In this document: positions 1 through 64,000 of the stretch, one piece after another
How positions within the stretch are numbered: position 1 is the first letter of the stretch
Layout: the number at the start of each line of letters is the position of its first letter
NCBI GenBank assembly: GCA_016927315.1
Contig: JAFGMV010000095.1
Coordinates: forward strand, 1 to 64,000
Direction: 5' to 3'
Length of the DNA: 64,000 nucleotides
DNA from: Anaerolineales bacterium
GTDB lineage: Bacteria; Chloroflexota; Anaerolineae; Anaerolineales; Villigracilaceae
Notes under the pieces: model-generated
Databases searched by the model: none
Told to the model about the DNA's origin: nothing
The model's input: only the letters and a program-made list of their open reading frames with translations
Position numbers and translations under genes: made by a program

Positions 1-1
1 A

Positions 2-511
2 TTCACTAAAGGTGAAGAAGGCAGAGAAACAACGGAGCTTGTTACGAAACTGGACACCTGGAACATGGACAGAAGATTTGTCGTATCCCGCGTATTGAAA
101 CCGAAAAAAGACAGCTTGCAATTATCTTTTCTGGATGACGAATTCGAATACTTCTACTTTGTGACCAATACCGAACTGCCTTCAGAAAAAATGGTTATTG
201 CTTACGAAAAACGCGGCAATGCTGAAAGTTACATCAAAGAAGCGAAGTATGACTTGGCTGTTGGACATCTTTTGCTCCAATCCTTTTGGGCCAACGAAGC
301 CATCTTTCAATTGATGATGCTGGCTTACAATTTGTTTTTGTTTTTCAAGATGGACTTCGCAAATGGAACAGAATACAGGCAGCAGATCAAGACGTTTAGA
401 TTGAAGTACATTTTCCTGGCTGGGAAGATCATCCGGACAGCCAGAAGCGTGATCATGAAACTTTCTGAAAAATATCCGTATCGAGAGATGTATGAACAAA
501 GCTACACCTAA
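2..511 (+). CDS. IS1380-type DDE transposase, C-terminal part (cut by window edge)
   Basis: The frame is open from the window edge to a stop at 511, so only the C-terminal part of the protein is visible. The stretch around KRGNAESYIKEAKYD (roughly 213-258) is the conserved block of IS1380-group transposases that carries the last catalytic acidic residue, and the hydrophobic, aromatic helix after it is also typical. The product would cut and paste its own element. I could not identify the terminal inverted repeat after 511. The upstream half lies outside the window, so whether the element is intact cannot be judged. It marks the edge of an AT-rich patch. Confidence 0.75.
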   Translation, partial: FTKGEEGRETTELVTKLDTWNMDRRFVVSRVLKPKKDSLQLSFLDDEFEYFYFVTNTELPSEKMVIAYEKRGNAESYIKEAKYDLAVGHLLLQSFWANEAIFQLMMLAYNLFLFFKMDFANGTEYRQQIKTFRLKYIFLAGKIIRTARSVIMKLSEKYPYREMYEQSYT

Positions 512-734
512 AAGGGCCCAAAATCCGTCTCGCCCCGTTATTTGTATTTAAGGCGGGCTTGGAAAAGCCAATCCTAACGTCTGATTTTATGAAATAGATC
601 GATAAAAATGAACCGAAATGGAGGAAATGATGCTAAAATTAAATGAGTTCAGCCACAACCATCACCCTTCCAGGGTGAAAATGTTGGCAAAATATATCAG
701 ACGTGGAATTTCGGAATTAGACTTTGGAGGAAAA

Positions 735-2441
735 ATGATTCATACATACAGATTTTTCCGTCAATTTCTGCCCAAGAAACACTTTTCTTTTCTCATGAAT
801 TTTAGTTTGTCAATTGTAGTTCTTTTACTAGCTTCCTGCGGGGTTACAACCACTATAAAGCACCCTACGCCAACCATATTAATCGCCCCAACAGCCACAG
901 CCTATTATCTTCCTATTTTGATAGAAAAGGTAAAGCCAGTCACTAATGGGCAAGGCATTCCAGAAGCTGCCGAATTTATTAAAGATGCTGAAATCCCTCA
1001 CAAAATACTTATAGTATCAATATCAGATGCAGGCTACGACCCAATATCATTTTGGAACAATCAGATTCCTTCTTCCTGGCTCGCAAAAGATGTAAATGAA
1101 ATCGAATTAGTAATTCTGGTCGAAGAACAAACAATAAATCTCGGTTCACAAAAATATTTTTCTGGTGGAAAAGATTTCTTGGTCTCTCGTATTCGTTATG
1201 ATTTGAAAGTGAATATTTTTGAAGCGCGTAGTGGAAAAATGATCGATGCAACAATCTTTTCAGGAGGAGAGCCCCGACAATTTAGTCAAGTAGAATACAC
1301 AACAAAATTATTTGGTGAGCATGTTGTATTTGAAACACTTCTAGCCTGGATGTGTGAAAAAGGTTATGGTCCATGCGAGCCGGACGAGCCGGAATTTTTT
1401 AAACTACGGGCGATTGACAACTGTATTATTACCTCCGATTTAGACTTCTCTCCCGACGGGAAAACCTTAGCTATAACTTGTATGGATGGGGAACAGAACT
1501 CTTGGTTGAGTCTATGGAATATAGAAAATTACAATCGTTTTTTCGAGATAAATATTGGTCGTTTCAAAATGTCTGAATATTTCTTTTCACCAGATAGTCA
1601 ATTTCTTTACACTAATGTCGATAACGGGGTGATACGTATCAAAATCACTGATCCAACCAATCAAGAGATACTCGCAAACCCAGAGGAGATCCTGGCATTA
1701 TCTCCAAATGGTTTGGTACTTGTTTCCCAATCACCTGAAAACTCACAAGATGTATTTAGTCTGAAACTTTGGCAAACCTCGGATGGAAGTCTGATCCAAT
1801 CTCTGGATGGTTATACTAACTATATAATGGTCCCAGCCATTTCTTTAGATGGAACGTACCTTGCGTCTGCTGATCTTGATGATAATGTTCTCTTATGGAA
1901 TATAAGAGATGGAAAATTAATAAATCAAATTCCGAATATTTCTGGAAATATGGCTTTTTCTCCTGATAATGAATTCTTAATAATTTCTTCATCACATGAA
2001 CCTTGGCTTCACTCAGAATTAAAAAACAGCGTGAGTGTGTGGCATGTTACGGATGGATCTCTTGTTTATAATATGATAAGGGATGATTCCGAGCAATGTA
2101 AAAAATATTTAGCAGTATCTCCAAAAGGTGAAATAATTGCTTCCGGTTTATCATTTGATACAGTTTATCTGACGCAGTTAATCGATGGTACATTATTGAA
2201 CACCTTGCAGCACGAAAATCGTGTTATTGGAGCTGAATTTTCACCAAATGGCCAAATAATAGCAACCTGGGAAGAACGCGGGAAATTGTATTTATGGCGG
2301 GTGGAGGATGGTTTATTGATAGCCACGCTTGACGAGGGTACTGCTGATGATGCTAAATTTTCACCTGACGGAAGACTTCTTGCCGTGAGCTATGATCCTG
2401 GAGAAGTAATTATTTGGAACATCAATTATTTAGATAATTGA
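735..2441 (+). CDS. WD40-type beta-propeller lipoprotein
   Basis: The product (568 aa) has a signal peptide ending in the lipobox LASC (Cys35), so it should be exported and lipid-anchored. From about residue 225 to the end it carries WD40-like repeats, each with a phrase such as FSPDGKTLA or SLDGTYLAS followed by LW/IW and an NI/RV turn; the last is FSPDGRLLA...VIIWNIN. The N-terminal third (about 40-220) matches nothing I recognise. The ATG at 735 was chosen because TTGGAGGAAAAA precedes it and because the lipobox then falls at a normal distance; an in-frame ATG lies further upstream at 618. Base composition is clearly AT-richer than the genes after 3700, and transposase remnants lie on both sides, which suggests acquired DNA. 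Substrate or partner is unknown. Confidence 0.75.
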   Translation: MIHTYRFFRQFLPKKHFSFLMNFSLSIVVLLLASCGVTTTIKHPTPTILIAPTATAYYLPILIEKVKPVTNGQGIPEAAEFIKDAEIPHKILIVSISDAGYDPISFWNNQIPSSWLAKDVNEIELVILVEEQTINLGSQKYFSGGKDFLVSRIRYDLKVNIFEARSGKMIDATIFSGGEPRQFSQVEYTTKLFGEHVVFETLLAWMCEKGYGPCEPDEPEFFKLRAIDNCIITSDLDFSPDGKTLAITCMDGEQNSWLSLWNIENYNRFFEINIGRFKMSEYFFSPDSQFLYTNVDNGVIRIKITDPTNQEILANPEEILALSPNGLVLVSQSPENSQDVFSLKLWQTSDGSLIQSLDGYTNYIMVPAISLDGTYLASADLDDNVLLWNIRDGKLINQIPNISGNMAFSPDNEFLIISSSHEPWLHSELKNSVSVWHVTDGSLVYNMIRDDSEQCKKYLAVSPKGEIIASGLSFDTVYLTQLIDGTLLNTLQHENRVIGAEFSPNGQIIATWEERGKLYLWRVEDGLLIATLDEGTADDAKFSPDGRLLAVSYDPGEVIIWNINYLDN

Positions 2442-2618
2442 TCCAAAGACCTTTAACTGTACGTCCTCAGAACAAATGGGACAAAAAGATCTGTTTGCTA
2501 AGAGACCTTATTTTGTTGTTATTGAGATTATACACTCACCAGCGCCCGTGAATGATGCAGGCGTCTTTGCTCCAGGGTTCGAATCTTGATCTCTTCTCGT
2601 ATGGGGAGGTTGTTATGG

Positions 2619-2740
2619 ATGGATTCTGGTATTGAAAAAAATGCGGTGCTTCTATGGACCCGAAGTTGGGATGTAGATGTTTATTACCTTGGGAGCGGAT
2701 ACCTATTAGACCGGATAGGGATATTTTTAAGGTGTGGGTA
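2619..2740 (+). pseudogene. Start of an unrecognised ORF interrupted by the IS3 remnant
   Basis: ATG 2619 is preceded by a good ribosome site (GGGGAGG at 2603-2609, 9-nt spacer). It opens a reading frame beginning MDSGIEKNAVLLW that runs up to the IS3 terminus at 2741 and then continues into the element until 2861. The spacing and clean start suggest a real gene start cut by the insertion. I do not recognise the roughly 40 genuine residues. It could also be chance. Confidence 0.3.
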
Positions 2741-3190
2741 TGACCTGCCCCCGAAATATGTACCACTTCTTATGTTAGTCCAACCTGCGAAATTTGGGAA
2801 GGCTGGAACAGGATTGCCTCAGGCGCAGGCGGTCGATAGCCCAATGAACTGTGAGGCCTGATCGTATTGTACTCCCTGCGCCACATCTCGATCATGACTT
2901 GTGCCTCCTTCAGCGAATAGAAGATCTCCCGCGCCAACAATTCATCTCTCATCTTCCCGTTGAATGACTCGATGTACCCGTTCTCCCAGGGACTGCCCGG
3001 TTCGATGAACAACGGTTTGACTTCAAGTCTGCTCAACCAGGTGCGCACCTTCCTGGCCGTGAACTCCGAGCCATTATCCGATCGCAGGTGTACCGGGACG
3101 CCGCGTTCACAAAACAACTGGGTCAAGACTTCCAATACATCCTTGTGAGTGAGGCTGCGTGCGACACGCACGGCTAAGCATTCCCGTTAT
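2741..3190 (-). mobile_element. IS3-family element, truncated remnant
   Basis: The left boundary is taken at TGACCTGCCCCCGAAATATG (2741-2760), which resembles the TG-starting terminal repeats of IS3-family elements. The inside holds the C-terminal part of the OrfB transposase on the minus strand. Homology stops abruptly near 3190, so OrfA, the first half of OrfB and the other end are missing. No flanking direct repeat could be assigned. Confidence 0.6.
2770..3186 (-). pseudogene. IS3-family OrfB transposase fragment (integrase core)
   Basis: The frame encodes the second half of the rve-type integrase core. RSDNGSEF supplies the second catalytic Asp, and ENGYIESFNGK supplies the catalytic Glu 36 positions later, the D(35)E spacing of this family. 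RPHSSLGYRPP is the usual C-terminal signature. Reading back past the GTG at 3171, the family sequence RECLAVRVARS stays in frame up to 3186 and then meets a TAA at 3187-3189. The break therefore falls inside the conserved EYSREC region, and the first catalytic Asp is absent. The product cannot be an active transposase. Confidence 0.8.
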
Positions 3191-3717
3191 AGGTACTTAA
3201 ACCTCAATGGTACCAAAACAGTAGTTGGGTCGTTTAATTGTTATAGAGCAGTCTACTTTCAAGAAAGCAAGTTGTAATTACCGTAATAGCTGCGGTTGTT
3301 GGTATAACAAATTGCATCGATAGAGATGTATATATGTTGGCAAGGGCTGCGTTTAGTTTCATTTGAGTAAGTTTGAAGTGTACACAGGTAGCTTTACTGA
3401 AAGCGAAAAATTTATTTATCCATAACACCCTGCGCAGGGTTGCTTTGGAAAAACATATAAAAGAGCAGCATTGAATGCAATACAAACATGGGTAATTTGT
3501 AAAAGGAGGCAAAATGTCATCATGGAATTCAGCTAAGAAAATCCGCTGACGGGTGGATTTCATCCTCTGGCCGCTCGTCGAAACCGGTATGAAGTGGGGT
3601 AAATTCCTGGAATTTTGTCTGAAGAACCCCCGTCTTTTGCTTCAGGTGGGCAAGTTTCTTTTCACTGCTTCTTACCCAGGTTGGAACCAATCCGGCGGAA
3701 ACAGGTATAATTCGGAC
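3191..3717. other. Gap with a strong ribosome site and an 11-codon ORF
   Basis: No recognisable gene lies between the IS3 remnant and moaC. At 3501-3509 AAAAGGAGG precedes ATG 3514, which opens MSSWNSAKKIR and stops at 3549. The following sequence in moaC's frame (3553-3717) is open and reads like protein but matches no family I know. This may be the ruin of a small gene, or a leader peptide ahead of moaC. Confidence 0.3.
3706..3711 (+). promoter_or_regulatory. Perfect -10 box (TATAAT) just ahead of moaC
   Basis: TATAAT lies only 6 nt before the moaC ATG, and no Shine-Dalgarno sequence lies between them. A TTGGAA at 3681 is a possible -35, but its 19-nt spacing is long. If used, this promoter would give a leaderless or nearly leaderless mRNA. 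Confidence 0.45.
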
Positions 3718-4203
3718 ATGAATGGCCCAAAACTAACCCACCTTGATGACCAGGGGCGCGCCCGGATGGTTGATATCGGTGACAAGCCGGACACCGAGCG
3801 CCTGGCGGTTGCCCGCGGGCAGGTCCGGATGCGGCAGGAAACGCTGGAATTGATCCGGGCGGGACAGATGAAGAAAGGGGATGTGCTGACCGTTTCTCAG
3901 GTGGCTGGTATCAGCGCCGCCAAGCGTACCTCCGAATTGATCCCACTCTGCCATCCGCTGCCGCTTTCGAAGATCGAGCTTGACTTCGAGTTAGATGAGT
4001 CCCTGCCCGGAGTGGTTATTACGGCTACCGTCAAAACCACTGGCAAGACTGGCGTCGAAATGGAAGCCCTGATGGCTGTATCAACTGCCGCCCTGACTGT
4101 TTACGACATGGCCAAGGCTGTCGAAAAGACGATGGTTATCGGGAATATTCGCCTGGTTGAAAAGCGCGGCGGACAGGGTGGTGATGTGGTGCTTGAAAAG
4201 TGA
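3718..4203 (+). CDS. moaC: Cyclic pyranopterin monophosphate synthase MoaC
   Basis: MoaC turns the radical-SAM product of MoaA into cyclic pyranopterin monophosphate, the first stable intermediate of molybdenum cofactor synthesis. Starting at ATG 3718 the protein is 161 aa, the normal family length. It shows the hallmark blocks [16 protein letters not shown], the [15 protein letters not shown] active-site strand, and [19 protein letters not shown]. The longer open frame back to 3553 would add an unrelated N-terminus and is not used. moaD follows 7 nt later, then a small ORF and moaE, so this is a Moco operon. moaA is not in the window. Confidence 0.95.
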
Positions 4204-4210
4204 ATGGTAG

Positions 4211-4465
4211 ATGCGAATGATGAATGTAAAGGTGTTGTTCTTTGCGAACCTGCGGGAGCGGGCCGGGAGTCGTCAGGTGGAGCTTGATCTGGCGCCAGAC
4301 GTGACGGTGGCAGGATTAAAGAAGATCCTGCTGGAGAAATTCCCCGCCTTGAAGGACTATCTCCCGACAGTGCTGGTCGCGGTCGATCGCGAATACGCTT
4401 TCGATGATACCGTATTGTCTGATGGCGCAGAGGTCGCCCTTTTTCCACCCGTATCGGGAGGTTGA
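4211..4465 (+). CDS. moaD: Molybdopterin synthase small subunit MoaD
   Basis: MoaD is a ubiquitin-fold sulfur carrier. Its C-terminal glycine is adenylated and thiocarboxylated, then donates sulfur to the precursor inside the MoaD-MoaE heterotetramer. The 84-aa product has the right size, the opening strand VKVLFFANLRERAG, and the obligatory end ALFPPVSGG. ATG 4211 is used; the ATG pair at 4217/4220 is an alternative start. It sits between moaC and moaE. Confidence 0.92.
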   Translation: MRMMNVKVLFFANLRERAGSRQVELDLAPDVTVAGLKKILLEKFPALKDYLPTVLVAVDREYAFDDTVLSDGAEVALFPPVSGG

Positions 4466-4472
4466 ACAGTAG

Positions 4473-4661
4473 GTGGAACCGTTCTTTTATGAAGGCCGGA
4501 TCTTTGAGGATGCCAGTGAGGAGCAGCGGCTACGGATCTCGCACTGCCTTGAGTATTCCATGGCCGGGTGTTTCCTGGCCGGTTTTCTGCTCATGCCGCC
4601 GACCCGGCATAATCTGGTCCATTTGAATGAAGCCCTGCGTTTAAAGAAACGGCGATCCTGA
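4473..4661 (+). CDS. Small hypothetical protein within the moa operon
   Basis: A 62-aa frame with a GTG start (4473) begins 8 nt after moaD and ends 1 nt before the moaE ATG, so the spacing fits a genuine operon member. It begins MEPFFYEGRIFE and carries a hydrophobic middle (MAGCFLAGFLLMPP) that could be a short membrane-touching helix, then a basic tail. I know no family for it. The position suggests a helper role in Moco synthesis or insertion, but that is only context. Confidence 0.5.
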   Translation: MEPFFYEGRIFEDASEEQRLRISHCLEYSMAGCFLAGFLLMPPTRHNLVHLNEALRLKKRRS

Positions 4662-4662
4662 A

Positions 4663-5121
4663 ATGACTTTCCCAACGATCTGTTCCATTACACACACAGA
4701 AATCGACCTGGATGCCCTGCTGGCGCAAATAACCCTGCCCAGCAGCGGTGCAGCAGCCATTTTTACGGGCATGGTGCGGGGGGTTACCACCCGCGGGGAA
4801 CCGCACGAGACGGTTTACCTGGAATATGAAGCCTACCAGCCCATGGCCGAAGCCAAGATGAAACAAGTGGCGGATGAAATCCGCAGACGCTGGCCGGTAG
4901 TCGAAGGGATTGCCATCCTCCAGCGCGTAGGCCGGCTGTATCCCCGCACACCGACAGTTTTGATTGCCTGTACTGCCGCCCACCGCGATACCGGTGTTTT
5001 TGAAGCCGCGCGGTATGGCATCGACCGCCTGAAAGAGATTGTTCCCGTCTGGAAGAAAGAGATCAGCCCGGATGGGGAGGAGTGGATTGAAGGCGATTAC
5101 ATTCCCAAAGCAGGTGAGTGA
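4663..5121 (+). CDS. moaE: Molybdopterin synthase catalytic subunit MoaE
   Basis: MoaE is the large subunit that carries out the two sulfur transfers from MoaD onto the precursor. The 152-aa product has typical blocks: GAAAIFTGMVRG near the N-terminus, VYLEYEAYQPMAE, the HRDTGVFEAARYGID helix, and IVPVWKKEI, whose lysines line the active site. Its TGA overlaps the ATG of the next gene (TGATG), indicating translational coupling to the threonine synthase. Confidence 0.93.
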   Translation: MTFPTICSITHTEIDLDALLAQITLPSSGAAAIFTGMVRGVTTRGEPHETVYLEYEAYQPMAEAKMKQVADEIRRRWPVVEGIAILQRVGRLYPRTPTVLIACTAAHRDTGVFEAARYGIDRLKEIVPVWKKEISPDGEEWIEGDYIPKAGE

Positions 5122-6137
5122 TGGTTGGGGCTGCCTGCCTTGCGTGTGGAAGCGCTTATCCCGAGAGCGGCGCACCCTATGCCTGTCCGGAATGTGGGGG
5201 GGTATTTGACCTTAGGGAATTCCCGGAGCATACCGGGAACCCCGGCTATCGGGTCAGCCTGGGTGAGGGGCAGACGCCGCTGGTAATGGCGGAAGTGCAT
5301 GGCAGGCAGGTCGCCTTCAAGTGTGAAATGCTCAACCCGAGTGGATCGTTCAAGGACAGGGGCACAGCCGCCCTGGTCGATTTTCTGATCCGGCGAGGGG
5401 TGACCGAAGCGGTAGAAGATTCGTCTGGCAATGCGGGCGCCTCTTTTGCCGCATATGCGGCTGCGGCTGGCATTCGGGCCAGTATCTTCGTTCCCGAATC
5501 GGCTTCCGGACCCAAGCGCAGGCAGATCGAAGCTTATGGCGCCCGTATTGTTCCGGTTCCGGGACCGCGCATCAAGGCAGCCGAAGCAGTCCTGAAAGCT
5601 GCCAAGGAGGGAAGCGTGTATGCCAGCCATGTATACCTGCCGTTTAATCTACCCGGCTATGCAACGCTTGCATATGAATTGTTTGAGGCGCTGGGGCAGG
5701 CGCTCGGGGCTGTGGTCGTCCCGGCTGGACAGGGAGGTCTGTTGTTGGGCATCGCGCGCGGTTTCCAGGTGCTGCAAAAAGCCGGATCGATTGAACGTTG
5801 TCCGGTCCTGATTGGTGTCCAGGCGGCGGCTTGTGCCCCCCTGGCGGCCAGTGCGCGCGGGTTCCCCCGGGAAGAACCCCGGCCAACCCTGGCTGAGGGG
5901 ATTGCAATTTCCAGACCGCTGAGAATAGAGGCTGTCGTTGCAGCGGTGAGGAGGAGCGGGGGGCGGTTTATAGCGGTGGAGGAAGCTTTTATTCTGCCGG
6001 GGCGTGACGAACTTGCCCGCCGGGGGTTATATGTAGAGCCAACATCTGGAATCATCTGGAAAGCCTTGGAAGATTGTTTGCCCGGTCTTTCTGATCCGGT
6101 GGCGGTGGTCCTGACCGGTTCGGGACTCAAAGCATAA
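5121..6137 (+). CDS. thrC: Threonine synthase, short form with N-terminal Cys4 motif
   Basis: This is a fold-type II PLP enzyme, expected to convert O-phosphohomoserine to threonine. The PLP lysine is in NPSGSFKDRG (Lys78), and the phosphate loop region SSGNAGASFAAYAA follows. The first 25 residues hold CLAC (Cys6, Cys9) and CPEC (Cys22, Cys25), a zinc-ribbon-like knuckle that often heads short threonine synthases. The length of 338 aa is at the short end. ATG 5121 overlaps the moaE stop; GTG 5118 is an alternative. A related PLP lyase acting on another substrate is possible, so the substrate is an inference from family resemblance. Confidence 0.8.
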   Translation: MVGAACLACGSAYPESGAPYACPECGGVFDLREFPEHTGNPGYRVSLGEGQTPLVMAEVHGRQVAFKCEMLNPSGSFKDRGTAALVDFLIRRGVTEAVEDSSGNAGASFAAYAAAAGIRASIFVPESASGPKRRQIEAYGARIVPVPGPRIKAAEAVLKAAKEGSVYASHVYLPFNLPGYATLAYELFEALGQALGAVVVPAGQGGLLLGIARGFQVLQKAGSIERCPVLIGVQAAACAPLAASARGFPREEPRPTLAEGIAISRPLRIEAVVAAVRRSGGRFIAVEEAFILPGRDELARRGLYVEPTSGIIWKALEDCLPGLSDPVAVVLTGSGLKA

Positions 6138-6180
6138 AGCGAAAAAACAAAAATATTGTTGTTAGTAAGGAGGAGGATGC

Positions 6181-7419
6181 ATGGAAGAACGCATCGTAGT
6201 GACCGGTATGGGGACGGTCAATCCGTTAGGACTGAACGTCGAAGAAACCTGGAAGAACGCCATTGAGGGTGTATCGGGTGTTGGCCGGATTACCCAGTTT
6301 GATCCTGCTGAACTGGGTGTTCAGATTGCCTGTGAAGTGAAAGGCTTTGACCCGGCAGACTTCATGGATCCCAAGGAGGCCCGCCGGCGGGATCGTTTTG
6401 AGCAGCTTGGCAGTGCGGCTGCCAGGCAGGCATTGAAAAGCGCAGGTCTGGAAGTCACTGAAGCCAATGCCGGGAGAATCGGCGTGGTTGTCTCTTCTGC
6501 TATTGGCGGGTTGAATTCGCTGGAGGGCGCCGCGATCATGACTGACCACGGACAGGCCAGGCGTGTAAGCCCATTCCTGATCCCGATGCTGATGCCGAAT
6601 GGGTGCGCCGGGTTGATTTCGATTGAAAATGGCTTACAGGGACCCAGCCTTTCAGTCGCCTCTGCCTGTGCATCCGGATTGGACGGAATGGGGGTCGCCT
6701 GGATGCTCCTGCGTTCAGGCGCCGCCGATGTGATCCTGGCTGGTGCGGCTGAGTCAACCATTTGTAAAGTGGGAGTGGCTGCTTTTGACCGGGTGGGGGC
6801 GCTTTCGCGGCGTAATGATGATTTTTCGATGACTCCTCAACCCTTTGATAAAAACCGGGATGGATTGGTCATGGGGGAAGGGGGCGCCGTGCTGGTTCTG
6901 GAGCGTGATGGCCATGCCCGGGCTCGCGGCGCAGATATCCTGGCAGAATTCGCCGGTTACAGTGCTACCGCGGACGCCTTCCATATCACTGCGCCTTCGG
7001 AGGACGGTTCTGGCGGGGCGCGGGCCATTCTCCAGGCGCTTGAACTGGCCGGTGCGAATCCGGAACAGGTGAGTTACATCAATGCGCATGGTACCGCCAC
7101 CCAGTTGAATGACAAATCAGAAACACAGGCGATTAAAAAGGCCTTTGGGGAGTATGCTTATAAAGTGCCGGTATCATCGACCAAGTCAATGACCGGTCAC
7201 ATGATGGGCGCTACCGGAGCCCTGGAAGCGATCTTGTGCGTAAAGACAATCCGGGAAGGGATTGTTCCTCCAACCATCCACTACGAGACACCGGATCCTG
7301 ACTGCGACCTGGATTATGTTCCCAACCAGGCGCGTGATCTGGATGTGACTGTTGTTGTCAGCAATGCCTTTGGATTTGGCGGGCATAATGCCGCCATGGT
7401 GATGCGCAGGTATGATTGA
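6181..7419 (+). CDS. fabF: 3-oxoacyl-[acyl-carrier-protein] synthase II (FabF)
   Basis: FabF condenses malonyl-ACP with acyl-ACP in fatty acid elongation. The 412-aa product has the thiolase-fold triad: Cys163 in SACASGLDG, His303 in NAHGTATQLND, and His340 in SMTGHMMGATGA. The FGFGGHNAA block closes the protein. A very strong ribosome site (AAGGAGGAGG at 6168-6177) precedes ATG 6181. The gene lies 43 nt after thrC on the same strand and may be read from the moa transcript or its own promoter. An rplS promoter follows it. Confidence 0.95.
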   Translation: MEERIVVTGMGTVNPLGLNVEETWKNAIEGVSGVGRITQFDPAELGVQIACEVKGFDPADFMDPKEARRRDRFEQLGSAAARQALKSAGLEVTEANAGRIGVVVSSAIGGLNSLEGAAIMTDHGQARRVSPFLIPMLMPNGCAGLISIENGLQGPSLSVASACASGLDGMGVAWMLLRSGAADVILAGAAESTICKVGVAAFDRVGALSRRNDDFSMTPQPFDKNRDGLVMGEGGAVLVLERDGHARARGADILAEFAGYSATADAFHITAPSEDGSGGARAILQALELAGANPEQVSYINAHGTATQLNDKSETQAIKKAFGEYAYKVPVSSTKSMTGHMMGATGALEAILCVKTIREGIVPPTIHYETPDPDCDLDYVPNQARDLDVTVVVSNAFGFGGHNAAMVMRRYD

Positions 7420-7469
7420 TTTAATCCTGGATATCAGGTGTGGACTCATGTTTCGATCAAGATTTGGAC

Positions 7470-7498
7470 TTGTAGCCTGGAAAAGTGCGTGATATAAT
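7470..7498 (+). promoter_or_regulatory. Sigma-70-type promoter of rplS
   Basis: TTGTAG (7470-7475) and TATAAT (7493-7498) are separated by 17 nt, upstream of rplS with room for a roughly 40-nt leader containing the ribosome site. Confidence 0.7.
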
Positions 7499-7547
7499 CT
7501 CACGTCGCGTCAAGAATAGACAATTTGATTTGTAAGGAAGTAAGACA

Positions 7548-7895
7548 ATGACAGACCTGTTAAAGGCCGTTGAGGCCGAAGTCAATCCCAATATTCCCGA
7601 ACTCCGCCCCGGCGACACCGTCAGTGTGCATGTGCGCATTAAAGAAGGGGATCGTGAGCGAATCCAGGAATTTAAAGGTGTTGTGATCCGGAAGCGAAAC
7701 AGCGGGAACAATGCCAACTTCACAGTTCGCCGCACGGCCAGCAACGGTATCGGTGTAGAGCGGACTTTCCTGATGCGTTCACCCCGTATCGACAAAGTCG
7801 TTGTTGAACGACACTCACATGTCCGCCGCGCGCAGTTGTACTTTATGCGTGAGCGTACTGGCAAGAGCGCCCGGCTCAAACAGAAGTTTGATTAA
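7548..7895 (+). CDS. rplS: Large-subunit ribosomal protein bL19
   Basis: bL19 sits at the 30S-50S interface of the ribosome. The 115-aa product shows family blocks such as [30 protein letters not shown], and [15 protein letters not shown] followed by [26 protein letters not shown] lies 8 nt before the ATG. The gene has its own promoter and a strong terminator, so it is a single-gene unit, away from the usual rpsP-rimM-trmD company. Confidence 0.97.
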
Positions 7896-7911
7896 TGTAT
7901 TTTGGGAATCA

Positions 7912-7950
7912 ACAAAAGGTGCAGCCCAAGAAATCGGCTGCACCTTTTGT
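7912..7950 (+). terminator. Intrinsic terminator after rplS
   Basis: A perfect 15-bp stem pairs 7912-7926 with 7936-7950 around a 9-nt loop. It has an A-rich 5' arm and a TTTTGTGTTT 3' side. It begins 17 nt after the rplS stop. Confidence 0.85.
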
Positions 7951-7960
7951 GTTTAACTTT

Positions 7961-7991
7961 GGAGACAGTCACGCCTGAAGAGACTGTCTCC
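7961..7991. repeat. Hairpin element, copy 1 (GACAGTCAC...TGAAG type)
   Basis: GGAGACAGTC (7961-7970) pairs perfectly with GACTGTCTCC (7982-7991). The segment 7964-7991 is similar to 44080-44107: the GACAGTCAC and TGAAG blocks are identical, and the outer stem changes as a compensated A-T to T-A pair. It lies between the rplS terminator and murI and has no T-run of its own. Confidence 0.6.
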
Positions 7992-8092
7992 TTAAGGCAT
8001 GCTTTAGCGGGTTTCAAACGAAAGTTCCACAGCAGTTGCGGGCCGAATTTCTCTTCAAACAGTAACCGGTTGTGTGCGGTAAAATTGTGGAT

Positions 8093-8929
8093 GTGATAAA
8101 CGATCATTCTAAATCGCCGGTTGGTATTTTTGATTCTGGCGTTGGAGGTCTGTCGGTTCTGCGCGCCATTCGAAGCTTACTGCCAAACGAGGCCGTGGTT
8201 TACCTGGCTGACCAGCTGCATGTACCATATGGTCAGCGTCCATTGGAAGAGGTTCGGAGCTTTTCGGAAGAGATTACAAGGTTTCTGCTGGGGCAGGGGG
8301 CCAAGTTGATCGTGGTCGCCTGCAACGCAGCTTCTGCAGCTGCGCTTCATTGGCTGCGGGATAGATACCCGCAGGCGCCTTTTGTGGGCATGGAGCCGGC
8401 TGTGAAGCCGGCGGCCGAAACCACCAGTACCGGTGTCGTCGGCGTCCTGGCGACCCCGGCAACTTTTCAGGGAGAGCTGTATACCTTGGCGGTCGAGCGC
8501 TTTGCAAATGGCGTTGAGGTCTTGCAGGATACCTGTCCAGGCCTGGTACAGCAGATAGAGCGTGGCGCCATGGACTCCCTTGAGACGCGAGCGATCCTCA
8601 GGCAGGCCCTGCGCCCAATGCTTGAAAAAAATGTCGATACGATCGTGTTGGGTTGTACGCATTACCCGTTTGTAATCCCACATATCCAGGAGATTGTTGG
8701 CGGGAGTGTCCGGGTGATCGACCCGGCCCTGGCAATTGCCAAACAGGTTAAACGGCTGCTCGAAATGCATAGTCTGCAAGCCTCAAATGTCTTTGTCGGG
8801 GATGTGCACTTTTATACCAGCGGCTCAACAGATGAATTATCCCTTTTGCTGCCCAGGTTACTGGGGGAAGGCGGCGAAGTCGATCTGGTGAAGTGGGACA
8901 GGGAAAACCGCCTGTCGATTGGCGCGTAG
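8093..8929 (+). CDS. murI: Glutamate racemase
   Basis: MurI makes D-glutamate for peptidoglycan. The family motif GIFDSGVGGLSVL opens the protein, and the two catalytic cysteines are present: Cys77 in VVACNAASAA (CNAAS where most members have CNTAS) and Cys188 in VLGCTHYPF. GTG 8093 gives 278 aa and lies 7 nt after a TAAAAT box, so a leaderless start is possible; the GTG at 8072 would add seven residues. No Shine-Dalgarno sequence precedes either. The gene appears monocistronic. Confidence 0.93.
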   Translation: MINDHSKSPVGIFDSGVGGLSVLRAIRSLLPNEAVVYLADQLHVPYGQRPLEEVRSFSEEITRFLLGQGAKLIVVACNAASAAALHWLRDRYPQAPFVGMEPAVKPAAETTSTGVVGVLATPATFQGELYTLAVERFANGVEVLQDTCPGLVQQIERGAMDSLETRAILRQALRPMLEKNVDTIVLGCTHYPFVIPHIQEIVGGSVRVIDPALAIAKQVKRLLEMHSLQASNVFVGDVHFYTSGSTDELSLLLPRLLGEGGEVDLVKWDRENRLSIGA

Positions 8930-9066
8930 GACCTTTCTGCTCTGAGAAGCGATATAAGTGATAGATCCCTCGGGGGCGGTGAATGGGTTGTCGTCAAATG
9001 TGGAAACCCGGCGTCCATATCGACGCTGCCGCCTCTCAAACAGGAAGGACTGGATCCTGGGTGAGT

Positions 9067-9105
9067 AAAAACGGACCGCGGCTTATTAGAACTGCAGTCC
9101 GTTTT
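9067..9105. terminator. Hairpin between convergent murI and lipoprotein genes
   Basis: AAAACGGAC (9068-9076) pairs with GTCCGTTTT (9097-9105). The A/T ends make it a terminator-like hairpin in both directions. The rest of the 194-nt gap shows nothing I recognise. Confidence 0.55.
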
Positions 9106-9123
9106 CGAAATCGTCAGGCAGGG

Positions 9124-10134
9124 CTATCGCCTGGTGGGTCCGGAGGGCCGGCGGGGGAGGGTTGTTTCAAGTTCGCCGATACCGCTGCGGGCTTGCGGCC
9201 ATTCCCCGCGGGAGGCATTACGCGTCAGACCGTCGATCCGGTTTGCAAAATCGAGTAACAGCGGGTCGCCTGTATTGCTGAGGCTGGCTTCCGCATTTGC
9301 TCCCAGCAGGCTGATGTTGGCCAGTTCATCTGGGGTGAACTTCCCGTCTTGCAGCGCCCCTTTATAGGCATCCAGGAAATCATGGGCCTGGACGAAAGCG
9401 TCAACGCGATTGTTATACACTTCGGTTGCCTGGATGTTGGCATAGAAGTCCTCGCGTTCATTGATTTTTGTTTTGACCTGCTCGTTCCAGGCCTGGGCCC
9501 GGGTTGGCAGCTCGGAAGCCCTGGTTTGGGCCTGGGCCAGGGCGTTATTGATCTGGTCGAGTGCGGCCAGGGCTGCGTCGGCTCCCATTTCGAGGATAGA
9601 AGACGCTTCTTCAATGTAGAACAGTATCTCGCTTAAGTCTTCTTCGATGGCCATCAACAGGTCGATGGTTTCATAAGCGATCTCGGCATACAGGTCGTAA
9701 TAGGCATAGATCAGTTCATCTGCGTAGGCAGCCGCGGCTTCAGCTGCATACAGATAAGATAACAACTCATAGACCTCTTCATCGGTCAGTGTGCCATCTG
9801 AGACTGCTTCAGTCGCGGCAGTCGTCGAAGTGGTGGTCGCGGTTTGAGCTTCTGCTACTGCCTGGTCGATCAGGGCGTTCATCTCTTCTTCTGTCAGGGT
9901 AATGTAATCAATCGCAGTCCCGGGCGTGGGCGTTGGAGGCATTGACGTCACTGTGGCCTGGACCGCCTGGTCAACGGCTTGCCGGAAATTCGCTTCTGCC
10001 GTGGCCGTCGCTGCGATAGCCGTTTGAACAACGGTTTCCATATCCGGCGTTGGCGCAGTTTGTGGTCCGCAGGCAGCCAGCAAAGAGAGGATGATCATGA
10101 TCAACAGGATGGTTGTGATTTGCGTTTTTTTCAT
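9124..10134 (-). CDS. Helical Ala/Glu-rich lipoprotein, unknown function
   Basis: The product (336 aa) starts MKKTQITTILL and has the lipobox LAAC, so it should be lipid-anchored outside the membrane. A Thr/Pro linker (MPPTPTPGT) follows, then long amphipathic helices rich in Ala, Glu and Tyr, including an acidic, tyrosine-rich segment around AAYADELIYAYYDLYAE. The tail is basic (LPRRPSGPTRR). I know no matching domain. ATG 10134 is preceded by GGAGGACTA; a start at 10188 would push the signal peptide too far inward. It stands alone and is convergent with murI. Confidence 0.7.
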   Translation of the reverse strand: MKKTQITTILLIMIILSLLAACGPQTAPTPDMETVVQTAIAATATAEANFRQAVDQAVQATVTSMPPTPTPGTAIDYITLTEEEMNALIDQAVAEAQTATTTSTTAATEAVSDGTLTDEEVYELLSYLYAAEAAAAYADELIYAYYDLYAEIAYETIDLLMAIEEDLSEILFYIEEASSILEMGADAALAALDQINNALAQAQTRASELPTRAQAWNEQVKTKINEREDFYANIQATEVYNNRVDAFVQAHDFLDAYKGALQDGKFTPDELANISLLGANAEASLSNTGDPLLLDFANRIDGLTRNASRGEWPQARSGIGELETTLPRRPSGPTRR

Positions 10135-10300
10135 TAGTCCTCCAGACGAGATCATAGGCAACAGGAAACGATGTAAATTATCAGTCATAATTGCTGGAAA
10201 GGCAACTCTCTTAGGGTTATTATCCGTATAAGCTCAGGATAACCGGGATTTATCGAGAAATTGTGCAGAAAACGTGCAGGTTCAAAGAAAGAGGAACGCG

Positions 10301-10678
10301 GTGTCTAGTGTATTACCGGTTTCTCTTAGGCGCCTCCGGGGAGAACTCACCAGGCGAGCGGAGCGGGCTGCCGAACATCTGTCGGCTTGTGTTCTCTGCG
10401 TCTGGGATTGTGGGTCAATCGGTTGGATGGCGAATTGAGGACCTGCAGGACGGGTGTGTTTGCACGGGTCAGCAGAAATGGGGCCCATCGGGGAGAAAAG
10501 GCTCTGCTGAGCGGCGTACCAGGCTTTACAGGATCCGGAACTTAACCGGCCATTATTTAAGGTGGAATACCAGCAGGCCTTTGCCATTGCGAAGGAATCC
10601 GGACCGCGCCGGCTTGACCAGCGAAAGCCCCATTCTCATTTTCAAGTGGACGCTTATTGCTGTGGATTCTACGAGTGA
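10301..10678 (+). pseudogene. Decayed radical-SAM gene (PflA/PflX-like), internal deletion
   Basis: One reading frame runs from GTG 10301 to TGA 10676 with in-frame TGA stops at 10436 and 10508. The first part reads LTRRAERAAEHLSACVLC then VWDCG, like the N-terminal region of PflX-type radical SAM proteins. After the first stop comes AGRVCLHG...MGPIGEK, resembling their GxC...GPHxGEE region. After the second stop comes YQALQDPELNRPL followed by AFAIAKESGPRRLD, resembling their C-terminal PELNRP...AREAGLxRLD end. The central barrel is missing. All parts share one frame, which is hard to explain by chance. The assignment is from memory of the family and should be tested by alignment. Confidence 0.5.
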
Positions 10679-12121
10679 TTATCCCTCAGGGACGGTTCTG
10701 GTTTTCCATTCCCCTTTTTTTTCATAGTGCAGTTCGAATTGAACCAGGGGACGTTTCGGGTTGTCGAAATTTACCCGTACAATCCCAAAATTATTGGCGC
10801 CAATGTCAAAATGCAGTTTGTGTTTTTGGAGTGCGCCCGACAGCACCGGGAAGAAAGTAAACTTTGAGAACCAGTTAGGGTCCTGCTCGAAAGGTGATGA
10901 GCAGAATTCCCAGATTGGGATGCGCTTTCCCAGCGGTCCATAAAGTTCTGCTGAAACCGCGTGTCCGGAATGAATGTCCCCAGCCAGGAAGTAAACGCCT
11001 TCCACGCCTTCGTGTGCCAGCAGGTGCAGTAAACGATCTCGTTCGTCCTTGAACCCGGACCAACGATCACCGGTATAGTCCCCCAGCATGTTAAACAGGA
11101 AAGCGGATGAAGTGACGATGAATTTCACTGCATAGGTATCTTTGACCCCTTCGAGCCATGTCTCTAGCGTTCTCCATTGGCCTTCGCCAAGCACGGTGTT
11201 ACCGGCTTTGCCGCGCACCCGCATGGTGCGGGCGTCTAGCACAAAGAAGGCTGCGCCGCCAAAGTAAAAGGTGTACGCCAGCGAGCCGGGATCATGGGGG
11301 CGAAGCTCATATTGGTTTGCAAGGTTCAGCTTTGGCGGCAGGCGCATTGCCGGTGCATGCATGCCCTGGTGTTCCCAATAGACCTGCAGCCCGTCCCGCA
11401 CCCGGTGCAGGGGTAGGTAGCGCTCCTGGGGCGGGCGTCCTTCGAACCAGCGGCCAATGCGGTCAAAGAAGGGGATGGATGCCCAGCGGCGGTCAAAATC
11501 GTCCCAGTGCCAGTCGTTGTCGATTTCATGGTCATCGAGGATCATAAACGCTGGGAGCCTGGTCAGCAGCTGCCGCAGTGAGGCCTGTGACCAGGTGTAT
11601 TCATAAACCTGGCGATAATCATTTTTCGAGACCGCGATCTTTCCAATCCCATTATGTTTCCATTTATCGGCATAAATCTGGTCTCCGATCATCAATAGAA
11701 ACCGCAGGTCATCGCTTTCACGCAATCCATTGATTGCAGTAAATGTCTCGCCGGCGTCTTCATTGCGCGGCAGAAAACAGGACCCAAAGACGAAATTAAA
11801 AGAACGCTTCTCGTGAGGCGGTGGGAAGGTAGTGAAAGGCTGGAAATCAACAACTTCTGGACGGCTGTCTGGTTCAAGGGTCATGGCGTAATAATAAGTT
11901 GTATCTGGTGTCAACTCACGAATTGGTACTACACCTGCGTAGCCGGTGGCCTCCTTCAATGCGGAATTCCCAACCAACCTGGCGTCTGAAAGGTCATCCT
12001 GCCGGGACAGCCAGGCATGCAAAACCGCCGGTCCGCTGGCCCGCGCCCACAGGTTGACCCGGTCGTAGGACAGGCCGCCAATCACGGGGCCGAGGATGAT
12101 TTTATTTACAGGGGTTGTCAT
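10679..12121 (-). CDS. PhoD-like metallophosphatase / alkaline phosphatase D family
   Basis: The 480-aa product shows the PhoD-type metallophosphatase series: NFVFGSCF, LMIGDQIYAD (metal ligands), MILDDHEIDNDW, and LAGDIHSGHAV near the C-terminus. An N-terminal beta domain (about 10-100) with LTPDTTYYYAM matches the PhoD N-domain. There is no clear signal peptide when ATG 12121 is used (AGGAAATTTC upstream), so it may be cytoplasmic; an in-frame start at 12190 adds 23 residues without making a good signal. The substrate is probably a phosphate ester but cannot be read from the sequence. It is the last gene of the minus-strand run and ends 1 nt after the radical-SAM relic. Confidence 0.85.
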   Translation of the reverse strand: MTTPVNKIILGPVIGGLSYDRVNLWARASGPAVLHAWLSRQDDLSDARLVGNSALKEATGYAGVVPIRELTPDTTYYYAMTLEPDSRPEVVDFQPFTTFPPPHEKRSFNFVFGSCFLPRNEDAGETFTAINGLRESDDLRFLLMIGDQIYADKWKHNGIGKIAVSKNDYRQVYEYTWSQASLRQLLTRLPAFMILDDHEIDNDWHWDDFDRRWASIPFFDRIGRWFEGRPPQERYLPLHRVRDGLQVYWEHQGMHAPAMRLPPKLNLANQYELRPHDPGSLAYTFYFGGAAFFVLDARTMRVRGKAGNTVLGEGQWRTLETWLEGVKDTYAVKFIVTSSAFLFNMLGDYTGDRWSGFKDERDRLLHLLAHEGVEGVYFLAGDIHSGHAVSAELYGPLGKRIPIWEFCSSPFEQDPNWFSKFTFFPVLSGALQKHKLHFDIGANNFGIVRVNFDNPKRPLVQFELHYEKKGEWKTRTVPEG

Positions 12122-12249
12122 GAAATTTCCTATCGGAGGATGCAGGCTGGTCGAGATCGGTAGAGGGCTGAATTTTGCAGCCAGGCTCATGCAGGCGGCC
12201 GCCTGCTTTGGTTTCTTAATTTATAGCATGTCTTGAATTGAATGGCAAG

Positions 12250-12870
12250 TCAGGGTTGGTCGGAAGCCCGCACGCCCAGGTCTTCAGCTGAGACTGTTTG
12301 GGAGGCGAAATTGGCGAAGCTCAAATCCCGGAAGGACAGGTTGTTTTTTTCTTTGAGGTTCGAGAAAAGCGCCGCGTAACTGAACGGAACGGAAGTTTCC
12401 CAGCGTATCTTCAGCAGGCCGGCTGCCCTGCGAATGGACCGCGGGTCACTGCTTTCAATCTCAATGAAATTTCCGTAAGGCATTTCATCCAGCATGACTT
12501 CGGTATCTTTCAAACTGAAGACAGTGCGGTATTTTTCATAAATGAAGATAACCTGGTAGCCGAGCGCCTGCAGGAAAGACTGCGCCTGATCGAAATCACC
12601 GACAGAAAATTCAAATTCCTGGCGGCGGCTGATGCCGGTCTGGCTGTTAAGCCGCGGACCCTTAAACGTAAGGCGGGCAGTCGTATCCTGCCTGAGGCGC
12701 AGTGCCTGGTGGGAGTGCGACAGGGTCGCATCAGGTGTGTCGAAGCGCAGGTTTTGCTCGAATATCCTGGGTTGAAGCAAACGCGCCCCCAGTTCCAGCA
12801 GGCGCGTGTTAATTCCTGCCAAGTCTGTGACATAAAATTTGGCTTCAGTTTCCAGTCCGTTTTCTGCCAT
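12250..12870 (-). CDS. CYTH-domain protein (class IV adenylate cyclase / triphosphatase-like)
   Basis: The product (206 aa) carries the CYTH signature ExExK at residues 7-11 (ETEAK), followed by alternating charged strands (ALRLRQ, ARLTFKGPR, RRQEFEFSV, VMLDEMPYGNFIEIE) that form the tunnel of this superfamily. Such proteins act on triphosphates as CyaB-type adenylate cyclases or inorganic triphosphatases; the sequence does not decide which. ATG 12870 overlaps the stop of the biotin carrier gene (TGATG), so translation is coupled to the carboxylase operon. Confidence 0.85.
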   Translation of the reverse strand: MAENGLETEAKFYVTDLAGINTRLLELGARLLQPRIFEQNLRFDTPDATLSHSHQALRLRQDTTARLTFKGPRLNSQTGISRRQEFEFSVGDFDQAQSFLQALGYQVIFIYEKYRTVFSLKDTEVMLDEMPYGNFIEIESSDPRSIRRAAGLLKIRWETSVPFSYAALFSNLKEKNNLSFRDLSFANFASQTVSAEDLGVRASDQP

Positions 12871-13367
12871 CAACTGATACTCAGCATGGTCTGTTTCTGT
12901 TCGACGCTGTCGCCTGCATGGACGCGAATGCGTTCAATTGTCCCTGCGCGCGGGGCTTTTAACTCATTTTGCATCTTCATAGATTCAAGCACAAGCAGCA
13001 CGTCGCCTTTTTCAACCTGATCGCCTTCGTTGACGGGGATGGCTACCACCAGGCCAGGCATCGGCGCCTTAAGGTGAAATTCTCCGCTGGCAGCAACGGT
13101 CTCCCCGGCTGCAGCCCGCAGGCGTTTTTCGCGTTCATCTTCGACGTTGACGTCATACAGTTGTCCATGCAGCAGGACCTGTAAACCGTTCTCGCCTTGA
13201 TTAATGTGCGCCTCGTAGGATTTTCCGTCCAAGATAAGGGAATAGACGGGTTGGCCGCTGACGGATTCAAAATCTACATCCAACACCTGGCCGTCAATGG
13301 TGATATGGTTTTCGTCGATAATCTCGACAGTGAATTCTTTGTCTTCAATGGTGGCTATGTATTTCAT
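12870..13367 (-). CDS. Biotin carboxyl carrier protein of acyl-CoA carboxylase
   Basis: The C-terminal half (about 95-165) is a biotinyl domain with the biotinylation motif LESMKMQNE and the usual APMPGLV / GDQVEKGD turns. The N-terminal half is a beta-rich spacer of the kind seen in separate carriers of acyl-CoA carboxylases. It carries CO2 on biotin between the carboxylase (13389-14903) and the carboxyltransferase (14918-16468), which lie immediately upstream in the same operon. Confidence 0.9.
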   Translation of the reverse strand: MKYIATIEDKEFTVEIIDENHITIDGQVLDVDFESVSGQPVYSLILDGKSYEAHINQGENGLQVLLHGQLYDVNVEDEREKRLRAAAGETVAASGEFHLKAPMPGLVVAIPVNEGDQVEKGDVLLVLESMKMQNELKAPRAGTIERIRVHAGDSVEQKQTMLSIS

Positions 13368-13388
13368 CGTTCACTTGTTCCCATCAGT

Positions 13389-14903
13389 TCAGCGGTGGAT
13401 ACGCTCCCAGCGCCCAACCCATTTCCAATTGCTGGTATCGCGTACATTGCGGCGAACAATCTGGGCGGAGCGTTGGGCTTCTGCGTGGGCGGCCAGCACT
13501 CCCATGATGGCGGCCACATCAATATTGACGGCTTTGTTGGCGTCAAGCTCATGCATATCAAATCGTTCTTCAACAAAGCGGGTGTCATACTGTCCGCCCA
13601 TAAAGCGATGGGAGTCCATCATGGTTTGATGGAAAGGAATATTGGTATGCACACCGATTATGTGATACTCTGCCAGGGCGCGGCGCATGCGCAGGATCGC
13701 CTGTGCGCGTGTTTCTCCCCAGACAACCAGTTTGGCGATCATCGGGTCGTAATAAGGCGTGATCTCAAACCCTGGATACACGCCGGTGTCAACCCGCACA
13801 CCCGGCCCGGTTGGCAGCAGGCTGTGCTCAATTCGACCGGTCGAGGGCAGGAAACCGTTATAGGGGTTTTCGGCATTGATGCGGCATTCGATTGCGGATC
13901 CGTTCAGTTTGATATCTTCCTGGGTATAACCCAACTGCCGACCCCGAGCGATGCGGATCTGTTCTTTGACGATGTCGATCCCGGTGACCATTTCGGTAAT
14001 TGGATGTTCGACCTGCAGGCGGGTATTCATTTCCAGGAAGTAAAAATTGCTGTCTTTATCTACCAGGAATTCGATCGTCCCGGCATTTACGTATTCTACA
14101 GCCTGGGCAGCCTTGACGGCTACCTGGCCCATCTTCTGGCGCAGCGTTTCATTATCGTTAATGAAAGGAGAGGGCGCCTCTTCCAACAGCTTCTGATGAC
14201 GACGCTGCAGGGAGCACTCACGTTCGCCCATATGGATTACGTTACCGTACTGGTCCGCCAGGATCTGAATCTCAATATGCCGGGCGCCTTCCACCAATTT
14301 TTCAAGGTAGACATTGCCGTTGCCAAAGGAGGCTTCTGCCTCCCGCCGGGCGGCTTTGATCAGGTCTGGCATTTCTCCCAGGCTGCGGACTTCCCGCATA
14401 CCCTTGCCGCCGCCGCCGGCAGTTGCTTTAATCAGCAGGGGGAATCCTATCCCCGGTGCAACAGCCAGCAGGTCTTCATCACTCAGGTTGCCGACATCTT
14501 CTGTACCAGGCACAACCGAGACGCCAGCCTTGGTAACAGTCGCGCGGGCGACGCCTTTGTCTCCCATGGCGGCAATGGCAGATGGCTTGGGGCCAATAAA
14601 GGAGATATGCGCTTCTTCACAGGTTTGGGCGAAGTCGTCTCGTTCTGCCAAAAAGCCATATCCGGGATGGATGGCATCGGCTCCGCACTTTCGGGCAATA
14701 TCAATGATTTTATCGTCTCGCAGGTAAGATTCCCTGGAAGGGGCCGCTCCCAGCAGGTAGGCTTCATCGGCGTAGCGTACGTGCAGGGCCTGTCGATCGG
14801 CTTCGGAGTACACGGCGACGGTTTGGACGCCGAGCTCACGGCAGGCGCGAATGATGCGCACAGCAATCTCACCACGATTGGCTACCAATACTTTTTTAAA
14901 CAT
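13389..14903 (-). CDS. accC: Biotin carboxylase subunit of acyl-CoA carboxylase
   Basis: This subunit uses ATP and bicarbonate to carboxylate the biotin of the carrier protein. The 504-aa product starts MFKKVLVANRGEIAVRI and shows the ATP-grasp glycine loop (ATAGGGGKGMREV), the FLEMNTRLQVEHPITE active site, and EIQILADQYGN. Length and motifs fit the AccC/PccA family. The extra C-terminal 50 residues with N-rich and HAEAQ segments are typical of acyl-CoA carboxylases in Actinobacteria and Chloroflexota. Confidence 0.93.
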   Translation of the reverse strand: MFKKVLVANRGEIAVRIIRACRELGVQTVAVYSEADRQALHVRYADEAYLLGAAPSRESYLRDDKIIDIARKCGADAIHPGYGFLAERDDFAQTCEEAHISFIGPKPSAIAAMGDKGVARATVTKAGVSVVPGTEDVGNLSDEDLLAVAPGIGFPLLIKATAGGGGKGMREVRSLGEMPDLIKAARREAEASFGNGNVYLEKLVEGARHIEIQILADQYGNVIHMGERECSLQRRHQKLLEEAPSPFINDNETLRQKMGQVAVKAAQAVEYVNAGTIEFLVDKDSNFYFLEMNTRLQVEHPITEMVTGIDIVKEQIRIARGRQLGYTQEDIKLNGSAIECRINAENPYNGFLPSTGRIEHSLLPTGPGVRVDTGVYPGFEITPYYDPMIAKLVVWGETRAQAILRMRRALAEYHIIGVHTNIPFHQTMMDSHRFMGGQYDTRFVEERFDMHELDANKAVNIDVAAIMGVLAAHAEAQRSAQIVRRNVRDTSNWKWVGRWERIHR

Positions 14904-14917
14904 CTTGGAACTCCTGC

Positions 14918-16468
14918 CTACAGTGGTATGTTTCCATGCTTTTTGGCCGGGTTCTTATCCCGTTTGTTGGTCAGCATTTCGAGTGTGTTGATCAGACGCG
15001 GCCGGGTCTCGCGGGGTTCGATAATGTCATCCACAAAACCGCGTTCCGCTGCAACGTAAGGGTTGGCAAATTTTTCCCGATAATCGGCTACCAGTTCTGC
15101 TTTGCGTTTTTGCGGGTCTTTGGCTTCTCCCAATTCCTTGCGGAAAATGATATTTACTGCCCCGTCTGGTCCCATGACTGCAATCTCAGCACTGGGCCAG
15201 GCCAGGTTCAGGTCACTGCGGATATGTTTGCTGTTCATCACACAGTAGGCGCCGCCATAGGCTTTGCGGGTGATCACTGTCAGCTTTGGAACGGTAGCTT
15301 CGCAGTAAGCATACAGCAGCTTGGCTCCTGAGCGGATGATGCCTCCGTGTTCCTGGGCGGTTCCTGGCAGGAAACCGGGCACATCTTCAAACGTTATGAT
15401 TGGTACATTGAACGAGTCGCAGAAGCGGACAAAGCGGGCGGCTTTTTCTGAAGCGTTGATGTCGAGGACGCCCGCCAGGACGGAAGGCTGGTTGGCAACA
15501 ATCCCGACCGAATGCCCTCCCAGGCGGGCGAATCCGACGAATATATTTTCGGCATAGTTGGCATGGATTTCAAACAACTGGCCATCGTCCACAATGAATT
15601 TCAAAAGTTCTTTGACGTCATAGGGCTTTCCGGGATCGTCAGGGATAATGCTGTCCAGGGTTTCATCCATGCGCAGGGGATCGTCGGCTGTCGCAATATA
15701 TGGAGGGTCTTCCATATTGTTTTGGGGCAAATACGACAGGAGCTTCCGGATCAGGAACAGGGTGTCTGCTTCGCTTTCGGCGGCGACATGGCACACTCCG
15801 GATTTTTCGCCATGGACGCTGGCGCCGCCCAAGTCCTCAAAAGAAACTTCTTCATGGGTTACGGCCTTGACGACATCTGGTCCGGTCACGAACATGTACG
15901 ATGAGTTTCTGACCATGAAAATGAAATCAGTCAGCGCGGGCGAATAAACGGCTCCGCCGGCGCATGGCCCCATGATGGCGCTGATCTGGGGCACCACGCC
16001 GGAGGCCATGGTGTTGCGCAGGAAGATATCTGCATAGCCTCCCAGGGCAACCACGCCTTCCTGGATGCGTGCTCCACCGGAGTCATTCAGCCCGATAACC
16101 GGCGCCCCATTCTTCATCGCCATATCCATGATCTTGCAGATTTTCTCAGCGTGGACTTCCCCCAGGCTGCCGCCCAACACCGTAAAATCCTGAGAAAAAA
16201 CATAAGTCAGGCGGCCATCGATGGTTCCCCAGCCGGTGATCACGCTGTCGCTGGGAGTCTTTTGCTGCTCGAGACCGAAATCAGAAGTACGGTGTACAAC
16301 AAAGGCATCGATTTCCCGAAAAGACCCTTTATCGAGCAGCAGGTCGATCCGTTCCCGGGCTGTGAGTTTACCTTTTTTATGTTGGGTTTCGATACGCTGC
16401 GGACCACCACCCTGACGTGTTTGCGCCTTGCGTTCTCGAAGATGTTGAATTTTAGGATTGTCGCTCAT
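14918..16468 (-). CDS. Acyl-CoA carboxylase carboxyltransferase subunit (PccB-like)
   Basis: The product moves CO2 from biotin to an acyl-CoA such as propionyl- or acetyl-CoA. The 516-aa protein has both crotonase-fold halves: [14 protein letters not shown], then [11 protein letters not shown] and [13 protein letters not shown] in the first, and [18 protein letters not shown] with [11 protein letters not shown] in the second. The order with biotin carboxylase and carrier genes matches propionyl/acetyl-CoA carboxylase operons. Acyl specificity depends on a few pocket residues that I cannot place without an alignment. ATG 16468 follows AGAGAGG and overlaps the upstream gene by 17 nt. Confidence 0.92.
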
Positions 16469-16889
16469 GAGCCTCTCTTTGGGTAAAGAAAAGTATGGTT
16501 CGCCTGTTGAAAACAATGAAGAAGATGATTACCAGCACCAGGATGGTAATACTCAAGGCGAAAGGCCAGTCCGGCCTGGATGTTTGCAGGGCCAGGCGGT
16601 CGATCCAGTACCAACCTGCAAATCCGAGGGAGACCAGCATCACGGCAGTTCTTGCCCGCGGGTTATTCTGCCAGAGGGCCCAGGCGGTGGGAACAGCTGC
16701 CAGCAGCCAAAAAACACCGCTGGCAGCAATATAGCCGGGACCCGGGGTTGGAGCAACTTCTTCCAGGATCTTCCAGTGGGTTATGGATGCACCCAGGCGA
16801 ACGGAACTCCAGCCTGCAAGGCTTAACACCATCCATATCAATATGGTTACACTAAATGGCCGGTTTCGTATTGTGGATTTTGAGGACAC
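16452..16889 (-). CDS. Hypothetical four-helix membrane protein
   Basis: The 145-aa product has four hydrophobic segments (about 13-33, 53-72, 79-97, 108-128) and charged ends, so it should be an integral membrane protein. I recognise no family. It overlaps the start of the carboxyltransferase gene by 17 nt and begins 2 nt after the GT-C gene ends, so it is co-transcribed with both. Confidence 0.6.
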
Positions 16890-16891
16890 GA

Positions 16892-18958
16892 TCAGTTTTC
16901 AGGGACAGGGTTAAAGGGCATGATCTGCTTTTTACCGAAGGCAGATTCTGTTTGTTGGTAGTAATCGGTAAATTGACCTTTATAGGGCAATCCTTCCAGC
17001 AGTTCGGGGTTTGCAAAGATATAATCCATGCCCATCTCGGCCAGATACGCCCCAGCCTGACCGGATTTAAGTGCTTCGAAATAGGATGCGCTGTTGATCA
17101 GCCCGTCCATATTTACAATCGTGCGGTCTGTAATGTAGTACCCCACATTGCCGCCGCCAGTCATCCCGATGAGAGCGCCCGGCTCTGTATTTTCTTCCAA
17201 GAGGGCCAGCACATCCATATAAGGTTGGTCTGGGGATGATTTACCGTAGGGCATGAGGTTCTGGATGGTCCCAAAGAAATTCCAGGCCATGCTGATACTG
17301 ATCACGCCGGCTGATATAACCAATACCGGCCGGAGGGCGGCAAACCGGCTCCAGAAGGGGAGTAAAAGTTGATCCAGCAGGAGGCCGGCCAGCAGGACAA
17401 TAAAGATCATCTGGCTGGCCCAGTACCATTCCTTGACAGCTGAATACCCCAGGCCGGTATAAGTGAGAACTTGCAGACCGCTTCCGGCCAGCAGCGGCGC
17501 CAACCCAAGGCTTGCCATAGCGCGCACAGTCTTTTTGCGGTTGATAAAAAGGATTGCCCCAAAGAGAATCACTACCAGGATGAACACAATTATGAAGCGT
17601 TCGTCGTTGCCGACGCGGCCAGGCCAGATTTTAATATCCTGGCTCCACGCTTTGATCACACTGGTGAGCGGTTCCCAGGCGTTGAAGTCTGTGCCGGCTT
17701 CAAGACCAAGCATGGCCGCAATCGACCGCGGGGAACCGCCATAAACCTTTCCTGGCAGAGAACCCCACCAGCGCTTGATCTGCCCGCTGACGGGAGACCA
17801 GATGCCGAAGGTCAATTTGCTCCACAGCATATAGAGGCCCAGTGCGCCTCCGGTAACTCCATAATAAACTGCACCTTCAGACAGCCAGATTTTCCAGTTG
17901 TCTTTTAAGAGCGCCAGTGGATGAATATCATCGGTTTGGTTCTTCGATGTGTGAATGACCTTTGCCGCCAGGCGAACCGCATACACCAGCAGCAGGCTGG
18001 CAAACCAACCCAGGAGCAGCGCGCTGCGTGGAAACCCTGGCAGGATACCGGCAGCGGTTAGCAGTATCATTGTCACTCCTGAGATGGAATATCCGGCCGT
18101 AACTGCCAGGCCAACCGAAACGGCTGTTTTTTGAAGCGATTGTGTGCTGCTGTTTTGGTAGGCGCCGAAGAAATACAGGGCTAATAGGGTGGCTGCCAGG
18201 CTCAGCGCAGCCATGATAATTCCCGAACGAGTGTACTGATAGTATTCGGGTAAGCCCAGGCGGGCGGCAAAACTGGTAAAGACCACTGCAGTCAAGATCA
18301 GAATGTCTGCCGGCAGGAAATACCGCAGCGGTGTTTTACGGAAAACGATCCAGGCGCCGGTTAACATTGCCAGAAAAACCAGGTCGAGCCGGCTGAACTG
18401 GGCCAGCAAGGCAAACACAGCCAGCAAGGCGATCTGTTTCAGCGTGGGGGATTGTTTCCGCCAGTTCAGTTCGAAAACCTGCATGCGCTCAAGCAGCAGC
18501 GCTACGGAAAAGGTGGCCAGCCCGGTTTCCAGGCCGAATTGCGTGACCGAGACAAAGACAAACGAACTGAAAGCCCAGTAAGAGGCCGCCAGCATCGCGA
18601 TGGGTTTATGGAAAATCCTGGCTGTCATCCTGTAGATCAAAATGGCTGTTCCGGCATTCAGCAGCGCCATAACGATCAGCAGGATGCGCAGCGGCAGGAT
18701 CAGGTCGCTGCGCGCCAGGGCAAAGATTGGGATACATAGCAGCATCCAGAGTGGGTGGTAGCCATTGGCCGGATTTATCCCGTCAAAGGTGCTGCCATTT
18801 CCTTCGCTGATGTTTTGCGCCACTTTATAGTAGTAATAGGCATCATCGCGTGTGTACCAGCGATTAGGGAAGTTATGGGCATCCGAGAACGCCGCGTATG
18901 TGTGCACCGAGAGGATAACGATGATGAGTATTATTTCAAACCAGGGGATTCGTTTCAT
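16892..18958 (-). CDS. GT-C fold membrane glycosyltransferase (GT39/GT87-like)
   Basis: The 688-aa protein has about 12 hydrophobic segments. Its first loop holds the acidic pair of GT-C enzymes (YTRDDAYYYYK, Asp38-Asp39) and a conserved NPANGYHPLW turn. Such enzymes transfer a sugar from a polyprenyl-phosphate donor on the outer face of the membrane. The C-terminal 150 residues after the last helices are soluble. Donor and acceptor are unknown. It lies in the same strand run as the acyl-CoA genes, with 2- and 15-nt gaps to its neighbours. Confidence 0.7.
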   Translation of the reverse strand: MKRIPWFEIILIIVILSVHTYAAFSDAHNFPNRWYTRDDAYYYYKVAQNISEGNGSTFDGINPANGYHPLWMLLCIPIFALARSDLILPLRILLIVMALLNAGTAILIYRMTARIFHKPIAMLAASYWAFSSFVFVSVTQFGLETGLATFSVALLLERMQVFELNWRKQSPTLKQIALLAVFALLAQFSRLDLVFLAMLTGAWIVFRKTPLRYFLPADILILTAVVFTSFAARLGLPEYYQYTRSGIIMAALSLAATLLALYFFGAYQNSSTQSLQKTAVSVGLAVTAGYSISGVTMILLTAAGILPGFPRSALLLGWFASLLLVYAVRLAAKVIHTSKNQTDDIHPLALLKDNWKIWLSEGAVYYGVTGGALGLYMLWSKLTFGIWSPVSGQIKRWWGSLPGKVYGGSPRSIAAMLGLEAGTDFNAWEPLTSVIKAWSQDIKIWPGRVGNDERFIIVFILVVILFGAILFINRKKTVRAMASLGLAPLLAGSGLQVLTYTGLGYSAVKEWYWASQMIFIVLLAGLLLDQLLLPFWSRFAALRPVLVISAGVISISMAWNFFGTIQNLMPYGKSSPDQPYMDVLALLEENTEPGALIGMTGGGNVGYYITDRTIVNMDGLINSASYFEALKSGQAGAYLAEMGMDYIFANPELLEGLPYKGQFTDYYQQTESAFGKKQIMPFNPVPEN

Positions 18959-18973
18959 TCGCAGTGGGTTGTC

Positions 18974-20005
18974 CTAGGGTATATCCAATGTGATTTTTCC
19001 CATTTGCTCGTTATGTTCCAGGCGTTCCTGGGCGATATGCGCATCTTTGAGCGGGTATGTCCTGTCAACAATAGGCTTAAGTTTACCAGTAGTTATCAAA
19101 TTCATCACTTCTTTAAAATCGGAAGTTGTACTCATGGTTGAGCCGAGCAGGGAGATATGTTTGCCAAACAGGTAACGGTTGTCGATTTCAAACCTGGGGC
19201 CGCCGGTGCTGCCAACATTCAGGATGCGGCCGCCCTTGCGTACCGCCCTGAAGCTGAGTGGGTAGGTTGTACCGACGTTATCGACAACAACATCCACACC
19301 TCTTTTGTCGGTTAGCCGGTAAACGGTTTTTGCCCAGTTCTCTTCGAGTGAACGGTCGATCAAAACATCTGCGCCAAGTGAGTCTGCCAGCGAGAGTTTC
19401 TCTTTACTGGACCCAACAACATAGACGGTTGCGCCGGTGTATTTCGCGATCTGGATGCTGGCTGTGTTTACCCCTCCGGAAGCCCCGACGATCAGCACGC
19501 TTTCCCCGGCTGAGAGCCGGCCTCTTTTGATCAGAGAATGCCAGGCAGTCTGGTACACCAGCGCTGCTGCGGCAGCCAGGTGATAACTGAAGTCATTTGG
19601 CAGATGATAAAGCTGTCTGGCTGGCAGGCAGACATATTCTGCATAGGTTCCCCGTCTCGTTTCACCCAGCAAGCGCCAGTCCTGGCAGAGATTGTCCTGA
19701 CCGTTCCGGCAGTTAGGGCAATCTCCACAGCCGAGGTTGGCATTGATCACCACCCTGTCGCCCGTAGAGAAAGCCTCGATCTCCCGGCTGGTGGCCGCAA
19801 CTTCCCCGGCTCCATCTGCACCGTTGATATGGGGCATGTCAAGCTTCAGCCCAGGCCAGCCCTGGCGGACCAGGATGTCGACGCGGTTGAGAGCCGCAGC
19901 GCGCAGTCTGACGAGCACTTCCCCTGGTCCGGGATCCGGGGTGGGGAAATCGGTGTATTCAAGTACTTCCGTTGCGCCGTGCCGGTGAAAAAGGGTGGCT
20001 TTCAT
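18974..20005 (-). CDS. Medium-chain dehydrogenase/reductase, zinc-lobe type without catalytic zinc ligands
   Basis: The fold is clear: an N-terminal GroES-like domain, then a Rossmann domain with LIVGASGGVNTASIQ. The structural zinc lobe is intact (GCGDCPNCRNGQDNLC). The two positions that usually bind catalytic zinc are changed: the usual GxCxSD reads ALNRVD, and the usual GHE reads GAD. It therefore probably works as a zinc-free NAD(P)H-dependent enoyl or quinone reductase rather than an alcohol dehydrogenase. It overlaps the acyl-CoA dehydrogenase by 4 nt, which points to acyl-CoA metabolism. Confidence 0.8.
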   Translation of the reverse strand: MKATLFHRHGATEVLEYTDFPTPDPGPGEVLVRLRAAALNRVDILVRQGWPGLKLDMPHINGADGAGEVAATSREIEAFSTGDRVVINANLGCGDCPNCRNGQDNLCQDWRLLGETRRGTYAEYVCLPARQLYHLPNDFSYHLAAAAALVYQTAWHSLIKRGRLSAGESVLIVGASGGVNTASIQIAKYTGATVYVVGSSKEKLSLADSLGADVLIDRSLEENWAKTVYRLTDKRGVDVVVDNVGTTYPLSFRAVRKGGRILNVGSTGGPRFEIDNRYLFGKHISLLGSTMSTTSDFKEVMNLITTGKLKPIVDRTYPLKDAHIAQERLEHNEQMGKITLDIP

Positions 20006-21174
20006 CGTAGGCGGTCGAATTCTGTGCGTGCGATCACCAGGCGTTGAATTTCACTGGTTCCTTCGTAAATTTCTGTGATTTTTGCATCCCTGAAGTAACG
20101 TTCGACCGGCAGTTCCTTGCTGTATCCGACTCCGCCGTGTATCTGTACGGCGGAGTGGGTGCAGAACATGGCGGTTTCGGAGGCATGTAATTTGGCGATT
20201 GCAGCCGGCAGGGTGTAACGTTCCCCGCTTTCTTTGGACCTGTCTTTTACAAGCGCCGCGTTGTAGGTCAGCAGTCGGGATCCTTCGATCTGGGTTTTCA
20301 TATCGGCCAGCTTGAAGGAAACACCTTGAAAATCACCTATCTTTTGCCCAAAGGCCTCGCGTTCACTGGCGTAAGCCAGACTGGCTTCATAGGCTGCCTC
20401 TGCCAGTCCGAGAGACTGGGCGGCGATTCCAATGCGCCCCGAGTCCAGTATGGACATGGCAATTTTGAAGCCTTCCCCTTCTTTGCCTACCCGGTTATCC
20501 GCAGGGATCCGGCAGTTTTTGAACATCAACTCGCTGGTTGCTGATGCCCGGATGCCCAGTTTGGGCTCTTTTTTCCCGGGACTGAAGCCAGGTGTTCCAG
20601 ATTCGACGATAAAGGCTGTGATGCCTTTATGTTTTTTCTCCGGTGCGGTCATCATAAAGACCATAACATAATCTGCTACGGGGCCGCTGGTGACCCAGGA
20701 TTTGAGCCCGTTCAGGATATATTCGTCCCCTTCCCTGACGGCCTGACAACCCATTGTGCCTGCATCGGACCCAGACATGGGCTCGGTCAGTGCATAGGCG
20801 CCGATCTTTTTACCGGATGCAACCCCGGCAACATATTTTTGCTTTTGTTCTTCTGTCCCATAGACCAGGATGCCGTCACAGAACAGCGAATTGTTTACGG
20901 AAACGATGACACCATGCGAGCCATCTGCTTTTGAAATCTCTTCGACAGCCAGCACATAGGACAGGGCATCCATACCCGCCCCCTTATATTCTTCGGGCAC
21001 GATGATTCCCATAAATCCCAGTTCTCCCATCTTGCGCACTGTCTCCATTGGAAATTCCCCGCTCTCGTCGAATTCAGCCGCGATTGGCGCAATTTCCTTC
21101 CTGGCGAAATCGCGGGCAGCCTGCCGGATCATTTTATGCTCGTCCGATAGAGGGAAAAGTTCCTGGTCGCTCAT
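20002..21174 (-). CDS. Acyl-CoA dehydrogenase
   Basis: This FAD enzyme would introduce the alpha-beta double bond into short- or branched-chain acyl-CoA. The 390-aa product shows YALTEPMSGSDAG (substrate and FAD contact), the KSWVTSG strand, and the end motif IYEGTSEIQRLVIAR, whose Glu is the usual catalytic base. Length and motifs fit the short/branched-chain group. It heads the minus-strand run that includes the dehydrogenase/reductase and the acyl-CoA carboxylase, consistent with a branched-chain or odd-chain degradation route feeding propionyl-CoA to the carboxylase. Confidence 0.93.
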   Translation of the reverse strand: MSDQELFPLSDEHKMIRQAARDFARKEIAPIAAEFDESGEFPMETVRKMGELGFMGIIVPEEYKGAGMDALSYVLAVEEISKADGSHGVIVSVNNSLFCDGILVYGTEEQKQKYVAGVASGKKIGAYALTEPMSGSDAGTMGCQAVREGDEYILNGLKSWVTSGPVADYVMVFMMTAPEKKHKGITAFIVESGTPGFSPGKKEPKLGIRASATSELMFKNCRIPADNRVGKEGEGFKIAMSILDSGRIGIAAQSLGLAEAAYEASLAYASEREAFGQKIGDFQGVSFKLADMKTQIEGSRLLTYNAALVKDRSKESGERYTLPAAIAKLHASETAMFCTHSAVQIHGGVGYSKELPVERYFRDAKITEIYEGTSEIQRLVIARTEFDRLR

Positions 21175-21251
21175 GTTGTCCTCCGTTTTCGAAAAGAACC
21201 AAGGATCAATATTAATTATAGCATGCCGGGGATTCCAGCATTACGCGCTGC

Positions 21252-21279
21252 TTGACAGCTATTCTAATTAGACTATACT
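21252..21279 (+). promoter_or_regulatory. Promoter of the DUF4870-like gene
   Basis: A consensus TTGACA (21252-21257) and TATACT (21274-21279) are separated by 16 nt, 33 nt before the start codon. Confidence 0.75.
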
Positions 21280-21312
21280 GGACTTGTCGCCTGATTTATT
21301 GGATGTTTGGAT

Positions 21313-22215
21313 ATGGCCCCGGCAAAGACTTATCAACCAACTTCCGACGAACGTCTCTGGGCAGCGCTGGCACATGGCTCGGCGCTGCTGCTGTTCGCGG
21401 GATTTTTCATTCCGGTCATTGTCTGGAGTGCGCGCAGGAAGGCTTCTTCTTTTGTCGCCTTTCGCGCTCTGCAGGCTTTTGGGTACCAGGTGCTCAGTTT
21501 TCTGCTATGGATGCTGCTTTCGCTGGTTACGGCAACCATCTCCCTGGCTGCCATGCTGCCGGCGCTGGCTGCCGCGACCTCTGTTGAAGAACTCATGGGG
21601 ATGCGCAGCCCGCCCATTTCGATCGAGAGCCTCCTGATCTTTGGTTTTGCAGGATTGTATCTCCTGCTGGGTGTGGTTGGGGCCGTACTGGTCGGGTTGG
21701 GTCGCGGTTTTTTTTATCCCTTTTTGGGCAGCCGGCTGGCCCGCTACCTGGATTACCATCCCGAGGCGGCCACACTAAACGATGTTAACGAAGCGCGCTG
21801 GGTTGTCTCCATGGGGCATGCCGGGGTGATCATCAGCTTCTGGGGAATGCTGCCGCCGCTGGTTGTCTGGCTCATGGAAAAGGAACGTTCTTTCTTCTTG
21901 AAATTCCAATCGATCCAGACATTCATCTACCAGCTGATCGGGAATCTCGCCCTGCTTCTCATGCTGCTGTTGTATGGGGTCGGGTTATTGGGGATCATGT
22001 TTGTCTTGGGTCTCTCGGGTATGGCAGGCGCTTCGGTAATGGCGTTGCTGGTTTTCTTTTTCTTGCTCCTGCTGGTGATGTTTTTGATTGCCCTGCTGCT
22101 GCCGCTGTATCATATCATGGGCCAGGTCGCCGCCGTACGGGTTCTGCAGGGCCGGGATTACAATTATCCTGTTCTGGGTAAGCAGCTCCGGAAACGGCTG
22201 TCGGCTGGTCGGTAA
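21313..22215 (+). CDS. Membrane protein with two DUF4870-like halves
   Basis: The 300-aa protein has two similar halves. The first has ERLWAALAHGSALLLF, SFVAFRALQAFGYQ and three or four helices. The second (from about residue 158) has EARWVVSMGHAGVIIS, SFFLKFQSIQTFIYQ and a similar helix set. The pattern His-Gly/Ala in helix one and F-x-x-x-Q-ALQ/SIQ before helix two is the DUF4870 pattern, normally present once in a protein of about 110 residues. Function is unknown; related proteins are thought to be membrane scaffolds. ATG 21313 is preferred to TTG 21307. It is a single-gene unit with its own promoter and terminator. Confidence 0.75.
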   Translation: MAPAKTYQPTSDERLWAALAHGSALLLFAGFFIPVIVWSARRKASSFVAFRALQAFGYQVLSFLLWMLLSLVTATISLAAMLPALAAATSVEELMGMRSPPISIESLLIFGFAGLYLLLGVVGAVLVGLGRGFFYPFLGSRLARYLDYHPEAATLNDVNEARWVVSMGHAGVIISFWGMLPPLVVWLMEKERSFFLKFQSIQTFIYQLIGNLALLLMLLLYGVGLLGIMFVLGLSGMAGASVMALLVFFFLLLLVMFLIALLLPLYHIMGQVAAVRVLQGRDYNYPVLGKQLRKRLSAGR

Positions 22216-22236
22216 TTAGAGCCTTGCTCTCGAGAT

Positions 22237-22275
22237 AAAAAGCGTGAAGCCTGTCATTGCGGCTTCACGCTTTTT
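22237..22275. terminator. Bidirectional intrinsic terminator
   Basis: AAAAAGCGTGAAGCC (22237-22251) pairs perfectly with 22261-22275 around a 9-nt loop. A-run and T-run flank the stem on both sides, between convergent genes. Confidence 0.9.
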
Positions 22276-22298
22276 GCTTACAGGCTTTGATTTCGGCG

Positions 22299-24647
22299 TT
22301 ACGTTTTTTCTTTGCCGTCTGTGGAAGGCTCCAGGACGGTCTGGCGCAGGAAGGAGTGCAGCGGACTGCTGCGTCGTTTGACCACCACCACGGTTACCTT
22401 GGCCTCATAAGCGATCTTCTCGATCATATTGCCAACCATCAGGTTTTTGAATAAGGGTTCGTTGGTGGCGCCGATTACGATCAGGTCATCGGCGGGACGG
22501 TCGGCGCTGCCATTGGCAAAATCCAGAATGGTATTGGCAACCTCAGAGCCTTCCAACGTCACAGTTGCCAGGTGTTCGTAAGAGACACTATTCAGCAGGT
22601 CCCGGTAAACCGTCTGGGCGCGCGCGGCTCCATGCTGCCCCGAGCCTTCGGGGGTGACATGCAGCAGTGTGATCTGCACCGGCTGGTTGTTCTCCTCGCT
22701 CTGTCGGGCCATACTGATTGCCAGGTTCAACGCCCGCCGGCTGTTTGGACCGCCGCCGACAGGGACCAGGATGGACTTCAGCGGCCGGTATTCGCGGTAG
22801 CGCACCAGGGCGATATCCGTTGGTGGGTCGTCCATAATCGGGTCGATCACCGATCCGAACAGTCTTCCGGATGTCTTGGTATAACCAGGCCAGCCTAACA
22901 AAATCAAGTCGCCGGCATTTTCGATAACCGTCTTGCGAACTGCTTCAGCGGCGTTGCGTCCAATCCTCAGTACTGTGTGCACCGGTACCTGGAAAAGTTT
23001 GCCTTGTTTGATTACTTCCTCCAGGTACGGACGTCCCTGTTTGAGCATGACCCGCCCTTCGCCGAGTCCCAATTGCTGCGGTACTTTAATGACGTGCAGG
23101 GCCAGGATGTCGCCATCGTGATCCCGGGCGATGTTGGCGCCGATGCGCCCCAGGATACGAGCCTGTTCGGGGTCGGAAACCGGTACGACCACAGAATACT
23201 GGCGGGTAGCCAGGATTTCTTCGTGCAGGATTTCTTTGGGTTTTTCCAGGACTTCGATTTTTGAGAAATAAGCGTAGTAAGCCAGCATTCCAGCCACGAT
23301 CCAACTGATAGCAAAGTACCAGGCAAGCGGGCTGAACTCGAACAGGAACCCGGCCAGGATCAGGTTAAAGACAATTCCGATGATCGGAATTGTGGGCATA
23401 AAAGGGACTTTGAAGCCGCGGTTCAAATCGGGCATTTTTCGCCGCAGGGCCATGACCGTAACGTTGACTTGTAAAAACAGCATCAGGAACATAATATCGG
23501 CGGCAGCGGCGACATGTTCGATTGGAAGCGCCCAGGACATTGCCAGCATCAGGGCTCCCGAGATAATGACAGCCCAATGGGGGGTCAGTTTCTCCGGATG
23601 GATTTGGGCAAAGACAGGGGGAAGATTGTAATCACGGCCCATAGCAAACGAGACGCGGGATGAAGAATAAGTGGTCGCGTTCAGAGCCGACATGGTCGAG
23701 ACCAGGGCGCTGACCAGCAGGATGATCCCGCCGACTCCCCATGGGAAGGTCTGTTGGGCTACTTCAACGATGGCAATTTCACCTTGTTCTCCAAGGTAGT
23801 CCCATACTTTTACACCCGCAGGCGGAACCGTGGCCCCAATGGCCGCGATGCTCACGAGGATATAGATGGTCACTGCAATAAGGATCGAAAAGATAATCGC
23901 CCTGGGTATATTACGCTTAGGGTCAATGGCTTCTTCGCCGGATTGGGCAATAATTTCATAGCCTTCGAAGGCGATGAAGGTCAGCCCCATGGCGACCACG
24001 ATCCCAAAGAAACCATTGGGCATGAATTCCTCAGTGAATCTCACGTGCCAGACGTCTGTCCGCAGCATTGCCAGTATACCAAACAGAACGAACAATCCCA
24101 GGATGACGATCTTTGCCATGGTGACGATGTTTCCGACTGTTCCGGTTTCGGAGGCGCCGCGGTAATTAATGTAGGTGAATGTGATAATGATCAGGGTCAC
24201 GAAAACCAGCGTCATCTGATTGATCGATAACCCGAACATGGAGGCGCCTGCCATGTGCCACAGCTCTGTTGCAAAGCGTCCGAAACCCAGGGCGTAGAGA
24301 CTGCCAGCCGCAGCATGGGCGAACCAGGACATCCATCCGGCCAGGAAACCATTTGTACCCCCCAGGCCTTCTTTTACCCATAGATAACCGCCTCCGGCCT
24401 CCGGGAACGCCGAGCCAAGTTCTGCGTAAGATAGCGCGGTGAAGGTCGTAACGATACCGTTTAGCAGGAACGCCAGCACTAGAGCCGGTCCGGCCTTGCC
24501 GGCGGCAATACCGGTCAAAACGAAAATCCCCGCGCCGATCATGCCGCCAACACCGATCATTGTAATGGTAAATAAGTTCAGGTCACGGCTCAGGGCTATC
24601 TTCTCGTTGCCTGACGTCTTTCCGTTTGTATTATTTGTAAGGGCCAT
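22299..24647 (-). CDS. APC-family amino acid permease fused to two UspA domains
   Basis: Residues about 20-460 form a 12-helix amino acid/polyamine permease of the cationic type, with GVGGMIGAGIFVLTG in helix 1 and FIAFEGYEIIAQSGEEA in helix 6. Two cytoplasmic universal-stress domains follow. The first (about 475-620) begins YSVVVPVSDP. The second (about 635-765) begins SILVPVGGGPNSRRAL and ends in VIGATN...MIEKIAYEAKVTVVVVKRR, with the ATP-loop pattern G-x2-G-x9-G/N. UspA tails on APC carriers are thought to sense nucleotides and tune transport. ATG 24647 is chosen because GGAG precedes it. The substrate cannot be read off. Confidence 0.88.
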   Translation of the reverse strand: MALTNNTNGKTSGNEKIALSRDLNLFTITMIGVGGMIGAGIFVLTGIAAGKAGPALVLAFLLNGIVTTFTALSYAELGSAFPEAGGGYLWVKEGLGGTNGFLAGWMSWFAHAAAGSLYALGFGRFATELWHMAGASMFGLSINQMTLVFVTLIIITFTYINYRGASETGTVGNIVTMAKIVILGLFVLFGILAMLRTDVWHVRFTEEFMPNGFFGIVVAMGLTFIAFEGYEIIAQSGEEAIDPKRNIPRAIIFSILIAVTIYILVSIAAIGATVPPAGVKVWDYLGEQGEIAIVEVAQQTFPWGVGGIILLVSALVSTMSALNATTYSSSRVSFAMGRDYNLPPVFAQIHPEKLTPHWAVIISGALMLAMSWALPIEHVAAAADIMFLMLFLQVNVTVMALRRKMPDLNRGFKVPFMPTIPIIGIVFNLILAGFLFEFSPLAWYFAISWIVAGMLAYYAYFSKIEVLEKPKEILHEEILATRQYSVVVPVSDPEQARILGRIGANIARDHDGDILALHVIKVPQQLGLGEGRVMLKQGRPYLEEVIKQGKLFQVPVHTVLRIGRNAAEAVRKTVIENAGDLILLGWPGYTKTSGRLFGSVIDPIMDDPPTDIALVRYREYRPLKSILVPVGGGPNSRRALNLAISMARQSEENNQPVQITLLHVTPEGSGQHGAARAQTVYRDLLNSVSYEHLATVTLEGSEVANTILDFANGSADRPADDLIVIGATNEPLFKNLMVGNMIEKIAYEAKVTVVVVKRRSSPLHSFLRQTVLEPSTDGKEKT

Positions 24648-24759
24648 TATCTCTACTCCAGTAAGTGTGAACTGCTGTAGCTCGCTGGATTTTGATAGCA
24701 ATACACATCAGGTTATTCTACACCAGTTTTTTCTGGGTGTATATTTCCCCGCTGGACTC

Positions 24760-24788
24760 TTGTATTCAAAACTGAGCTCACCTATAAT
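24760..24788 (+). promoter_or_regulatory. Promoter of the CPBP gene
   Basis: TTGTAT (24760-24765) and a perfect TATAAT (24783-24788) stand 17 nt apart, about 30 nt ahead of the start codon. Confidence 0.7.
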
Positions 24789-24819
24789 GTAGCGGGAATG
24801 CACCCGTGCCGAGGAGAAA

Positions 24820-25455
24820 ATGCGTACTCTGTTGAAAAGCGACCTGCAGTTCGATTGGAAAGTCGTAACAATTACCGTGGTCAGCACACTGCTGTTAATG
24901 GTAGATTATTATTACCCGATTACTGAAGCCTGGCTGCCCACTCCCTGGTGGAAGTATATCGATCGGACGATCCTGTACCTGGTCATCCCCTTGTTGATCA
25001 TTGTGTTGGTCTTTCGCGAACAACCGCGTGAATACGGTTTTGTGTTAGGTGATTGGCGGGCTGGAATGGCGCTCACGGCGCTGTCTGTGCTGGTATTCTT
25101 CTTGCTGGCGTTGGTTGTGGGGCGGTGCAACCATCGTATGCGCTCCTATTACCAGGGGGGCGCCGCCGGATTGCCCTGGACGACATTCCTGGACTTGTTC
25201 GGATGGGAGTTCCTTTTCCGGGGCTGGGTGCTGTTTGGGTATGCGCGCAAGTTCGGCCCTGAAGCCCTGTGGCTGCAGGCCGTACCGTTTGCAATGGCGC
25301 ATATCAGCAAACCGGATATTGAAACGTTGTCAACCGTATTCGGCGGCTTCTTTTTTGGGTGGATCGCCTGGCGGACGCGTTCCTTCTTGTACCCATTCCT
25401 GATACACTGGTTCCTGGCTACCGCAATCATCCTGGTTTCCGCCGGCCTGGGCTGA
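24820..25455 (+). CDS. CPBP-family intramembrane protease (CAAX-like)
   Basis: The 211-aa product has about six membrane segments and the CPBP motif set. Motif 1 is WEFLFRGW, a variant of EExxxR in which the first Glu is Trp; motif 2 is VPFAMAHISKP, with the catalytic His; and HWFLATAII is the last helix. Such proteins are glutamate-type intramembrane proteases or inactive relatives. GAGGAGAAA stands directly before ATG 24820. It is followed 138 nt later by comEA on the same strand. Substrate is unknown. Confidence 0.82.
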   Translation: MRTLLKSDLQFDWKVVTITVVSTLLLMVDYYYPITEAWLPTPWWKYIDRTILYLVIPLLIIVLVFREQPREYGFVLGDWRAGMALTALSVLVFFLLALVVGRCNHRMRSYYQGGAAGLPWTTFLDLFGWEFLFRGWVLFGYARKFGPEALWLQAVPFAMAHISKPDIETLSTVFGGFFFGWIAWRTRSFLYPFLIHWFLATAIILVSAGLG

Positions 25456-25593
25456 CCGGGTCTTGTACATGTCTCTTGGTGGTGAAGATCAAGTAGACTA
25501 CCGGGCAATTATGATGTATGATCATGCCGAACTGGTCTTGCAAAGACTGAATTTGATAGAGAAGGGAATTTTCCCGTATGTGGGAGACCTCTT

Positions 25594-26145
25594 ATGAAGA
25601 AATACCTTGATATCCTGATTGGCGCCCTGATTGGTCTGGCTTCCACCGGCATCCTGTGGTTGGTGGTTGGCCAGCCCCGGGGTGAGCCGGTGACTCTCGA
25701 GCCGCCCCCGACAAAGATACCACTGGTGGTTTATGTAACCGGCGGTGTACCGCGTCCGGGGTTGTACTCGCTGCCAGAAGGCAGCCGCATCCAGGATGCA
25801 ATTGAAGCAGCCGGAGGATTTATCGCCGGGGCAGATGAAGACAGCATCAACCTGGCTGAACGGATTGAGGATGGCCAGCGACTGGATATTCCCGTATTGG
25901 AAGATATTGAGAGCGATGTCGGCCCGGCGCCAACCGGGGAGGCGCCTCTGGAATTGATCAATATCAATCTGGCCACGCTGGATGAACTGGATAATTTGCC
26001 GGGGATCGGCCCGACCACTGCCCAGAAGATCATCGATTACCGTGAAGAGAATGGCGAATTCGAAAAAATTGACGATATTATGGAAGTCGCCGGCATCGGT
26101 CCGGCGACCTTCGAGGATATCAAAGCATTGATCACGGTAGAATAA
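25594..26145 (+). CDS. comEA: ComEA-like DNA-binding protein (SLBB + helix-hairpin-helix)
   Basis: ComEA is the membrane-anchored DNA receptor of natural competence. The 183-aa protein has an N-terminal membrane anchor (about 4-26), an SLBB domain (VVYVTGGVPRPGLYSLPEGSRI), a short linker, and two C-terminal helix-hairpin-helix motifs (LDNLPGIGPTTAQKIIDYR and MEVAGIGPATFEDIKAL). That order is the standard ComEA plan. No comEC lies next to it here; a methyltransferase gene follows 20 nt later, so DNA uptake is inferred from the family only. Confidence 0.88.
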   Translation: MKKYLDILIGALIGLASTGILWLVVGQPRGEPVTLEPPPTKIPLVVYVTGGVPRPGLYSLPEGSRIQDAIEAAGGFIAGADEDSINLAERIEDGQRLDIPVLEDIESDVGPAPTGEAPLELININLATLDELDNLPGIGPTTAQKIIDYREENGEFEKIDDIMEVAGIGPATFEDIKALITVE

Positions 26146-26165
26146 CCAACAGGAGCGAACTTTCC

Positions 26166-26729
26166 ATGCCATTTGACCATTTCAACTTTCTGGCAGCTAT
26201 TTATGACCGTGTTATTCATCCCTTCGATGGGATTGGGACAATGATGAGACTTGCCGATTTGCCTGCCGCCGGGCGCCTGCTGGATGTTGGCGGCGGGACC
26301 GGGCGGGTGGCAGATACCCTGCGCGGGCAGGCTCAAGAGATCGTCATTGCAGATTCGTCCTTGATGATGCTGGGAAAGGCCGCTAACAAGGGGGGGTTCG
26401 GTCTGACGGCTTCTCATTCGGAATACCTCCCATTCCCCAGCAATTCATTTGACCGGATTATCATGGTAGACGCACTTCATCATGTTTGCAATCAGCAGGA
26501 AACCGCCAACGAGCTGATGCGCGTACTGATTCCCGGAGGTCGTATCGTGATCCAGGAGCCAGATATCGAGAACTTCACTGTCAGGCTGATTGCTGTGGCA
26601 GAGAAACTGGCGCTCATGCGCAGTCACTTTTTAAGTGGGGAACAGATTGCCGCCTTGTTTTATCCCGCGGCTTCTGCTGTTGAGCGGGTCTATGAAGATT
26701 TCCAGGTCTGGGTGATTGTCAGAAAATGA
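26166..26729 (+). CDS. Class I SAM-dependent methyltransferase
   Basis: Residues about 35-140 form a Rossmann-type methyltransferase. Motif I is LLDVGGGTGRVADTL, an acidic motif II lies at IVIADSS, and IIMVDALHHV and IPGGRIVIQEP are the post-II and III blocks. The size of 187 aa is that of a small Methyltransf_11 member, with a C-terminal cap. The substrate cannot be inferred. It overlaps the next gene by 4 nt (ATGA). Confidence 0.85.
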   Translation: MPFDHFNFLAAIYDRVIHPFDGIGTMMRLADLPAAGRLLDVGGGTGRVADTLRGQAQEIVIADSSLMMLGKAANKGGFGLTASHSEYLPFPSNSFDRIIMVDALHHVCNQQETANELMRVLIPGGRIVIQEPDIENFTVRLIAVAEKLALMRSHFLSGEQIAALFYPAASAVERVYEDFQVWVIVRK

Positions 26730-27826
26730 ACCGGGTAAAGCCTGCCCGTTTGTTGTCCAAGGCAGGTCTGTTATTTTTGATTTTGAACTTCCTGTTTGGC
26801 GTCGCGCGCCCATCCCTGGCGACAGTCAGTATTTATAACCTGCTTGTCCCGGGCCAGCTGCGGTTTCCTTATGGTCGAGGGCTGGAACACAGCAACCTTA
26901 CTGTTGATGACCTCGACGTAAACTTTGCATCCCATGTCATTACTGCTCGACCCAAAGCAGAAAACGAATACCGGATATTGATTCTCGGGGATTCTTCTGT
27001 TTGGGGCGATGAGCTTTCTCCGCGCCAGGCATTTTCTGAGCAGGCCAATTCGTTGGGCGTATCCTGTCAGGGGAAGTATTTGCGTTTCTATAACCTGGCG
27101 TATCCCCAGTCATCGATCCTGAAGGATCTGTTGGTCCTGGATCGTGCGATGCAGTACCAGCCAGACATGGTCATACTCTTTGAAACGATCGATTCGTTTA
27201 TTGTCACTGAAGAGGATCCCTTCCTGGGTGCAAACCAGGTCAGGGTTGAGAGCCTTTATCAGCGCTATGGGTTGGAACCTGTTGGCGGGTTTCGCACGGC
27301 CGCGCCTGTGCAGCGCTTTTGGGGGTATTCGATTGTCGGACAGCGGCGGGATATCAAGCGCCTGGTCGAATTGCAGTTTTATGGCCTCTTAAGAACCGGT
27401 ATCGGCGCGGAGGATGCCGTTCACGAGCCTAACCGGTCGTTATCCAACGATCTCCCCGCAAGCACCCATTTTCGCAGGTATACCGATCCGGTCGATTTGA
27501 GGGATGAGCTGGATTTCCATTATCTGGATCATATCATGCAGATCTCCGGGGATATTCCGGTCATTGTGGTGAATGAACCGATCTTTATTGCAGATGGTTT
27601 AAACAGCGACCTGCGCTACAATGCCTATGTCCCGCGTTGGGCTTACGATCAGTACCAGGAGATTATGCTTGACTACGCCCGGGAAGCAGCCTGGCAGTAT
27701 GTGAACCTGTGGGACCGTATCCCGCAGGCTGAGTTTACAGATTCCCCCCTCCATCTTTCGGAATACGGAAACCTGCTGCTGGCTGAAATCCTGATGCCGG
27801 CGATTAGAGAGATATCCTGCCATTAG
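26726..27826 (+). CDS. SGNH/GDSL-like hydrolase with N-terminal membrane anchor
   Basis: The protein (366 aa) has an N-terminal hydrophobic segment (about 12-32) and then an SGNH-hydrolase-like core. ILILGDSSVWGDE (Gly88-Asp89-Ser90) is the GDS block with the nucleophile serine, and DSPLHLSEYGN near the C-terminus supplies the Asp339/His343 pair. It probably acts as an esterase or O-acetyl-transfer partner at the cell surface. The substrate is unknown. It is coupled to the methyltransferase by a 4-nt overlap. Confidence 0.7.
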   Translation: MNRVKPARLLSKAGLLFLILNFLFGVARPSLATVSIYNLLVPGQLRFPYGRGLEHSNLTVDDLDVNFASHVITARPKAENEYRILILGDSSVWGDELSPRQAFSEQANSLGVSCQGKYLRFYNLAYPQSSILKDLLVLDRAMQYQPDMVILFETIDSFIVTEEDPFLGANQVRVESLYQRYGLEPVGGFRTAAPVQRFWGYSIVGQRRDIKRLVELQFYGLLRTGIGAEDAVHEPNRSLSNDLPASTHFRRYTDPVDLRDELDFHYLDHIMQISGDIPVIVVNEPIFIADGLNSDLRYNAYVPRWAYDQYQEIMLDYAREAAWQYVNLWDRIPQAEFTDSPLHLSEYGNLLLAEILMPAIREISCH

Positions 27827-27876
27827 GAAAGACTTTCCGTCCTGAACCTTGCAGCGAACCGGGTTGGTGGTATTCT

Positions 27877-28149
27877 TTATGCCCGATCCCCTTCCCCTTC
27901 ATTTTCGGAACTTCTATCGTCAATCCCCTCCTGAAAGTCGTTCAATAGCATGACAGCTTCCGCGTACTTTTCTTTGGGAACGAAGATTTGCACCTCGCTC
28001 AATGGCCCAAATGACAATGGCACCAGAGAGCCATAACCTTCCTGGAATAACTTGGTCTCGATTTCCCGGGCCTGCAGGCAGGCAGACAGGCTGTCGGCGT
28101 TTAAGCGCCCTTCGATGGTGGTCAGGTGTTCCCAATTTAGTTCGCTCAT
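27877..28149 (-). CDS. Small DUF2007-like protein
   Basis: ATG 28149 (TGGAGAACCAC upstream) gives a 90-aa acidic protein. The centre reads ARE IETKLFQEGYGSLVPLS then EVQIFVPKEKYAEAVMLLND, which resembles the ferredoxin-like DUF2007 signalling domain (short helix, strand, VPxExxxxA helix). The tail is Glu/Asp-rich. A longer open frame to 28425 is only the shadow of the neighbour. It overlaps the YwiC-like gene stop by 4 nt. Confidence 0.6.
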   Translation of the reverse strand: MSELNWEHLTTIEGRLNADSLSACLQAREIETKLFQEGYGSLVPLSFGPLSEVQIFVPKEKYAEAVMLLNDFQEGIDDRSSENEGEGDRA

Positions 28150-28985
28150 GTGGTTCTCCAGAAAATAATGAACAGGATGGTGAACAGTGTACTGAAGACG
28201 AGTTGCCGTACACCAATCTCGGTCGGTTTCCAGTTGATCGAGGGGTGAGTAATCCCCCACAGGGTTTCGCCCCATTGCAGCAGGTAGGGAATGAAGATCA
28301 GCCTTGCTTCTGGAATGAATAAACCCGCGCTTATGGCAAAAACCAGGTTGAATGAGGTGTACAGGAATGCCCGTTTCCCATGCTGGAACAGCACCCGAAT
28401 CCCTTTGGGGGCTGTAACGGACCATTCACGCTGCTCCAACCGCAGGTAGGCATACACGATCGAGGCGGCTGACTGCAGCCAGACGAACAGCCATAGGTAC
28501 CATCCGGGAAGAGAGTAGTATCCCTGCCCGATCCAGCAGGCAGCCGGGGCGGTCAGGGCCAACACGCCGCTGGCAATTATTTCGATCCCCGCCTGTCTTC
28601 GCTCCTTGTGTTTGCTAACCAGGTACAGGTGCCAGGCGAAGACTGGTCCACCGGGGATCGCCAGCAGCAATAGATAAGCATACCCGTTGTATACCAACCC
28701 GATCACCGCCAACAGGGCAACCATACCATACAGAGCGGTCCATAGAATTGAAGGGGCGAGGTCTGTACGCGGGCGGCGTCCGGTCAGGGCTTTTACTGCT
28801 ATGCTTGCAGGTTGTCGCAGCATGAAAACAGATAAAGCGGCAATGACCAGGAAAAAGGCAGCCTGGTTGATGCGCCCGCCCGCAAAGAGGCCGATCAGCA
28901 GGGGACTAAGCAGGAACACCCACGAACCATGATCCTGCGGCAGGAAGATTTGTTTGCGGAAGAATTTCGAGGGAGATTTGTTCAT
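28146..28985 (-). CDS. YwiC-like family membrane protein
   Basis: The 279-aa protein has about eight membrane helices and begins with FLPQDHGSWVFLLSPLLIGL, the conserved opening of YwiC-like proteins (QHGAW...P). A basic loop TGRRPRTD follows helix 2, again as in the family. In Bacillus, ywiC lies near the nar/fnr genes, and the role is not established. The DUF2007-like gene downstream is translationally coupled. A multiheme cytochrome lies nearby, but across a convergent boundary. Confidence 0.7.
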   Translation of the reverse strand: MNKSPSKFFRKQIFLPQDHGSWVFLLSPLLIGLFAGGRINQAAFFLVIAALSVFMLRQPASIAVKALTGRRPRTDLAPSILWTALYGMVALLAVIGLVYNGYAYLLLLAIPGGPVFAWHLYLVSKHKERRQAGIEIIASGVLALTAPAACWIGQGYYSLPGWYLWLFVWLQSAASIVYAYLRLEQREWSVTAPKGIRVLFQHGKRAFLYTSFNLVFAISAGLFIPEARLIFIPYLLQWGETLWGITHPSINWKPTEIGVRQLVFSTLFTILFIIFWRTT

Positions 28986-29105
28986 TGGAGATTATTCCAG
29001 GAGATATGCGGTCCTTTCGGGACCTCGCCGCAAGGCGCTCTGGTGATGGGTAAGTCATTTTCCATCCGACCGAGAGCGCCTCCGTGCATTCCTCCAACTT
29101 CTCGA

Positions 29106-29135
29106 TTGATGCTGTCAGACAAATAATGTTACAAT
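29106..29135 (+). promoter_or_regulatory. Promoter of the small membrane-protein gene
   Basis: TTGATG (29106-29111) and TACAAT (29130-29135) are separated by 18 nt, 45 nt before ATG 29181. Confidence 0.55.
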
Positions 29136-29180
29136 TTGATCCCCGTTACGTATCCCTGGTCTGTGAAGGATGATCGCCGT

Positions 29181-29363
29181 ATGAATATACCTGAATTATT
29201 CAGGGGGAAGGGGAAATATTATTTGCTGGTAGGTGCGCTGGTGCTGGTAAACCTTCTTTTGGCATCGATCAGTGTTACTTCCGATTATGAAGTTTGTTTT
29301 TTGTACCTTTCATTGCCGCTGGGCTTCTTTATTGTATATAGGTTATTTCGTAAAAGCAAATAA
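29181..29363 (+). CDS. Small two-helix membrane protein
   Basis: The 60-aa product begins MNIPELFRGKGKYYLL and has two hydrophobic segments separated by a short TSDYEV turn, ending in RLFRKSK. GAAGGATG lies about 9 nt before the ATG, and a plausible promoter is upstream. I know no family. Small size and simple composition limit confidence, but start, promoter and topology agree. Confidence 0.45.
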   Translation: MNIPELFRGKGKYYLLVGALVLVNLLLASISVTSDYEVCFLYLSLPLGFFIVYRLFRKSK

Positions 29364-29544
29364 AACCGGTCACGAGTTGCGTGTTGTTAGCATCTTGATT
29401 ACCAGGGTTTCGCCTTCAGCAGCGCCAAACAATCAGCGACTGTCTTCCAGGCACCGCTCAATCCCGGTGGAATGTCCAGGTTAACTGCAGTCGTGACCGG
29501 TAAAGGGAAAACAATGCCTTTTGAGAAGCAGGCGTGGAAAAGCA

Positions 29545-29573
29545 GCCAGGCCGGCAGCAACTGCCGGCCTGGC
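29545..29573 (-). terminator. Intrinsic terminator of the cytochrome gene
   Basis: GCCAGGCCGGCAG (29545-29557) pairs with 29561-29573 in a GC-rich 13-bp stem with a 3-nt loop. On the minus strand it is followed by GCTTTTCC. The stretch 29364-29544 before it shows only an 11-bp inverted repeat (ACCGGTCACGA at 29365-29375 and its complement at 29491-29501). Confidence 0.75.
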
Positions 29574-29598
29574 GTTCATCTGTACCCGGGGTATGCGG

Positions 29599-30573
29599 CT
29601 ATTTCACAGCTTCCAGGGAAGTTTCGAGCAGAGCTTTGGTGTAATTCGGATTATGAACGCCTGAACTCCGGTCTTCAGTGATCGTAATCCAGTTCCACAA
29701 AGCCGCGGCCTCTGCTTCAGGATAGCTGTCCAAAACAGGTTCACCCTCTTCGTCGAGCATCCCTTTGGCGATCAGTGCGGCCTCGAGTTCGTCCAGTTGG
29801 GTCTGGACTTCAGCCTGTGCGCCGTTGATATCAAAGTTTTCGGCTCCCTCGTGGCATTCCAGGCAAGCATTGAGGCTTGGTTCAAAGGCATGGTTAGCTA
29901 GGTGGCAGGTTACACACGTGTCCTCTACCATTGCAGTGTGTCCGCCCAGGGTTCCCTCGCTGGCGCCCCCAACGCCCACCATGATTGCGGCCTGTGGGCC
30001 GTGGTGAGGTCCCCAGTGGTCGACAACTTCAACCAGGCCGTCCACGGCTTCGGGGTAGCCCGAAAGCGGTTGATGGCAGTTGGCGCACAGGTTGCCTTTG
30101 CCGCCATCGAAGGTATCGCCGGATGTCAAAATTGTCACGGGGTCGATTGTTTTCAGGGCCCAATCCTCTCCGGTGTATGTAGTGTGGATCTGGTGACAGG
30201 TGCGACAGTCCTGGCGGGTGGGCTCCGGGTCGCCGGTTTCGATCTGATCCCTGGTCTTGCCGTCGGCCACCATGGAAGCAAATGCACCTCCTGAATGGCA
30301 GCCCGCACAGCTTGATATAGAACCCCGAACGTAGGCATCACCGCTGCCGTGCCCGGACTTTGCCCAGGAGGTCTGTTTGGAGGTAATGGTTGCGGTGCTG
30401 TTGTGGCAGTCCGAACAGGTCAGGTCGACGGATTCGGCCGGTGGGCCAGGAGACCCCTGTTCACCTGCGGGGCCGGGAGGGCCTGGTGGGCCTGCGGGTC
30501 CTGCACAGGCGGCCAGGGCGATTGCTGCGAGTGCAAGTGCGCCTAACAAGGCAAATCGTTTCTTATTATCCAT
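29599..30573 (-). CDS. Hexaheme c-type cytochrome lipoprotein with collagen-like linker
   Basis: The 324-aa product has a lipobox LAAC (Cys23), then seven Gly-X-Y triplets (residues 25-45), then six CxxCH heme sites at Cys53, 89, 123, 163, 220 and 237. Extra His residues (HGSG, DHWGPHHGP, GGHTAM, NHAF) can serve as distal ligands. The end, SSGVHNPNYTKALLETSLE, resembles the closing helix of NrfA/OTR-type multiheme enzymes, but the CxxCK catalytic site of NrfA is absent. It would be an outer-face electron carrier or small reductase. GAGGAGAATG precedes ATG 30573. No partner genes such as a quinol oxidase are adjacent. Confidence 0.88.
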   Translation of the reverse strand: MDNKKRFALLGALALAAIALAACAGPAGPPGPPGPAGEQGSPGPPAESVDLTCSDCHNSTATITSKQTSWAKSGHGSGDAYVRGSISSCAGCHSGGAFASMVADGKTRDQIETGDPEPTRQDCRTCHQIHTTYTGEDWALKTIDPVTILTSGDTFDGGKGNLCANCHQPLSGYPEAVDGLVEVVDHWGPHHGPQAAIMVGVGGASEGTLGGHTAMVEDTCVTCHLANHAFEPSLNACLECHEGAENFDINGAQAEVQTQLDELEAALIAKGMLDEEGEPVLDSYPEAEAAALWNWITITEDRSSGVHNPNYTKALLETSLEAVK

Positions 30574-30922
30574 TCTTTACATTCTCCTCAATATCGGGCA
30601 TAGCTTATCAAGAAATGACACAATATTTTTGCCTGGCGCCTCCTTTCCCGGGGGATTTGAAGGATTTTTTACATAGATATTGTATCATATAACCCAATAA
30701 GAAAATAAGGTTAACGACCCAATAAGCCAGAAGGTATCGGCGCTTTTATTGAGGTGAAGGCTGGTTATGTCCCTTGAAATTGGGACGAACAACTGCTTTT
30801 TCCCTGGAGATAGCTCGAAAAGCCGGCTTTTTCATCGTTCTGTCGATAAGCTTCCGGCAAGAATCCCTCCAGAAACCTTCTGACCCGTTGTTAGGACTAA
30901 GGAGGCTGTCTTCAACATAAAA

Positions 30923-30946
30923 AAGAGACCCGAAGTTGGGTCTCTT
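30923..30946 (-). terminator. Intrinsic terminator after the MIP18-like gene
   Basis: AAGAGACCC (30923-30931) pairs with GGGTCTCTT (30938-30946). On the minus strand a T-run (TTTTTTAT) follows. The rest of the 400-nt gap 30574-30975 shows no gene I can support. Confidence 0.85.
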
Positions 30947-30975
30947 GTGTAGTTGGGGCGCAGTTTGCCAGCGGA

Positions 30976-31329
30976 TCAGGTATACATTCCCCAGTCCAGG
31001 GCGCTGGGATCTTCCATCATTGAAAAATCCCAGGGGTCCATACCCATCTCGACCGTGACGGGAAGATCCACGGCTGCCTGGGCTTTCTGGCGCGTCGATT
31101 CGATCATAGCCGGACCGTAAGGGCAGAAAGGCGTGGTCAGAATCATCTTAAGTTTCAAAAGCTCGTCTTCGACGCTGATATTGCGTACCAGGCCCAACTG
31201 GATGATGCTCATCCCGATCTCAGGATCGATAACCTGCCTCAGGCTTTCTCGCAGGGGCTGTACCAGTTCCGGATTGGTGTCGTGGATCGACCACACGATT
31301 TCATTGGGGCCCTTCTCTTCTTCACTCAT
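30976..31329 (-). CDS. MIP18/DUF59 family iron-sulfur assembly-type protein
   Basis: ATG 31329 gives a 117-aa protein. The core LRQVIDPEIGMSIIQLGLVRNI followed by TTPFCPYGPAM is the DUF59 pattern (VIDPEIG...DLGLV...T...CP) seen in SufT, PaaD and MIP18 proteins, which help mature iron-sulfur proteins. The Cys in PFCPYG is the conserved one. The C-terminus (MDPWDFSMMEDPSALDWGMY) is longer and acidic/aromatic. It overlaps the upstream SufR-like regulator by 4 nt, so the pair is one unit. Extension to 31545 is not used. Confidence 0.85.
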   Translation of the reverse strand: MSEEEKGPNEIVWSIHDTNPELVQPLRESLRQVIDPEIGMSIIQLGLVRNISVEDELLKLKMILTTPFCPYGPAMIESTRQKAQAAVDLPVTVEMGMDPWDFSMMEDPSALDWGMYT

Positions 31330-31964
31330 TTGGCTTTCTCCGTTTTCTTGCTGCTGGAAGTCTGCACAACATAGGTGCAGTGTGCATCGCCGCTCAGGAT
31401 GCACTGGACTTTCTCGGCCGGGACGGCCAGCATCTTCGAGATCAGGGTCTGGTCGAGTGCACACACTTCTGGATGGTTCTGCCCGATCTGGTAATAAGGG
31501 CAGTTGATCTCGTGGATCTGGTACTGGCTCCCATCCTTTTCCCACTCAACGGTGAAGCCTTCCTCGGCCAGCATTGTTTTGACGAAATCCAGGCGTTCTT
31601 CCATGTTCAGTCCCTGCATTTGTGCCGCGTATTCATTCGCCAGGTCTTCCGCGATTTGGTTGAACAGCCTGGTGACCGCCAGAGCCGGCATGGTTTCTTT
31701 CAATTGTTCCAACAGGCGCGAGGTCAGGCGCAGATAGCGGGTAGGGAACCGTTCCATCCCGTTTTCGGTCAAAGTAAACACCTGGCGCGGGCGTCCTACG
31801 CCGCGGCGTTCCTCTTCCACACTGATCAGGCCTTCCACCTGCAGGCTGGAAAGGTGATGCCGCACGGAAACGGGATTGATCTCTACCGCTTCCGCCAGGT
31901 CGTTAATGGTCGCTCTTGGTTTCCGCAGCAGTGTTTGCAATATGCGGTCACGCGTTCGGGTCAT
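31326..31964 (-). CDS. ArsR-type iron-sulfur regulator, SufR-like
   Basis: The N-terminal 75 residues form a winged helix of the ArsR/DeoR type (ILQTLLRKPRATINDLAEAVEINPVSVRHHLSSL then VEEERRGVGRPRQVFTLTENG). The C-terminal part has cysteines in the SufR arrangement: INCPYYQIG, HPEVCALDQ, VQCILSGDAHCTYVV. That would bind an iron-sulfur cluster and make DNA binding cluster-dependent. It is co-transcribed with a MIP18-like gene and has a near-consensus promoter with an inverted repeat over the -35 box, fitting autoregulation. No suf structural genes are in the window. Confidence 0.85.
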   Translation of the reverse strand: MTRTRDRILQTLLRKPRATINDLAEAVEINPVSVRHHLSSLQVEGLISVEEERRGVGRPRQVFTLTENGMERFPTRYLRLTSRLLEQLKETMPALAVTRLFNQIAEDLANEYAAQMQGLNMEERLDFVKTMLAEEGFTVEWEKDGSQYQIHEINCPYYQIGQNHPEVCALDQTLISKMLAVPAEKVQCILSGDAHCTYVVQTSSSKKTEKAK

Positions 31965-32041
31965 TTTCCGGCTTTCGTTTGCACATTGAGTACTTCTGTA
32001 TGGATTTCCTTAGCCAGGGTGGGTATCAGGAGAATATTCGG

Positions 32042-32070
32042 AGTATATCAGTCCCTTTATGGCTTGTCAA
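32042..32070 (-). promoter_or_regulatory. Near-consensus promoter of the SufR-like gene
   Basis: On the minus strand, TTGACA (32070-32065) and TATACT (32047-32042) are separated by exactly 17 nt, about 75 nt ahead of the start codon at 31964. Confidence 0.85.
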
Positions 32071-32096
32071 TATTATAGATAAATATCATAAATATT
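32069..32096 (-). promoter_or_regulatory. Imperfect inverted repeat overlapping the -35 edge (candidate operator)
   Basis: AATATTATAGATAA and ATATCATAAATATT form an imperfect AT-rich palindrome with AATATT ends and GATA-type inner positions. It touches the -35 box and is well placed for the SufR-like repressor encoded downstream. Confidence 0.45.
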
Positions 32097-32202
32097 CCTG
32101 CTTCGCTTTAATATCATAGGGTCTGCGGTATGGATCGCCCGCCGCATTGTCCGGTTTGTGTTGATTGATGTAAGGTAACCAGCACTACCAGATAAGCATG
32201 AT

Positions 32203-32240
32203 GACCGGCCTGGTCATGTATCTCTGGCCGGTCGTTTTTT
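32203..32240 (+). terminator. Hairpin with T-run on the plus strand
   Basis: GACCGGCC (32203-32210) pairs with GGCCGGTC (32226-32233), and GTTTTTTG follows on the plus strand. It lies after trpA, whose transcript meets the reverse orientation without a T-run, so its role there is unclear. Confidence 0.5.
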
Positions 32241-32263
32241 GTGTTCTTATTTGGAGCTCTGAA

Positions 32264-33055
32264 TTATTTTTCTAGTGCTTCTTTCAGCCCCCTGATCAAA
32301 CCGGTTACTTCATTAACTTTACCGCTCTTGCCGGCCCGGACAACTGCCGAGCCGATGATCACACCGTCGGCTACCTGTCCGACTGCGGCGGCCTGTTCCG
32401 GGGTGGCGATCCCAAAGCCGACCGCCAGGGGGAGACTGGTGTGTTTGCGAACCCGGTTGACAAATCCTGTCAGGTCGGGCGGCAGGCTGTTGCGTTCGCC
32501 GGTGACCCCTGTGAGTGAGACCAGGTACAAAAAGCCGCTGGTGTGCCGGCAGGCGCCGATGATGCGTTCTTCGGTCGAGGTTGGCGCCAGCATGGCTACC
32601 AGGGCCAGTTCGTGCCGGGCGCAAATCTTTTCCAGTTGTTCCGCTTCATCGTAGGGCAGGTCTGGCACGATAAAACCGTCTGCGCCGCTGCGGGCAGCTT
32701 CCTCCACAAAGCGTTCAAGTCCATATGCCAGCAGCGGGTTGATGTAGCCCATCAGCAACAGGGGCTGCTGGACGCCGCGCGCCCGGATCTGGGCGACCAG
32801 TTCCAGGCATTTCCGGATGTTGATCCCCTGGTCGAGTGCGATCTGGGTCGAAGCCTGGATGACCGGCCCGTCGGCCAGGGGGTCGGAGAAGGGCAGTCCC
32901 AGTTCGATCAGGTCGGCGCCGGAGTTGGCAATCCCTTCGATGATATCTACTGAAGCCTGGATGGTTGGGTATCCCAGGGTGAAATAAGGCATTAAAGCTG
33001 CCCGGCTGTCTGCAAATGTGGCTGTAAAGGTGTCTTTGATCTTGTTCAGTCCCAT
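32264..33055 (-). CDS. trpA: Tryptophan synthase alpha chain
   Basis: TrpA releases indole from indole-3-glycerol phosphate and channels it to TrpB. The 263-aa product has the TIM-barrel blocks: [10 protein letters not shown], the catalytic Glu in [19 protein letters not shown] with the following Asp, [14 protein letters not shown], and the phosphate-binding [12 protein letters not shown] and GVIIGSAVV. It is the last gene of the trp unit, 18 nt after trpB. Confidence 0.96.
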
Positions 33056-33073
33056 AAGATTATTCCTTGTTCA

Positions 33074-34267
33074 TTATCCGAGGGCTTTCATGATTGTATC
33101 CAGGTCCTTGTCGCCGCGGCCTGAGAGATTGACCAGCAGGACCTGGTCCATTTTCATTTTGGGCGCCAGTCGGATGGACTCGGCCACTGCATGGGCTGAT
33201 TCCAGCGCACACAGGATACCCTCGGTGCGGGCCAGCATCTGGAAGGCGGCCAGGGCTTCTTCATCGGTGGCATAGGTATATTCTGCCCGCCCGGTTTCCC
33301 GCAGGTGGGTGTGTTCGGGACCGACTGCAGCGTAATCCAGCCCGGCGGATATGGAATGGGTCTCTGCGATCTGCCCGTCTTCATTCTGCAGTACGTAGGT
33401 GTACGTGCCATGCAGCACGCCGGGGCGTCCGATTTTCGGATCCGCATAGCGGGCGGCATGCTTACCACTGGCGATCCCCGAGCCGCCGGCCTCGACGCCG
33501 ACCAGCCTGACTGACGGGTCTTCCAGGAAGGAATGGAAGATGCCAATGGAATTGGATCCACCGCCCACGCAGGCCACGCAGGCATCCGGCAGTTTGCCGG
33601 CCTGCTCCAGGATCTGCTGGCGGGCCTCCGTCCCGATGATGGACTGGAAGTCACGCACCATGGTCGGGTAAGGGTGCGGTCCCAGGGCAGAACCCAGCAG
33701 GTAGTAGGTTGTTTCGACGTTGGCGACCCAATCCCGGATGGCTTCATTAATGGCGTCCTTCAAGGTTTGCGAACCGCTTTCTACCGGCCGAACCTCCGCT
33801 CCCAGCAGTTTCATGCGCAGCACATTCGGCTGCTGGCGGTCAATGTCGACCATGCCCATATAGACCACGCACTTCAGCCCCAGCAGGGCCGCCGCCGTGG
33901 CGGATGCCACCCCGTGCTGCCCGGCGCCGGTCTCTGCGATCAGGCGGCGTTTCCCCATTTTATGGGCCAGCAGGGCCTGCCCGAGCGCATTGTTGATCTT
34001 GTGCGCTCCCGAGTGGGCCAGGTCTTCGCGCTTGAGGTAGATCTGCGCCCCGCCCAGATGGGCCGAAAGACGCCTGGCGTGGGTCAATGCGGTCGGTCGG
34101 CCGACATAGGTTTTCTGCAGTCGAGCCAGTTCGGCCTGGAAAGACGCATCTTTCTGTGATGCGATATAGGCTTGTTCAAGCTCTGCCAGGGCTGGCATCA
34201 GTGTCTCGGGGACAAATTGCCCGCCATAGATACCAAACTTGGCAGGTAGTAGGGTTTTCGTGGTCAT
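33074..34267 (-). CDS. trpB: Tryptophan synthase beta chain
   Basis: TrpB is the PLP subunit that joins indole and serine. The 397-aa product has [19 protein letters not shown] with the PLP lysine (the HK pair), [19 protein letters not shown], the glycine-rich phosphate loop [10 protein letters not shown], and the C-terminal LSGRGDKDL. These are marks of the standard TrpB1 type. ATG 34267 is preceded by TGGAGAA; the upstream TTG at 34279 is less likely. It follows trpS and precedes trpA. Confidence 0.96.
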
Positions 34268-34328
34268 AAAATTCTCCAACTGCAGCCTGGGTACCAGACG
34301 CTGCTTCAGGGGCGGTCAAGTTGTTCGA

Positions 34329-35333
34329 TTACCGCTGGTAGCGGACGCCAATGGCCTTACGGGCTTTTTCCATGATCGGGGCGCCCATCTTGCGCGCCCG
34401 CCTGGAACCATCCAGCAGGATTTCTTCCAACACCGGCAGGTCGTTCATCAGGGCCTCGTATTTCTCGCGGGCCTGGCCAAAGGTCCGCTCTAGTGTTTCA
34501 TACAACCGCTGTTTTACTTCTCCGTAACCGAACCCGCCGCGCTGGTAGAGCTCGCGCATCGCCTGGATTTCTTCGGGGGCTCCGAAGTGCTTGAAGATAT
34601 TGAACACATTACATTCATCCGGATTCTTGGGTTCTTCCGGTGGACGCGAGTCGGTCACCACGCGCATGACCCGCTTGCGCAGCTTCCCGGCGGGGGCAAA
34701 GATCGGCAGCAGGTTGTCGTAGCTTTTGCTCATTTTTCGCCCGTCGATCCCGGGGATGGTGGCGACCTCTTTCTGAATGACGGCTTCTGGCAGCACAAAG
34801 ACTTCACCATAGTTGTTGTTGAAGGCCTGAGCGATATCACGGGCGATCTCGACGTGCTGGCGCTGGTCCTGCCCGACGGGGACAGCATGGCTGCCGTACA
34901 GCAGGATGTCGGCAGACATCAGGACCGGATAAGTATACAAGCCCATATTGATGCCCGCATCAGGATCGCGCTCTTCTGCCAGGTTGGCGTCCATGGCGGA
35001 TTTGTAAGCATGCGCCCGGTTCATCAAACCCTTGGGGGTGAAGCATTCCAATATCCAGGTCAGTTCGAACAGTTCAGGCACATCAGACTGGCGGAAGAAG
35101 ATGGTTTCACCGGGATCCATGCCCAGCGCCAGGAAGGCAGCAGTTATTTCATAACTCATACGGCGCATATCATCGCCGTTATGGACGGTTGTCAGGGCGT
35201 GATAATCGGCAATGAAATACAGGGAAGTATATTCCCTGGCCAGCTCCAGGGCTGGTCTGATCATGCCCAGGTAGTTTCCCAGGTGCAGGGTCCCGGTGGG
35301 TTTCACGCCGGAGAGTGATATTTTTCTGGTCAT
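34329..35333 (-). CDS. trpS: Tryptophanyl-tRNA synthetase
   Basis: TrpS charges tRNA-Trp. The 334-aa class I synthetase has the HIGH-equivalent TLHLGN (residues 15-20), the tryptophan-pocket region, and KMSKS at 200-204. Its place inside the trp unit, behind a Trp-type T-box leader, would couple synthetase level to tRNA-Trp charging, together with the biosynthetic genes. It overlaps the GNAT gene by 4 nt (ATGA). Whether another trpS exists elsewhere cannot be seen. Confidence 0.95.
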   Translation of the reverse strand: MTRKISLSGVKPTGTLHLGNYLGMIRPALELAREYTSLYFIADYHALTTVHNGDDMRRMSYEITAAFLALGMDPGETIFFRQSDVPELFELTWILECFTPKGLMNRAHAYKSAMDANLAEERDPDAGINMGLYTYPVLMSADILLYGSHAVPVGQDQRQHVEIARDIAQAFNNNYGEVFVLPEAVIQKEVATIPGIDGRKMSKSYDNLLPIFAPAGKLRKRVMRVVTDSRPPEEPKNPDECNVFNIFKHFGAPEEIQAMRELYQRGGFGYGEVKQRLYETLERTFGQAREKYEALMNDLPVLEEILLDGSRRARKMGAPIMEKARKAIGVRYQR

Positions 35334-35809
35334 ACAGTTCCTTCTTTCGTTAAAAAGATCAGTGTCGTGGTTTCGTTCAGTTTCTTTTGGCGGGTCTGTT
35401 TATATCCCAATTTTTGATACAGGTACAGGTTTCTATGGCTGTTGGTGCTGGTAAACAGTTCGTACCGGCCGGCATGGGAAAATCGTTCCTCGATGGCCTG
35501 TAGCAGGCGGGTCCCCAGACCCCGGTTCTGATGATCGGGGTGCACGATGATCCGCCCGATATGGCAGGTATTCGCTTCGTCCAAATGCGCCCGGATCGAC
35601 CCGATAAGCATGTCTCCGACAGCCGCTTTCAGGAAGAGCCTCTGCCCGAATTCAGTCCGCATCTCTTCCAGAGTCTGCGTCAGCGGTGGGATACCATAAT
35701 CGTTATTCAGGGCGGCCTCACTCTGGTAGGCCAGTTTTTGCAGCGCCAGGATCGCGGGCAGGTCTTCCTGGAGGGCGGCTTCGATTGGGATGGTTTTATA
35801 GTTCAGCAT
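35330..35809 (-). CDS. GNAT-family N-acetyltransferase
   Basis: The 159-aa product has the GNAT acetyl-CoA loop HPDHQNRGLGTRLL (the Q/R-x-x-G-x-G motif) after a beta-strand HIGRIIV, and the C-terminal NLYLYQKLGYKQ turn. The substrate is unknown. The gene is embedded in the trp unit between trpF (14-nt overlap) and trpS (4-nt overlap), so it is co-expressed with tryptophan synthesis, but this alone does not prove a role in it. Confidence 0.85.
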   Translation of the reverse strand: MLNYKTIPIEAALQEDLPAILALQKLAYQSEAALNNDYGIPPLTQTLEEMRTEFGQRLFLKAAVGDMLIGSIRAHLDEANTCHIGRIIVHPDHQNRGLGTRLLQAIEERFSHAGRYELFTSTNSHRNLYLYQKLGYKQTRQKKLNETTTLIFLTKEGTV

Positions 35810-36443
35810 CGATCTTCTCCACGGCCTTGATGAAGGCCTGTATTTTTCCGGGATCCTTGATCCCGGGTTGTGCTTCGACTCCGGAGGCTACGTCCACTCC
35901 CCAGGGGCAGACCTGCCGTACAGCCTCCGCAGCATTACCGGGGGTTAGTCCACCGGCCAGCAGGACGGCATATTTCTTTGCCAGGCTCTTGGCTAGTGAC
36001 CAGTCTCCAACCAGGCCGGTTCCGCCAAATTCGCGGGGATGGCAGGCATCAACCAGGAAGGCCGGTAGGGTCTCTGCAGGAGGATAGCGTTCCTGCAGCT
36101 GCAGCAGATCCGCGGCGTTCTTGGGGCGTATGGCCTTGAAAGCCCGTTTTCCCAGCTTTGCCAGAAGTCCTGGTGATTCGTCCCCGTGCAGCTGCGCCAA
36201 ATGGAGTCTGGCCTGCTCCATGGTTGTTGTGATCTCTTCGAAACCGGCGTTGACGAAGACGCCCACCATAACCACCTTTGGAAACAGGCGGGAAAGCCCG
36301 CAAGTGATTTCACGGCAGTTCTCCGGTTCTACGAAGCGTTTACTCCGCCGGTAAAAATTAAACCCGAGCATGGCTGCCCCGGCCTGGCAGGCAGCCAGCC
36401 CATCTTCATAACGAGTGATGCCGCAAATCTTGACGGTGGTCAT
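35796..36443 (-). CDS. trpF: Phosphoribosylanthranilate isomerase
   Basis: TrpF performs the Amadori rearrangement of phosphoribosylanthranilate. The 215-aa product begins TTVKICGITRYEDGLAA, with the catalytic Cys in KICGIT. LAQLHGDE lies in the middle and LLAGGLTPGNAAEAV near the end, with the second catalytic Asp in the VDVASGVE block. Its ATG overlaps the trpC stop (TAATG). Confidence 0.95.
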   Translation of the reverse strand: MTTVKICGITRYEDGLAACQAGAAMLGFNFYRRSKRFVEPENCREITCGLSRLFPKVVMVGVFVNAGFEEITTTMEQARLHLAQLHGDESPGLLAKLGKRAFKAIRPKNAADLLQLQERYPPAETLPAFLVDACHPREFGGTGLVGDWSLAKSLAKKYAVLLAGGLTPGNAAEAVRQVCPWGVDVASGVEAQPGIKDPGKIQAFIKAVEKIDAEL

Positions 36444-37240
36444 TATGCTGTTCCGGAGAATAAACGAACCTGATCGGCGGTATCACTGGCGGCGACCAGC
36501 GCCTCGCCAACCAGGATCGCATCTACGTTGGCTGCCTTCAGGAGATTGATATCGGCCTTGGAATTGATTCCGGATTCGGATACCATGACAATCTCAGCCG
36601 GGATCAGTTTGCGCAGTCTGAAGCTGGTCTGCAGGTTGGTGCTGAAGTCTCGCAGGTCCCGGTTGTTGACCCCGACCAGTACCGGGCGGCAGTCCATGGC
36701 GGTTTCAAGTTCCCGTTCATTGTGGACCTCTACCAGGGGCGTCAGGCCGAGGTTTCGGGCTGTTTCGTGTAGCAGTCTGAGATCTCTGGCAGGCAGCATG
36801 GCGGCGATCAGCAGGGCGGCGCTGGCGCCGGCCGCCCTGGCTTCTAGAAGCTGGTATTCATCGTAGATGAAGTCTTTGCGCAGGGTGGGGAGTCCGGTCT
36901 GCAGGCCAGAAACGTCCCGCAGGTAATTCAGGTGTCCGTGGAAGTACTTTTCATCGGTCAGGACGCTGATTGCCGCGGCGCCATTCTGCTGGTAGATGCG
37001 GGCCAACCTGAGCGGATTGGGTGCTTCCACCAGGGTACCTCTGGATGGAGATGCGAACTTGATCTCTGCGATCAGCGCGGGAGAGTGGTTGGCGCCCCGG
37101 GCTTTTTGAAGCGCCTGGACGAAGTTGGCCGGGACGGGTGTTTTCATCGCGGCGGCGCGCACACTTTCCAGCGGGCGGCTTTGTTTGCGCTGTTCTATCT
37201 CTACCCGTTTGTAAGCGAATATTTCTTCCAGTATGTTCAT
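36443..37240 (-). CDS. trpC: Indole-3-glycerol phosphate synthase
   Basis: TrpC closes the indole ring. The 265-aa TIM-barrel protein shows IAEIKFASPSRG (catalytic Lys and Ser), LTDEKYFHGHLNYL, LRKDFIYDEYQLLEARAAGA, and VGVNNRDLRDF, followed by SESGINSKADI. All the usual catalytic residues appear to be present. It is separated from trpGD by a 166-nt gap holding a dispersed repeat. Confidence 0.96.
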   Translation of the reverse strand: MNILEEIFAYKRVEIEQRKQSRPLESVRAAAMKTPVPANFVQALQKARGANHSPALIAEIKFASPSRGTLVEAPNPLRLARIYQQNGAAAISVLTDEKYFHGHLNYLRDVSGLQTGLPTLRKDFIYDEYQLLEARAAGASAALLIAAMLPARDLRLLHETARNLGLTPLVEVHNERELETAMDCRPVLVGVNNRDLRDFSTNLQTSFRLRKLIPAEIVMVSESGINSKADINLLKAANVDAILVGEALVAASDTADQVRLFSGTA

Positions 37241-37251
37241 GGTTGCATATT

Positions 37252-37284
37252 ATTGCGAGTCCCGCATGGGGCCTGGCAATCTCC
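37252..37284. repeat. Dispersed palindromic repeat, copy in the trpC-trpGD gap
   Basis: The unit begins ATTGCGAG and ends GGCAATCTCC with a short palindromic core, the form of a common family of dispersed bacterial repeats. Related copies lie at 39059, 40693 and 41982. The rest of this 166-nt gap (37241-37406) shows no gene. Confidence 0.6.
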
Positions 37285-37406
37285 TTCTACAGAGTGCTGC
37301 GAAAATATCTAACCTGAAATTCTGGTTTTTGAAGTTGCTTTGTTGGATTCAGGTTTAGATATTTATGCAAGAAGCAGCAAATGGCAGGCTCAGTTTATTG
37401 GTACTT

Positions 37407-39038
37407 TCACGCCATTGCCTGCGTCGCCGCGACGAATGCGTCCAGTTTGGCCAGGGCCGCCCCGCTGTCTAGGGACTCAACAGCCTGTTTCAGCCCGGAC
37501 TGCAGGTCGAAGCCGTTGGTGGTCGAGATGGCTGCGGCGGCATTGAACAGCAGAACATCCCGGCGGACACTCTCATCCTGACCGGACAACAGGGCGCGCA
37601 GCATCCGTGCGTTCAACTCAGGGTCGCCGCCGCGCAGGTCTTCCCGGCTGGCAGGCCGCAGCCCGAAATCGGAGGCGTCCAGTTCGAAGCTGGAGACGGC
37701 GCCGTCCTTGAGCCGGCTGACCAGGTTAGGGCCGCTGGTGGTCAATTCATCCAGGCCGCCGTGACCGTGGACGACAAAAGCGGCTTCCCCTTCCAGCCCG
37801 GCCAGCACTTCGGCCATGATCTGGGTCAGGTCGGGATCGTAGACCCCGACCAGCATATGGGAAGCCCCGGCGGGATTGGTCAGCGGTCCCAATATGTTGA
37901 AGATCGTGCGCTGCCCGATCTCGCGCCTCGGTCCGGCGGCGTACTTCATGGCCGGGTGGAACTTGGGGGCGAACATGAAGCCAATACCGACCTGTTCGAT
38001 AACCTGCCCGACCTGTTCGGGGAGCAGTTCGAGGTTTACGCCCAGGGCCAGTAACACATCGGCTGCACCGCATTGGGAGGATGCTGCCCGGTTGCCGTGT
38101 TTGGCCAGGCGTTTGCCGGCTCCGGCAATAATGAAGGCTGCGGCTGTGGAGATGTTGATCGTATGGGCGCCATCCCCCCCGGTGCCGACAATGTCCAGGA
38201 CAGGTTCCCCGTTACTGTTCAGGTTTACTTTGTTGGATACCGAGCGCATGGCCCGGGCGGAGCCAACGATCTCATCGACGGTTTCACCTTTCATACGCAG
38301 GGCGGTCAGGTAGCTTCCGATCTGGGCCGGGGTGGCCTGGCCGGTCATAATGGCGGTCATGGCCTGCTCGGCTTCGGCGGCGCTCAGGTGACGGCGGTTC
38401 ATTGCCTTGGCAATGAAGGGTTTCATGGTATCGGGATCTTCCATCGTGTGGGTTTCCTTTTTCATGGCAGGACTTTTTCGGTTTACAGAAAGAAAATTTT
38501 TCAATATCGTTTTGCCGTGTTCGGTCAGGATTGATTCTGGATGGAACTGTACTCCAAAGATGGGGTAGTCTTTATGGCGCAGTCCCATCAGTTCCTTTTC
38601 GGCGGTGAAGGCAGTCGCTTCAAGCGCCTCCGGCAGGTCCGTAACGATTAGGGAGTGGTAGCGGGTGGCTGCCAGTGGATTGGGCAGCCCGAAAAACAGG
38701 CCTTCTCCGTTATGTTCGATGGCCGAAGTCTTGCCGTGCATCAGGCGCGGCGCCCGCACGACCTTGCCGCCGAAAACCTCGCCGATGCACTGGTGCCCCA
38801 GGCAGACCCCCAGCAGCGGGATGTCCTTACCCAGTTCCCGAATGATCTCCAGCGAGACGCCTGAATCGGAGGGATCGCCCGGCCCAGGCGAGATGACAAT
38901 GTGGTCCGGGTCGAGTTCTTTCACCTGCGCGAGGGTGATTTCATCATTGCGGAACACCCGGATATCCTGGCCCAGTTCCCCGAAATACTGCACCAGATTG
39001 TAGGTAAATGAGTCGTAGTTGTCGATTACTAATAACAA
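37407..39038 (-). CDS. trpGD: Fused anthranilate synthase glutaminase and anthranilate phosphoribosyltransferase (TrpG-TrpD)
   Basis: Residues 1-190 are a class I glutaminase ([27 protein letters not shown], the nucleophile Cys79 in GVCLGHQ, and His166/Glu168 in FHPESI). After a linker (about 188-204, with Met and Lys), residues 205-543 are a TrpD with the PRPP loop GTGGDG (285-290), KHGNRAASS, and [12 protein letters not shown]. It supplies ammonia to TrpE and then transfers phosphoribose to anthranilate. The frame has no stop between the two. The start is taken as TTG 39038 because AAGGAAGG stands 5 nt before it and the TrpG N-terminus then begins exactly there; the longer frame to 39458 is a shadow of trpE. 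Confidence 0.93.
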
Positions 39039-39058
39039 TTTTGCCTTCCTTTCATCCT

Positions 39059-39140
39059 GTTGCCACGAGCCGCTGGAGGCGGCATGGCAGTCTGTTGGCG
39101 GGTAAAGTGATGAGACTGCTGCGCCCTTCGGGCTCGCGGA
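39059..39140. repeat. Dispersed palindromic repeat, copy in the trpE-trpGD gap
   Basis: The gap between trpE and trpGD contains GAGCCGCTGGAGGC and, at its far end, GAGACTGCTGCG then GGCTCGCGG, both typical of the repeat family seen at 37252, 40693 and 41982. The whole 103-nt gap is taken up by it. Confidence 0.5.
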
Positions 39141-39141
39141 G

Positions 39142-40614
39142 TTACGGGTTTTCCGCTTTCTCGATCGCCACCGCCAGCGCCCTGGCTTTGTTGAGCGTCT
39201 CCTGGTATTCCTTTTCAGGGTCCGAGTCGGCCACCACACCGGCGCCGGCCTGGACACTGACGGTCTCACCGCGCATGACCAGGGTGCGGATCGCAATGCA
39301 GGTATCCATGGATCCGTCGAAGGAAAAATAGCCGACCGCACCGGCATACGGGCCGCGAGGATCGGTTTCCAGGTCGTGGATGATCTGCATGGCGCGGATC
39401 TTGGGCGCCCCGCTGACAGTCCCGGCCGGGAAGGTGGCCGCCAGCAGGTCGAAGGCATCGTATTCGGGCTTCAGGATACCCCTGGTATTCGATACGATGT
39501 GCATAACATGCGAGTAGCGTTCGATGACCATCTGTTCAGAGACATGCACGCTGCCGTAGTCGCACACCCGGCCGAGGTCATTGCGGGCCAGGTCGACCAG
39601 CATGACATGCTCGGCGCGTTCCTTGGGGTCATCCAGCAGTTCCTTTTCCAGCCGGGCGTCTTCGGCTTCGGTCTGGCCCCGGGGGCGCGTCCCGGCAATT
39701 GGGCGCAGGGTGGCAGCCCCATCTTCCAGCCGGACATGGATTTCAGGCGAGGCGCCAATCAGGTGCAGGTCCGGGTATCCGGCCAGGCCGTCAAAGTCGA
39801 AATAGAACATGTACGGGGACGGGTTCATCCGCCGCAGGGCCCGGTAGATGCTGAACGCAGATGCGCTGGTCTGGCGTTCAAGACGCTGGGAGGGCACTAC
39901 CTGGAAGATATCCCCGGCGGCGATGTGTTCCTTGGCGGTTGAGACCGCCTGCATGTATTGTTCCCGGGTCATATTGGATTTCAATTCACCCGGGCGGGTA
40001 TGCCGGTTGGGATTGTTCTGAGCGGGGATGGGTCTGTCCAGCCGCGCCTGGATCAGGTCCAGGCGCCTCTGGCCTTCGGCCCGGGCTTCCTCTTCCGCTC
40101 CCGCGCCGTTGACCGGTACATTGGCGATCAGCAGCAGGCGGCCGTAAGCATGGTCGAAGGCGATCAGGGTATCTGCCAGCAGGAAGATCGCTTCCGGCAG
40201 GTCTGGGTGGGGGTGGACCGGGACGGTGGGTTCGAAGCTGTGGATCATCTCATACGCGCAGTAACCGACCAGGCCGCCGGTGAAACGCGGCAGCCCGGGT
40301 ACATCCAGCGGGGTGTAGTGTTCCATGACCTCCCGCAGGGCTTCAAGCGGACTTGCGCCGTCCAGGTCCGTAACGGTCACACCCCGGGGGCTGCGCTGCT
40401 CAAGCCGCTCACCCTTCAGGACATAGGACTGACTGGGGTTGATACCGATAAACGAGTAGCGGGCCAGGTGCTCCCCGCCGCTGACGCTTTCCAGCAGGAA
40501 GGAAGGACCTTCCCCGGCCAGTTTCAGGTAAGCCGACACGGGGGTCTCCAGGTCTGCGGAGAGTTCAAGCACGACCGGCAGCAGGTTGGGTCTGGTTTGG
40601 GTTTGTGTGATCAT
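39142..40614 (-). CDS. trpE: Anthranilate synthase component I
   Basis: TrpE makes anthranilate from chorismate with ammonia from TrpG. The 490-aa product has the N-terminal LLES...RYSFIG tryptophan-binding region, where feedback inhibition normally acts, then [21 protein letters not shown], the [11 protein letters not shown] block, and [15 protein letters not shown] plus [14 protein letters not shown] near the end. GAGGAAAA precedes ATG 40614. It heads the biosynthetic genes, after an ATPase gene and the T-box. Confidence 0.96.
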
Positions 40615-40692
40615 AAAATTTTCCTCATCTCAGCGCGAGCGCGGCTGAAAGCCGGTGCGGCATTCTCCCTGCTTTAAGAACGTGTCCTTTGC

Positions 40693-40736
40693 AAGGAGTC
40701 TGCTTCGACCTGCCTGGCAGGTCTTCGCAGTGACAG
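40693..40736. repeat. Dispersed palindromic repeat, copy between the ATPase gene and trpE
   Basis: The plus-strand sequence starts AAGGAGTCTGCTTCG and ends TCGCAGTGACAG, enclosing the perfect palindrome GACCTGCCTGGCAGGTC. This is the reverse orientation of the ATTGCGAG...CAATCTCC family. No T-run follows, so it is unlikely to stop transcription into trpE. Confidence 0.6.
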
Positions 40737-40739
40737 CAG

Positions 40740-41456
40740 CTACAAATATTTCTCCGGTTCATTCAAAAACTGTTTGTAGATCTGGTAATGTTCTGTCTCT
40801 TGATATTCAACCGCTTCAACCGGGATTTTGTCGAAGCTGTAGATGCACGCCCCGGGACAGGCTAACAGGATCGGTGAATGGGTGATCATAATGAATTGTG
40901 CGTGGCCGGCCTGGCTGTTTTCTTTCAGGATCTTCAACAATTCCAGCTGGCTGCCGGGCGAGAGGGCTGTTTCGGGTTCGTCCAGCAGGTACAATCCTTC
41001 GATTTTGTAGCGGCTGCGGAAGAAGGACATCAGCGACTGCCCGTGAGATTGGGTCACCAGGGATTTCCCGCCAAAGTATTTCAACTGGCCGGGATCATTG
41101 GCGGCCCACTCGTCCAGGAAGTAAGAAAAATCTTTGAAGACTTCCGAGCCGAAGAAGGAACCCGGGACACTGCGGTCGGCCCATTCGATCGAGAGATAGT
41201 AGGGCAGCTGGCCTTCATAGCGGTTGACCTGGAAGCGCCGCCCCTCGGGCACTCGCCAGATATGGATGCCGCATTTCTGGGCCAGGGCTTCCAGCAGGGT
41301 CGATTTGCCGCTGCCGTTGCTGCCGACGAAGATTGTGACCGGGGTTTCGAATTTGACCATCTCGGTCTGCTGGAAGACCGGCAGGCAGAACGGGTAATGC
41401 TCCCGGGTGGGGTACCGGTCGCTCTTCAGGGATACACTTTTGAGGTGGATTGTCAT
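40740..41456 (-). CDS. AAA-type ATPase (COG3910-like)
   Basis: The 238-aa protein shows an ABC/SMC-like ATPase: Walker A GSNGSGKSTLLEAL, Walker B LYLLDEPETALSP with the catalytic Glu, and the switch MITHSPILLACP. The insert between the Walker motifs is short, so there is no coiled coil. Such small AAA proteins are common, and their role is unsettled. It lies directly after the T-box leader and before trpE on the same strand, so it appears to be the first gene of a T-box-controlled transcript. ATG 41456 gives the natural N-terminus MTIHLKSVSLK. Confidence 0.8.
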   Translation of the reverse strand: MTIHLKSVSLKSDRYPTREHYPFCLPVFQQTEMVKFETPVTIFVGSNGSGKSTLLEALAQKCGIHIWRVPEGRRFQVNRYEGQLPYYLSIEWADRSVPGSFFGSEVFKDFSYFLDEWAANDPGQLKYFGGKSLVTQSHGQSLMSFFRSRYKIEGLYLLDEPETALSPGSQLELLKILKENSQAGHAQFIMITHSPILLACPGACIYSFDKIPVEAVEYQETEHYQIYKQFLNEPEKYL

Positions 41457-41588
41457 GATTATTCTCTTTTCTTGTGCGGCTTTCCTGGTCTCAATCAGGA
41501 AAGCTTTCGCACCACCAGGTACACAAAGGAGCACCAGGAGAAAATCTTCGTAAACCTTCGGGGGCTTTGTGGTAAATTGTCAATATAC

Positions 41589-41918
41589 AAAAACACAGCA
41601 TTCATCCACAAATGGGACGAACGCTGTGTCCGTGGTGCCACCCAACTTAGGCCGGCGATAGCCTTTAATCAAAAAACCCGTTGATGATGCAACGGGTCAG
41701 CCAGCCTCACTCTTTTCAGGTACGGTCTGTATCAGACGTATACCCTCGTCCTGTAACGGGGACTTCCCGGCGCAGGCTACTTGATGATTCTTTCGCCCTG
41801 CAACTCCAAGGTCCATTCTGCGCTGTCGTTTCGGGCAGGACTTTCACCACATGCTGCCTGCTCTCTGGGCCGTCGTACGGCGCATACTCGTCCTCTTCGA
41901 CGTTTTTATCTTATATTG
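41589..41918 (-). ncRNA. T-box leader, probably tRNA-Trp specific
   Basis: On the minus strand the core GGGTGGCACCACGG (41643-41630) is the T-box sequence, and the distal stem I features AGAGAG and GGTGAAAG are upstream (41864 and 41848 area). The acceptor-binding bases TGGC pair with a tRNA ending GCCA, which is the end expected of tRNA-Trp. A UGG specifier candidate stands at 41808-41806, followed by A. The stem 41629-41614 / 41607-41593 followed by TTTTT is the intrinsic terminator competing with the antiterminator. A second hairpin with a T-run lies at 41697-41671. Downstream are the ATPase and the complete trp unit. The exact stem I pairing was not folded. Confidence 0.85.
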
Positions 41919-41924
41919 CCATGC

Positions 41925-41930
41925 ATTATA
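41925..41930 (-). promoter_or_regulatory. -10 box of the T-box/trp transcript
   Basis: A perfect TATAAT on the minus strand precedes the T-box leader by about 7 nt. A fair -35 candidate, GTCACA, lies 17 nt further upstream. Confidence 0.6.
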
Positions 41931-41981
41931 CCAGCAATTCTCAAGTTGTGACGAAAAAAAATAAAAACATTACATAAAAAA

Positions 41982-42060
41982 CGTCATTGCCAGGCTGAAG
42001 CAATCTCCGGCCGGCATCGCTGCGGACCGCCGGAGGCGGTGCGGCACTCTCATCTCGACA
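41982..42060. repeat. Dispersed palindromic repeat upstream of the T-box
   Basis: It starts CGTCATTGCCAGG, continues GAAGCAATCTCC, and shows a GC-rich palindromic tail (GACCGCCGGAGGCGGT). It belongs to the same family as the copies at 37252, 39059 and 40693. Confidence 0.65.
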
Positions 42061-42108
42061 GGAAGTGATCCTGGTTATGGAAAATGATTCGCTCCTGCAG
42101 TGCTCGCA

Positions 42109-42135
42109 TTGCCGGATCCAGATTCGATATATAAT
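42109..42135 (+). promoter_or_regulatory. Possible promoter of the GloVer-repeat gene
   Basis: TTGCCG (42109-42114) and TATAAT (42130-42135) are 15 nt apart, about 48 nt before the start codon. The spacing is short. Confidence 0.4.
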
Positions 42136-42182
42136 CAGGTTATCGCCGGGCTTTCGACACACCCGGTTAGGAAGAAGCAGAC

Positions 42183-43325
42183 ATGCCGATCTCCCGTTTT
42201 TCGATCCTGCATCACTTTGTCGGGCAGCCGGGCAGCGGACGGGTTCCCTACGGCGTACTGGCGTACAGCAATGGCGTTTTGTACGGAACGACCACCTATG
42301 GAGGGCCCCCGTACAAGAGCAAGCCGAAAAACCCCGACAACAAAGGCAACCTTTTCAAGGTCAATCTCAACGGCAAGGGTTTCAGGGTCCTGCACGAATT
42401 CTTCGGCGGCATCAATGACGGCTGGAAACCCTGGAGCGGGCTGGCGATCAGCGGGGACAGCCTTTACGGCAGCACCCTCTACGGCGGGCCGCACGGCGAG
42501 TTGGGCGGCGTCCTGTATGAGGTCAAGACCGATGGCAGCGGTTTTCGCGTGCTGCGGGCTCTGGGCGGACCCGGGGACGGGTACGGGCCCTCCACCTCCC
42601 CGATCCTTTACGAGAATAGCCTTTACGGCCTGACCCGCTGGGGAGACAGGAGCACCGGGACAATCTACCGGTATGACCTGCTTCAGGGAGTGTATCGCCA
42701 GCTGTACTGCTTCGGGGCCGACGACGGGTATGAACCGCTGGGCGCCCTGACGCCCGGCGGGGATAGCTTTCTCTACGGCCTGGCCTGGCACGGTGGGCTG
42801 CACGACCTGGGAGTCATCTTCCGGCTGAAGACCGATGGTTCGGAATTCGAACTCCTGCATCACTTTACCGGCGGCGATCAGGGAAAATTCCCCTATGATA
42901 CGCTCGCTTTCGATGGGGAGCATACGCTTTACGGTACGACCTTGGGCGCCTACGGCGACGATCCATCCGACCTGGGGACGATTTTCACCTATGACCTGTC
43001 TGGTAATCGTTATACGGTCCTGCACAAATTCGCGGGCGGATCCCGAGACAGCGGCAAACCCAACGGGAGCGTGGTGCTCTCTGCGGATGGCCGGCGGTTG
43101 TATGGCAGCACGCACGGCGACCAGGTGTGGGGCGGCAAGGAATACGGCTGCCTATATCAAATGAACATTGACGGCAGCGAGTTCGATATGCTGCATGAAT
43201 TCAAGGGCAAGCTGTGGGGGGATACCCCCATGCGAACGCCCCTGTTGATCGGCGACCAATTGGTGGGGATGACGGCCTATGGCGGGAAATATAACTACGG
43301 GTGCATTTACCAATTCCAGTTGTAG
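42183..43325 (+). CDS. GloVer-type tandem-repeat propeller protein
   Basis: The 380-aa protein consists almost wholly of tandem repeats of about 50 residues. Each has an LYGTT/LYGST phrase followed by a GG...GxIF/LY-x-x-DG-S block and VLHxF/LLHHF (for example SLYGSTLYGGPHGELGGVLY and FELLHHFTGG). This is the GloVer pattern of choice-of-anchor repeat proteins and predicts a beta-propeller. There is no signal peptide in the first 30 residues, so export is not evident. Function is unknown; a binding or structural role is likely. It stands alone, oriented away from the trp unit. Confidence 0.75.
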   Translation: MPISRFSILHHFVGQPGSGRVPYGVLAYSNGVLYGTTTYGGPPYKSKPKNPDNKGNLFKVNLNGKGFRVLHEFFGGINDGWKPWSGLAISGDSLYGSTLYGGPHGELGGVLYEVKTDGSGFRVLRALGGPGDGYGPSTSPILYENSLYGLTRWGDRSTGTIYRYDLLQGVYRQLYCFGADDGYEPLGALTPGGDSFLYGLAWHGGLHDLGVIFRLKTDGSEFELLHHFTGGDQGKFPYDTLAFDGEHTLYGTTLGAYGDDPSDLGTIFTYDLSGNRYTVLHKFAGGSRDSGKPNGSVVLSADGRRLYGSTHGDQVWGGKEYGCLYQMNIDGSEFDMLHEFKGKLWGDTPMRTPLLIGDQLVGMTAYGGKYNYGCIYQFQL

Positions 43326-43590
43326 GCAGGGATGTTAACCGCCTGCGGGCGGCGCTGGAGAATAAACATCGTATTCCCCAAACCATCGGGGTCTGTTTTA
43401 AAAAAGATGCGCATCTTTTGGTTAAAATATCGGACTTTTTTGATGCCGGCAGGTAAGTGGATTTAATCGGCTGCTCAGGAAATGTTATTGCAATAACAAC
43501 AAATTTGTATCCCTGCCAGCGAACAAAGGTGAGCGCGGCAGACTTTGGGCCAGAGGCTGGGATCAAATGTCCTCCCTGACACCCCCATTG

Positions 43591-43977
43591 TTACGATTTA
43601 TTTCGGGTGAATTCCAGCTTCTTAAGTGCTTCCCGGAACAACCGGCCGGGTTTGAATTTTACGTTGACCCGTTGAATGAAGGAGGCGTTGACTTCTACCT
43701 GCTCGTGTGCGCCTTTGACGCTGGCCGTCAGGCGGAGAGCGCCCAGTTCCCCCAGTTCGACGATATACCCTTGCGCCAGTTCTTGCGGGATCACGGTCAA
43801 CAGCGCTTCCAGGGTGGCCAGGGCATCAGCGCTGCTGACGGTCGAGATATAGCTGATCCGTTCAGCCAGCCTGCGGAAATCCGCCCGGCCGCGGCTTTTG
43901 AGGATCGGATAGTATTTTGGTGGGGCTTCCAGATCTTGGGGGTTCCTCTTGGGGACAATCGTATATTGTACAGCCAT
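43591..43977 (-). CDS. HU-related DNA-binding protein
   Basis: ATG 43977 (AGGAAGGA upstream) gives a 128-aa protein beginning MAVQYTIVPKRNPQDL. The pattern PPKYYPILKSRGRADFRRLAERI, then STVSSADALATLEAL and GYIVELGELGALRLTAS, follows the HU-related family best known from Bacteroidetes, which shares the HU core with an extra N-terminal strand. It should bind DNA without strong sequence preference. It ends with a short basic tail. A palindrome AAAAGATGC/GCATCTTTT at 43402-43419, followed by T residues on the minus strand, could end its transcript. The rest of 43326-43590 holds nothing else I can support. Confidence 0.75.
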   Translation of the reverse strand: MAVQYTIVPKRNPQDLEAPPKYYPILKSRGRADFRRLAERISYISTVSSADALATLEALLTVIPQELAQGYIVELGELGALRLTASVKGAHEQVEVNASFIQRVNVKFKPGRLFREALKKLEFTRNKS

Positions 43978-44071
43978 GTTTTTTTCCTTCCTGTTTGCTG
44001 TCTGTATGTGGGGGAGTATACTGCAAATTGGGGATATGTCCAGAGGCCGTTCAAGGATGAGAGAATGAAGG

Positions 44072-44112
44072 AAGAAGGTGACAGTCACTTTTGAAGCGGC
44101 CGTCACCTTCTT
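44072..44112. repeat. Hairpin element, copy 2 (GACAGTCAC...TGAAG type)
   Basis: AAGAAGGTGAC (44072-44082) pairs with GTCACCTTCTT (44102-44112). Its inner 28 nt (44080-44107) align with 7964-7991. Confidence 0.55.
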
Positions 44113-44222
44113 GGATGCGGGGACAAGGCATGCCGCGTCCCAACACATATTTTGGACGTGGGAAAATGGGTTTATCTCCCCTATGTCTTGCTTTTTCGCG
44201 AGCCTTTATGAATCCGGCTTTA

Positions 44223-44912
44223 CTACCAATTGCGGGGAATCACCCACGCGTCAAAGCCTTTCAGGTCCGTGATCCGGGCGGGGTCGAAGGTCTCAGCGGT
44301 CTTGCCGACGCTGATGACATTGTCCAGGCGCAGAGAGATGGGGCGCCGGCCTTTCTCCGAATAGCACCACAGGTAATCATAAACACTACTGTCCGTTGAT
44401 TCCCCGGGTTTGATATCCAGCGGGATGGCGAAGTAGTTCTCAACCTGGTCGCCTTTGACGCTGCGGTAGCGAATGAATATCTTTTCCTTGTTCTGGATGG
44501 CCTGGGTTACCAGTTCGACATTACGGTCCACGTTAAGCCGGACGGCTTTTTCGAGCGCAGACTGGACCTCCTGTTCGTTTTTAGCGTTCAGTACTTCCTG
44601 GTTGACCTCCTGTGCGATCTTCGGATTGTCGGTCAGTGCGCCCACTTCTGAGATGGTATCGGCCTTCTTCTGGTCCAGTTTGGCTGTGATGCCTTCCTTG
44701 GAGAACTGCAGTTCCGACAGGCGGTCAACGGCCAGCAGCAGCAGGCTGGCGATGGCCACGATCCCGATGATCCAGACGCGGTTGGTTGGGATATCCTTGT
44801 CCCCGCCCATGAGGACCTGGTACAGGGTGAAGGCATATGTACCAAAGACCAGATACTTCAGAATGGTAGAGGCCAGATTCTTTGAGTTCGGTTGATTGTC
44901 AGACGATTTCAT
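44223..44912 (-). CDS. Two-helix membrane protein with WYL-like C-terminal domain
   Basis: The product (229 aa) has an N-terminal pair of membrane helices (about residues 14-33 and 46-66), a helical middle (about 70-150) with KADTISEVGALTD and repeated Glu/Gln, and a C-terminal domain (about 150-225). That domain, IFIRYRSVKGDQVENYF followed by YLWCYSEKGRRPISLRLDNVISV, resembles the WYL ligand-sensing domain. WYL domains often occur in regulators of defence systems, but here the anchor is a membrane hairpin rather than a DNA-binding domain. The gene is divergent from the helicase gene, with a 224-nt space between starts. ATG 44912 follows AAGGATACGAT; 44954 is an alternative. The match is a judgement from motifs and is not certain. 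Confidence 0.55.
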   Translation of the reverse strand: MKSSDNQPNSKNLASTILKYLVFGTYAFTLYQVLMGGDKDIPTNRVWIIGIVAIASLLLLAVDRLSELQFSKEGITAKLDQKKADTISEVGALTDNPKIAQEVNQEVLNAKNEQEVQSALEKAVRLNVDRNVELVTQAIQNKEKIFIRYRSVKGDQVENYFAIPLDIKPGESTDSSVYDYLWCYSEKGRRPISLRLDNVISVGKTAETFDPARITDLKGFDAWVIPRNW

Positions 44913-45050
44913 ATCGTATCCTTTGCACACCAGATCGGATATTGTTTCATTCATTATACGATATTCTTTCATGATGAGGTTGGATCGGGATGGCTGCTTT
45001 TGATATTTAGGCCGGCAGGGGAAAAGGGATCGAGGAGAGAAGACAGCAGT

Positions 45051-45078
45051 TTGATATGGAGGCAATTTATGCAATAAT
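45051..45078 (+). promoter_or_regulatory. Possible promoter of the helicase gene
   Basis: TTGATA (45051-45056) and AATAAT (45073-45078) are 16 nt apart. They lie between the divergent membrane-protein and helicase genes. Confidence 0.45.
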
Positions 45079-45136
45079 GATATTGAAACCCGGCAGAAAA
45101 TTATTGTGCCTGCTTATGCCGGGCCAGGAGGGCCGC

Positions 45137-48100
45137 ATGACCGTTCGTACACCGGATGAAACCTTTGATCTAGAGCAATTTCTGGAGCAACTCCCATTAT
45201 GGGAGCCGCAGCGTGCCTCTGTTGAGTGTATGCGTAATTACATTTGGGCTTACCAGGGCGGCGAGGTGACAGAGTCTGCAATGGTTCATATGCCCACCGG
45301 AAGCGGTAAGACAGGCGTTATTGCAACCCTGGCGCGTTTTCTCGAAGAGGTTGGTTGTGTTCTGGTCTTGACTCCCCGCGTGGCACTAAGGGAGCAATTA
45401 TTTCGGGATATCGATCACAGGTTTTATGAGCACCTTGATCCTTCACCGGATATTGAAAAATTGCCAAAGGACGTTGTCCAGGTTAAAAGCCGGGAAAGGG
45501 TTCTGGATCTTGAAAATATCGATGCGACCGTTTTAATCTCTACGATCCAGATGATTTCGAATATGAGTAAAGATACTCGCAATGGAAAGGAATGGGATAC
45601 ACTGCTTGCGCATGTATCCCTGGTGATCATTGATGAGGGTCATTGTGAACCCGCTTCATTCTGGAGTACGTGTATTCGTTCTTTTAAAACACCCAAGATA
45701 ATTTTTACAGCCACTCCATTTAGGAACGACCTGAAATATTTTGATATAAACACTGACTACCTATATAGTTATACCTTTCACCATGCCCTGGAAGACCGTA
45801 TTTTGAGAGAGGTAGATTTTATCGAGATGAAAAGGACAAAAGATCCTGAAAAATTCATTGATCAGCTGCTTGATTTTTATGACAGAAAATTCAGGGGAGA
45901 GGAAGAAAACCAGGTGCGCGTGATCATTCGGTGTGATTCGCGCGAAGAAATTCGACAAATTAAACACATCCTTGTCGAGCGAAGGCGAAGTTGTATCGCC
46001 ATCCATGAGACATTTACGGATGACGATGATGGATATGAACGCAGACAGGTTCCGGAAATATCAAAAGAAAAGGATATTGAGGCCACTTTCTGGATTCACC
46101 AATTCAAACTCCAGGAGGGGATCGATGATTCCAGATTCCAGGTGCTGGCGCCATTCGACCCGATCCGGGACGGGCGGGCTTTAATCCAGCAGATCGGACG
46201 TATTATCCGCAATCCCACCCGTGACCCGGATGCGAAGGGGTATGTATTGGATTTTTCGGGTGGTCAACAGCAGGATATCTGGCGCGGGTTCGTTAACTAT
46301 GACAAAGCTTTGACCAGATACGGAATCAAAGCCTTTAAAATGGCGACAGGCTCCGGGTGGTTAACGGAATTGTTTGAAGCCCAACCGCTGCTTACTTATA
46401 TCGAACATCGTTTTCGTCGTCCGGTGGATATCGAGAAAATAAATCCAGGAACAGACCTGGACCTGCCGCGGATGGTCAACCTGCGGTATGTTGAGCGTGG
46501 TTTTCGTCTCGCAAATTTGTGTGCTCATCTGGAAAAGGAGTTCAAAGATAACGATCGCACCTTTAGCCGTTATGAGGTTGGTGAAGCCATCATTTATGTT
46601 TATGTAACCATCAACAATTCGCCTTTATTGACCAGGCATTATTTCCTGGAGCCAAAATTAGGGGTTACCTATCTGCGCCTGATGAAAAAACCCGCTGCGG
46701 GTAATGAAAAACAAATCCTGGCCTTTTATGACAGCTCTGGCCATCTCCCTATTCGATATGATGAAGTCCGGTTGGGCAGCGCAGTCGAGTCCATCAGGCT
46801 TAAACGGCTTTTTAGCAATGATTATAGAAGTTGTTTAACCAATGTGTCCCTGCGGAATTCAAACCTGGGAACAATTGCCATTCGCGCCCGTACGATCTCA
46901 GCGGCGGATATTTACGATACCGTCTCTGCCTTTGATGATCATGCCCAGATTTGCAGTAATGTAACCGGGTACAGCTGGGAGCAGGAGGATTTCGAAAAAA
47001 CCGGCAGGTCATTACGTCGTTACCTGGGTTTTCAAAGAGGCCGAATTTCTGAAGCCAGTGAACGCTGCGGGTTATCTGGATATGAAAGCTGGCTTTCTAC
47101 TGTTGCAGGCACAATTCGTGCTCCCAGGAATTTGCTCCCAGCCTTTCGCCGTTATGCCATTGATGCGGCAGATGTCGCCGATGGTACACCCAGACATATT
47201 TTATTGGACTTGTTAGAAGTCCAGGATTTTTTCGAAACCGTTGGGAAGAAAAAAGAGCCAATGATGATCCAGGACGTGTCCTGTGAGGTGACCAAAGGAT
47301 CGTTTGAAGTCATTGCAAATCGAAAAAAGTGTAAAGTGCATGTTGGTTATGATAAAAAGCGCCGACGATATCATCTGGATTCCAAGGATATTGATGAACT
47401 GTATCGAAACATCCGGGAGAATGATGATCGTGGGTTGATCACATACCTCAATCAGGAACAATCGTTCCGGATCATTCCCAATACCGAAGAAGTAATTTAC
47501 ACAATGGGTGAGTTTTACCAACCGATGTTCAAGGTTGGTAAAAGTTTTGACCCGCACTTGTTTGAAGTCAGTCAGGTGCTGGTTCCGGCGCCGATATTGG
47601 CTGAGGTCGCCAGTGAGAAAGGAGAACCGCCTGATCCATCCGGATGGGCCAGGGACACTTTATTTGGCGTGATCGACAACCTGGGCAAACCTTTCAAAGA
47701 GGAAGACCAGCTTAAATTCGAAACAATTGACAATCAGGGGAATAAAGCTTTTCTTCATGAGTACTTTGGCGAACCGGATATTGTTGTCTGTGATGATATG
47801 GGCACGGAAGCGGCAGATTTCATCCTGGCCGATTCGCAGAAGCGGCGGGTGGTATTTATTCATGCCAAAGGAAACCCAAAATTAAAGCCTGCATCAGCGA
47901 GTGCACTGCAGGATGTGGTCGGACAGGCGACCAAGAATATCAATTTTCTGGGGATGTTCAACGAGACACTGCCCAAGAACCTGGGGCGTTGGGATGAGCC
48001 CTGGATGGGTCCCAAGGGTACCTGCGTCAACAAGCGGATTCGGGCTGGGGCGGCCACGGGAAAAGAAACCTGGGAGCAGATCCAGAAGATCATCCATCAC

Positions 48101-48283
48101 CCGCTGGCCGACCGGGAAGTCTGGTTGTTCATGGGGAAGACCCTGTCGAAGAGCAGGTTTGAAGAATTACTAAAGATGTCGCCTCCGGGAGCGGAAGCTC
48201 TCCAGGGCGCTTACCTGCTGTTTGCTACGATGACCAACGTGGCCTCTGTAGGCGCCAAGCTGCGAGTGTTCTGTTATCCATAA
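45137..48283 (+). CDS. Large SF2 helicase with possible C-terminal nuclease-like domain
   Basis: The 1048-aa protein has the SF2 motor in residues about 20-380: Walker A TGSGKT (54-59), a DEGH box (166-169), motif III FTATPF, motif V FKLQEGID, and motif VI QQIGRIIRN (351-359). The remaining 650 residues are not a standard helicase extension. Near the end, EPDIVVCDDMGTEAADF...VVFIHAKGN (to about 911) has the layout of a PD-(D/E)XK nuclease core, but with HxK instead of ExK, so activity is uncertain. ATG 45137 is preceded by AGGAGGG. Base composition is AT-richer than in the genes before 43000. It resembles type III restriction or defence helicases, but no restriction or methylase partner is visible. 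Confidence 0.75.
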   Translation: MTVRTPDETFDLEQFLEQLPLWEPQRASVECMRNYIWAYQGGEVTESAMVHMPTGSGKTGVIATLARFLEEVGCVLVLTPRVALREQLFRDIDHRFYEHLDPSPDIEKLPKDVVQVKSRERVLDLENIDATVLISTIQMISNMSKDTRNGKEWDTLLAHVSLVIIDEGHCEPASFWSTCIRSFKTPKIIFTATPFRNDLKYFDINTDYLYSYTFHHALEDRILREVDFIEMKRTKDPEKFIDQLLDFYDRKFRGEEENQVRVIIRCDSREEIRQIKHILVERRRSCIAIHETFTDDDDGYERRQVPEISKEKDIEATFWIHQFKLQEGIDDSRFQVLAPFDPIRDGRALIQQIGRIIRNPTRDPDAKGYVLDFSGGQQQDIWRGFVNYDKALTRYGIKAFKMATGSGWLTELFEAQPLLTYIEHRFRRPVDIEKINPGTDLDLPRMVNLRYVERGFRLANLCAHLEKEFKDNDRTFSRYEVGEAIIYVYVTINNSPLLTRHYFLEPKLGVTYLRLMKKPAAGNEKQILAFYDSSGHLPIRYDEVRLGSAVESIRLKRLFSNDYRSCLTNVSLRNSNLGTIAIRARTISAADIYDTVSAFDDHAQICSNVTGYSWEQEDFEKTGRSLRRYLGFQRGRISEASERCGLSGYESWLSTVAGTIRAPRNLLPAFRRYAIDAADVADGTPRHILLDLLEVQDFFETVGKKKEPMMIQDVSCEVTKGSFEVIANRKKCKVHVGYDKKRRRYHLDSKDIDELYRNIRENDDRGLITYLNQEQSFRIIPNTEEVIYTMGEFYQPMFKVGKSFDPHLFEVSQVLVPAPILAEVASEKGEPPDPSGWARDTLFGVIDNLGKPFKEEDQLKFETIDNQGNKAFLHEYFGEPDIVVCDDMGTEAADFILADSQKRRVVFIHAKGNPKLKPASASALQDVVGQATKNINFLGMFNETLPKNLGRWDEPWMGPKGTCVNKRIRAGAATGKETWEQIQKIIHHPLADREVWLFMGKTLSKSRFEELLKMSPPGAEALQGAYLLFATMTNVASVGAKLRVFCYP

Positions 48284-48324
48284 GGCAGCACCACCGCACT
48301 GAAGAAAGGCCGGCTCTACACTAA

Positions 48325-48355
48325 AAGCCGCATCTCTTGCACCGAGATGCGGCTT
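48325..48355 (-). terminator. Intrinsic terminator between convergent helicase and lipid kinase genes
   Basis: AAGCCGCATCTC (48325-48336) pairs with GAGATGCGGCTT (48344-48355) in a 12-bp stem with a 7-nt loop. The minus-strand side is followed by TTTTAG, so it fits the kinase gene best. Confidence 0.75.
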
Positions 48356-48385
48356 GATAAACAATGGTTGTTTCAGGTTGGAGAG

Positions 48386-49273
48386 CTACACCAGCACCTC
48401 AATCGCATGTTTCAACATCTTGACGTCGATCGGGCTGCTGCCGACCAATTCCCCGTCGATGTTCAGGATATGGTCAACTTGCGGGACAATGGAAAATTCC
48501 CTGGCCTGGAAGTACTGAACCGCGGGATCGCCGATGTGCTTGCCGTCGAAGATCTGGGTAAACAGGGAGAGCAGTTTCAACCGCCCGGCTTTACGGACGA
48601 TCAGCAGGTCGATCAGACCGTCATCCACCTCGGCCAGGGGGGCAAGCTTCATACCGTTCCCGGCGTAGATAGTGTTGCAGCCCAGGATGAAGCCATAATC
48701 CCCGGCGATCTTCTGGTCGTCGATGCGGATCTTTGCCAGGCGCATTTTGTTGCGCATAACCTCGATGATCGAAGCCAGGTTATAGCGCTGCCCACCAGCC
48801 CAACGCAGGTTCTCAGCGGTGATGTTGATATCCGTTGGCAGTCCCCAGCCGACGATGTTGAAGCCGTATATGATCTCCCCGGCGGCATCTACTTCAGCGA
48901 TATCGATCTTGCGCCGTTTGCCGCTCAGGATACGGGCTGTAGCTTCGACCGGATCCAGGCAGTCGATCGTGCGCATAAAGGAATTGCCTGTTCCGCCGGT
49001 CACCAGCCCGATTGGCAGCCTTTGGCCATCTTCACGGGTCAGCATGCCGTTCAACAACTCATGCATAGTGCCATCACCGCCGATAGCGCACAGGCCATCG
49101 TAGCCCTTGAAATCCAGGTCGTTGGCCATGACCCGGGCATGTCCGGCGTAGCGAGTTTCTTTGATATCCAGTTGTGCACCGCCGGCTTCGAAAACCGGGC
49201 GGACCTTTTCCAGGATCGCCGGCCCTCGCTGGTTGCCCCCGTGCGGATTTACGATCAGATAATATTTTCCCAT
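48386..49273 (-). CDS. Diacylglycerol kinase-family lipid kinase
   Basis: The 295-aa product starts KYYLIVNPHGGNQRG, the phosphate-donor loop of DAGK-type kinases, and has the GGDGTMHELLNG nucleotide motif and LVTGGTGNSFMRTI. Family members phosphorylate diacylglycerol, or sometimes sphingosine-like or undecaprenol lipids, at the membrane. The substrate is not readable from the sequence. Its terminator lies directly downstream. Confidence 0.9.
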   Translation of the reverse strand: MGKYYLIVNPHGGNQRGPAILEKVRPVFEAGGAQLDIKETRYAGHARVMANDLDFKGYDGLCAIGGDGTMHELLNGMLTREDGQRLPIGLVTGGTGNSFMRTIDCLDPVEATARILSGKRRKIDIAEVDAAGEIIYGFNIVGWGLPTDINITAENLRWAGGQRYNLASIIEVMRNKMRLAKIRIDDQKIAGDYGFILGCNTIYAGNGMKLAPLAEVDDGLIDLLIVRKAGRLKLLSLFTQIFDGKHIGDPAVQYFQAREFSIVPQVDHILNIDGELVGSSPIDVKMLKHAIEVLV

Positions 49274-49338
49274 AGTCGCCTCAAGTGATTAAAGTTGGAT
49301 CCACATAGTTTTATAACACACAATTGATGTTTGCGTTC

Positions 49339-50268
49339 TCAGTTGGCGTGGAATTTTTTGGACACTTTCGATCCATTGAGCAGCACCAGGCTGCCTTCCT
49401 GGACCCCTGAAAGGGAAGCCATGTGCTTACATTTGATCCGCAGCAGGAAGAAAAGCCTTTCATTGGCTTCCGGGAGCAGGGTCTCGTAGTTTCCCTGGCC
49501 TTTTGAAATGATCACATCCGCTGCAGCGAAGTGCTGCCTGAATATGCGGCTGCTTTCAGGCAGGATGGTGCCCGGGTAAACGCTGCCGCTGGAGATGCAA
49601 GCTGCGACTTGAGAGAAGCCTGTTTCGTGCGCGTCCTGCAGGGTCGCGTCGTTGATGATCGGTCTATCCCTGAAGGCGGCGGTAACTTCTATCTGGGGGT
49701 ATTTTCGCCGGATCTCCCGGATGAAGAGCATATCGAAGATGATTTCCCCGCAATTATCACAGACATATAAGAGCGTTGAGGCGCGGCGCAGTTTCTCGTG
49801 AAGTTCTTTAATATCATACCAGTCGAACGAAGGTTTATGCAGGGCTTGAAGTTCTGCTTCGACGTTCAACCCGCGGCTGTTCTTGGCGCCAAAGTCGATA
49901 ATATTCCCGGCGGCGGCAATATGCAGGCTGGTTTCCAGGGGTGTCTGGCTGGCCTGTATGGTTTGCTTGAATTGTTCAGCATACTGGAGGGCGACCTGGT
50001 TAGACTTTTGCTTGATCTCTGCATATAGATCGAATTCAGGCCCCTTCCCCATTTCTTCCAGGATCGTATCGGTGATGCGGCGGATGATGTGCTGTGCCAG
50101 CAAGGGTTTTTTCTCCGACTCTTCCAGGATCGCCTGGGTGGCTTTCAGGACACGCGCGGACTGCTGGGTTGTGAGTTTGGCCAGCTTGATGGTCGCTTTG
50201 ACCTGGTCGAGGATGCAGGGGTGACAGTCGGGGACAAAAATCATCTGGTAATTTTGCTGTAATGTCAT
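49339..50268 (-). CDS. ARMT1-like (DUF89) damage-control phosphatase family
   Basis: The 309-aa product has the DUF89 layout: an N-terminal helical region with a Cys pair (PDCHPCILDQ), LHIAAAGNIIDFGAK, the metal-site strand VCDNCGEIIFDMLFIRE, and VIISKGQGNYETL near the C-terminus. DUF89 proteins are metal-dependent phosphatases thought to remove damaged or excess sugar phosphates. Metal-binding Asp and Asn residues are visible. The substrate is unknown. Confidence 0.85.
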   Translation of the reverse strand: MTLQQNYQMIFVPDCHPCILDQVKATIKLAKLTTQQSARVLKATQAILEESEKKPLLAQHIIRRITDTILEEMGKGPEFDLYAEIKQKSNQVALQYAEQFKQTIQASQTPLETSLHIAAAGNIIDFGAKNSRGLNVEAELQALHKPSFDWYDIKELHEKLRRASTLLYVCDNCGEIIFDMLFIREIRRKYPQIEVTAAFRDRPIINDATLQDAHETGFSQVAACISSGSVYPGTILPESSRIFRQHFAAADVIISKGQGNYETLLPEANERLFFLLRIKCKHMASLSGVQEGSLVLLNGSKVSKKFHAN

Positions 50269-50415
50269 TGGTAAGTGTCCTTGTTCTGGAATGTGAACTG
50301 AGCGCCTGGCAAATCTTTCGCCAGGCGCTCATATTGTACTATTATTATGGGTGATTTCTCTTAGTCTGAGCGCATTCTTCGCTGTGTCCCAATTCCGTTC
50401 AGGGACCTGGTTGTT

Positions 50416-50976
50416 TCAGGCGTTGATCCTCAGGACCTTGCCGGCGAACCAATCGCCGATCTTGTAGATGCCATGGATCAGGGGCAGGGTGCGTTTCCCG
50501 TAGATGACGGTTTGCGCCAGGTTCAATCCCAGGATACCCAGCCACAGCATCAGGTACCACAGCGGTGCGTATTCTTGCTGTACGTATCGCCAGACCAGCA
50601 GGCTGCCCAGGGGGAGCAGCAGCAGGACTGCGGTTACCAACCCGGGGGCATACTGCCTGAAATAAACGCTCCAATAGACATGCTGCAGGGCGTTTCCGCA
50701 GGCCAGGATCACTGCTGGTAAGAACACCCAGGCCGCCGCAGCAGGCGTCCCGGGCAGCGTACCTGCGGCAGCCCAAAGGATCGCCGCGAGGCTGATGAAG
50801 ATGATCCAGCCACGGGCGTTCCGTGTGTTCGAAGCCGCCGGCATGTTGATGAAGTTGCGATGTTCAAAGTCGGCGATATTCCATTCTTCCAGTTCGTGAA
50901 TAATAAAGGACAAGATGAACAGCCACAGCAGGTTCATGAAACTGAGACTTCCAAGGGTATGAATTATAGCGATCAT
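50416..50976 (-). CDS. HXXEE domain membrane protein
   Basis: The 186-aa product begins MIAIIHTLGSLSF, followed by a membrane helix ending in IIHELEEWNIADFE, the HxxEE signature of this small family. Four or five further hydrophobic helices follow. The function of HXXEE proteins is unknown. ATG 50976 is preceded by AAAGGAG with a 6-nt spacer, better than the starts at 51036 or 51000. It lies downstream of a Crp-type regulator gene read in the same direction. Confidence 0.7.
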   Translation of the reverse strand: MIAIIHTLGSLSFMNLLWLFILSFIIHELEEWNIADFEHRNFINMPAASNTRNARGWIIFISLAAILWAAAGTLPGTPAAAAWVFLPAVILACGNALQHVYWSVYFRQYAPGLVTAVLLLLPLGSLLVWRYVQQEYAPLWYLMLWLGILGLNLAQTVIYGKRTLPLIHGIYKIGDWFAGKVLRINA

Positions 50977-51126
50977 GTTGTACTCCTTTGATAAATTCAT
51001 TTCACCAAAGATAACATCGAGTAAAAATAATTTCATTAACCCGGGTTAATGGGCTTGCCTGGGGATGCGGCGGCGTCAGGGAATACGACCCGCATGCTGG
51101 CTTTGGCGTAAAAGATGCCAGATATG

Positions 51127-51753
51127 TCACTCTTCTTGTAATTTACCAGATGAAGCGCTAATTTTCCTGCGAACGCGCGATAAGGCTACGTCCGTAACAC
51201 CCAAAAACGAGGCAATATGGTATTGCGGGATGCGATCTGCCAGCCCGGGATATTCGTTCATAAAACTGTGGTAGCGGGTTTCCAGCGAATCGAGCAGCAA
51301 TTCCTTCTCCCGGTTCTCCTTCACCAGGAACATCATTTCCGCATGCTTGCGGCCGATCCTTTCCCAGCAGGGATGGCGTGAATAGTATTCTTTTAATGAA
51401 GGGTTGGGAAGGACAATTGTCTTTGTCGGCTCCAGCGCCTGGATAAAAAACCCGCAGGGGGCGTTCAGCACGAGTGACTGGAACGAACCGGCCATCTGCC
51501 CTTCCATGGCGAAATGCTTATTGAATTCCTTACCGTCCACTGTGGAATAAAAAAAACGCACCAGGCCCTGGTGAATGAAATAGAAATTTTCAGCCACATC
51601 CCCGGCCTGGAGGAGATATTGGGATTTCTCGAACCTGCGCTCCGAGATTTGCTGCAGCAGATGGAGCCATTCCCCTTCGGGAATATCCGCCAGTGCATAC
51701 AAGGATGCTTTCAGTTCTTCAATCGCTCGTTGATTCTTAAGTATCGTTGGCAT
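51127..51753 (-). CDS. Crp/Fnr-family transcriptional regulator
   Basis: The 208-aa product has an N-terminal cyclic-nucleotide-binding fold (about 20-130, with YLLQAGDVAENFYFIHQGLVRFF) and a C-terminal winged helix with YHIASFLGVTDVALSRVRRKI. Residues that bind cAMP in Crp are not clearly kept, and there are no Fnr-type cysteines. The group resembles the CRP-like regulators next to HXXEE genes. It probably controls its neighbours, perhaps 50416-50976. Confidence 0.85.
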   Translation of the reverse strand: MPTILKNQRAIEELKASLYALADIPEGEWLHLLQQISERRFEKSQYLLQAGDVAENFYFIHQGLVRFFYSTVDGKEFNKHFAMEGQMAGSFQSLVLNAPCGFFIQALEPTKTIVLPNPSLKEYYSRHPCWERIGRKHAEMMFLVKENREKELLLDSLETRYHSFMNEYPGLADRIPQYHIASFLGVTDVALSRVRRKISASSGKLQEE

Positions 51754-51869
51754 GGCATCCTTGTTTATGATCCTGAAGTCTCACCGCGATTGTCTTTATC
51801 CCGGTGCTCGATGGCTGCCTGGATGCAGGTTCTGCCGGGAAAGGGAAGGGCTGGTCATAACAGGTTCCA

Positions 51870-52901
51870 TTAAAATTCGATCATTGCTTTGCAAATCCCA
51901 TCTTCCAGGGAAGCAGCCAGTTCAAAAGCTTGTGGGGATTGATCCAAACGGAAGCGGTGGGTGATCAGGGACTGCAGATCAACGATGCCTCGCTTTATCA
52001 GGGCGATACCCCGTTCGTGAACAGATTTCATCCGGCGCGACATCAGGATGGTCAGTCCTTTGCTGCGAGCCGGTCCATTCGGATACGTGGTGATATCTTT
52101 GCGCGGAATCCCAACCACCACGACTTTACCGCCCGGGCGGGCCATCTGGACGGCCTGTCCCACTGCTTCTTTTCCCCACGCGGCTTCGATGGCGACATCC
52201 ACACCCCGTCCGTGGGTCTGTTCCAAGAGCCACTCGGCCGGGTCTCCCTCATCCGGGTTGCATACCGCTGCTGCCCCGGCCCGTTTTGCCATTTCCCTTC
52301 TTTTGGCGACCGGTTCACTTACATACACCGCCCGGGTGAATGAGGCCAGCGCTAACTGCAGCAGGACCTGCCCAATTGGGCCGGCGCCAAGGATGGCAAC
52401 AGAATCGCCTGGTTTGATCCTGGCCAGCGTCATGACATGGATCCCGATCCCAAGGGGTTCCAGCATGGCGCCATCGGAGAAATCAAGGCTGTCTGGCAGC
52501 GGTACACACAGGTGGGCCGGTTGTGCATAGTATTCACACATTCCTCCCTGGACGGGTGGCGAGGCGGGGAAGCGGGTGTTTGGACAGCAGTTGATATTCC
52601 CGTCCAGGCAGACTTCGCAGCGCATGCAAGGTATGGCAGGATCGATGGCCACCCGGGCGCCGACAGCCGGGCCGTCGGTATCTGGACCAAGGGCGACGAT
52701 TTCGCCTGCAAATTCGTGCCCCAGAATAAATGGAGGTGTTACGACCGCTTCCCCAATGCGTCCGTCAAGGTAGAAATGCACATCCGAACCACAGACTCCC
52801 ATTGCCCGCACTTTTACCAGGGCTTCGCCCGCACCCGGTTCCGGATCGGGGACTTCATCAATTCGCATATCACGAATTCCGTGCAAACGGGCTGCTTTCA
52901 T
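51870..52901 (-). CDS. Zinc-dependent polyol/alcohol dehydrogenase
   Basis: The 343-aa medium-chain dehydrogenase has both zinc sites. The catalytic site is GVCGSDVHFYLDG and ILGHEFAGE; the structural site is the CMRCEVCLDGNINCC block. The Rossmann loop is VAILGAGPIGQVLLQ. This matches sorbitol/xylitol dehydrogenase-like proteins. It is the last gene of the run IMPase-MFS-GH3-dehydrogenase, so it may oxidise the sugar or polyol released by the glycoside hydrolase. Confidence 0.88.
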   Translation of the reverse strand: MKAARLHGIRDMRIDEVPDPEPGAGEALVKVRAMGVCGSDVHFYLDGRIGEAVVTPPFILGHEFAGEIVALGPDTDGPAVGARVAIDPAIPCMRCEVCLDGNINCCPNTRFPASPPVQGGMCEYYAQPAHLCVPLPDSLDFSDGAMLEPLGIGIHVMTLARIKPGDSVAILGAGPIGQVLLQLALASFTRAVYVSEPVAKRREMAKRAGAAAVCNPDEGDPAEWLLEQTHGRGVDVAIEAAWGKEAVGQAVQMARPGGKVVVVGIPRKDITTYPNGPARSKGLTILMSRRMKSVHERGIALIKRGIVDLQSLITHRFRLDQSPQAFELAASLEDGICKAMIEF

Positions 52902-52913
52902 GGATGATCTCCT

Positions 52914-55073
52914 TTACTCCAACTCGATTTTTCCCTTAAGTAGTGTTCCTTCGTTTGAACTCGCTCCGGCCATTATTGTATAGGATCCCGGTTCCAGCTC
53001 CCATCTATTCCTGTCAGTGTTGAAAACCCTGAGTTCATCGATCCTTACCGGGATTTTAACTTCTACGGACTTTCCGGTGGGGATAAAGACCTTTTCGAAA
53101 CCCTTAAGTAGCTTATGGTGGCGTTCCACTTTTGATTTTTCCATCCCAGCATACACCTGCACGATCTCTTCCCCATCGACGGCGCCGTCGTTTGTGACGG
53201 TTACTGTGACCATAATATGGTCGTCTGATTTCTCAAGCTTTAATTCTTGATAGGTGTAGTGAGTATAACTGAGGCCGAATCCAAATGGATAGGCGGGTTT
53301 ATGGCCGTTTTTGTCAAGCAGTGTATATCCATGATAGAAATCGTATTGAATTTCCTTATCGGAACTGCTGAAATACGGCAAATGGCCGGTTTCCTGCGGG
53401 ATAGAGAAGGGCAGCTTGCCGCATGGATTGGCGTCTCCAAATAATATCCTTGCCAGGGCGTTCCCTCCTTCCATCCCTGAATACCAGCCGTACAAGATGG
53501 CCGGAACCCGTGCGGCCCAATCGTCGATCATGATCATGCTTCCACAAACCAGTACAACAATTGTGTTGGGGTTAAGCCCGCTGACAGCCTTGATCAATTC
53601 AATCTCTGCAGGTTTTAGCGACAAGCACTGGCGGTCGCCCCCGGCGTCTGCCTGCATTTTTTTGTTCCGCAGTCTGGATGCGATCTTCATCAACACTGTC
53701 TGGAACGGTTTCCCCATATTCTTGTAGCCTTTAATAACAGGTTTGAAGAATTCTTCCTGGCTTCCGGGCGAAATATATTCACCTTCATCGCTGAAATCGT
53801 TCCCGGCCACGATGATGATGCAGTCGACTTCCGGGGCCAGCTTTTTAGCCTGGTCGATCTGGTGCTCATCAAGATGGATGATTTCTGCCTCATCACCAAG
53901 GTAATGCTTCAGACCATCCAACGGGGTAACGACATAAGGCGGATAAACCTGGCTGGAACCATGGTCGCCTGTATTTTCCTGATTTGCCAGCCTGCCCAGG
54001 AGCAGGATTTTCCTGGTATGTTTATCCAGCGGCAGGGCGGCGTTTTCATTTTTGATCAGGACCATGGACTTTTCGGCGGCTTCCCTGGCCAGGGCGATGT
54101 GGTCCGGGTGGGTTACCAGCTCTCTGGAATACTCGAGTTTGTCTGGGCAGTTCTCGAAGACCAGCAGGGTCTTGACCACCCGCAGGACTGCCTGGTCTAC
54201 CAGGGTTTCATCGACGATGCCCGACTTAACAGCTTTCAGCAGTTTCTTTTGGTAGTGAATTGGCAGCGGCATTTCCACATCCAGTCCGGCTTCAATGGCT
54301 TTCTTTGTATTCCGGACCCCGAAGATGAAGTCGGAGATTGTGAAACCTTCAAACCCCCAATCATCCCTGAGAATTTCGGTCAGGAGGTGTTTGCTTTCAC
54401 AGGCCTGGTTCCCTTCATATAGATTGTAAGCGCCCATTATGGAGGCTGCACCGGCGTCGACCGCTTTCTTGAAGTGAGGCAGGTACACCTCACGCAATGA
54501 GCGTTCATCAACTTTGACATTTACAAAGAAACGGCTGTTTTCGATGTTATTCAGGGCATAGTGTTTGGCGCAGGCGATGACATTGTGTGCCTGGACGCTT
54601 TCGGTCAGTGCACTGCCCATCTCTCCCAGGAGATAGGGATCCTCGCTGTAGGTTTCCTGCGCCCGTCCCCAGGCCGGGTGACGCAGGATATTGATGCAAA
54701 CGCCGCCAAAATAATTGGCGCCCAGGGCGCGTGCTTCCTTGCCGATTACGTCGCCAATCTTTTTTTCGAGCACCCGGTCAAAACTGGCGCCGCGGGCCAT
54801 TGAAACCGGGAAGCAGGTGGCTTTTCCCATAACCACTCCCCTGGGTCCGTCTGTGAATTTGATGGGGGGGATTCCCAGTCGTTTCAGGCCGTTGGTCTTG
54901 ATCGGTTCCGGGTTGTAAAAGTTCCCATTAAAGCGAAGGCCATTGGTGAGCATCTCCCAGTTGCCGTTCAGGAGCCACACCTTTTCCTTCAAGGTCATCT
55001 GACCTAACAACTCGACAGCACGTTGTTCGATTTCGGGCGCGGATAATTTACATTCCTTTTCTTTCCTGAACAT
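52914..55073 (-). CDS. Family 3 glycoside hydrolase (beta-glucosidase type)
   Basis: The 719-aa product carries the GH3 plan. The N-terminal barrel has FTDGPRGVV, AKHYALN, and GFTISDF, whose Asp is the nucleophile. A second alpha/beta domain follows (from about 350), then a C-terminal fibronectin-III-like domain (from about 640). It would split beta-linked glucosides. There is no signal peptide, so substrates would have to enter the cell, which fits the adjacent MFS transporter. ATG 55073 follows AGGAGAG and overlaps the MFS gene by 26 nt. Confidence 0.93.
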   Translation of the reverse strand: MFRKEKECKLSAPEIEQRAVELLGQMTLKEKVWLLNGNWEMLTNGLRFNGNFYNPEPIKTNGLKRLGIPPIKFTDGPRGVVMGKATCFPVSMARGASFDRVLEKKIGDVIGKEARALGANYFGGVCINILRHPAWGRAQETYSEDPYLLGEMGSALTESVQAHNVIACAKHYALNNIENSRFFVNVKVDERSLREVYLPHFKKAVDAGAASIMGAYNLYEGNQACESKHLLTEILRDDWGFEGFTISDFIFGVRNTKKAIEAGLDVEMPLPIHYQKKLLKAVKSGIVDETLVDQAVLRVVKTLLVFENCPDKLEYSRELVTHPDHIALAREAAEKSMVLIKNENAALPLDKHTRKILLLGRLANQENTGDHGSSQVYPPYVVTPLDGLKHYLGDEAEIIHLDEHQIDQAKKLAPEVDCIIIVAGNDFSDEGEYISPGSQEEFFKPVIKGYKNMGKPFQTVLMKIASRLRNKKMQADAGGDRQCLSLKPAEIELIKAVSGLNPNTIVVLVCGSMIMIDDWAARVPAILYGWYSGMEGGNALARILFGDANPCGKLPFSIPQETGHLPYFSSSDKEIQYDFYHGYTLLDKNGHKPAYPFGFGLSYTHYTYQELKLEKSDDHIMVTVTVTNDGAVDGEEIVQVYAGMEKSKVERHHKLLKGFEKVFIPTGKSVEVKIPVRIDELRVFNTDRNRWELEPGSYTIMAGASSNEGTLLKGKIELE

Positions 55074-56331
55074 AGTTTTCTCTCCTGTGTGGTTCTTTCC
55101 CACGGTCAGACCAGTGCATGACCAGGTTGGATGATAACCCGAGCAGCGCAAATCCACTTACCAGCGGCAGGATCGTACCATTGTAACTCTGGCCGATAGC
55201 CATACCTAAAAGGGTGGATGCAAAGGTGGTCAGGGACCCAACCACGGCAGCGCCGATGCCGGCAATATGCCCGACAGGCTGCATGGCCAGTGAATTCAAG
55301 TTGCCAAACAGAATCCCGATACAGAAAAAAGATAACAGCAAAAAGGCCAGAAAAAGACCAAGCGGCGGTTTACTATTGTACAACAGTGATATCGGAATAA
55401 AAAGTACAGCCAAGACCACGATACTTCGAATTGCCCACCCTGACAGCTTCCTCATGCCGTACCGGATGACCAGGCTGGCATTCATGAACGAGGCTGCACC
55501 AATAGCAAGCGCCACCAGAGAAAAATAAATCGCAAAAAGTGCGCCGAGACCATAAATCCCCTGGAAAATTTGCCGGGCAGAATTGAGATACCCGAGGAAG
55601 GCGCCCGAGATCAATCCCGCAGCGCATGTATATCCTAGAGATACCCGGTTGAGTAATACTTCCTTGAAACCCTGTATGATCCTCCTGGCAGAGAAAGGTA
55701 TTCGCCTTTCTACCGGCAGCGTTTCAGGTTGACGGACAGCAAACCAGGTTACGGTCCCCAGAGCCAGGGCAAGCAGGACTGCGAAAATGCTCCGCCAGTG
55801 GGCGATCAATAGAATTCCCTGACCGAGGGATGGGGCAATCACCGGGACTAGGATGAAGACGGACATGATGAACGACATTACCCTGGCCATCTTGCGGCCT
55901 TCGTATTGGTCACGGATCAATGCAACAATAACACTGCGAGGTCCGGAAATTCCGACGCCCTGTAAAAATCTGCCGGCGAGCATAACAGGGAAATTCATGG
56001 CGAAGATGGACAGCAGGCAGCCAAAGATATAAAGAGCATAGCCGGCATAGATCGTCGGTTTGCGTCCGGTGCTGTCTGAAACCGGACCATAGAAAATCTG
56101 ACCGACGGAAAGGCCCAGGAAAAGAAAAGTGACCACCAGTTGGGTGGTGTTTTCCCGTTGGATATTCAGGTCTAAACCAATCTCCGATAGCGCTGGCAGC
56201 ATGGCATCTGTTGACAGAGCTGTCAATGCCATCATCATTGCCATCAAGGAGACGAACTCAATAAAGGAGAGAGCGTCGGTTTTGGTTGGTTGAGTTTTCA
56301 ATGCTGTTCCTGTTAGTTGCTTTGAGATCAA
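55048..56331 (-). CDS. MFS transporter (Bcr/CflA-type fold)
   Basis: The 427-aa protein has 12 hydrophobic segments. It starts with the drug-exporter-like pattern LSTDAMLPALSEIGLDL and the conserved GQIFYGPVSDSTGRKPTIY loop between helices 2 and 3, then GRFLQGVGISGPRSVIV. The sequence points to the Bcr/CflA group, but the operon context suggests sugar uptake or export. It is coupled by overlap to the IMPase gene upstream (4 nt) and the GH3 gene downstream. Confidence 0.88.
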   Translation of the reverse strand: MISKQLTGTALKTQPTKTDALSFIEFVSLMAMMMALTALSTDAMLPALSEIGLDLNIQRENTTQLVVTFLFLGLSVGQIFYGPVSDSTGRKPTIYAGYALYIFGCLLSIFAMNFPVMLAGRFLQGVGISGPRSVIVALIRDQYEGRKMARVMSFIMSVFILVPVIAPSLGQGILLIAHWRSIFAVLLALALGTVTWFAVRQPETLPVERRIPFSARRIIQGFKEVLLNRVSLGYTCAAGLISGAFLGYLNSARQIFQGIYGLGALFAIYFSLVALAIGAASFMNASLVIRYGMRKLSGWAIRSIVVLAVLFIPISLLYNSKPPLGLFLAFLLLSFFCIGILFGNLNSLAMQPVGHIAGIGAAVVGSLTTFASTLLGMAIGQSYNGTILPLVSGFALLGLSSNLVMHWSDRGKEPHRRENYVQERKGM

Positions 56332-57164
56332 TTATTCTCGAAATAAGCCAGAACGGACGGCTTCAGGGCTGCACTCGATGCCAGGGTGTACCTGGAGGCT
56401 GTGGTATGCTGGCTGCCATTAAAATCATAGACCTCTCCACCAGCTTCCCGCACGATCAAGACGCCTCCCTGAACATCCCACGCGCTGTTGGATGGGGTGA
56501 TACTGATGTCGGCGCGTCCACAAGCCACCCAGGCAAGCTGAAGGGCTGCCGTTCCGGGGATGCGAACCCGTAAAGCCCGGCTGGCGAAGTATTCCATAAA
56601 ATCGAAACGAAATTTATTCCTGGTCTGTGCGTTATTCCCAACTGCAAAGTCGCCGTAGGTGACAACTGCGTCGGACAGCTTTTGTGTACCTGATATTGAA
56701 ATCCTTTTTCCGTTCAGGTACGCTCCTGTTCCAAGGCCGGCTGTGTAGCGTTCCCCCAGGGCAGGGAATGAGATTCCAGCCAGGATTGGTATATCGCCCT
56801 GGATTAGGGCAACACTGGTTCCGTACAGCGGCAGTTGGCGGGCATAGTTTACAGTTCCATCGATTGGGTCGACCACCCAGAATACGCCTGGCTGTTCCTG
56901 GCTGCCGCTGCTCCAATCGAACTCTTCTCCCAAAACAGGTATGTCTGGGTCTATGGCAGCCAGCGCCGACTTTATCGCTTTTTCCACATCAAGGTCTACT
57001 TCAAGTGCGTAATCCCGGTCGCCTTTCTCGTGATAGTCATGGACGTCCGTCAATGCGTCCAACATCAGCTTATCGCTGGCGTCCAGAATTTCAGAGAGCT
57101 GTTCATGGTACGTATTGCCTGGGATTTCTGGCATCATAGCAGCAGTGCTCGCTTCATGCTCCAA
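56328..57164 (-). CDS. Inositol monophosphatase-family phosphatase
   Basis: The 278-aa product has the two metal motifs of the family: DPIDGTVNY in the centre and the WDVQGGVLIVREAGG block near the C-terminus, plus GEEFDW further upstream (first metal Glu). Family members act on inositol phosphate, fructose bisphosphate or PAP; which one is not decided. The start is uncertain (TTG 57164 or the ATG pair at 57137/57134). It is co-transcribed with the MFS and GH3 genes. Confidence 0.88.
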   Translation of the reverse strand: MEHEASTAAMMPEIPGNTYHEQLSEILDASDKLMLDALTDVHDYHEKGDRDYALEVDLDVEKAIKSALAAIDPDIPVLGEEFDWSSGSQEQPGVFWVVDPIDGTVNYARQLPLYGTSVALIQGDIPILAGISFPALGERYTAGLGTGAYLNGKRISISGTQKLSDAVVTYGDFAVGNNAQTRNKFRFDFMEYFASRALRVRIPGTAALQLAWVACGRADISITPSNSAWDVQGGVLIVREAGGEVYDFNGSQHTTASRYTLASSAALKPSVLAYFENN

Positions 57165-57210
57165 TTCCTTTTAAAAAATTCATCTTCCTGGGTTGGGAAT
57201 ATCTGGGACA

Positions 57211-57825
57211 CTATTTATCGCTGAAGGCCAGTTTCACGGCCAGAACTGCAAACAATACCGCGAATGAGCGCTGGAGGCGGCGGATGGCCGTTGGTGAATA
57301 GACCAGGTAGGCGCTGATGCTGTTGGCTAATAATCCGTAACAGGCAAAGATGACCAGGGTCATTGTCATGAAGATTGCACTTAACCAAAACATCTCCCAG
57401 GCCGGGGAGGCCGCCTGGGGTGATATGAACAGAGGCAGGAATGCAAAGAAGAACAGGGTCAGCTTGGGGTTCAATAAATTGATCAAGATACCCTTCAGGG
57501 CAATCTGAAGATGGTTATTCTTGTTTGCTGTCAGATCTAGTTTGAACGAACCGGTATTACGCCACATTGACCAGGCCAGATAAAGGAGGTAAAGGCTGCC
57601 GGCCAATTTCAGCGCCTGAAAAGCCACTGCGCTCATATGAAGGATTGCAGATAATCCCAGTATGCTGGCGGTCAGGTGTGGGATGATGCCTGCGGTACAC
57701 CCCAGGGCGGCTGCCAGACTGGCTTTCCAATGTTGTGAGAGCCCGGTTGAGACTGTGTAAAGAACGCCGGCCCCTGGAACTACAACCACGATCAGAGAAG
57801 TTAAAAGGAACTCGGTGGTAATCAT
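57211..57825 (-). CDS. LysE-family exporter
   Basis: ATG 57825 gives a 204-aa protein with six membrane segments. FLLTSLIVVVVPGAGVLYTVSTGL is the LysE opening (with the P-G-P region), and an NLLNPKLTLFFFAFLP block lies in the second half. These exporters move amino acids or small metabolites outward. The longer frame to 57894 is less likely. It lies 46 nt from the IMPase gene on the same strand. Confidence 0.85.
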   Translation of the reverse strand: MITTEFLLTSLIVVVVPGAGVLYTVSTGLSQHWKASLAAALGCTAGIIPHLTASILGLSAILHMSAVAFQALKLAGSLYLLYLAWSMWRNTGSFKLDLTANKNNHLQIALKGILINLLNPKLTLFFFAFLPLFISPQAASPAWEMFWLSAIFMTMTLVIFACYGLLANSISAYLVYSPTAIRRLQRSFAVLFAVLAVKLAFSDK

Positions 57826-57932
57826 CGTGAATCCTGGAATAATAAGTGGAATATTTGAATGAGAAAGCCTTTGTCTGGTAATGTTATCATACATCCTGAG
57901 GGAATAAAAATTATTTCCTTACTTGCCGGAGA

Positions 57933-59468
57933 TTATGATCTGAACGGTTGGTTGATCACTTCAAACTTAGCGTCCAATTCGGTTTCCAAAGCTTTTGCCA
58001 GCGAGCTGGGTGCAAGGTTGGCCAACTCTTCCGGATCATTGGCAAGATCATAAACCTCGATGGTTAAGTTTTTGTTGGGGAAATCATAATATTTAATGAT
58101 TTTATGGCTGCCTTTCCGCATTCCGAACGAGGTGGTTGACAGGGCGCCAAAGGCTGCTGCGCTTTTTGCGTCAATAAAGAAAACTGGTCGGTTTTCAGCC
58201 GCGTCTTCCCGCCAGCCGGGCAGAACCTGTCCCTGGCAGAATTCAGGAATGGGAAGCCCAGAGGCAGACAACAGGGTGGGGAGAATGTCAATATTGCTGG
58301 TCGGGGTATGATAATCTTGCCTGTGCTTTTGTCCGGGGGATGAAATCAACAATGGCACCCGCACGAGAGGTTCATACAGCATTGAAGTTGTGTGACCCAC
58401 TTCGCCGCGCTCAAATATTTCTCCGTGGTCCGAGGTAAGCACAATATAGTTGTTTTCCAGAATATTATTCGCTTCAAAGAAATCGAGTAACCGTCCGAAT
58501 TCAGTATCCACTGAATATACAAAGGCATCATAGAGCAGCCGGTCGTGATCCATCTCTTTATCATTTTTTTTGCTTGCCAGGGGATGCTGTTCTTTTCTAA
58601 TGGGAGTCCAGCCGTCCTGGAACAGTTCAACCGCGCCCTGGTAAGGTGTATAAGGGTAGTGGGGAGGAAAGATATGCAGATACTTCAGATCGTGAGCAGG
58701 GAAATTATCAAATATCGCCTTCAGCCCATCGAACAGTTCTTTCAGGTCGAAAACGCTGTGAGATTCTGATGTGATTTCTGGAATTCCAAATGGATATAAT
58801 GTTTGATTCCTGTTCCGGATATGTTCATTTTGTGCCTTGATAAATAAATTCCTGAATAACGATGTCAGGATAGAACCCGAAAGTGTTTTCTCTGATCGAA
58901 ATGCATAATTTTCGACCCCTTGGAAGGATATAATGGGGTCCCTGGAAAACAGGTCATTATAGGTTGTTGTATCGGTTAAATTGAAAACTTCAGCATCGAT
59001 GTGCTTATCGATCCAGGGGGTAAATTGGTAAAACAAAAGGTCAACCCAAGGATTCTGGGAAAAAACAAGCCGTGTTGATTGGTTAAATAAGCGAAAGATA
59101 TTATTGCTGACCTTCGGCGCCGCGATATGGCCTGAATAATGGAAAGCACGATGGCTCCATGGGTAACTGCCGCTCAGTAGCGAGGCGGTCCCTGGGGTTG
59201 TAAACGTTGCGGGAGAATAATTGGCATGATAGACATTGGCGCGCTGTGCGAAGCGTTCGATGTTAGGTGTGGTCTGGCGTGGATATCCATTCAGTGAGAA
59301 ATTGGCTGCAGAAAACGAATCGAAGACCAGTATGATAATGCCTGCTTTTTCCCGGTTGGCTGCCGGGGTTGATGGTTGGTATTGATTTTTCCGGAAAGGC
59401 AGTGCAGCCAGCGGTAAAATCGATAGAAGTTTGAAGAAATCACGTCGCGAGATGTGTTTTGACCGCAT
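57933..59468 (-). CDS. Sulfatase-fold enzyme, Tat-type signal, Thr in nucleophile position
   Basis: The 511-aa product starts with SRRDFFK, a twin-arginine signal, so it is probably exported folded. The alkaline-phosphatase/sulfatase core shows IIILVFDSFSAANFS with the first metal Asp, and LTSDHGEIFERGEVGHT with the second metal pair. The usual nucleophile site CxPSR is replaced by TFTTPGTASLLSG, so no formylglycine can form; a Thr may act as nucleophile, as in LtaS-like phosphotransferases. It is the third gene of a run with a membrane protein and a spermidine-synthase-like protein. Substrate is unknown. Confidence 0.8.
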   Translation of the reverse strand: MRSKHISRRDFFKLLSILPLAALPFRKNQYQPSTPAANREKAGIIILVFDSFSAANFSLNGYPRQTTPNIERFAQRANVYHANYSPATFTTPGTASLLSGSYPWSHRAFHYSGHIAAPKVSNNIFRLFNQSTRLVFSQNPWVDLLFYQFTPWIDKHIDAEVFNLTDTTTYNDLFSRDPIISFQGVENYAFRSEKTLSGSILTSLFRNLFIKAQNEHIRNRNQTLYPFGIPEITSESHSVFDLKELFDGLKAIFDNFPAHDLKYLHIFPPHYPYTPYQGAVELFQDGWTPIRKEQHPLASKKNDKEMDHDRLLYDAFVYSVDTEFGRLLDFFEANNILENNYIVLTSDHGEIFERGEVGHTTSMLYEPLVRVPLLISSPGQKHRQDYHTPTSNIDILPTLLSASGLPIPEFCQGQVLPGWREDAAENRPVFFIDAKSAAAFGALSTTSFGMRKGSHKIIKYYDFPNKNLTIEVYDLANDPEELANLAPSSLAKALETELDAKFEVINQPFRS

Positions 59469-59482
59469 CAGATACCCTTTAA

Positions 59483-60016
59483 TTACAGATTACGTATCAC
59501 AACTACCACGAGACTCACCAACCACAAAGGGACATAGATAAATGTAACAAGGCTGAGGCGCTTTGCGATTTTGGAGATCGTATGGTTGATTGATTCTGAT
59601 TGGATGGTAGCAAACACGGTAAAACCTGATAGCGCCATCAAAAAAAGAAATGCCAGAATTTCAATCGTGAGACCAGGTGAATATATGTTATATAATGCCT
59701 GCAGGATCAAGGTTGCGAAAAAAAGAATAAACACGACTATTGCCCCGATGGCGACCTTCTTGTTTTGGGTATATTTGGGGGGCAGGATTAGAATGACAAG
59801 GATCGCCAGGAGGGTAAAAAGTAAAACATCCAGCTGAACGATTGTTGACCCATAGCAAAAAACAGCAAATAGATCCGCCTGTGAAGTGTTCAAAATCAAC
59901 CCTGGTAAGAAATAAAGAAAAACAAAGATCGCCCAGGTATAGACAAGGAAACAAGCCACCGAGTAAATGTAGTAGAGTTCTTCTTTTTGCGGAAAGCGGT
60001 TTGCCAGATTACTCAC
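59483..60016 (-). CDS. Hypothetical membrane protein with about five helices
   Basis: The 177-aa product starts at GTG 60016, 1 nt after the stop of the upstream gene, and has about five hydrophobic segments with charged caps. I recognise no family. Tight spacing on both sides (1 nt and 14 nt) ties it to the spermidine-synthase-like and sulfatase-fold genes. Confidence 0.6.
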   Translation of the reverse strand: MSNLANRFPQKEELYYIYSVACFLVYTWAIFVFLYFLPGLILNTSQADLFAVFCYGSTIVQLDVLLFTLLAILVILILPPKYTQNKKVAIGAIVVFILFFATLILQALYNIYSPGLTIEILAFLFLMALSGFTVFATIQSESINHTISKIAKRLSLVTFIYVPLWLVSLVVVVIRNL

Positions 60017-60017
60017 A

Positions 60018-62219
60018 TTAATTTACCTGTACAGCTGCAGATGGTGATCTATTCGGTCTGGACAGCAGGGATAGGAAATAGAATCCAGCTACGATAAGCA
60101 GTAAGGTCTTTATTCCCAGAATGAACGTTATAGATTGGAACAAAGCCCCGGTCAGTGAGCCTGCAAAATTTGCTCCAAAGGCTTCATCCTTTGCATCAGA
60201 ATTTGCAAAGGAGCGTATGAATATTATCCCGCTGAAAAGCATTGGTAGTGTTGTCAATCCGCCGACAACAAGCGCCTTAAGAGTAAAGGGCAAGAAGGCA
60301 AATTCAGCTAAGTCTATAAAATACAGCGCCAGTGAGATGCCAATAACACCGACGTACGAGAATCCCATTGGGAGTTTCGGGAATGTGTATGCCAGCCAGT
60401 TGGCCAGAAGCGCCATGACCAAGACGCCAGAGATAATTATCGCATTCGTTTCCCATGTATTTCCCAATACGACAGAGGCTTTACTGATGTTTTGTACCTC
60501 CAGCAGCAGGAACGCAGCCCCCAGAAAGAAAAAATGCCAATGTGGTCGGCTCCACCGGGTGAATATGTTGGCGCCTTTCCATTTTATGTTACTGCGAATG
60601 AAGATCAGGATGAACAATCCAGTAAGTAAGTAGTAAAGTACAGGGATGCTTGGTTGTTCAAGATAGGTGTATGGCCAGTCATCAGTGGTTACCTTGGTGG
60701 TGTGCGAGAGCACCAGTGGTTCTTCTTTTTGCAGTTGATTGATATACGCTGCAAGGCGGGGATTATTTTTTATTTCTGCCTTGGCGGTTTCCAGGTCACC
60801 GGCGATGAACATAGCGCCTCCCCAGCCGTTATAGGAAAAAGGAATGACAAATGAAATCGGTTTTTCGCCAAAGGTTTCTTCCAGCACTCGGTCCATTCGA
60901 TCCGCTATAAAGGGTTTCTGGGCTTCAAAAGTAAGCACCATAATGCCGCCTTCTGCGAGCAGGGTTTTTGCCCGGGCAATACTTTCTTTAGTGTATACAT
61001 AATGATCCAGACGCGCATTTGTCATGGCAGTTGTAGTGTGCGAATCCAGTAAACCAAATGCAATGACATCAAATTTCTTGTCTGTGGTCGCAAAATAGGA
61101 CCGGGCATCATCATTTACGATTTCAACATTTGGCGAAGAGTACGGTTTTTCTGGGTGCAGCTCTTGTCCTATTTCAATGATAGCCGGGTCGATTTCAACC
61201 GCGACGATATTTTGAACAGCATGTCTAAGCCCGCCTGCTGCGTCATTTCCACAACCTGCGCCGACAATCAAGAAGGAGTGGGGATCGGGATGCAGAAGCA
61301 AGGGGATATCATATTGACTCAAACCGCGGATATCCTCGGGGAACTTATCCGGGTTTGCTTCCATAAAAGACTGGCTCAGGTCGCCTATCATTTGATAGCC
61401 GGTATTGTTGACAGCTACAAAATATTCTCCAACTGATCTAAATTCATCATCGGCGCGACTCTTTTCAACTGCCAGTTTCTGATAAGGGGACCAGGTGACG
61501 CTTAGTGCATTTGGCACCTGACCGGCGAACCAAGACAGCGCAATGATTATCAGGAGCAGGGCGAAATTCATCTTTTTGTCACGCTGCTGCCAGATGATGA
61601 AAATCAGCATCAACGCCCCAAAAAGGCAGAACCATGTGAACGGTGGTTGGTAAAAATAGCTGAGCAAGACAAATAACCAGGTGCCAACCAGGCTTCCGGC
61701 AATGTTCACTGAATATGCCCAGATCGTATTGGGATGTTCATCCATCAGGCGGGCCAGCAGGCGGCCGAATGGGACGAAAATATCAACAATAATTATTAAT
61801 AGTACATAGGTTAAGAGCAGGCCTGTAAATACCAAGATGATACTCAGAAAAAGATTTTCCGGTTCCATGGCTTCCCAGATTAGAAAATCGCCCGTTGCAC
61901 TCAGCAAACTGCTGATTAATCCCACCAGATGTCGACTGACCGGGATTGTCAGAATAATCAGGATAAGCCCTAAAGGAACCAGACTGTTTTTCAAGACGAT
62001 TGGCTGCCGGGACGTGAAGCAGCCAAGCCCAAGTCCAAGGAAGCAGGCTACCAGAACAGTGTTTTGAAGATAGGCGAATATCCGAACTTCTGTCCCAATC
62101 CAACGGATCAATAGCAATTCGAGGAATAAACCTGAAACGCTGATAAAGAAAATTGCCCAGGTGCGCTTTCCGGGTTCAAAAAATTTGTCCGTTCCTATGC
62201 TGTTATTGTATTCCGCCAT
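60018..62219 (-). CDS. Membrane-embedded spermidine-synthase-like protein
   Basis: The 733-aa protein has N-terminal membrane helices (about 20-240), a soluble Rossmann domain (about 310-520), and C-terminal membrane helices (about 530-730). The soluble part follows the spermidine synthase pattern: FLIVGAGCGNDAAGG, VAVEIDPAIIEIG, and VEIVNDDARSYF. Such fused proteins are widespread, but whether they make a polyamine is not established. ATG 62219 is preceded by AGGAGAACC; 62318 would add an unneeded N-terminus. It leads the trio with the hypothetical membrane protein and the sulfatase-fold gene, divergent from alaS. Confidence 0.8.
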   Translation of the reverse strand: MAEYNNSIGTDKFFEPGKRTWAIFFISVSGLFLELLLIRWIGTEVRIFAYLQNTVLVACFLGLGLGCFTSRQPIVLKNSLVPLGLILIILTIPVSRHLVGLISSLLSATGDFLIWEAMEPENLFLSIILVFTGLLLTYVLLIIIVDIFVPFGRLLARLMDEHPNTIWAYSVNIAGSLVGTWLFVLLSYFYQPPFTWFCLFGALMLIFIIWQQRDKKMNFALLLIIIALSWFAGQVPNALSVTWSPYQKLAVEKSRADDEFRSVGEYFVAVNNTGYQMIGDLSQSFMEANPDKFPEDIRGLSQYDIPLLLHPDPHSFLIVGAGCGNDAAGGLRHAVQNIVAVEIDPAIIEIGQELHPEKPYSSPNVEIVNDDARSYFATTDKKFDVIAFGLLDSHTTTAMTNARLDHYVYTKESIARAKTLLAEGGIMVLTFEAQKPFIADRMDRVLEETFGEKPISFVIPFSYNGWGGAMFIAGDLETAKAEIKNNPRLAAYINQLQKEEPLVLSHTTKVTTDDWPYTYLEQPSIPVLYYLLTGLFILIFIRSNIKWKGANIFTRWSRPHWHFFFLGAAFLLLEVQNISKASVVLGNTWETNAIIISGVLVMALLANWLAYTFPKLPMGFSYVGVIGISLALYFIDLAEFAFLPFTLKALVVGGLTTLPMLFSGIIFIRSFANSDAKDEAFGANFAGSLTGALFQSITFILGIKTLLLIVAGFYFLSLLSRPNRSPSAAVQVN

Positions 62220-62386
62220 TGGGGTTCTCCTATCCGAAAAGAAAGAGTTCGTTATGTTTCTTCTGGAAATAGATAACTTTCGATGTATTCTAGCTGGGTT
62301 TACCCCTTTTGGCAACATCCTGATCCTTACTGGTGGTACCGGTAGAAAGGCTCGTAGGTTCTGCGGTGTTCATCCCATAAGATTGG

Positions 62387-62392
62387 TATAAT
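62387..62392 (+). promoter_or_regulatory. Extended -10 promoter of alaS
   Basis: TGGTATAAT (62384-62392) carries the TGn extension of a strong -10. No good -35 is seen at the right distance. The leader to ATG 62428 includes TTTGGAGAATGC. Confidence 0.55.
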
Positions 62393-62427
62393 AGCCTCTT
62401 GAAATTATCAAATCCTTTGGAGAATGC

Positions 62428-64000
62428 ATGAGCACCAAGAAAATGACCGGCGGCGAAATTCGCCAGACGTTTATCGACTTTTTTGTTGAACAGGGGCATA
62501 CTTTTGTGCCTTCCTCTTCACTTGTCCCGGGCGGTGACGCGACCCTGTTATTCACCAATGCGGGTATGGTCCAATTTAAAGATGTCTTTATTGGTACCGA
62601 TAAACGACCTTACTCACGGGCGGCCAATTCTCAGAAGTGCATGCGCGTGGCAGGCAAGCATAATGACCTGGAAGATGTTGGCCGTGATGATACGCACCAT
62701 ACCTTCTTTGAAATGCTTGGTAACTGGTCTTTTGGCGATTATTACAAGAAAGAAGCCATTACCTGGGCCTGGCAAATTCTGACGGAGGTGTTCGGGCTGC
62801 CAAAGGATCGCTTGTATGCAACGGTGTTCAAGGATGAAGAAGGGGAAATACCAACTGATGATGAAGCTGCAGGAGATTGGCTCGAACAGCCTGGTTTTCT
62901 TAAAGACCATCTTTACTATATGGGCCGGGCAGATAATTTCTGGGAAATGGCAGAAACCGGTCCTTGCGGACCCTGTTCAGAGATCCATATTGATTTGCGG
63001 CCAGGTGCTGGTCCGGTTACCATGGAGACCCTGGATAGTGATCGCTTCGTTGAACTCTGGAACCTGGTCTTTATTCAATACAACCGCACCGGTCCGGACG
63101 GGCTTGATCCCTTGCCGGCTACCCATGTCGACACCGGGATGGGATTCGAACGCATTGTTTCTGTTCTGCAGGGAGTCGATTCGAATTATAAGACCGATCT
63201 CTTTAAACCCGTGATTGAGGCTGTCCGACACCTGACCGGTGAGAGCCTGGAAGCTGTTTATGAAAATTTTACTCCATATCGTGTGATTGCTGACCATGCC
63301 CGGGCAGCCGCATTTCTGATTGCCGATGGTGTGGTACCCGGCAATGTAGGCCGGAACTATATTTGCAGAATGATCATCAGGCGGGCGGCCCGCTTTGGGA
63401 TGAAGCTTAATCTGAACGAGCCTTTCCTGGCCGGGGCGGCTGAAGCAGTGATTGGTACTTATGGGGATTTTTATCCCGAATTGAGCAAGAACCGGGAGGT
63501 TATTCTCGATTCACTCACCCGCGAGGAACAACGCTTTGCCCGCACAGTGGAAGCTGGAATGGCCCAACTGGATTCACTGCTGGATGAAGTCCAAAGTTCT
63601 GGTGGTAAGGTGCTGGATGGCGGGAAAGCCTTCGACCTGTATGCTACTTGTGGTTTACCGTTTGAAATCTCGCGCGATATTGCGCAAGAACGATCCCTGA
63701 ATGTTGACGAGGCCGGGTTCAAGGCTGCGATGGAAACACACCGGCTGGCATCGGGCGGCGGAAAGGCAATTGGTCAGATGGGCGGTGAGGACGCCGAATT
63801 TTACACCGGCCTGCTAAAAGATCTGCAGGCTGCCGGGAAGCTGGGGGAGGAAGGCGTTCTGTATGATCCCTATGGGAAGACTGCTGCAGATGGGAATATT
63901 TTAGCGCTGGTCATTCACGGGAGTCAGGAGAGACAAGCCCAAACCGGCCAGATGGTCGAAGTGATTGTTCCCCAGACCGGTTTTTACATCGAATCCGGCG
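62428..64000 (+). CDS. alaS: Alanyl-tRNA synthetase, 5' part (cut by window end)
   Basis: The frame starts at ATG 62428 and stays open to the window end after 524 codons. The class II core shows the motif-1 region RQTFIDFFVEQGHTFVPSSSL, the motif-2 stretch RVAGKHNDLEDVGRDDTHHTFFEMLGNWS, GPCGPCSEIH, and motif 3 in the FERIVSVLQG region, with VDTGMGFE. It also has the editing-domain approach (TGFYIESG) right at the edge. It charges tRNA-Ala. The rest of the protein lies outside. Confidence 0.95.
   Translation, partial: MSTKKMTGGEIRQTFIDFFVEQGHTFVPSSSLVPGGDATLLFTNAGMVQFKDVFIGTDKRPYSRAANSQKCMRVAGKHNDLEDVGRDDTHHTFFEMLGNWSFGDYYKKEAITWAWQILTEVFGLPKDRLYATVFKDEEGEIPTDDEAAGDWLEQPGFLKDHLYYMGRADNFWEMAETGPCGPCSEIHIDLRPGAGPVTMETLDSDRFVELWNLVFIQYNRTGPDGLDPLPATHVDTGMGFERIVSVLQGVDSNYKTDLFKPVIEAVRHLTGESLEAVYENFTPYRVIADHARAAAFLIADGVVPGNVGRNYICRMIIRRAARFGMKLNLNEPFLAGAAEAVIGTYGDFYPELSKNREVILDSLTREEQRFARTVEAGMAQLDSLLDEVQSSGGKVLDGGKAFDLYATCGLPFEISRDIAQERSLNVDEAGFKAAMETHRLASGGGKAIGQMGGEDAEFYTGLLKDLQAAGKLGEEGVLYDPYGKTAADGNILALVIHGSQERQAQTGQMVEVIVPQTGFYIESG

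Follow-up and report, generated by a model that had tools for sequence, protein, structure and literature searches.

On a contig of an Anaerolineales bacterium (Chloroflexota), a gene for a long SF2 helicase lies beside a gene for a small WYL-like membrane protein, and the locus raises the question of whether the two make up one defence system or whether the helicase works without its neighbour. The window, meaning the whole stretch of 64,000 nucleotides that was analysed, had received a first-pass annotation that read the pair as a membrane-linked two-gene system, in a combination matching none known, and that named, among its checks, a profile search with the helicase C-terminus, co-occurrence of the two genes across genomes, and enrichment near known defence genes. 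As that annotation had it, two open reading frames are present on opposite strands; their transcription is divergent, and 224 bases separate the two starts. We conclude that the helicase gene is probably a horizontally acquired, single-gene defence candidate, its SF2 motor serving PD-(D/E)xK-like cutting of invading DNA. Coordinates of all features are collected in Table 1.

Table 1. Features of the helicase locus, in window coordinates, with the basis or remark for each
Feature	Position	Strand	Basis or remark
PDC-S71-family helicase-nuclease, 1048 aa	45137..48283	+	Whole ORF 45056-48283
SF2 DExH helicase core, residues ~11-404	45167..46348	+	Pfam ResIII 3.5e-17; fold Z 24-27; invariant columns
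Middle domain, residues ~440-663	46454..47125	+	Weak RdgC / CENP-L / CENP-N fold likeness
PD-(D/E)xK-like nuclease (predicted), residues ~822-1048	47600..48280	+	Predicted fold order; invariant residues; CdiA-CT likeness
TM/WYL-like protein, 229 aa, judged outside the system	44223..44912	-	AAAGGA Shine-Dalgarno

The best start of the helicase gene is the ATG at 45137, downstream of an AGGAGG Shine-Dalgarno sequence, and the length of 1048 residues first proposed is borne out. The motor is intact, with Walker A (GSGKT, residues 55-59), the DExH box (DEGH, 166-169), TATP (about 192-194) and the QxxGRxxR motif (QIGRIIR, ending at R358) following one another in the order expected of SF2 DExH helicases. 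In an alignment of 45 diverse family members, G55, G57, K58, D166-H169, A192-P194, Q351, G354, R355 and R358 are invariant. Pfam assigns residues 28-196 to ResIII/DEAD, structural comparison returns FANCM, RIG-I and RadD at the Z scores given in Table 1, and XPB, UvrB and RadD are among the profile matches. All this would suit a RadD-, XPB- or FANCM-like helicase with a housekeeping role in repair or recombination, equipped with an accessory nuclease; against this, the protein scores 18.9 bits where the NCBIfam RadD equivalog requires 720. It likewise falls below the cut-off of the NCBIfam HsdR subfamily (45.1 versus 284.55 bits).

The profile search with the helicase C-terminus identified a family. 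The PADLOC model PDC-S71 matches residues 564-1047 with an E-value of 2.3e-36, and 44 of the 45 aligned family members match it as well. PDC-S71 is a phage defence candidate awaiting test in PADLOC-DB 2.0.0, represented by a model of 589 positions that covers the C-terminal half alone. Judged by these profile matches, the helicase is a member of a widespread single-gene family already listed as a defence candidate, so that, for the helicase, the first impression of a combination without precedent has to be withdrawn. The PDC families derive from a guilt-by-embedding screen, and for the majority of those surveyed an experimental test is still pending (PMC12988326). In the literature searched we found no paper naming PDC-S71 or any of four E. 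coli protein accessions, no description of PDC-S71 as a helicase-nuclease, and no phage or nuclease assay on any family member.

Several lines of evidence bear on the nature of the C-terminal end. Within its last 230 residues, E827, K828, D887, E891, D894, F895, K911, Q930 and R967 are invariant across the 45 diverse sequences, and H909 is present in at least 90% of them. Two AlphaFold models are confident (pLDDT 91.9 for residues 395-1048, 88.3 for the whole protein), and the model of the whole protein shows the alpha-beta-beta-beta-alpha-beta order of a PD-(D/E)xK core: helices between 842 and 877, strands at 882-885, 895-899 and 904-911, a helix at 921-933 and a strand at 992-999. In this model D894 opens the second strand, H909-x-K911 closes the third, and Q930 falls in the helix that follows. 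The putative (D/E)xK site thus has its D894 and K911 invariant and its middle acid replaced by H909, with the invariant acids E827, D887 and E891 nearby. Other PD-(D/E)xK families tolerate different residues at the middle position. By VIA-align the last 200 residues resemble the CdiA-CT toxin structures 4zqu (Z 6.0 over 124/124) and 4g6u (Z 7.6 over 144), values below 8 that amount to middling structural support. A CdiA-CT domain has been described in a review as resembling type IIS restriction enzymes (PMC5422565). Foldseek with the C-terminal part returned nothing at E <= 0.001, its best match, to other folds, having an E-value of 0.02, and a profile of the C-terminal half searched against solved structures gave a chance match alone (E 0.49). 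We therefore regard the assignment of a PD-(D/E)xK-like nuclease with histidine for the usual glutamate, predicted from the model and from residue conservation, as well supported and not proved, since neither Z value reaches 8 and the Foldseek search by itself lacks significance. The nuclease-like end noticed in the first annotation is upheld to that degree.

Pfam recognizes no family in the middle domain, nor anywhere in the C-terminal part of the helicase. The likeness of the middle domain to RdgC, CENP-L and CENP-N (VIA-align Z 5.2-6.3) lies below the level at which such scores are trustworthy and serves as a lead only.

Relatives of the helicase are widespread and patchy. An alignment-based scan, in which each species was represented by a single genome, yielded 423 stretches that encode relatives; the 80 best of these 423 are nearly all collinear end to end and come from ten phyla, one Hodarchaeota metagenome-assembled genome included. 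A single-sequence pattern scan of genome contigs found no relatives, because its patterns were too specific. Seventeen records in a plasmid protein search cover at least 80% of the query, from hosts that include Mycobacterium, Bradyrhizobium, Sinorhizobium, Sulfitobacter, Paraburkholderia, Rhizobium, Escherichia and Klebsiella, among others. In E. coli, where WP_016239532 is a member, the gene is present in 19 of 5,426 complete genomes, both chromosomal and plasmid-borne; in several strains it occupies a variable region near ydeO-ydeT, and in another strain a different place. Nearer to the host, the family occurs in the window's genome only among 101 close relatives, and among 298 genomes of the class in two, the window's and one other (G358). 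A spread of 1/101, 2/298 and 19/5,426 is not a housekeeping pattern. Matches on viral contigs (58 loci) nearly all cover the helicase core only, and the family therefore does not look like a phage gene.

In a maximum-likelihood tree, the window protein groups with proteins from Herpetosiphon (54% identity) and from an Anaerolineales genome (51%); Planctomycetota and Myxococcota come next, with Fidelibacterota and the Hodarchaeota sequence nearby. Phylum labels change 18 times on this tree against a minimum of nine, a count from a quick tree that bins and paralogues may inflate. The excess suggests horizontal transfer of the helicase. The gene is AT-rich relative to those around it, with GC of 0.476 and GC3 of 0.50, while the TM/WYL-like gene (GC 0.52, GC3 0.67) has a GC3 like that of its surroundings. 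Flanking repeats that might mark an insertion do not go beyond short, chance-level ones, and there is no obvious defence island around the gene within the 64-kb window. The nearest relatives of the host fall in different genera, and the YegS-like gene in the flank is one of several paralogues that share about 30% identity. Rfam shows no RNA family at the helicase and TM/WYL locus, its sole match in the window being a T-box 3 kb away.

That T-box leader (RF00230, 102 bits; 41610-41909, minus strand) is followed immediately downstream by a gene for an AAA_21/AAA_15 ATPase (40740-41534). The same-strand genes after it resemble tryptophan biosynthesis genes, the ATPase gene and these together occupying 39142-41534 on the minus strand; it is unusual for an ATPase gene to separate a T-box from a trp operon. 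Next to the TM/WYL-like gene, at 43591-44148 on the minus strand, is a gene for an HU-HIG family DNA-binding protein (4.8e-29). This family is known mainly from Bacteroidota, and its presence in a Chloroflexota genome may reflect transfer.

The third check, for enrichment near known defence genes, gave a positive result at the relatives of the helicase. Among 110 genes adjoining relatives, 298 PADLOC models were matched, with E-values down to 0. The matches include type I and type IV restriction, PtuB, HamA, SduA, DrmMI and RT-UG10. Over all loci, the defence genes beside relatives represent type I, type IV, Hachiman, Shedu, DISARM, reverse-transcriptase systems, Avs4 and retrons. Pfam finds integrases, Mrr, HsdR and methylases beside relatives, and annotated neighbours at their loci include AbiV, SIR2, Avs4 and retron Ec78. 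In the control, the 51 other genes of the window, 13 weak models were matched (best 2e-17), mostly of ATPase type. Measured against this control, the family shows a genetic association with defence genes, an enrichment clear in kind and approximate in size because the control set is smaller than the neighbour set and comes from a single genome. With mobile elements and defence genes adjoining the relatives, and with the spread and the RadD score described above, a housekeeping role is improbable.

These neighbours vary from locus to locus. The commonest family, type I restriction-modification, is found at 5 of 75 loci, no family is recurrent, and none of the 80 relatives has a TM/WYL homologue in its flank, as expected of a stand-alone system. 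At 4 of the 75 loci (L039, L049, L051 and L057, all from alphaproteobacterial relatives), a homologous gene reading as a Tle1-like or DUF2235 hydrolase lies no more than three genes from the helicase and may be a separate island gene. The same survey bears on an alternative to a dedicated phage defence, in which the protein would be a restriction-like enzyme directed at plasmids or foreign DNA generally, lacking a methylase of its own, or an enzyme with an RNA substrate. Its ResIII/HsdR-like motor would fit the DNA-directed form, as would its presence on plasmids of several hosts, where genes for mobilisation and transposition adjoin it, and RIG-I-like helicases among the nearest folds would fit the RNA-directed one. 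We consider this unlikely, given that no methyltransferase recurs, that type I restriction-modification is so infrequent a neighbour, and that positive evidence for an RNA substrate is absent here.

The TM/WYL-like gene most likely encodes the 229-residue product starting at 44912 rather than the full 283-residue open reading frame. Two hydrophobic segments lie close to the N-terminus of the protein, which also contains a WYL-like domain, much as first described, although the domain scores 18.2 bits against a Pfam cut-off of 21.8 and reaches 4.8e-4 with a PADLOC WYL model. No helix-turn-helix family matches where an N-terminal winged helix-turn-helix might be sought; hydrophobic segments and a linker stand there instead. 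Four of the 298 class genomes have the family, giving three full-length relatives at 37-43% identity, all with two predicted hydrophobic segments, and the protein search found none on plasmids. The family (L160-L165) has a hydrophobic pair, a helical linker and a WYL-like domain ending in a conserved FDP...PRxW, without a winged helix. By eye, the genes around the three relatives read as metabolic or membrane genes. A profile built from the four proteins, run over 12,333 open reading frames from all loci, recovered those relatives and, besides them, a single WYL domain linked to a helicase of Cas3-like type. A 1239-residue frame at L021:2308-6027 (minus strand), in a relative of the host (G007), apparently joins a WYL regulator to a Cas3-like HD-helicase; it may be a real fusion or an artefact of assembly or frame.

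Ligand sensing by WYL domains is found in CRISPR and in other defence contexts. With the two genes adjacent and divergent here, and with PADLOC WYL models matching at 5e-4, the TM/WYL-like protein might be supposed to sense a ligand at the membrane and so control the helicase-nuclease. The distribution of the two families argues strongly the other way. A TM/WYL homologue lies within up to 8 kb of none of the best 80 of the 423 helicase relatives, a PDC-S71 search of the genomes holding the three TM/WYL relatives found no helicase, and the only genome among the 298 to have both families is the window's own. The genes thus do not occur together in other genomes, the outcome that the first-pass annotation had itself named as counting against the pair, and their base composition differs. 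The two-gene system was rejected for want of co-occurrence, and membrane control of the helicase is highly improbable. Since co-occurrence is lacking and GC3 is 0.50 versus 0.67, we read the adjacency as the insertion of a single gene: the helicase gene most likely arrived on its own and came to lie next to the TM/WYL-like gene, already resident there, and the pairing is coincidental. The TM/WYL-like family appears to be rare, lineage-specific and separate from the helicase.

For the single-gene defence candidate, the data directly support its family, patchy spread, the defence-gene setting of its relatives, intact motor motifs, a conserved nuclease-like site and the lack of a recurrent partner. 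Defence activity, a DNA substrate, a trigger and cutting are what we infer, and to that extent the early reading of a helicase with a nuclease-like C-terminal domain, probably for defence, was right. The protein would recognise or load on invading DNA, perhaps at a DNA end or on an intermediate of phage replication or recombination; the SF2 motor would translocate along it, and the C-terminal domain would degrade or cut the translocated DNA. Sensor, motor and nuclease would then share one chain, with the middle domain the likely place of substrate recognition, and the TM/WYL-like gene would be a resident of unrelated function. A more specific version is, on balance, doubtful: that PDC-S71 is an autonomous one-protein immune enzyme combining its SF2 motor with a DNA-binding middle domain like that of RdgC and a divergent PD-(D/E)xK nuclease of HxK type, so as to sense and destroy foreign replicating DNA without methylase, guide or partner. 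PDC-S71, until now a bare model name, becomes an enzyme open to experimental test, its motor and nuclease residues specified, in a family that spans Chloroflexota to an Asgard archaeon and includes clinical plasmids, and a spurious two-gene system is struck from the candidate list.

Among known systems, HamB of Hachiman is an SF2 defence helicase, and PADLOC HamB models match the motor of the window helicase (1e-5); the match ends inside the motor, and the C-terminal part differs. HamA (DUF1837), the other Hachiman component, has no match in the neighbouring genes, nor among the 51 window genes at 1e-10. Helicase-nuclease effectors of multi-gene defences such as Druantia III are reported to load on, translocate along and cut foreign DNA (PMC13192584). 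The comparison with DruE of Druantia III, reported as a helicase-nuclease effector that engages replication intermediates (PMC13192584), concerns manner of working only; the window helicase is a single gene, and no Druantia model is among its PADLOC matches. RadD (YejH) has the SF2 core in common with it (Z about 25 over 308-315 residues), but the solved RadD chains, at 559-574 residues, are about half as long, and RadD therefore lacks the large C-terminal part. The CdiA-CT toxins 4zqu and 4g6u are alike in fold to the last 200 residues, at a level possible from a common arrangement, and differ in function, with no sequence match to the helicase. The closest correspondence is with PDC-S71 itself, in whose full-length members an SF2 helicase precedes the part that the 589-position model matches.
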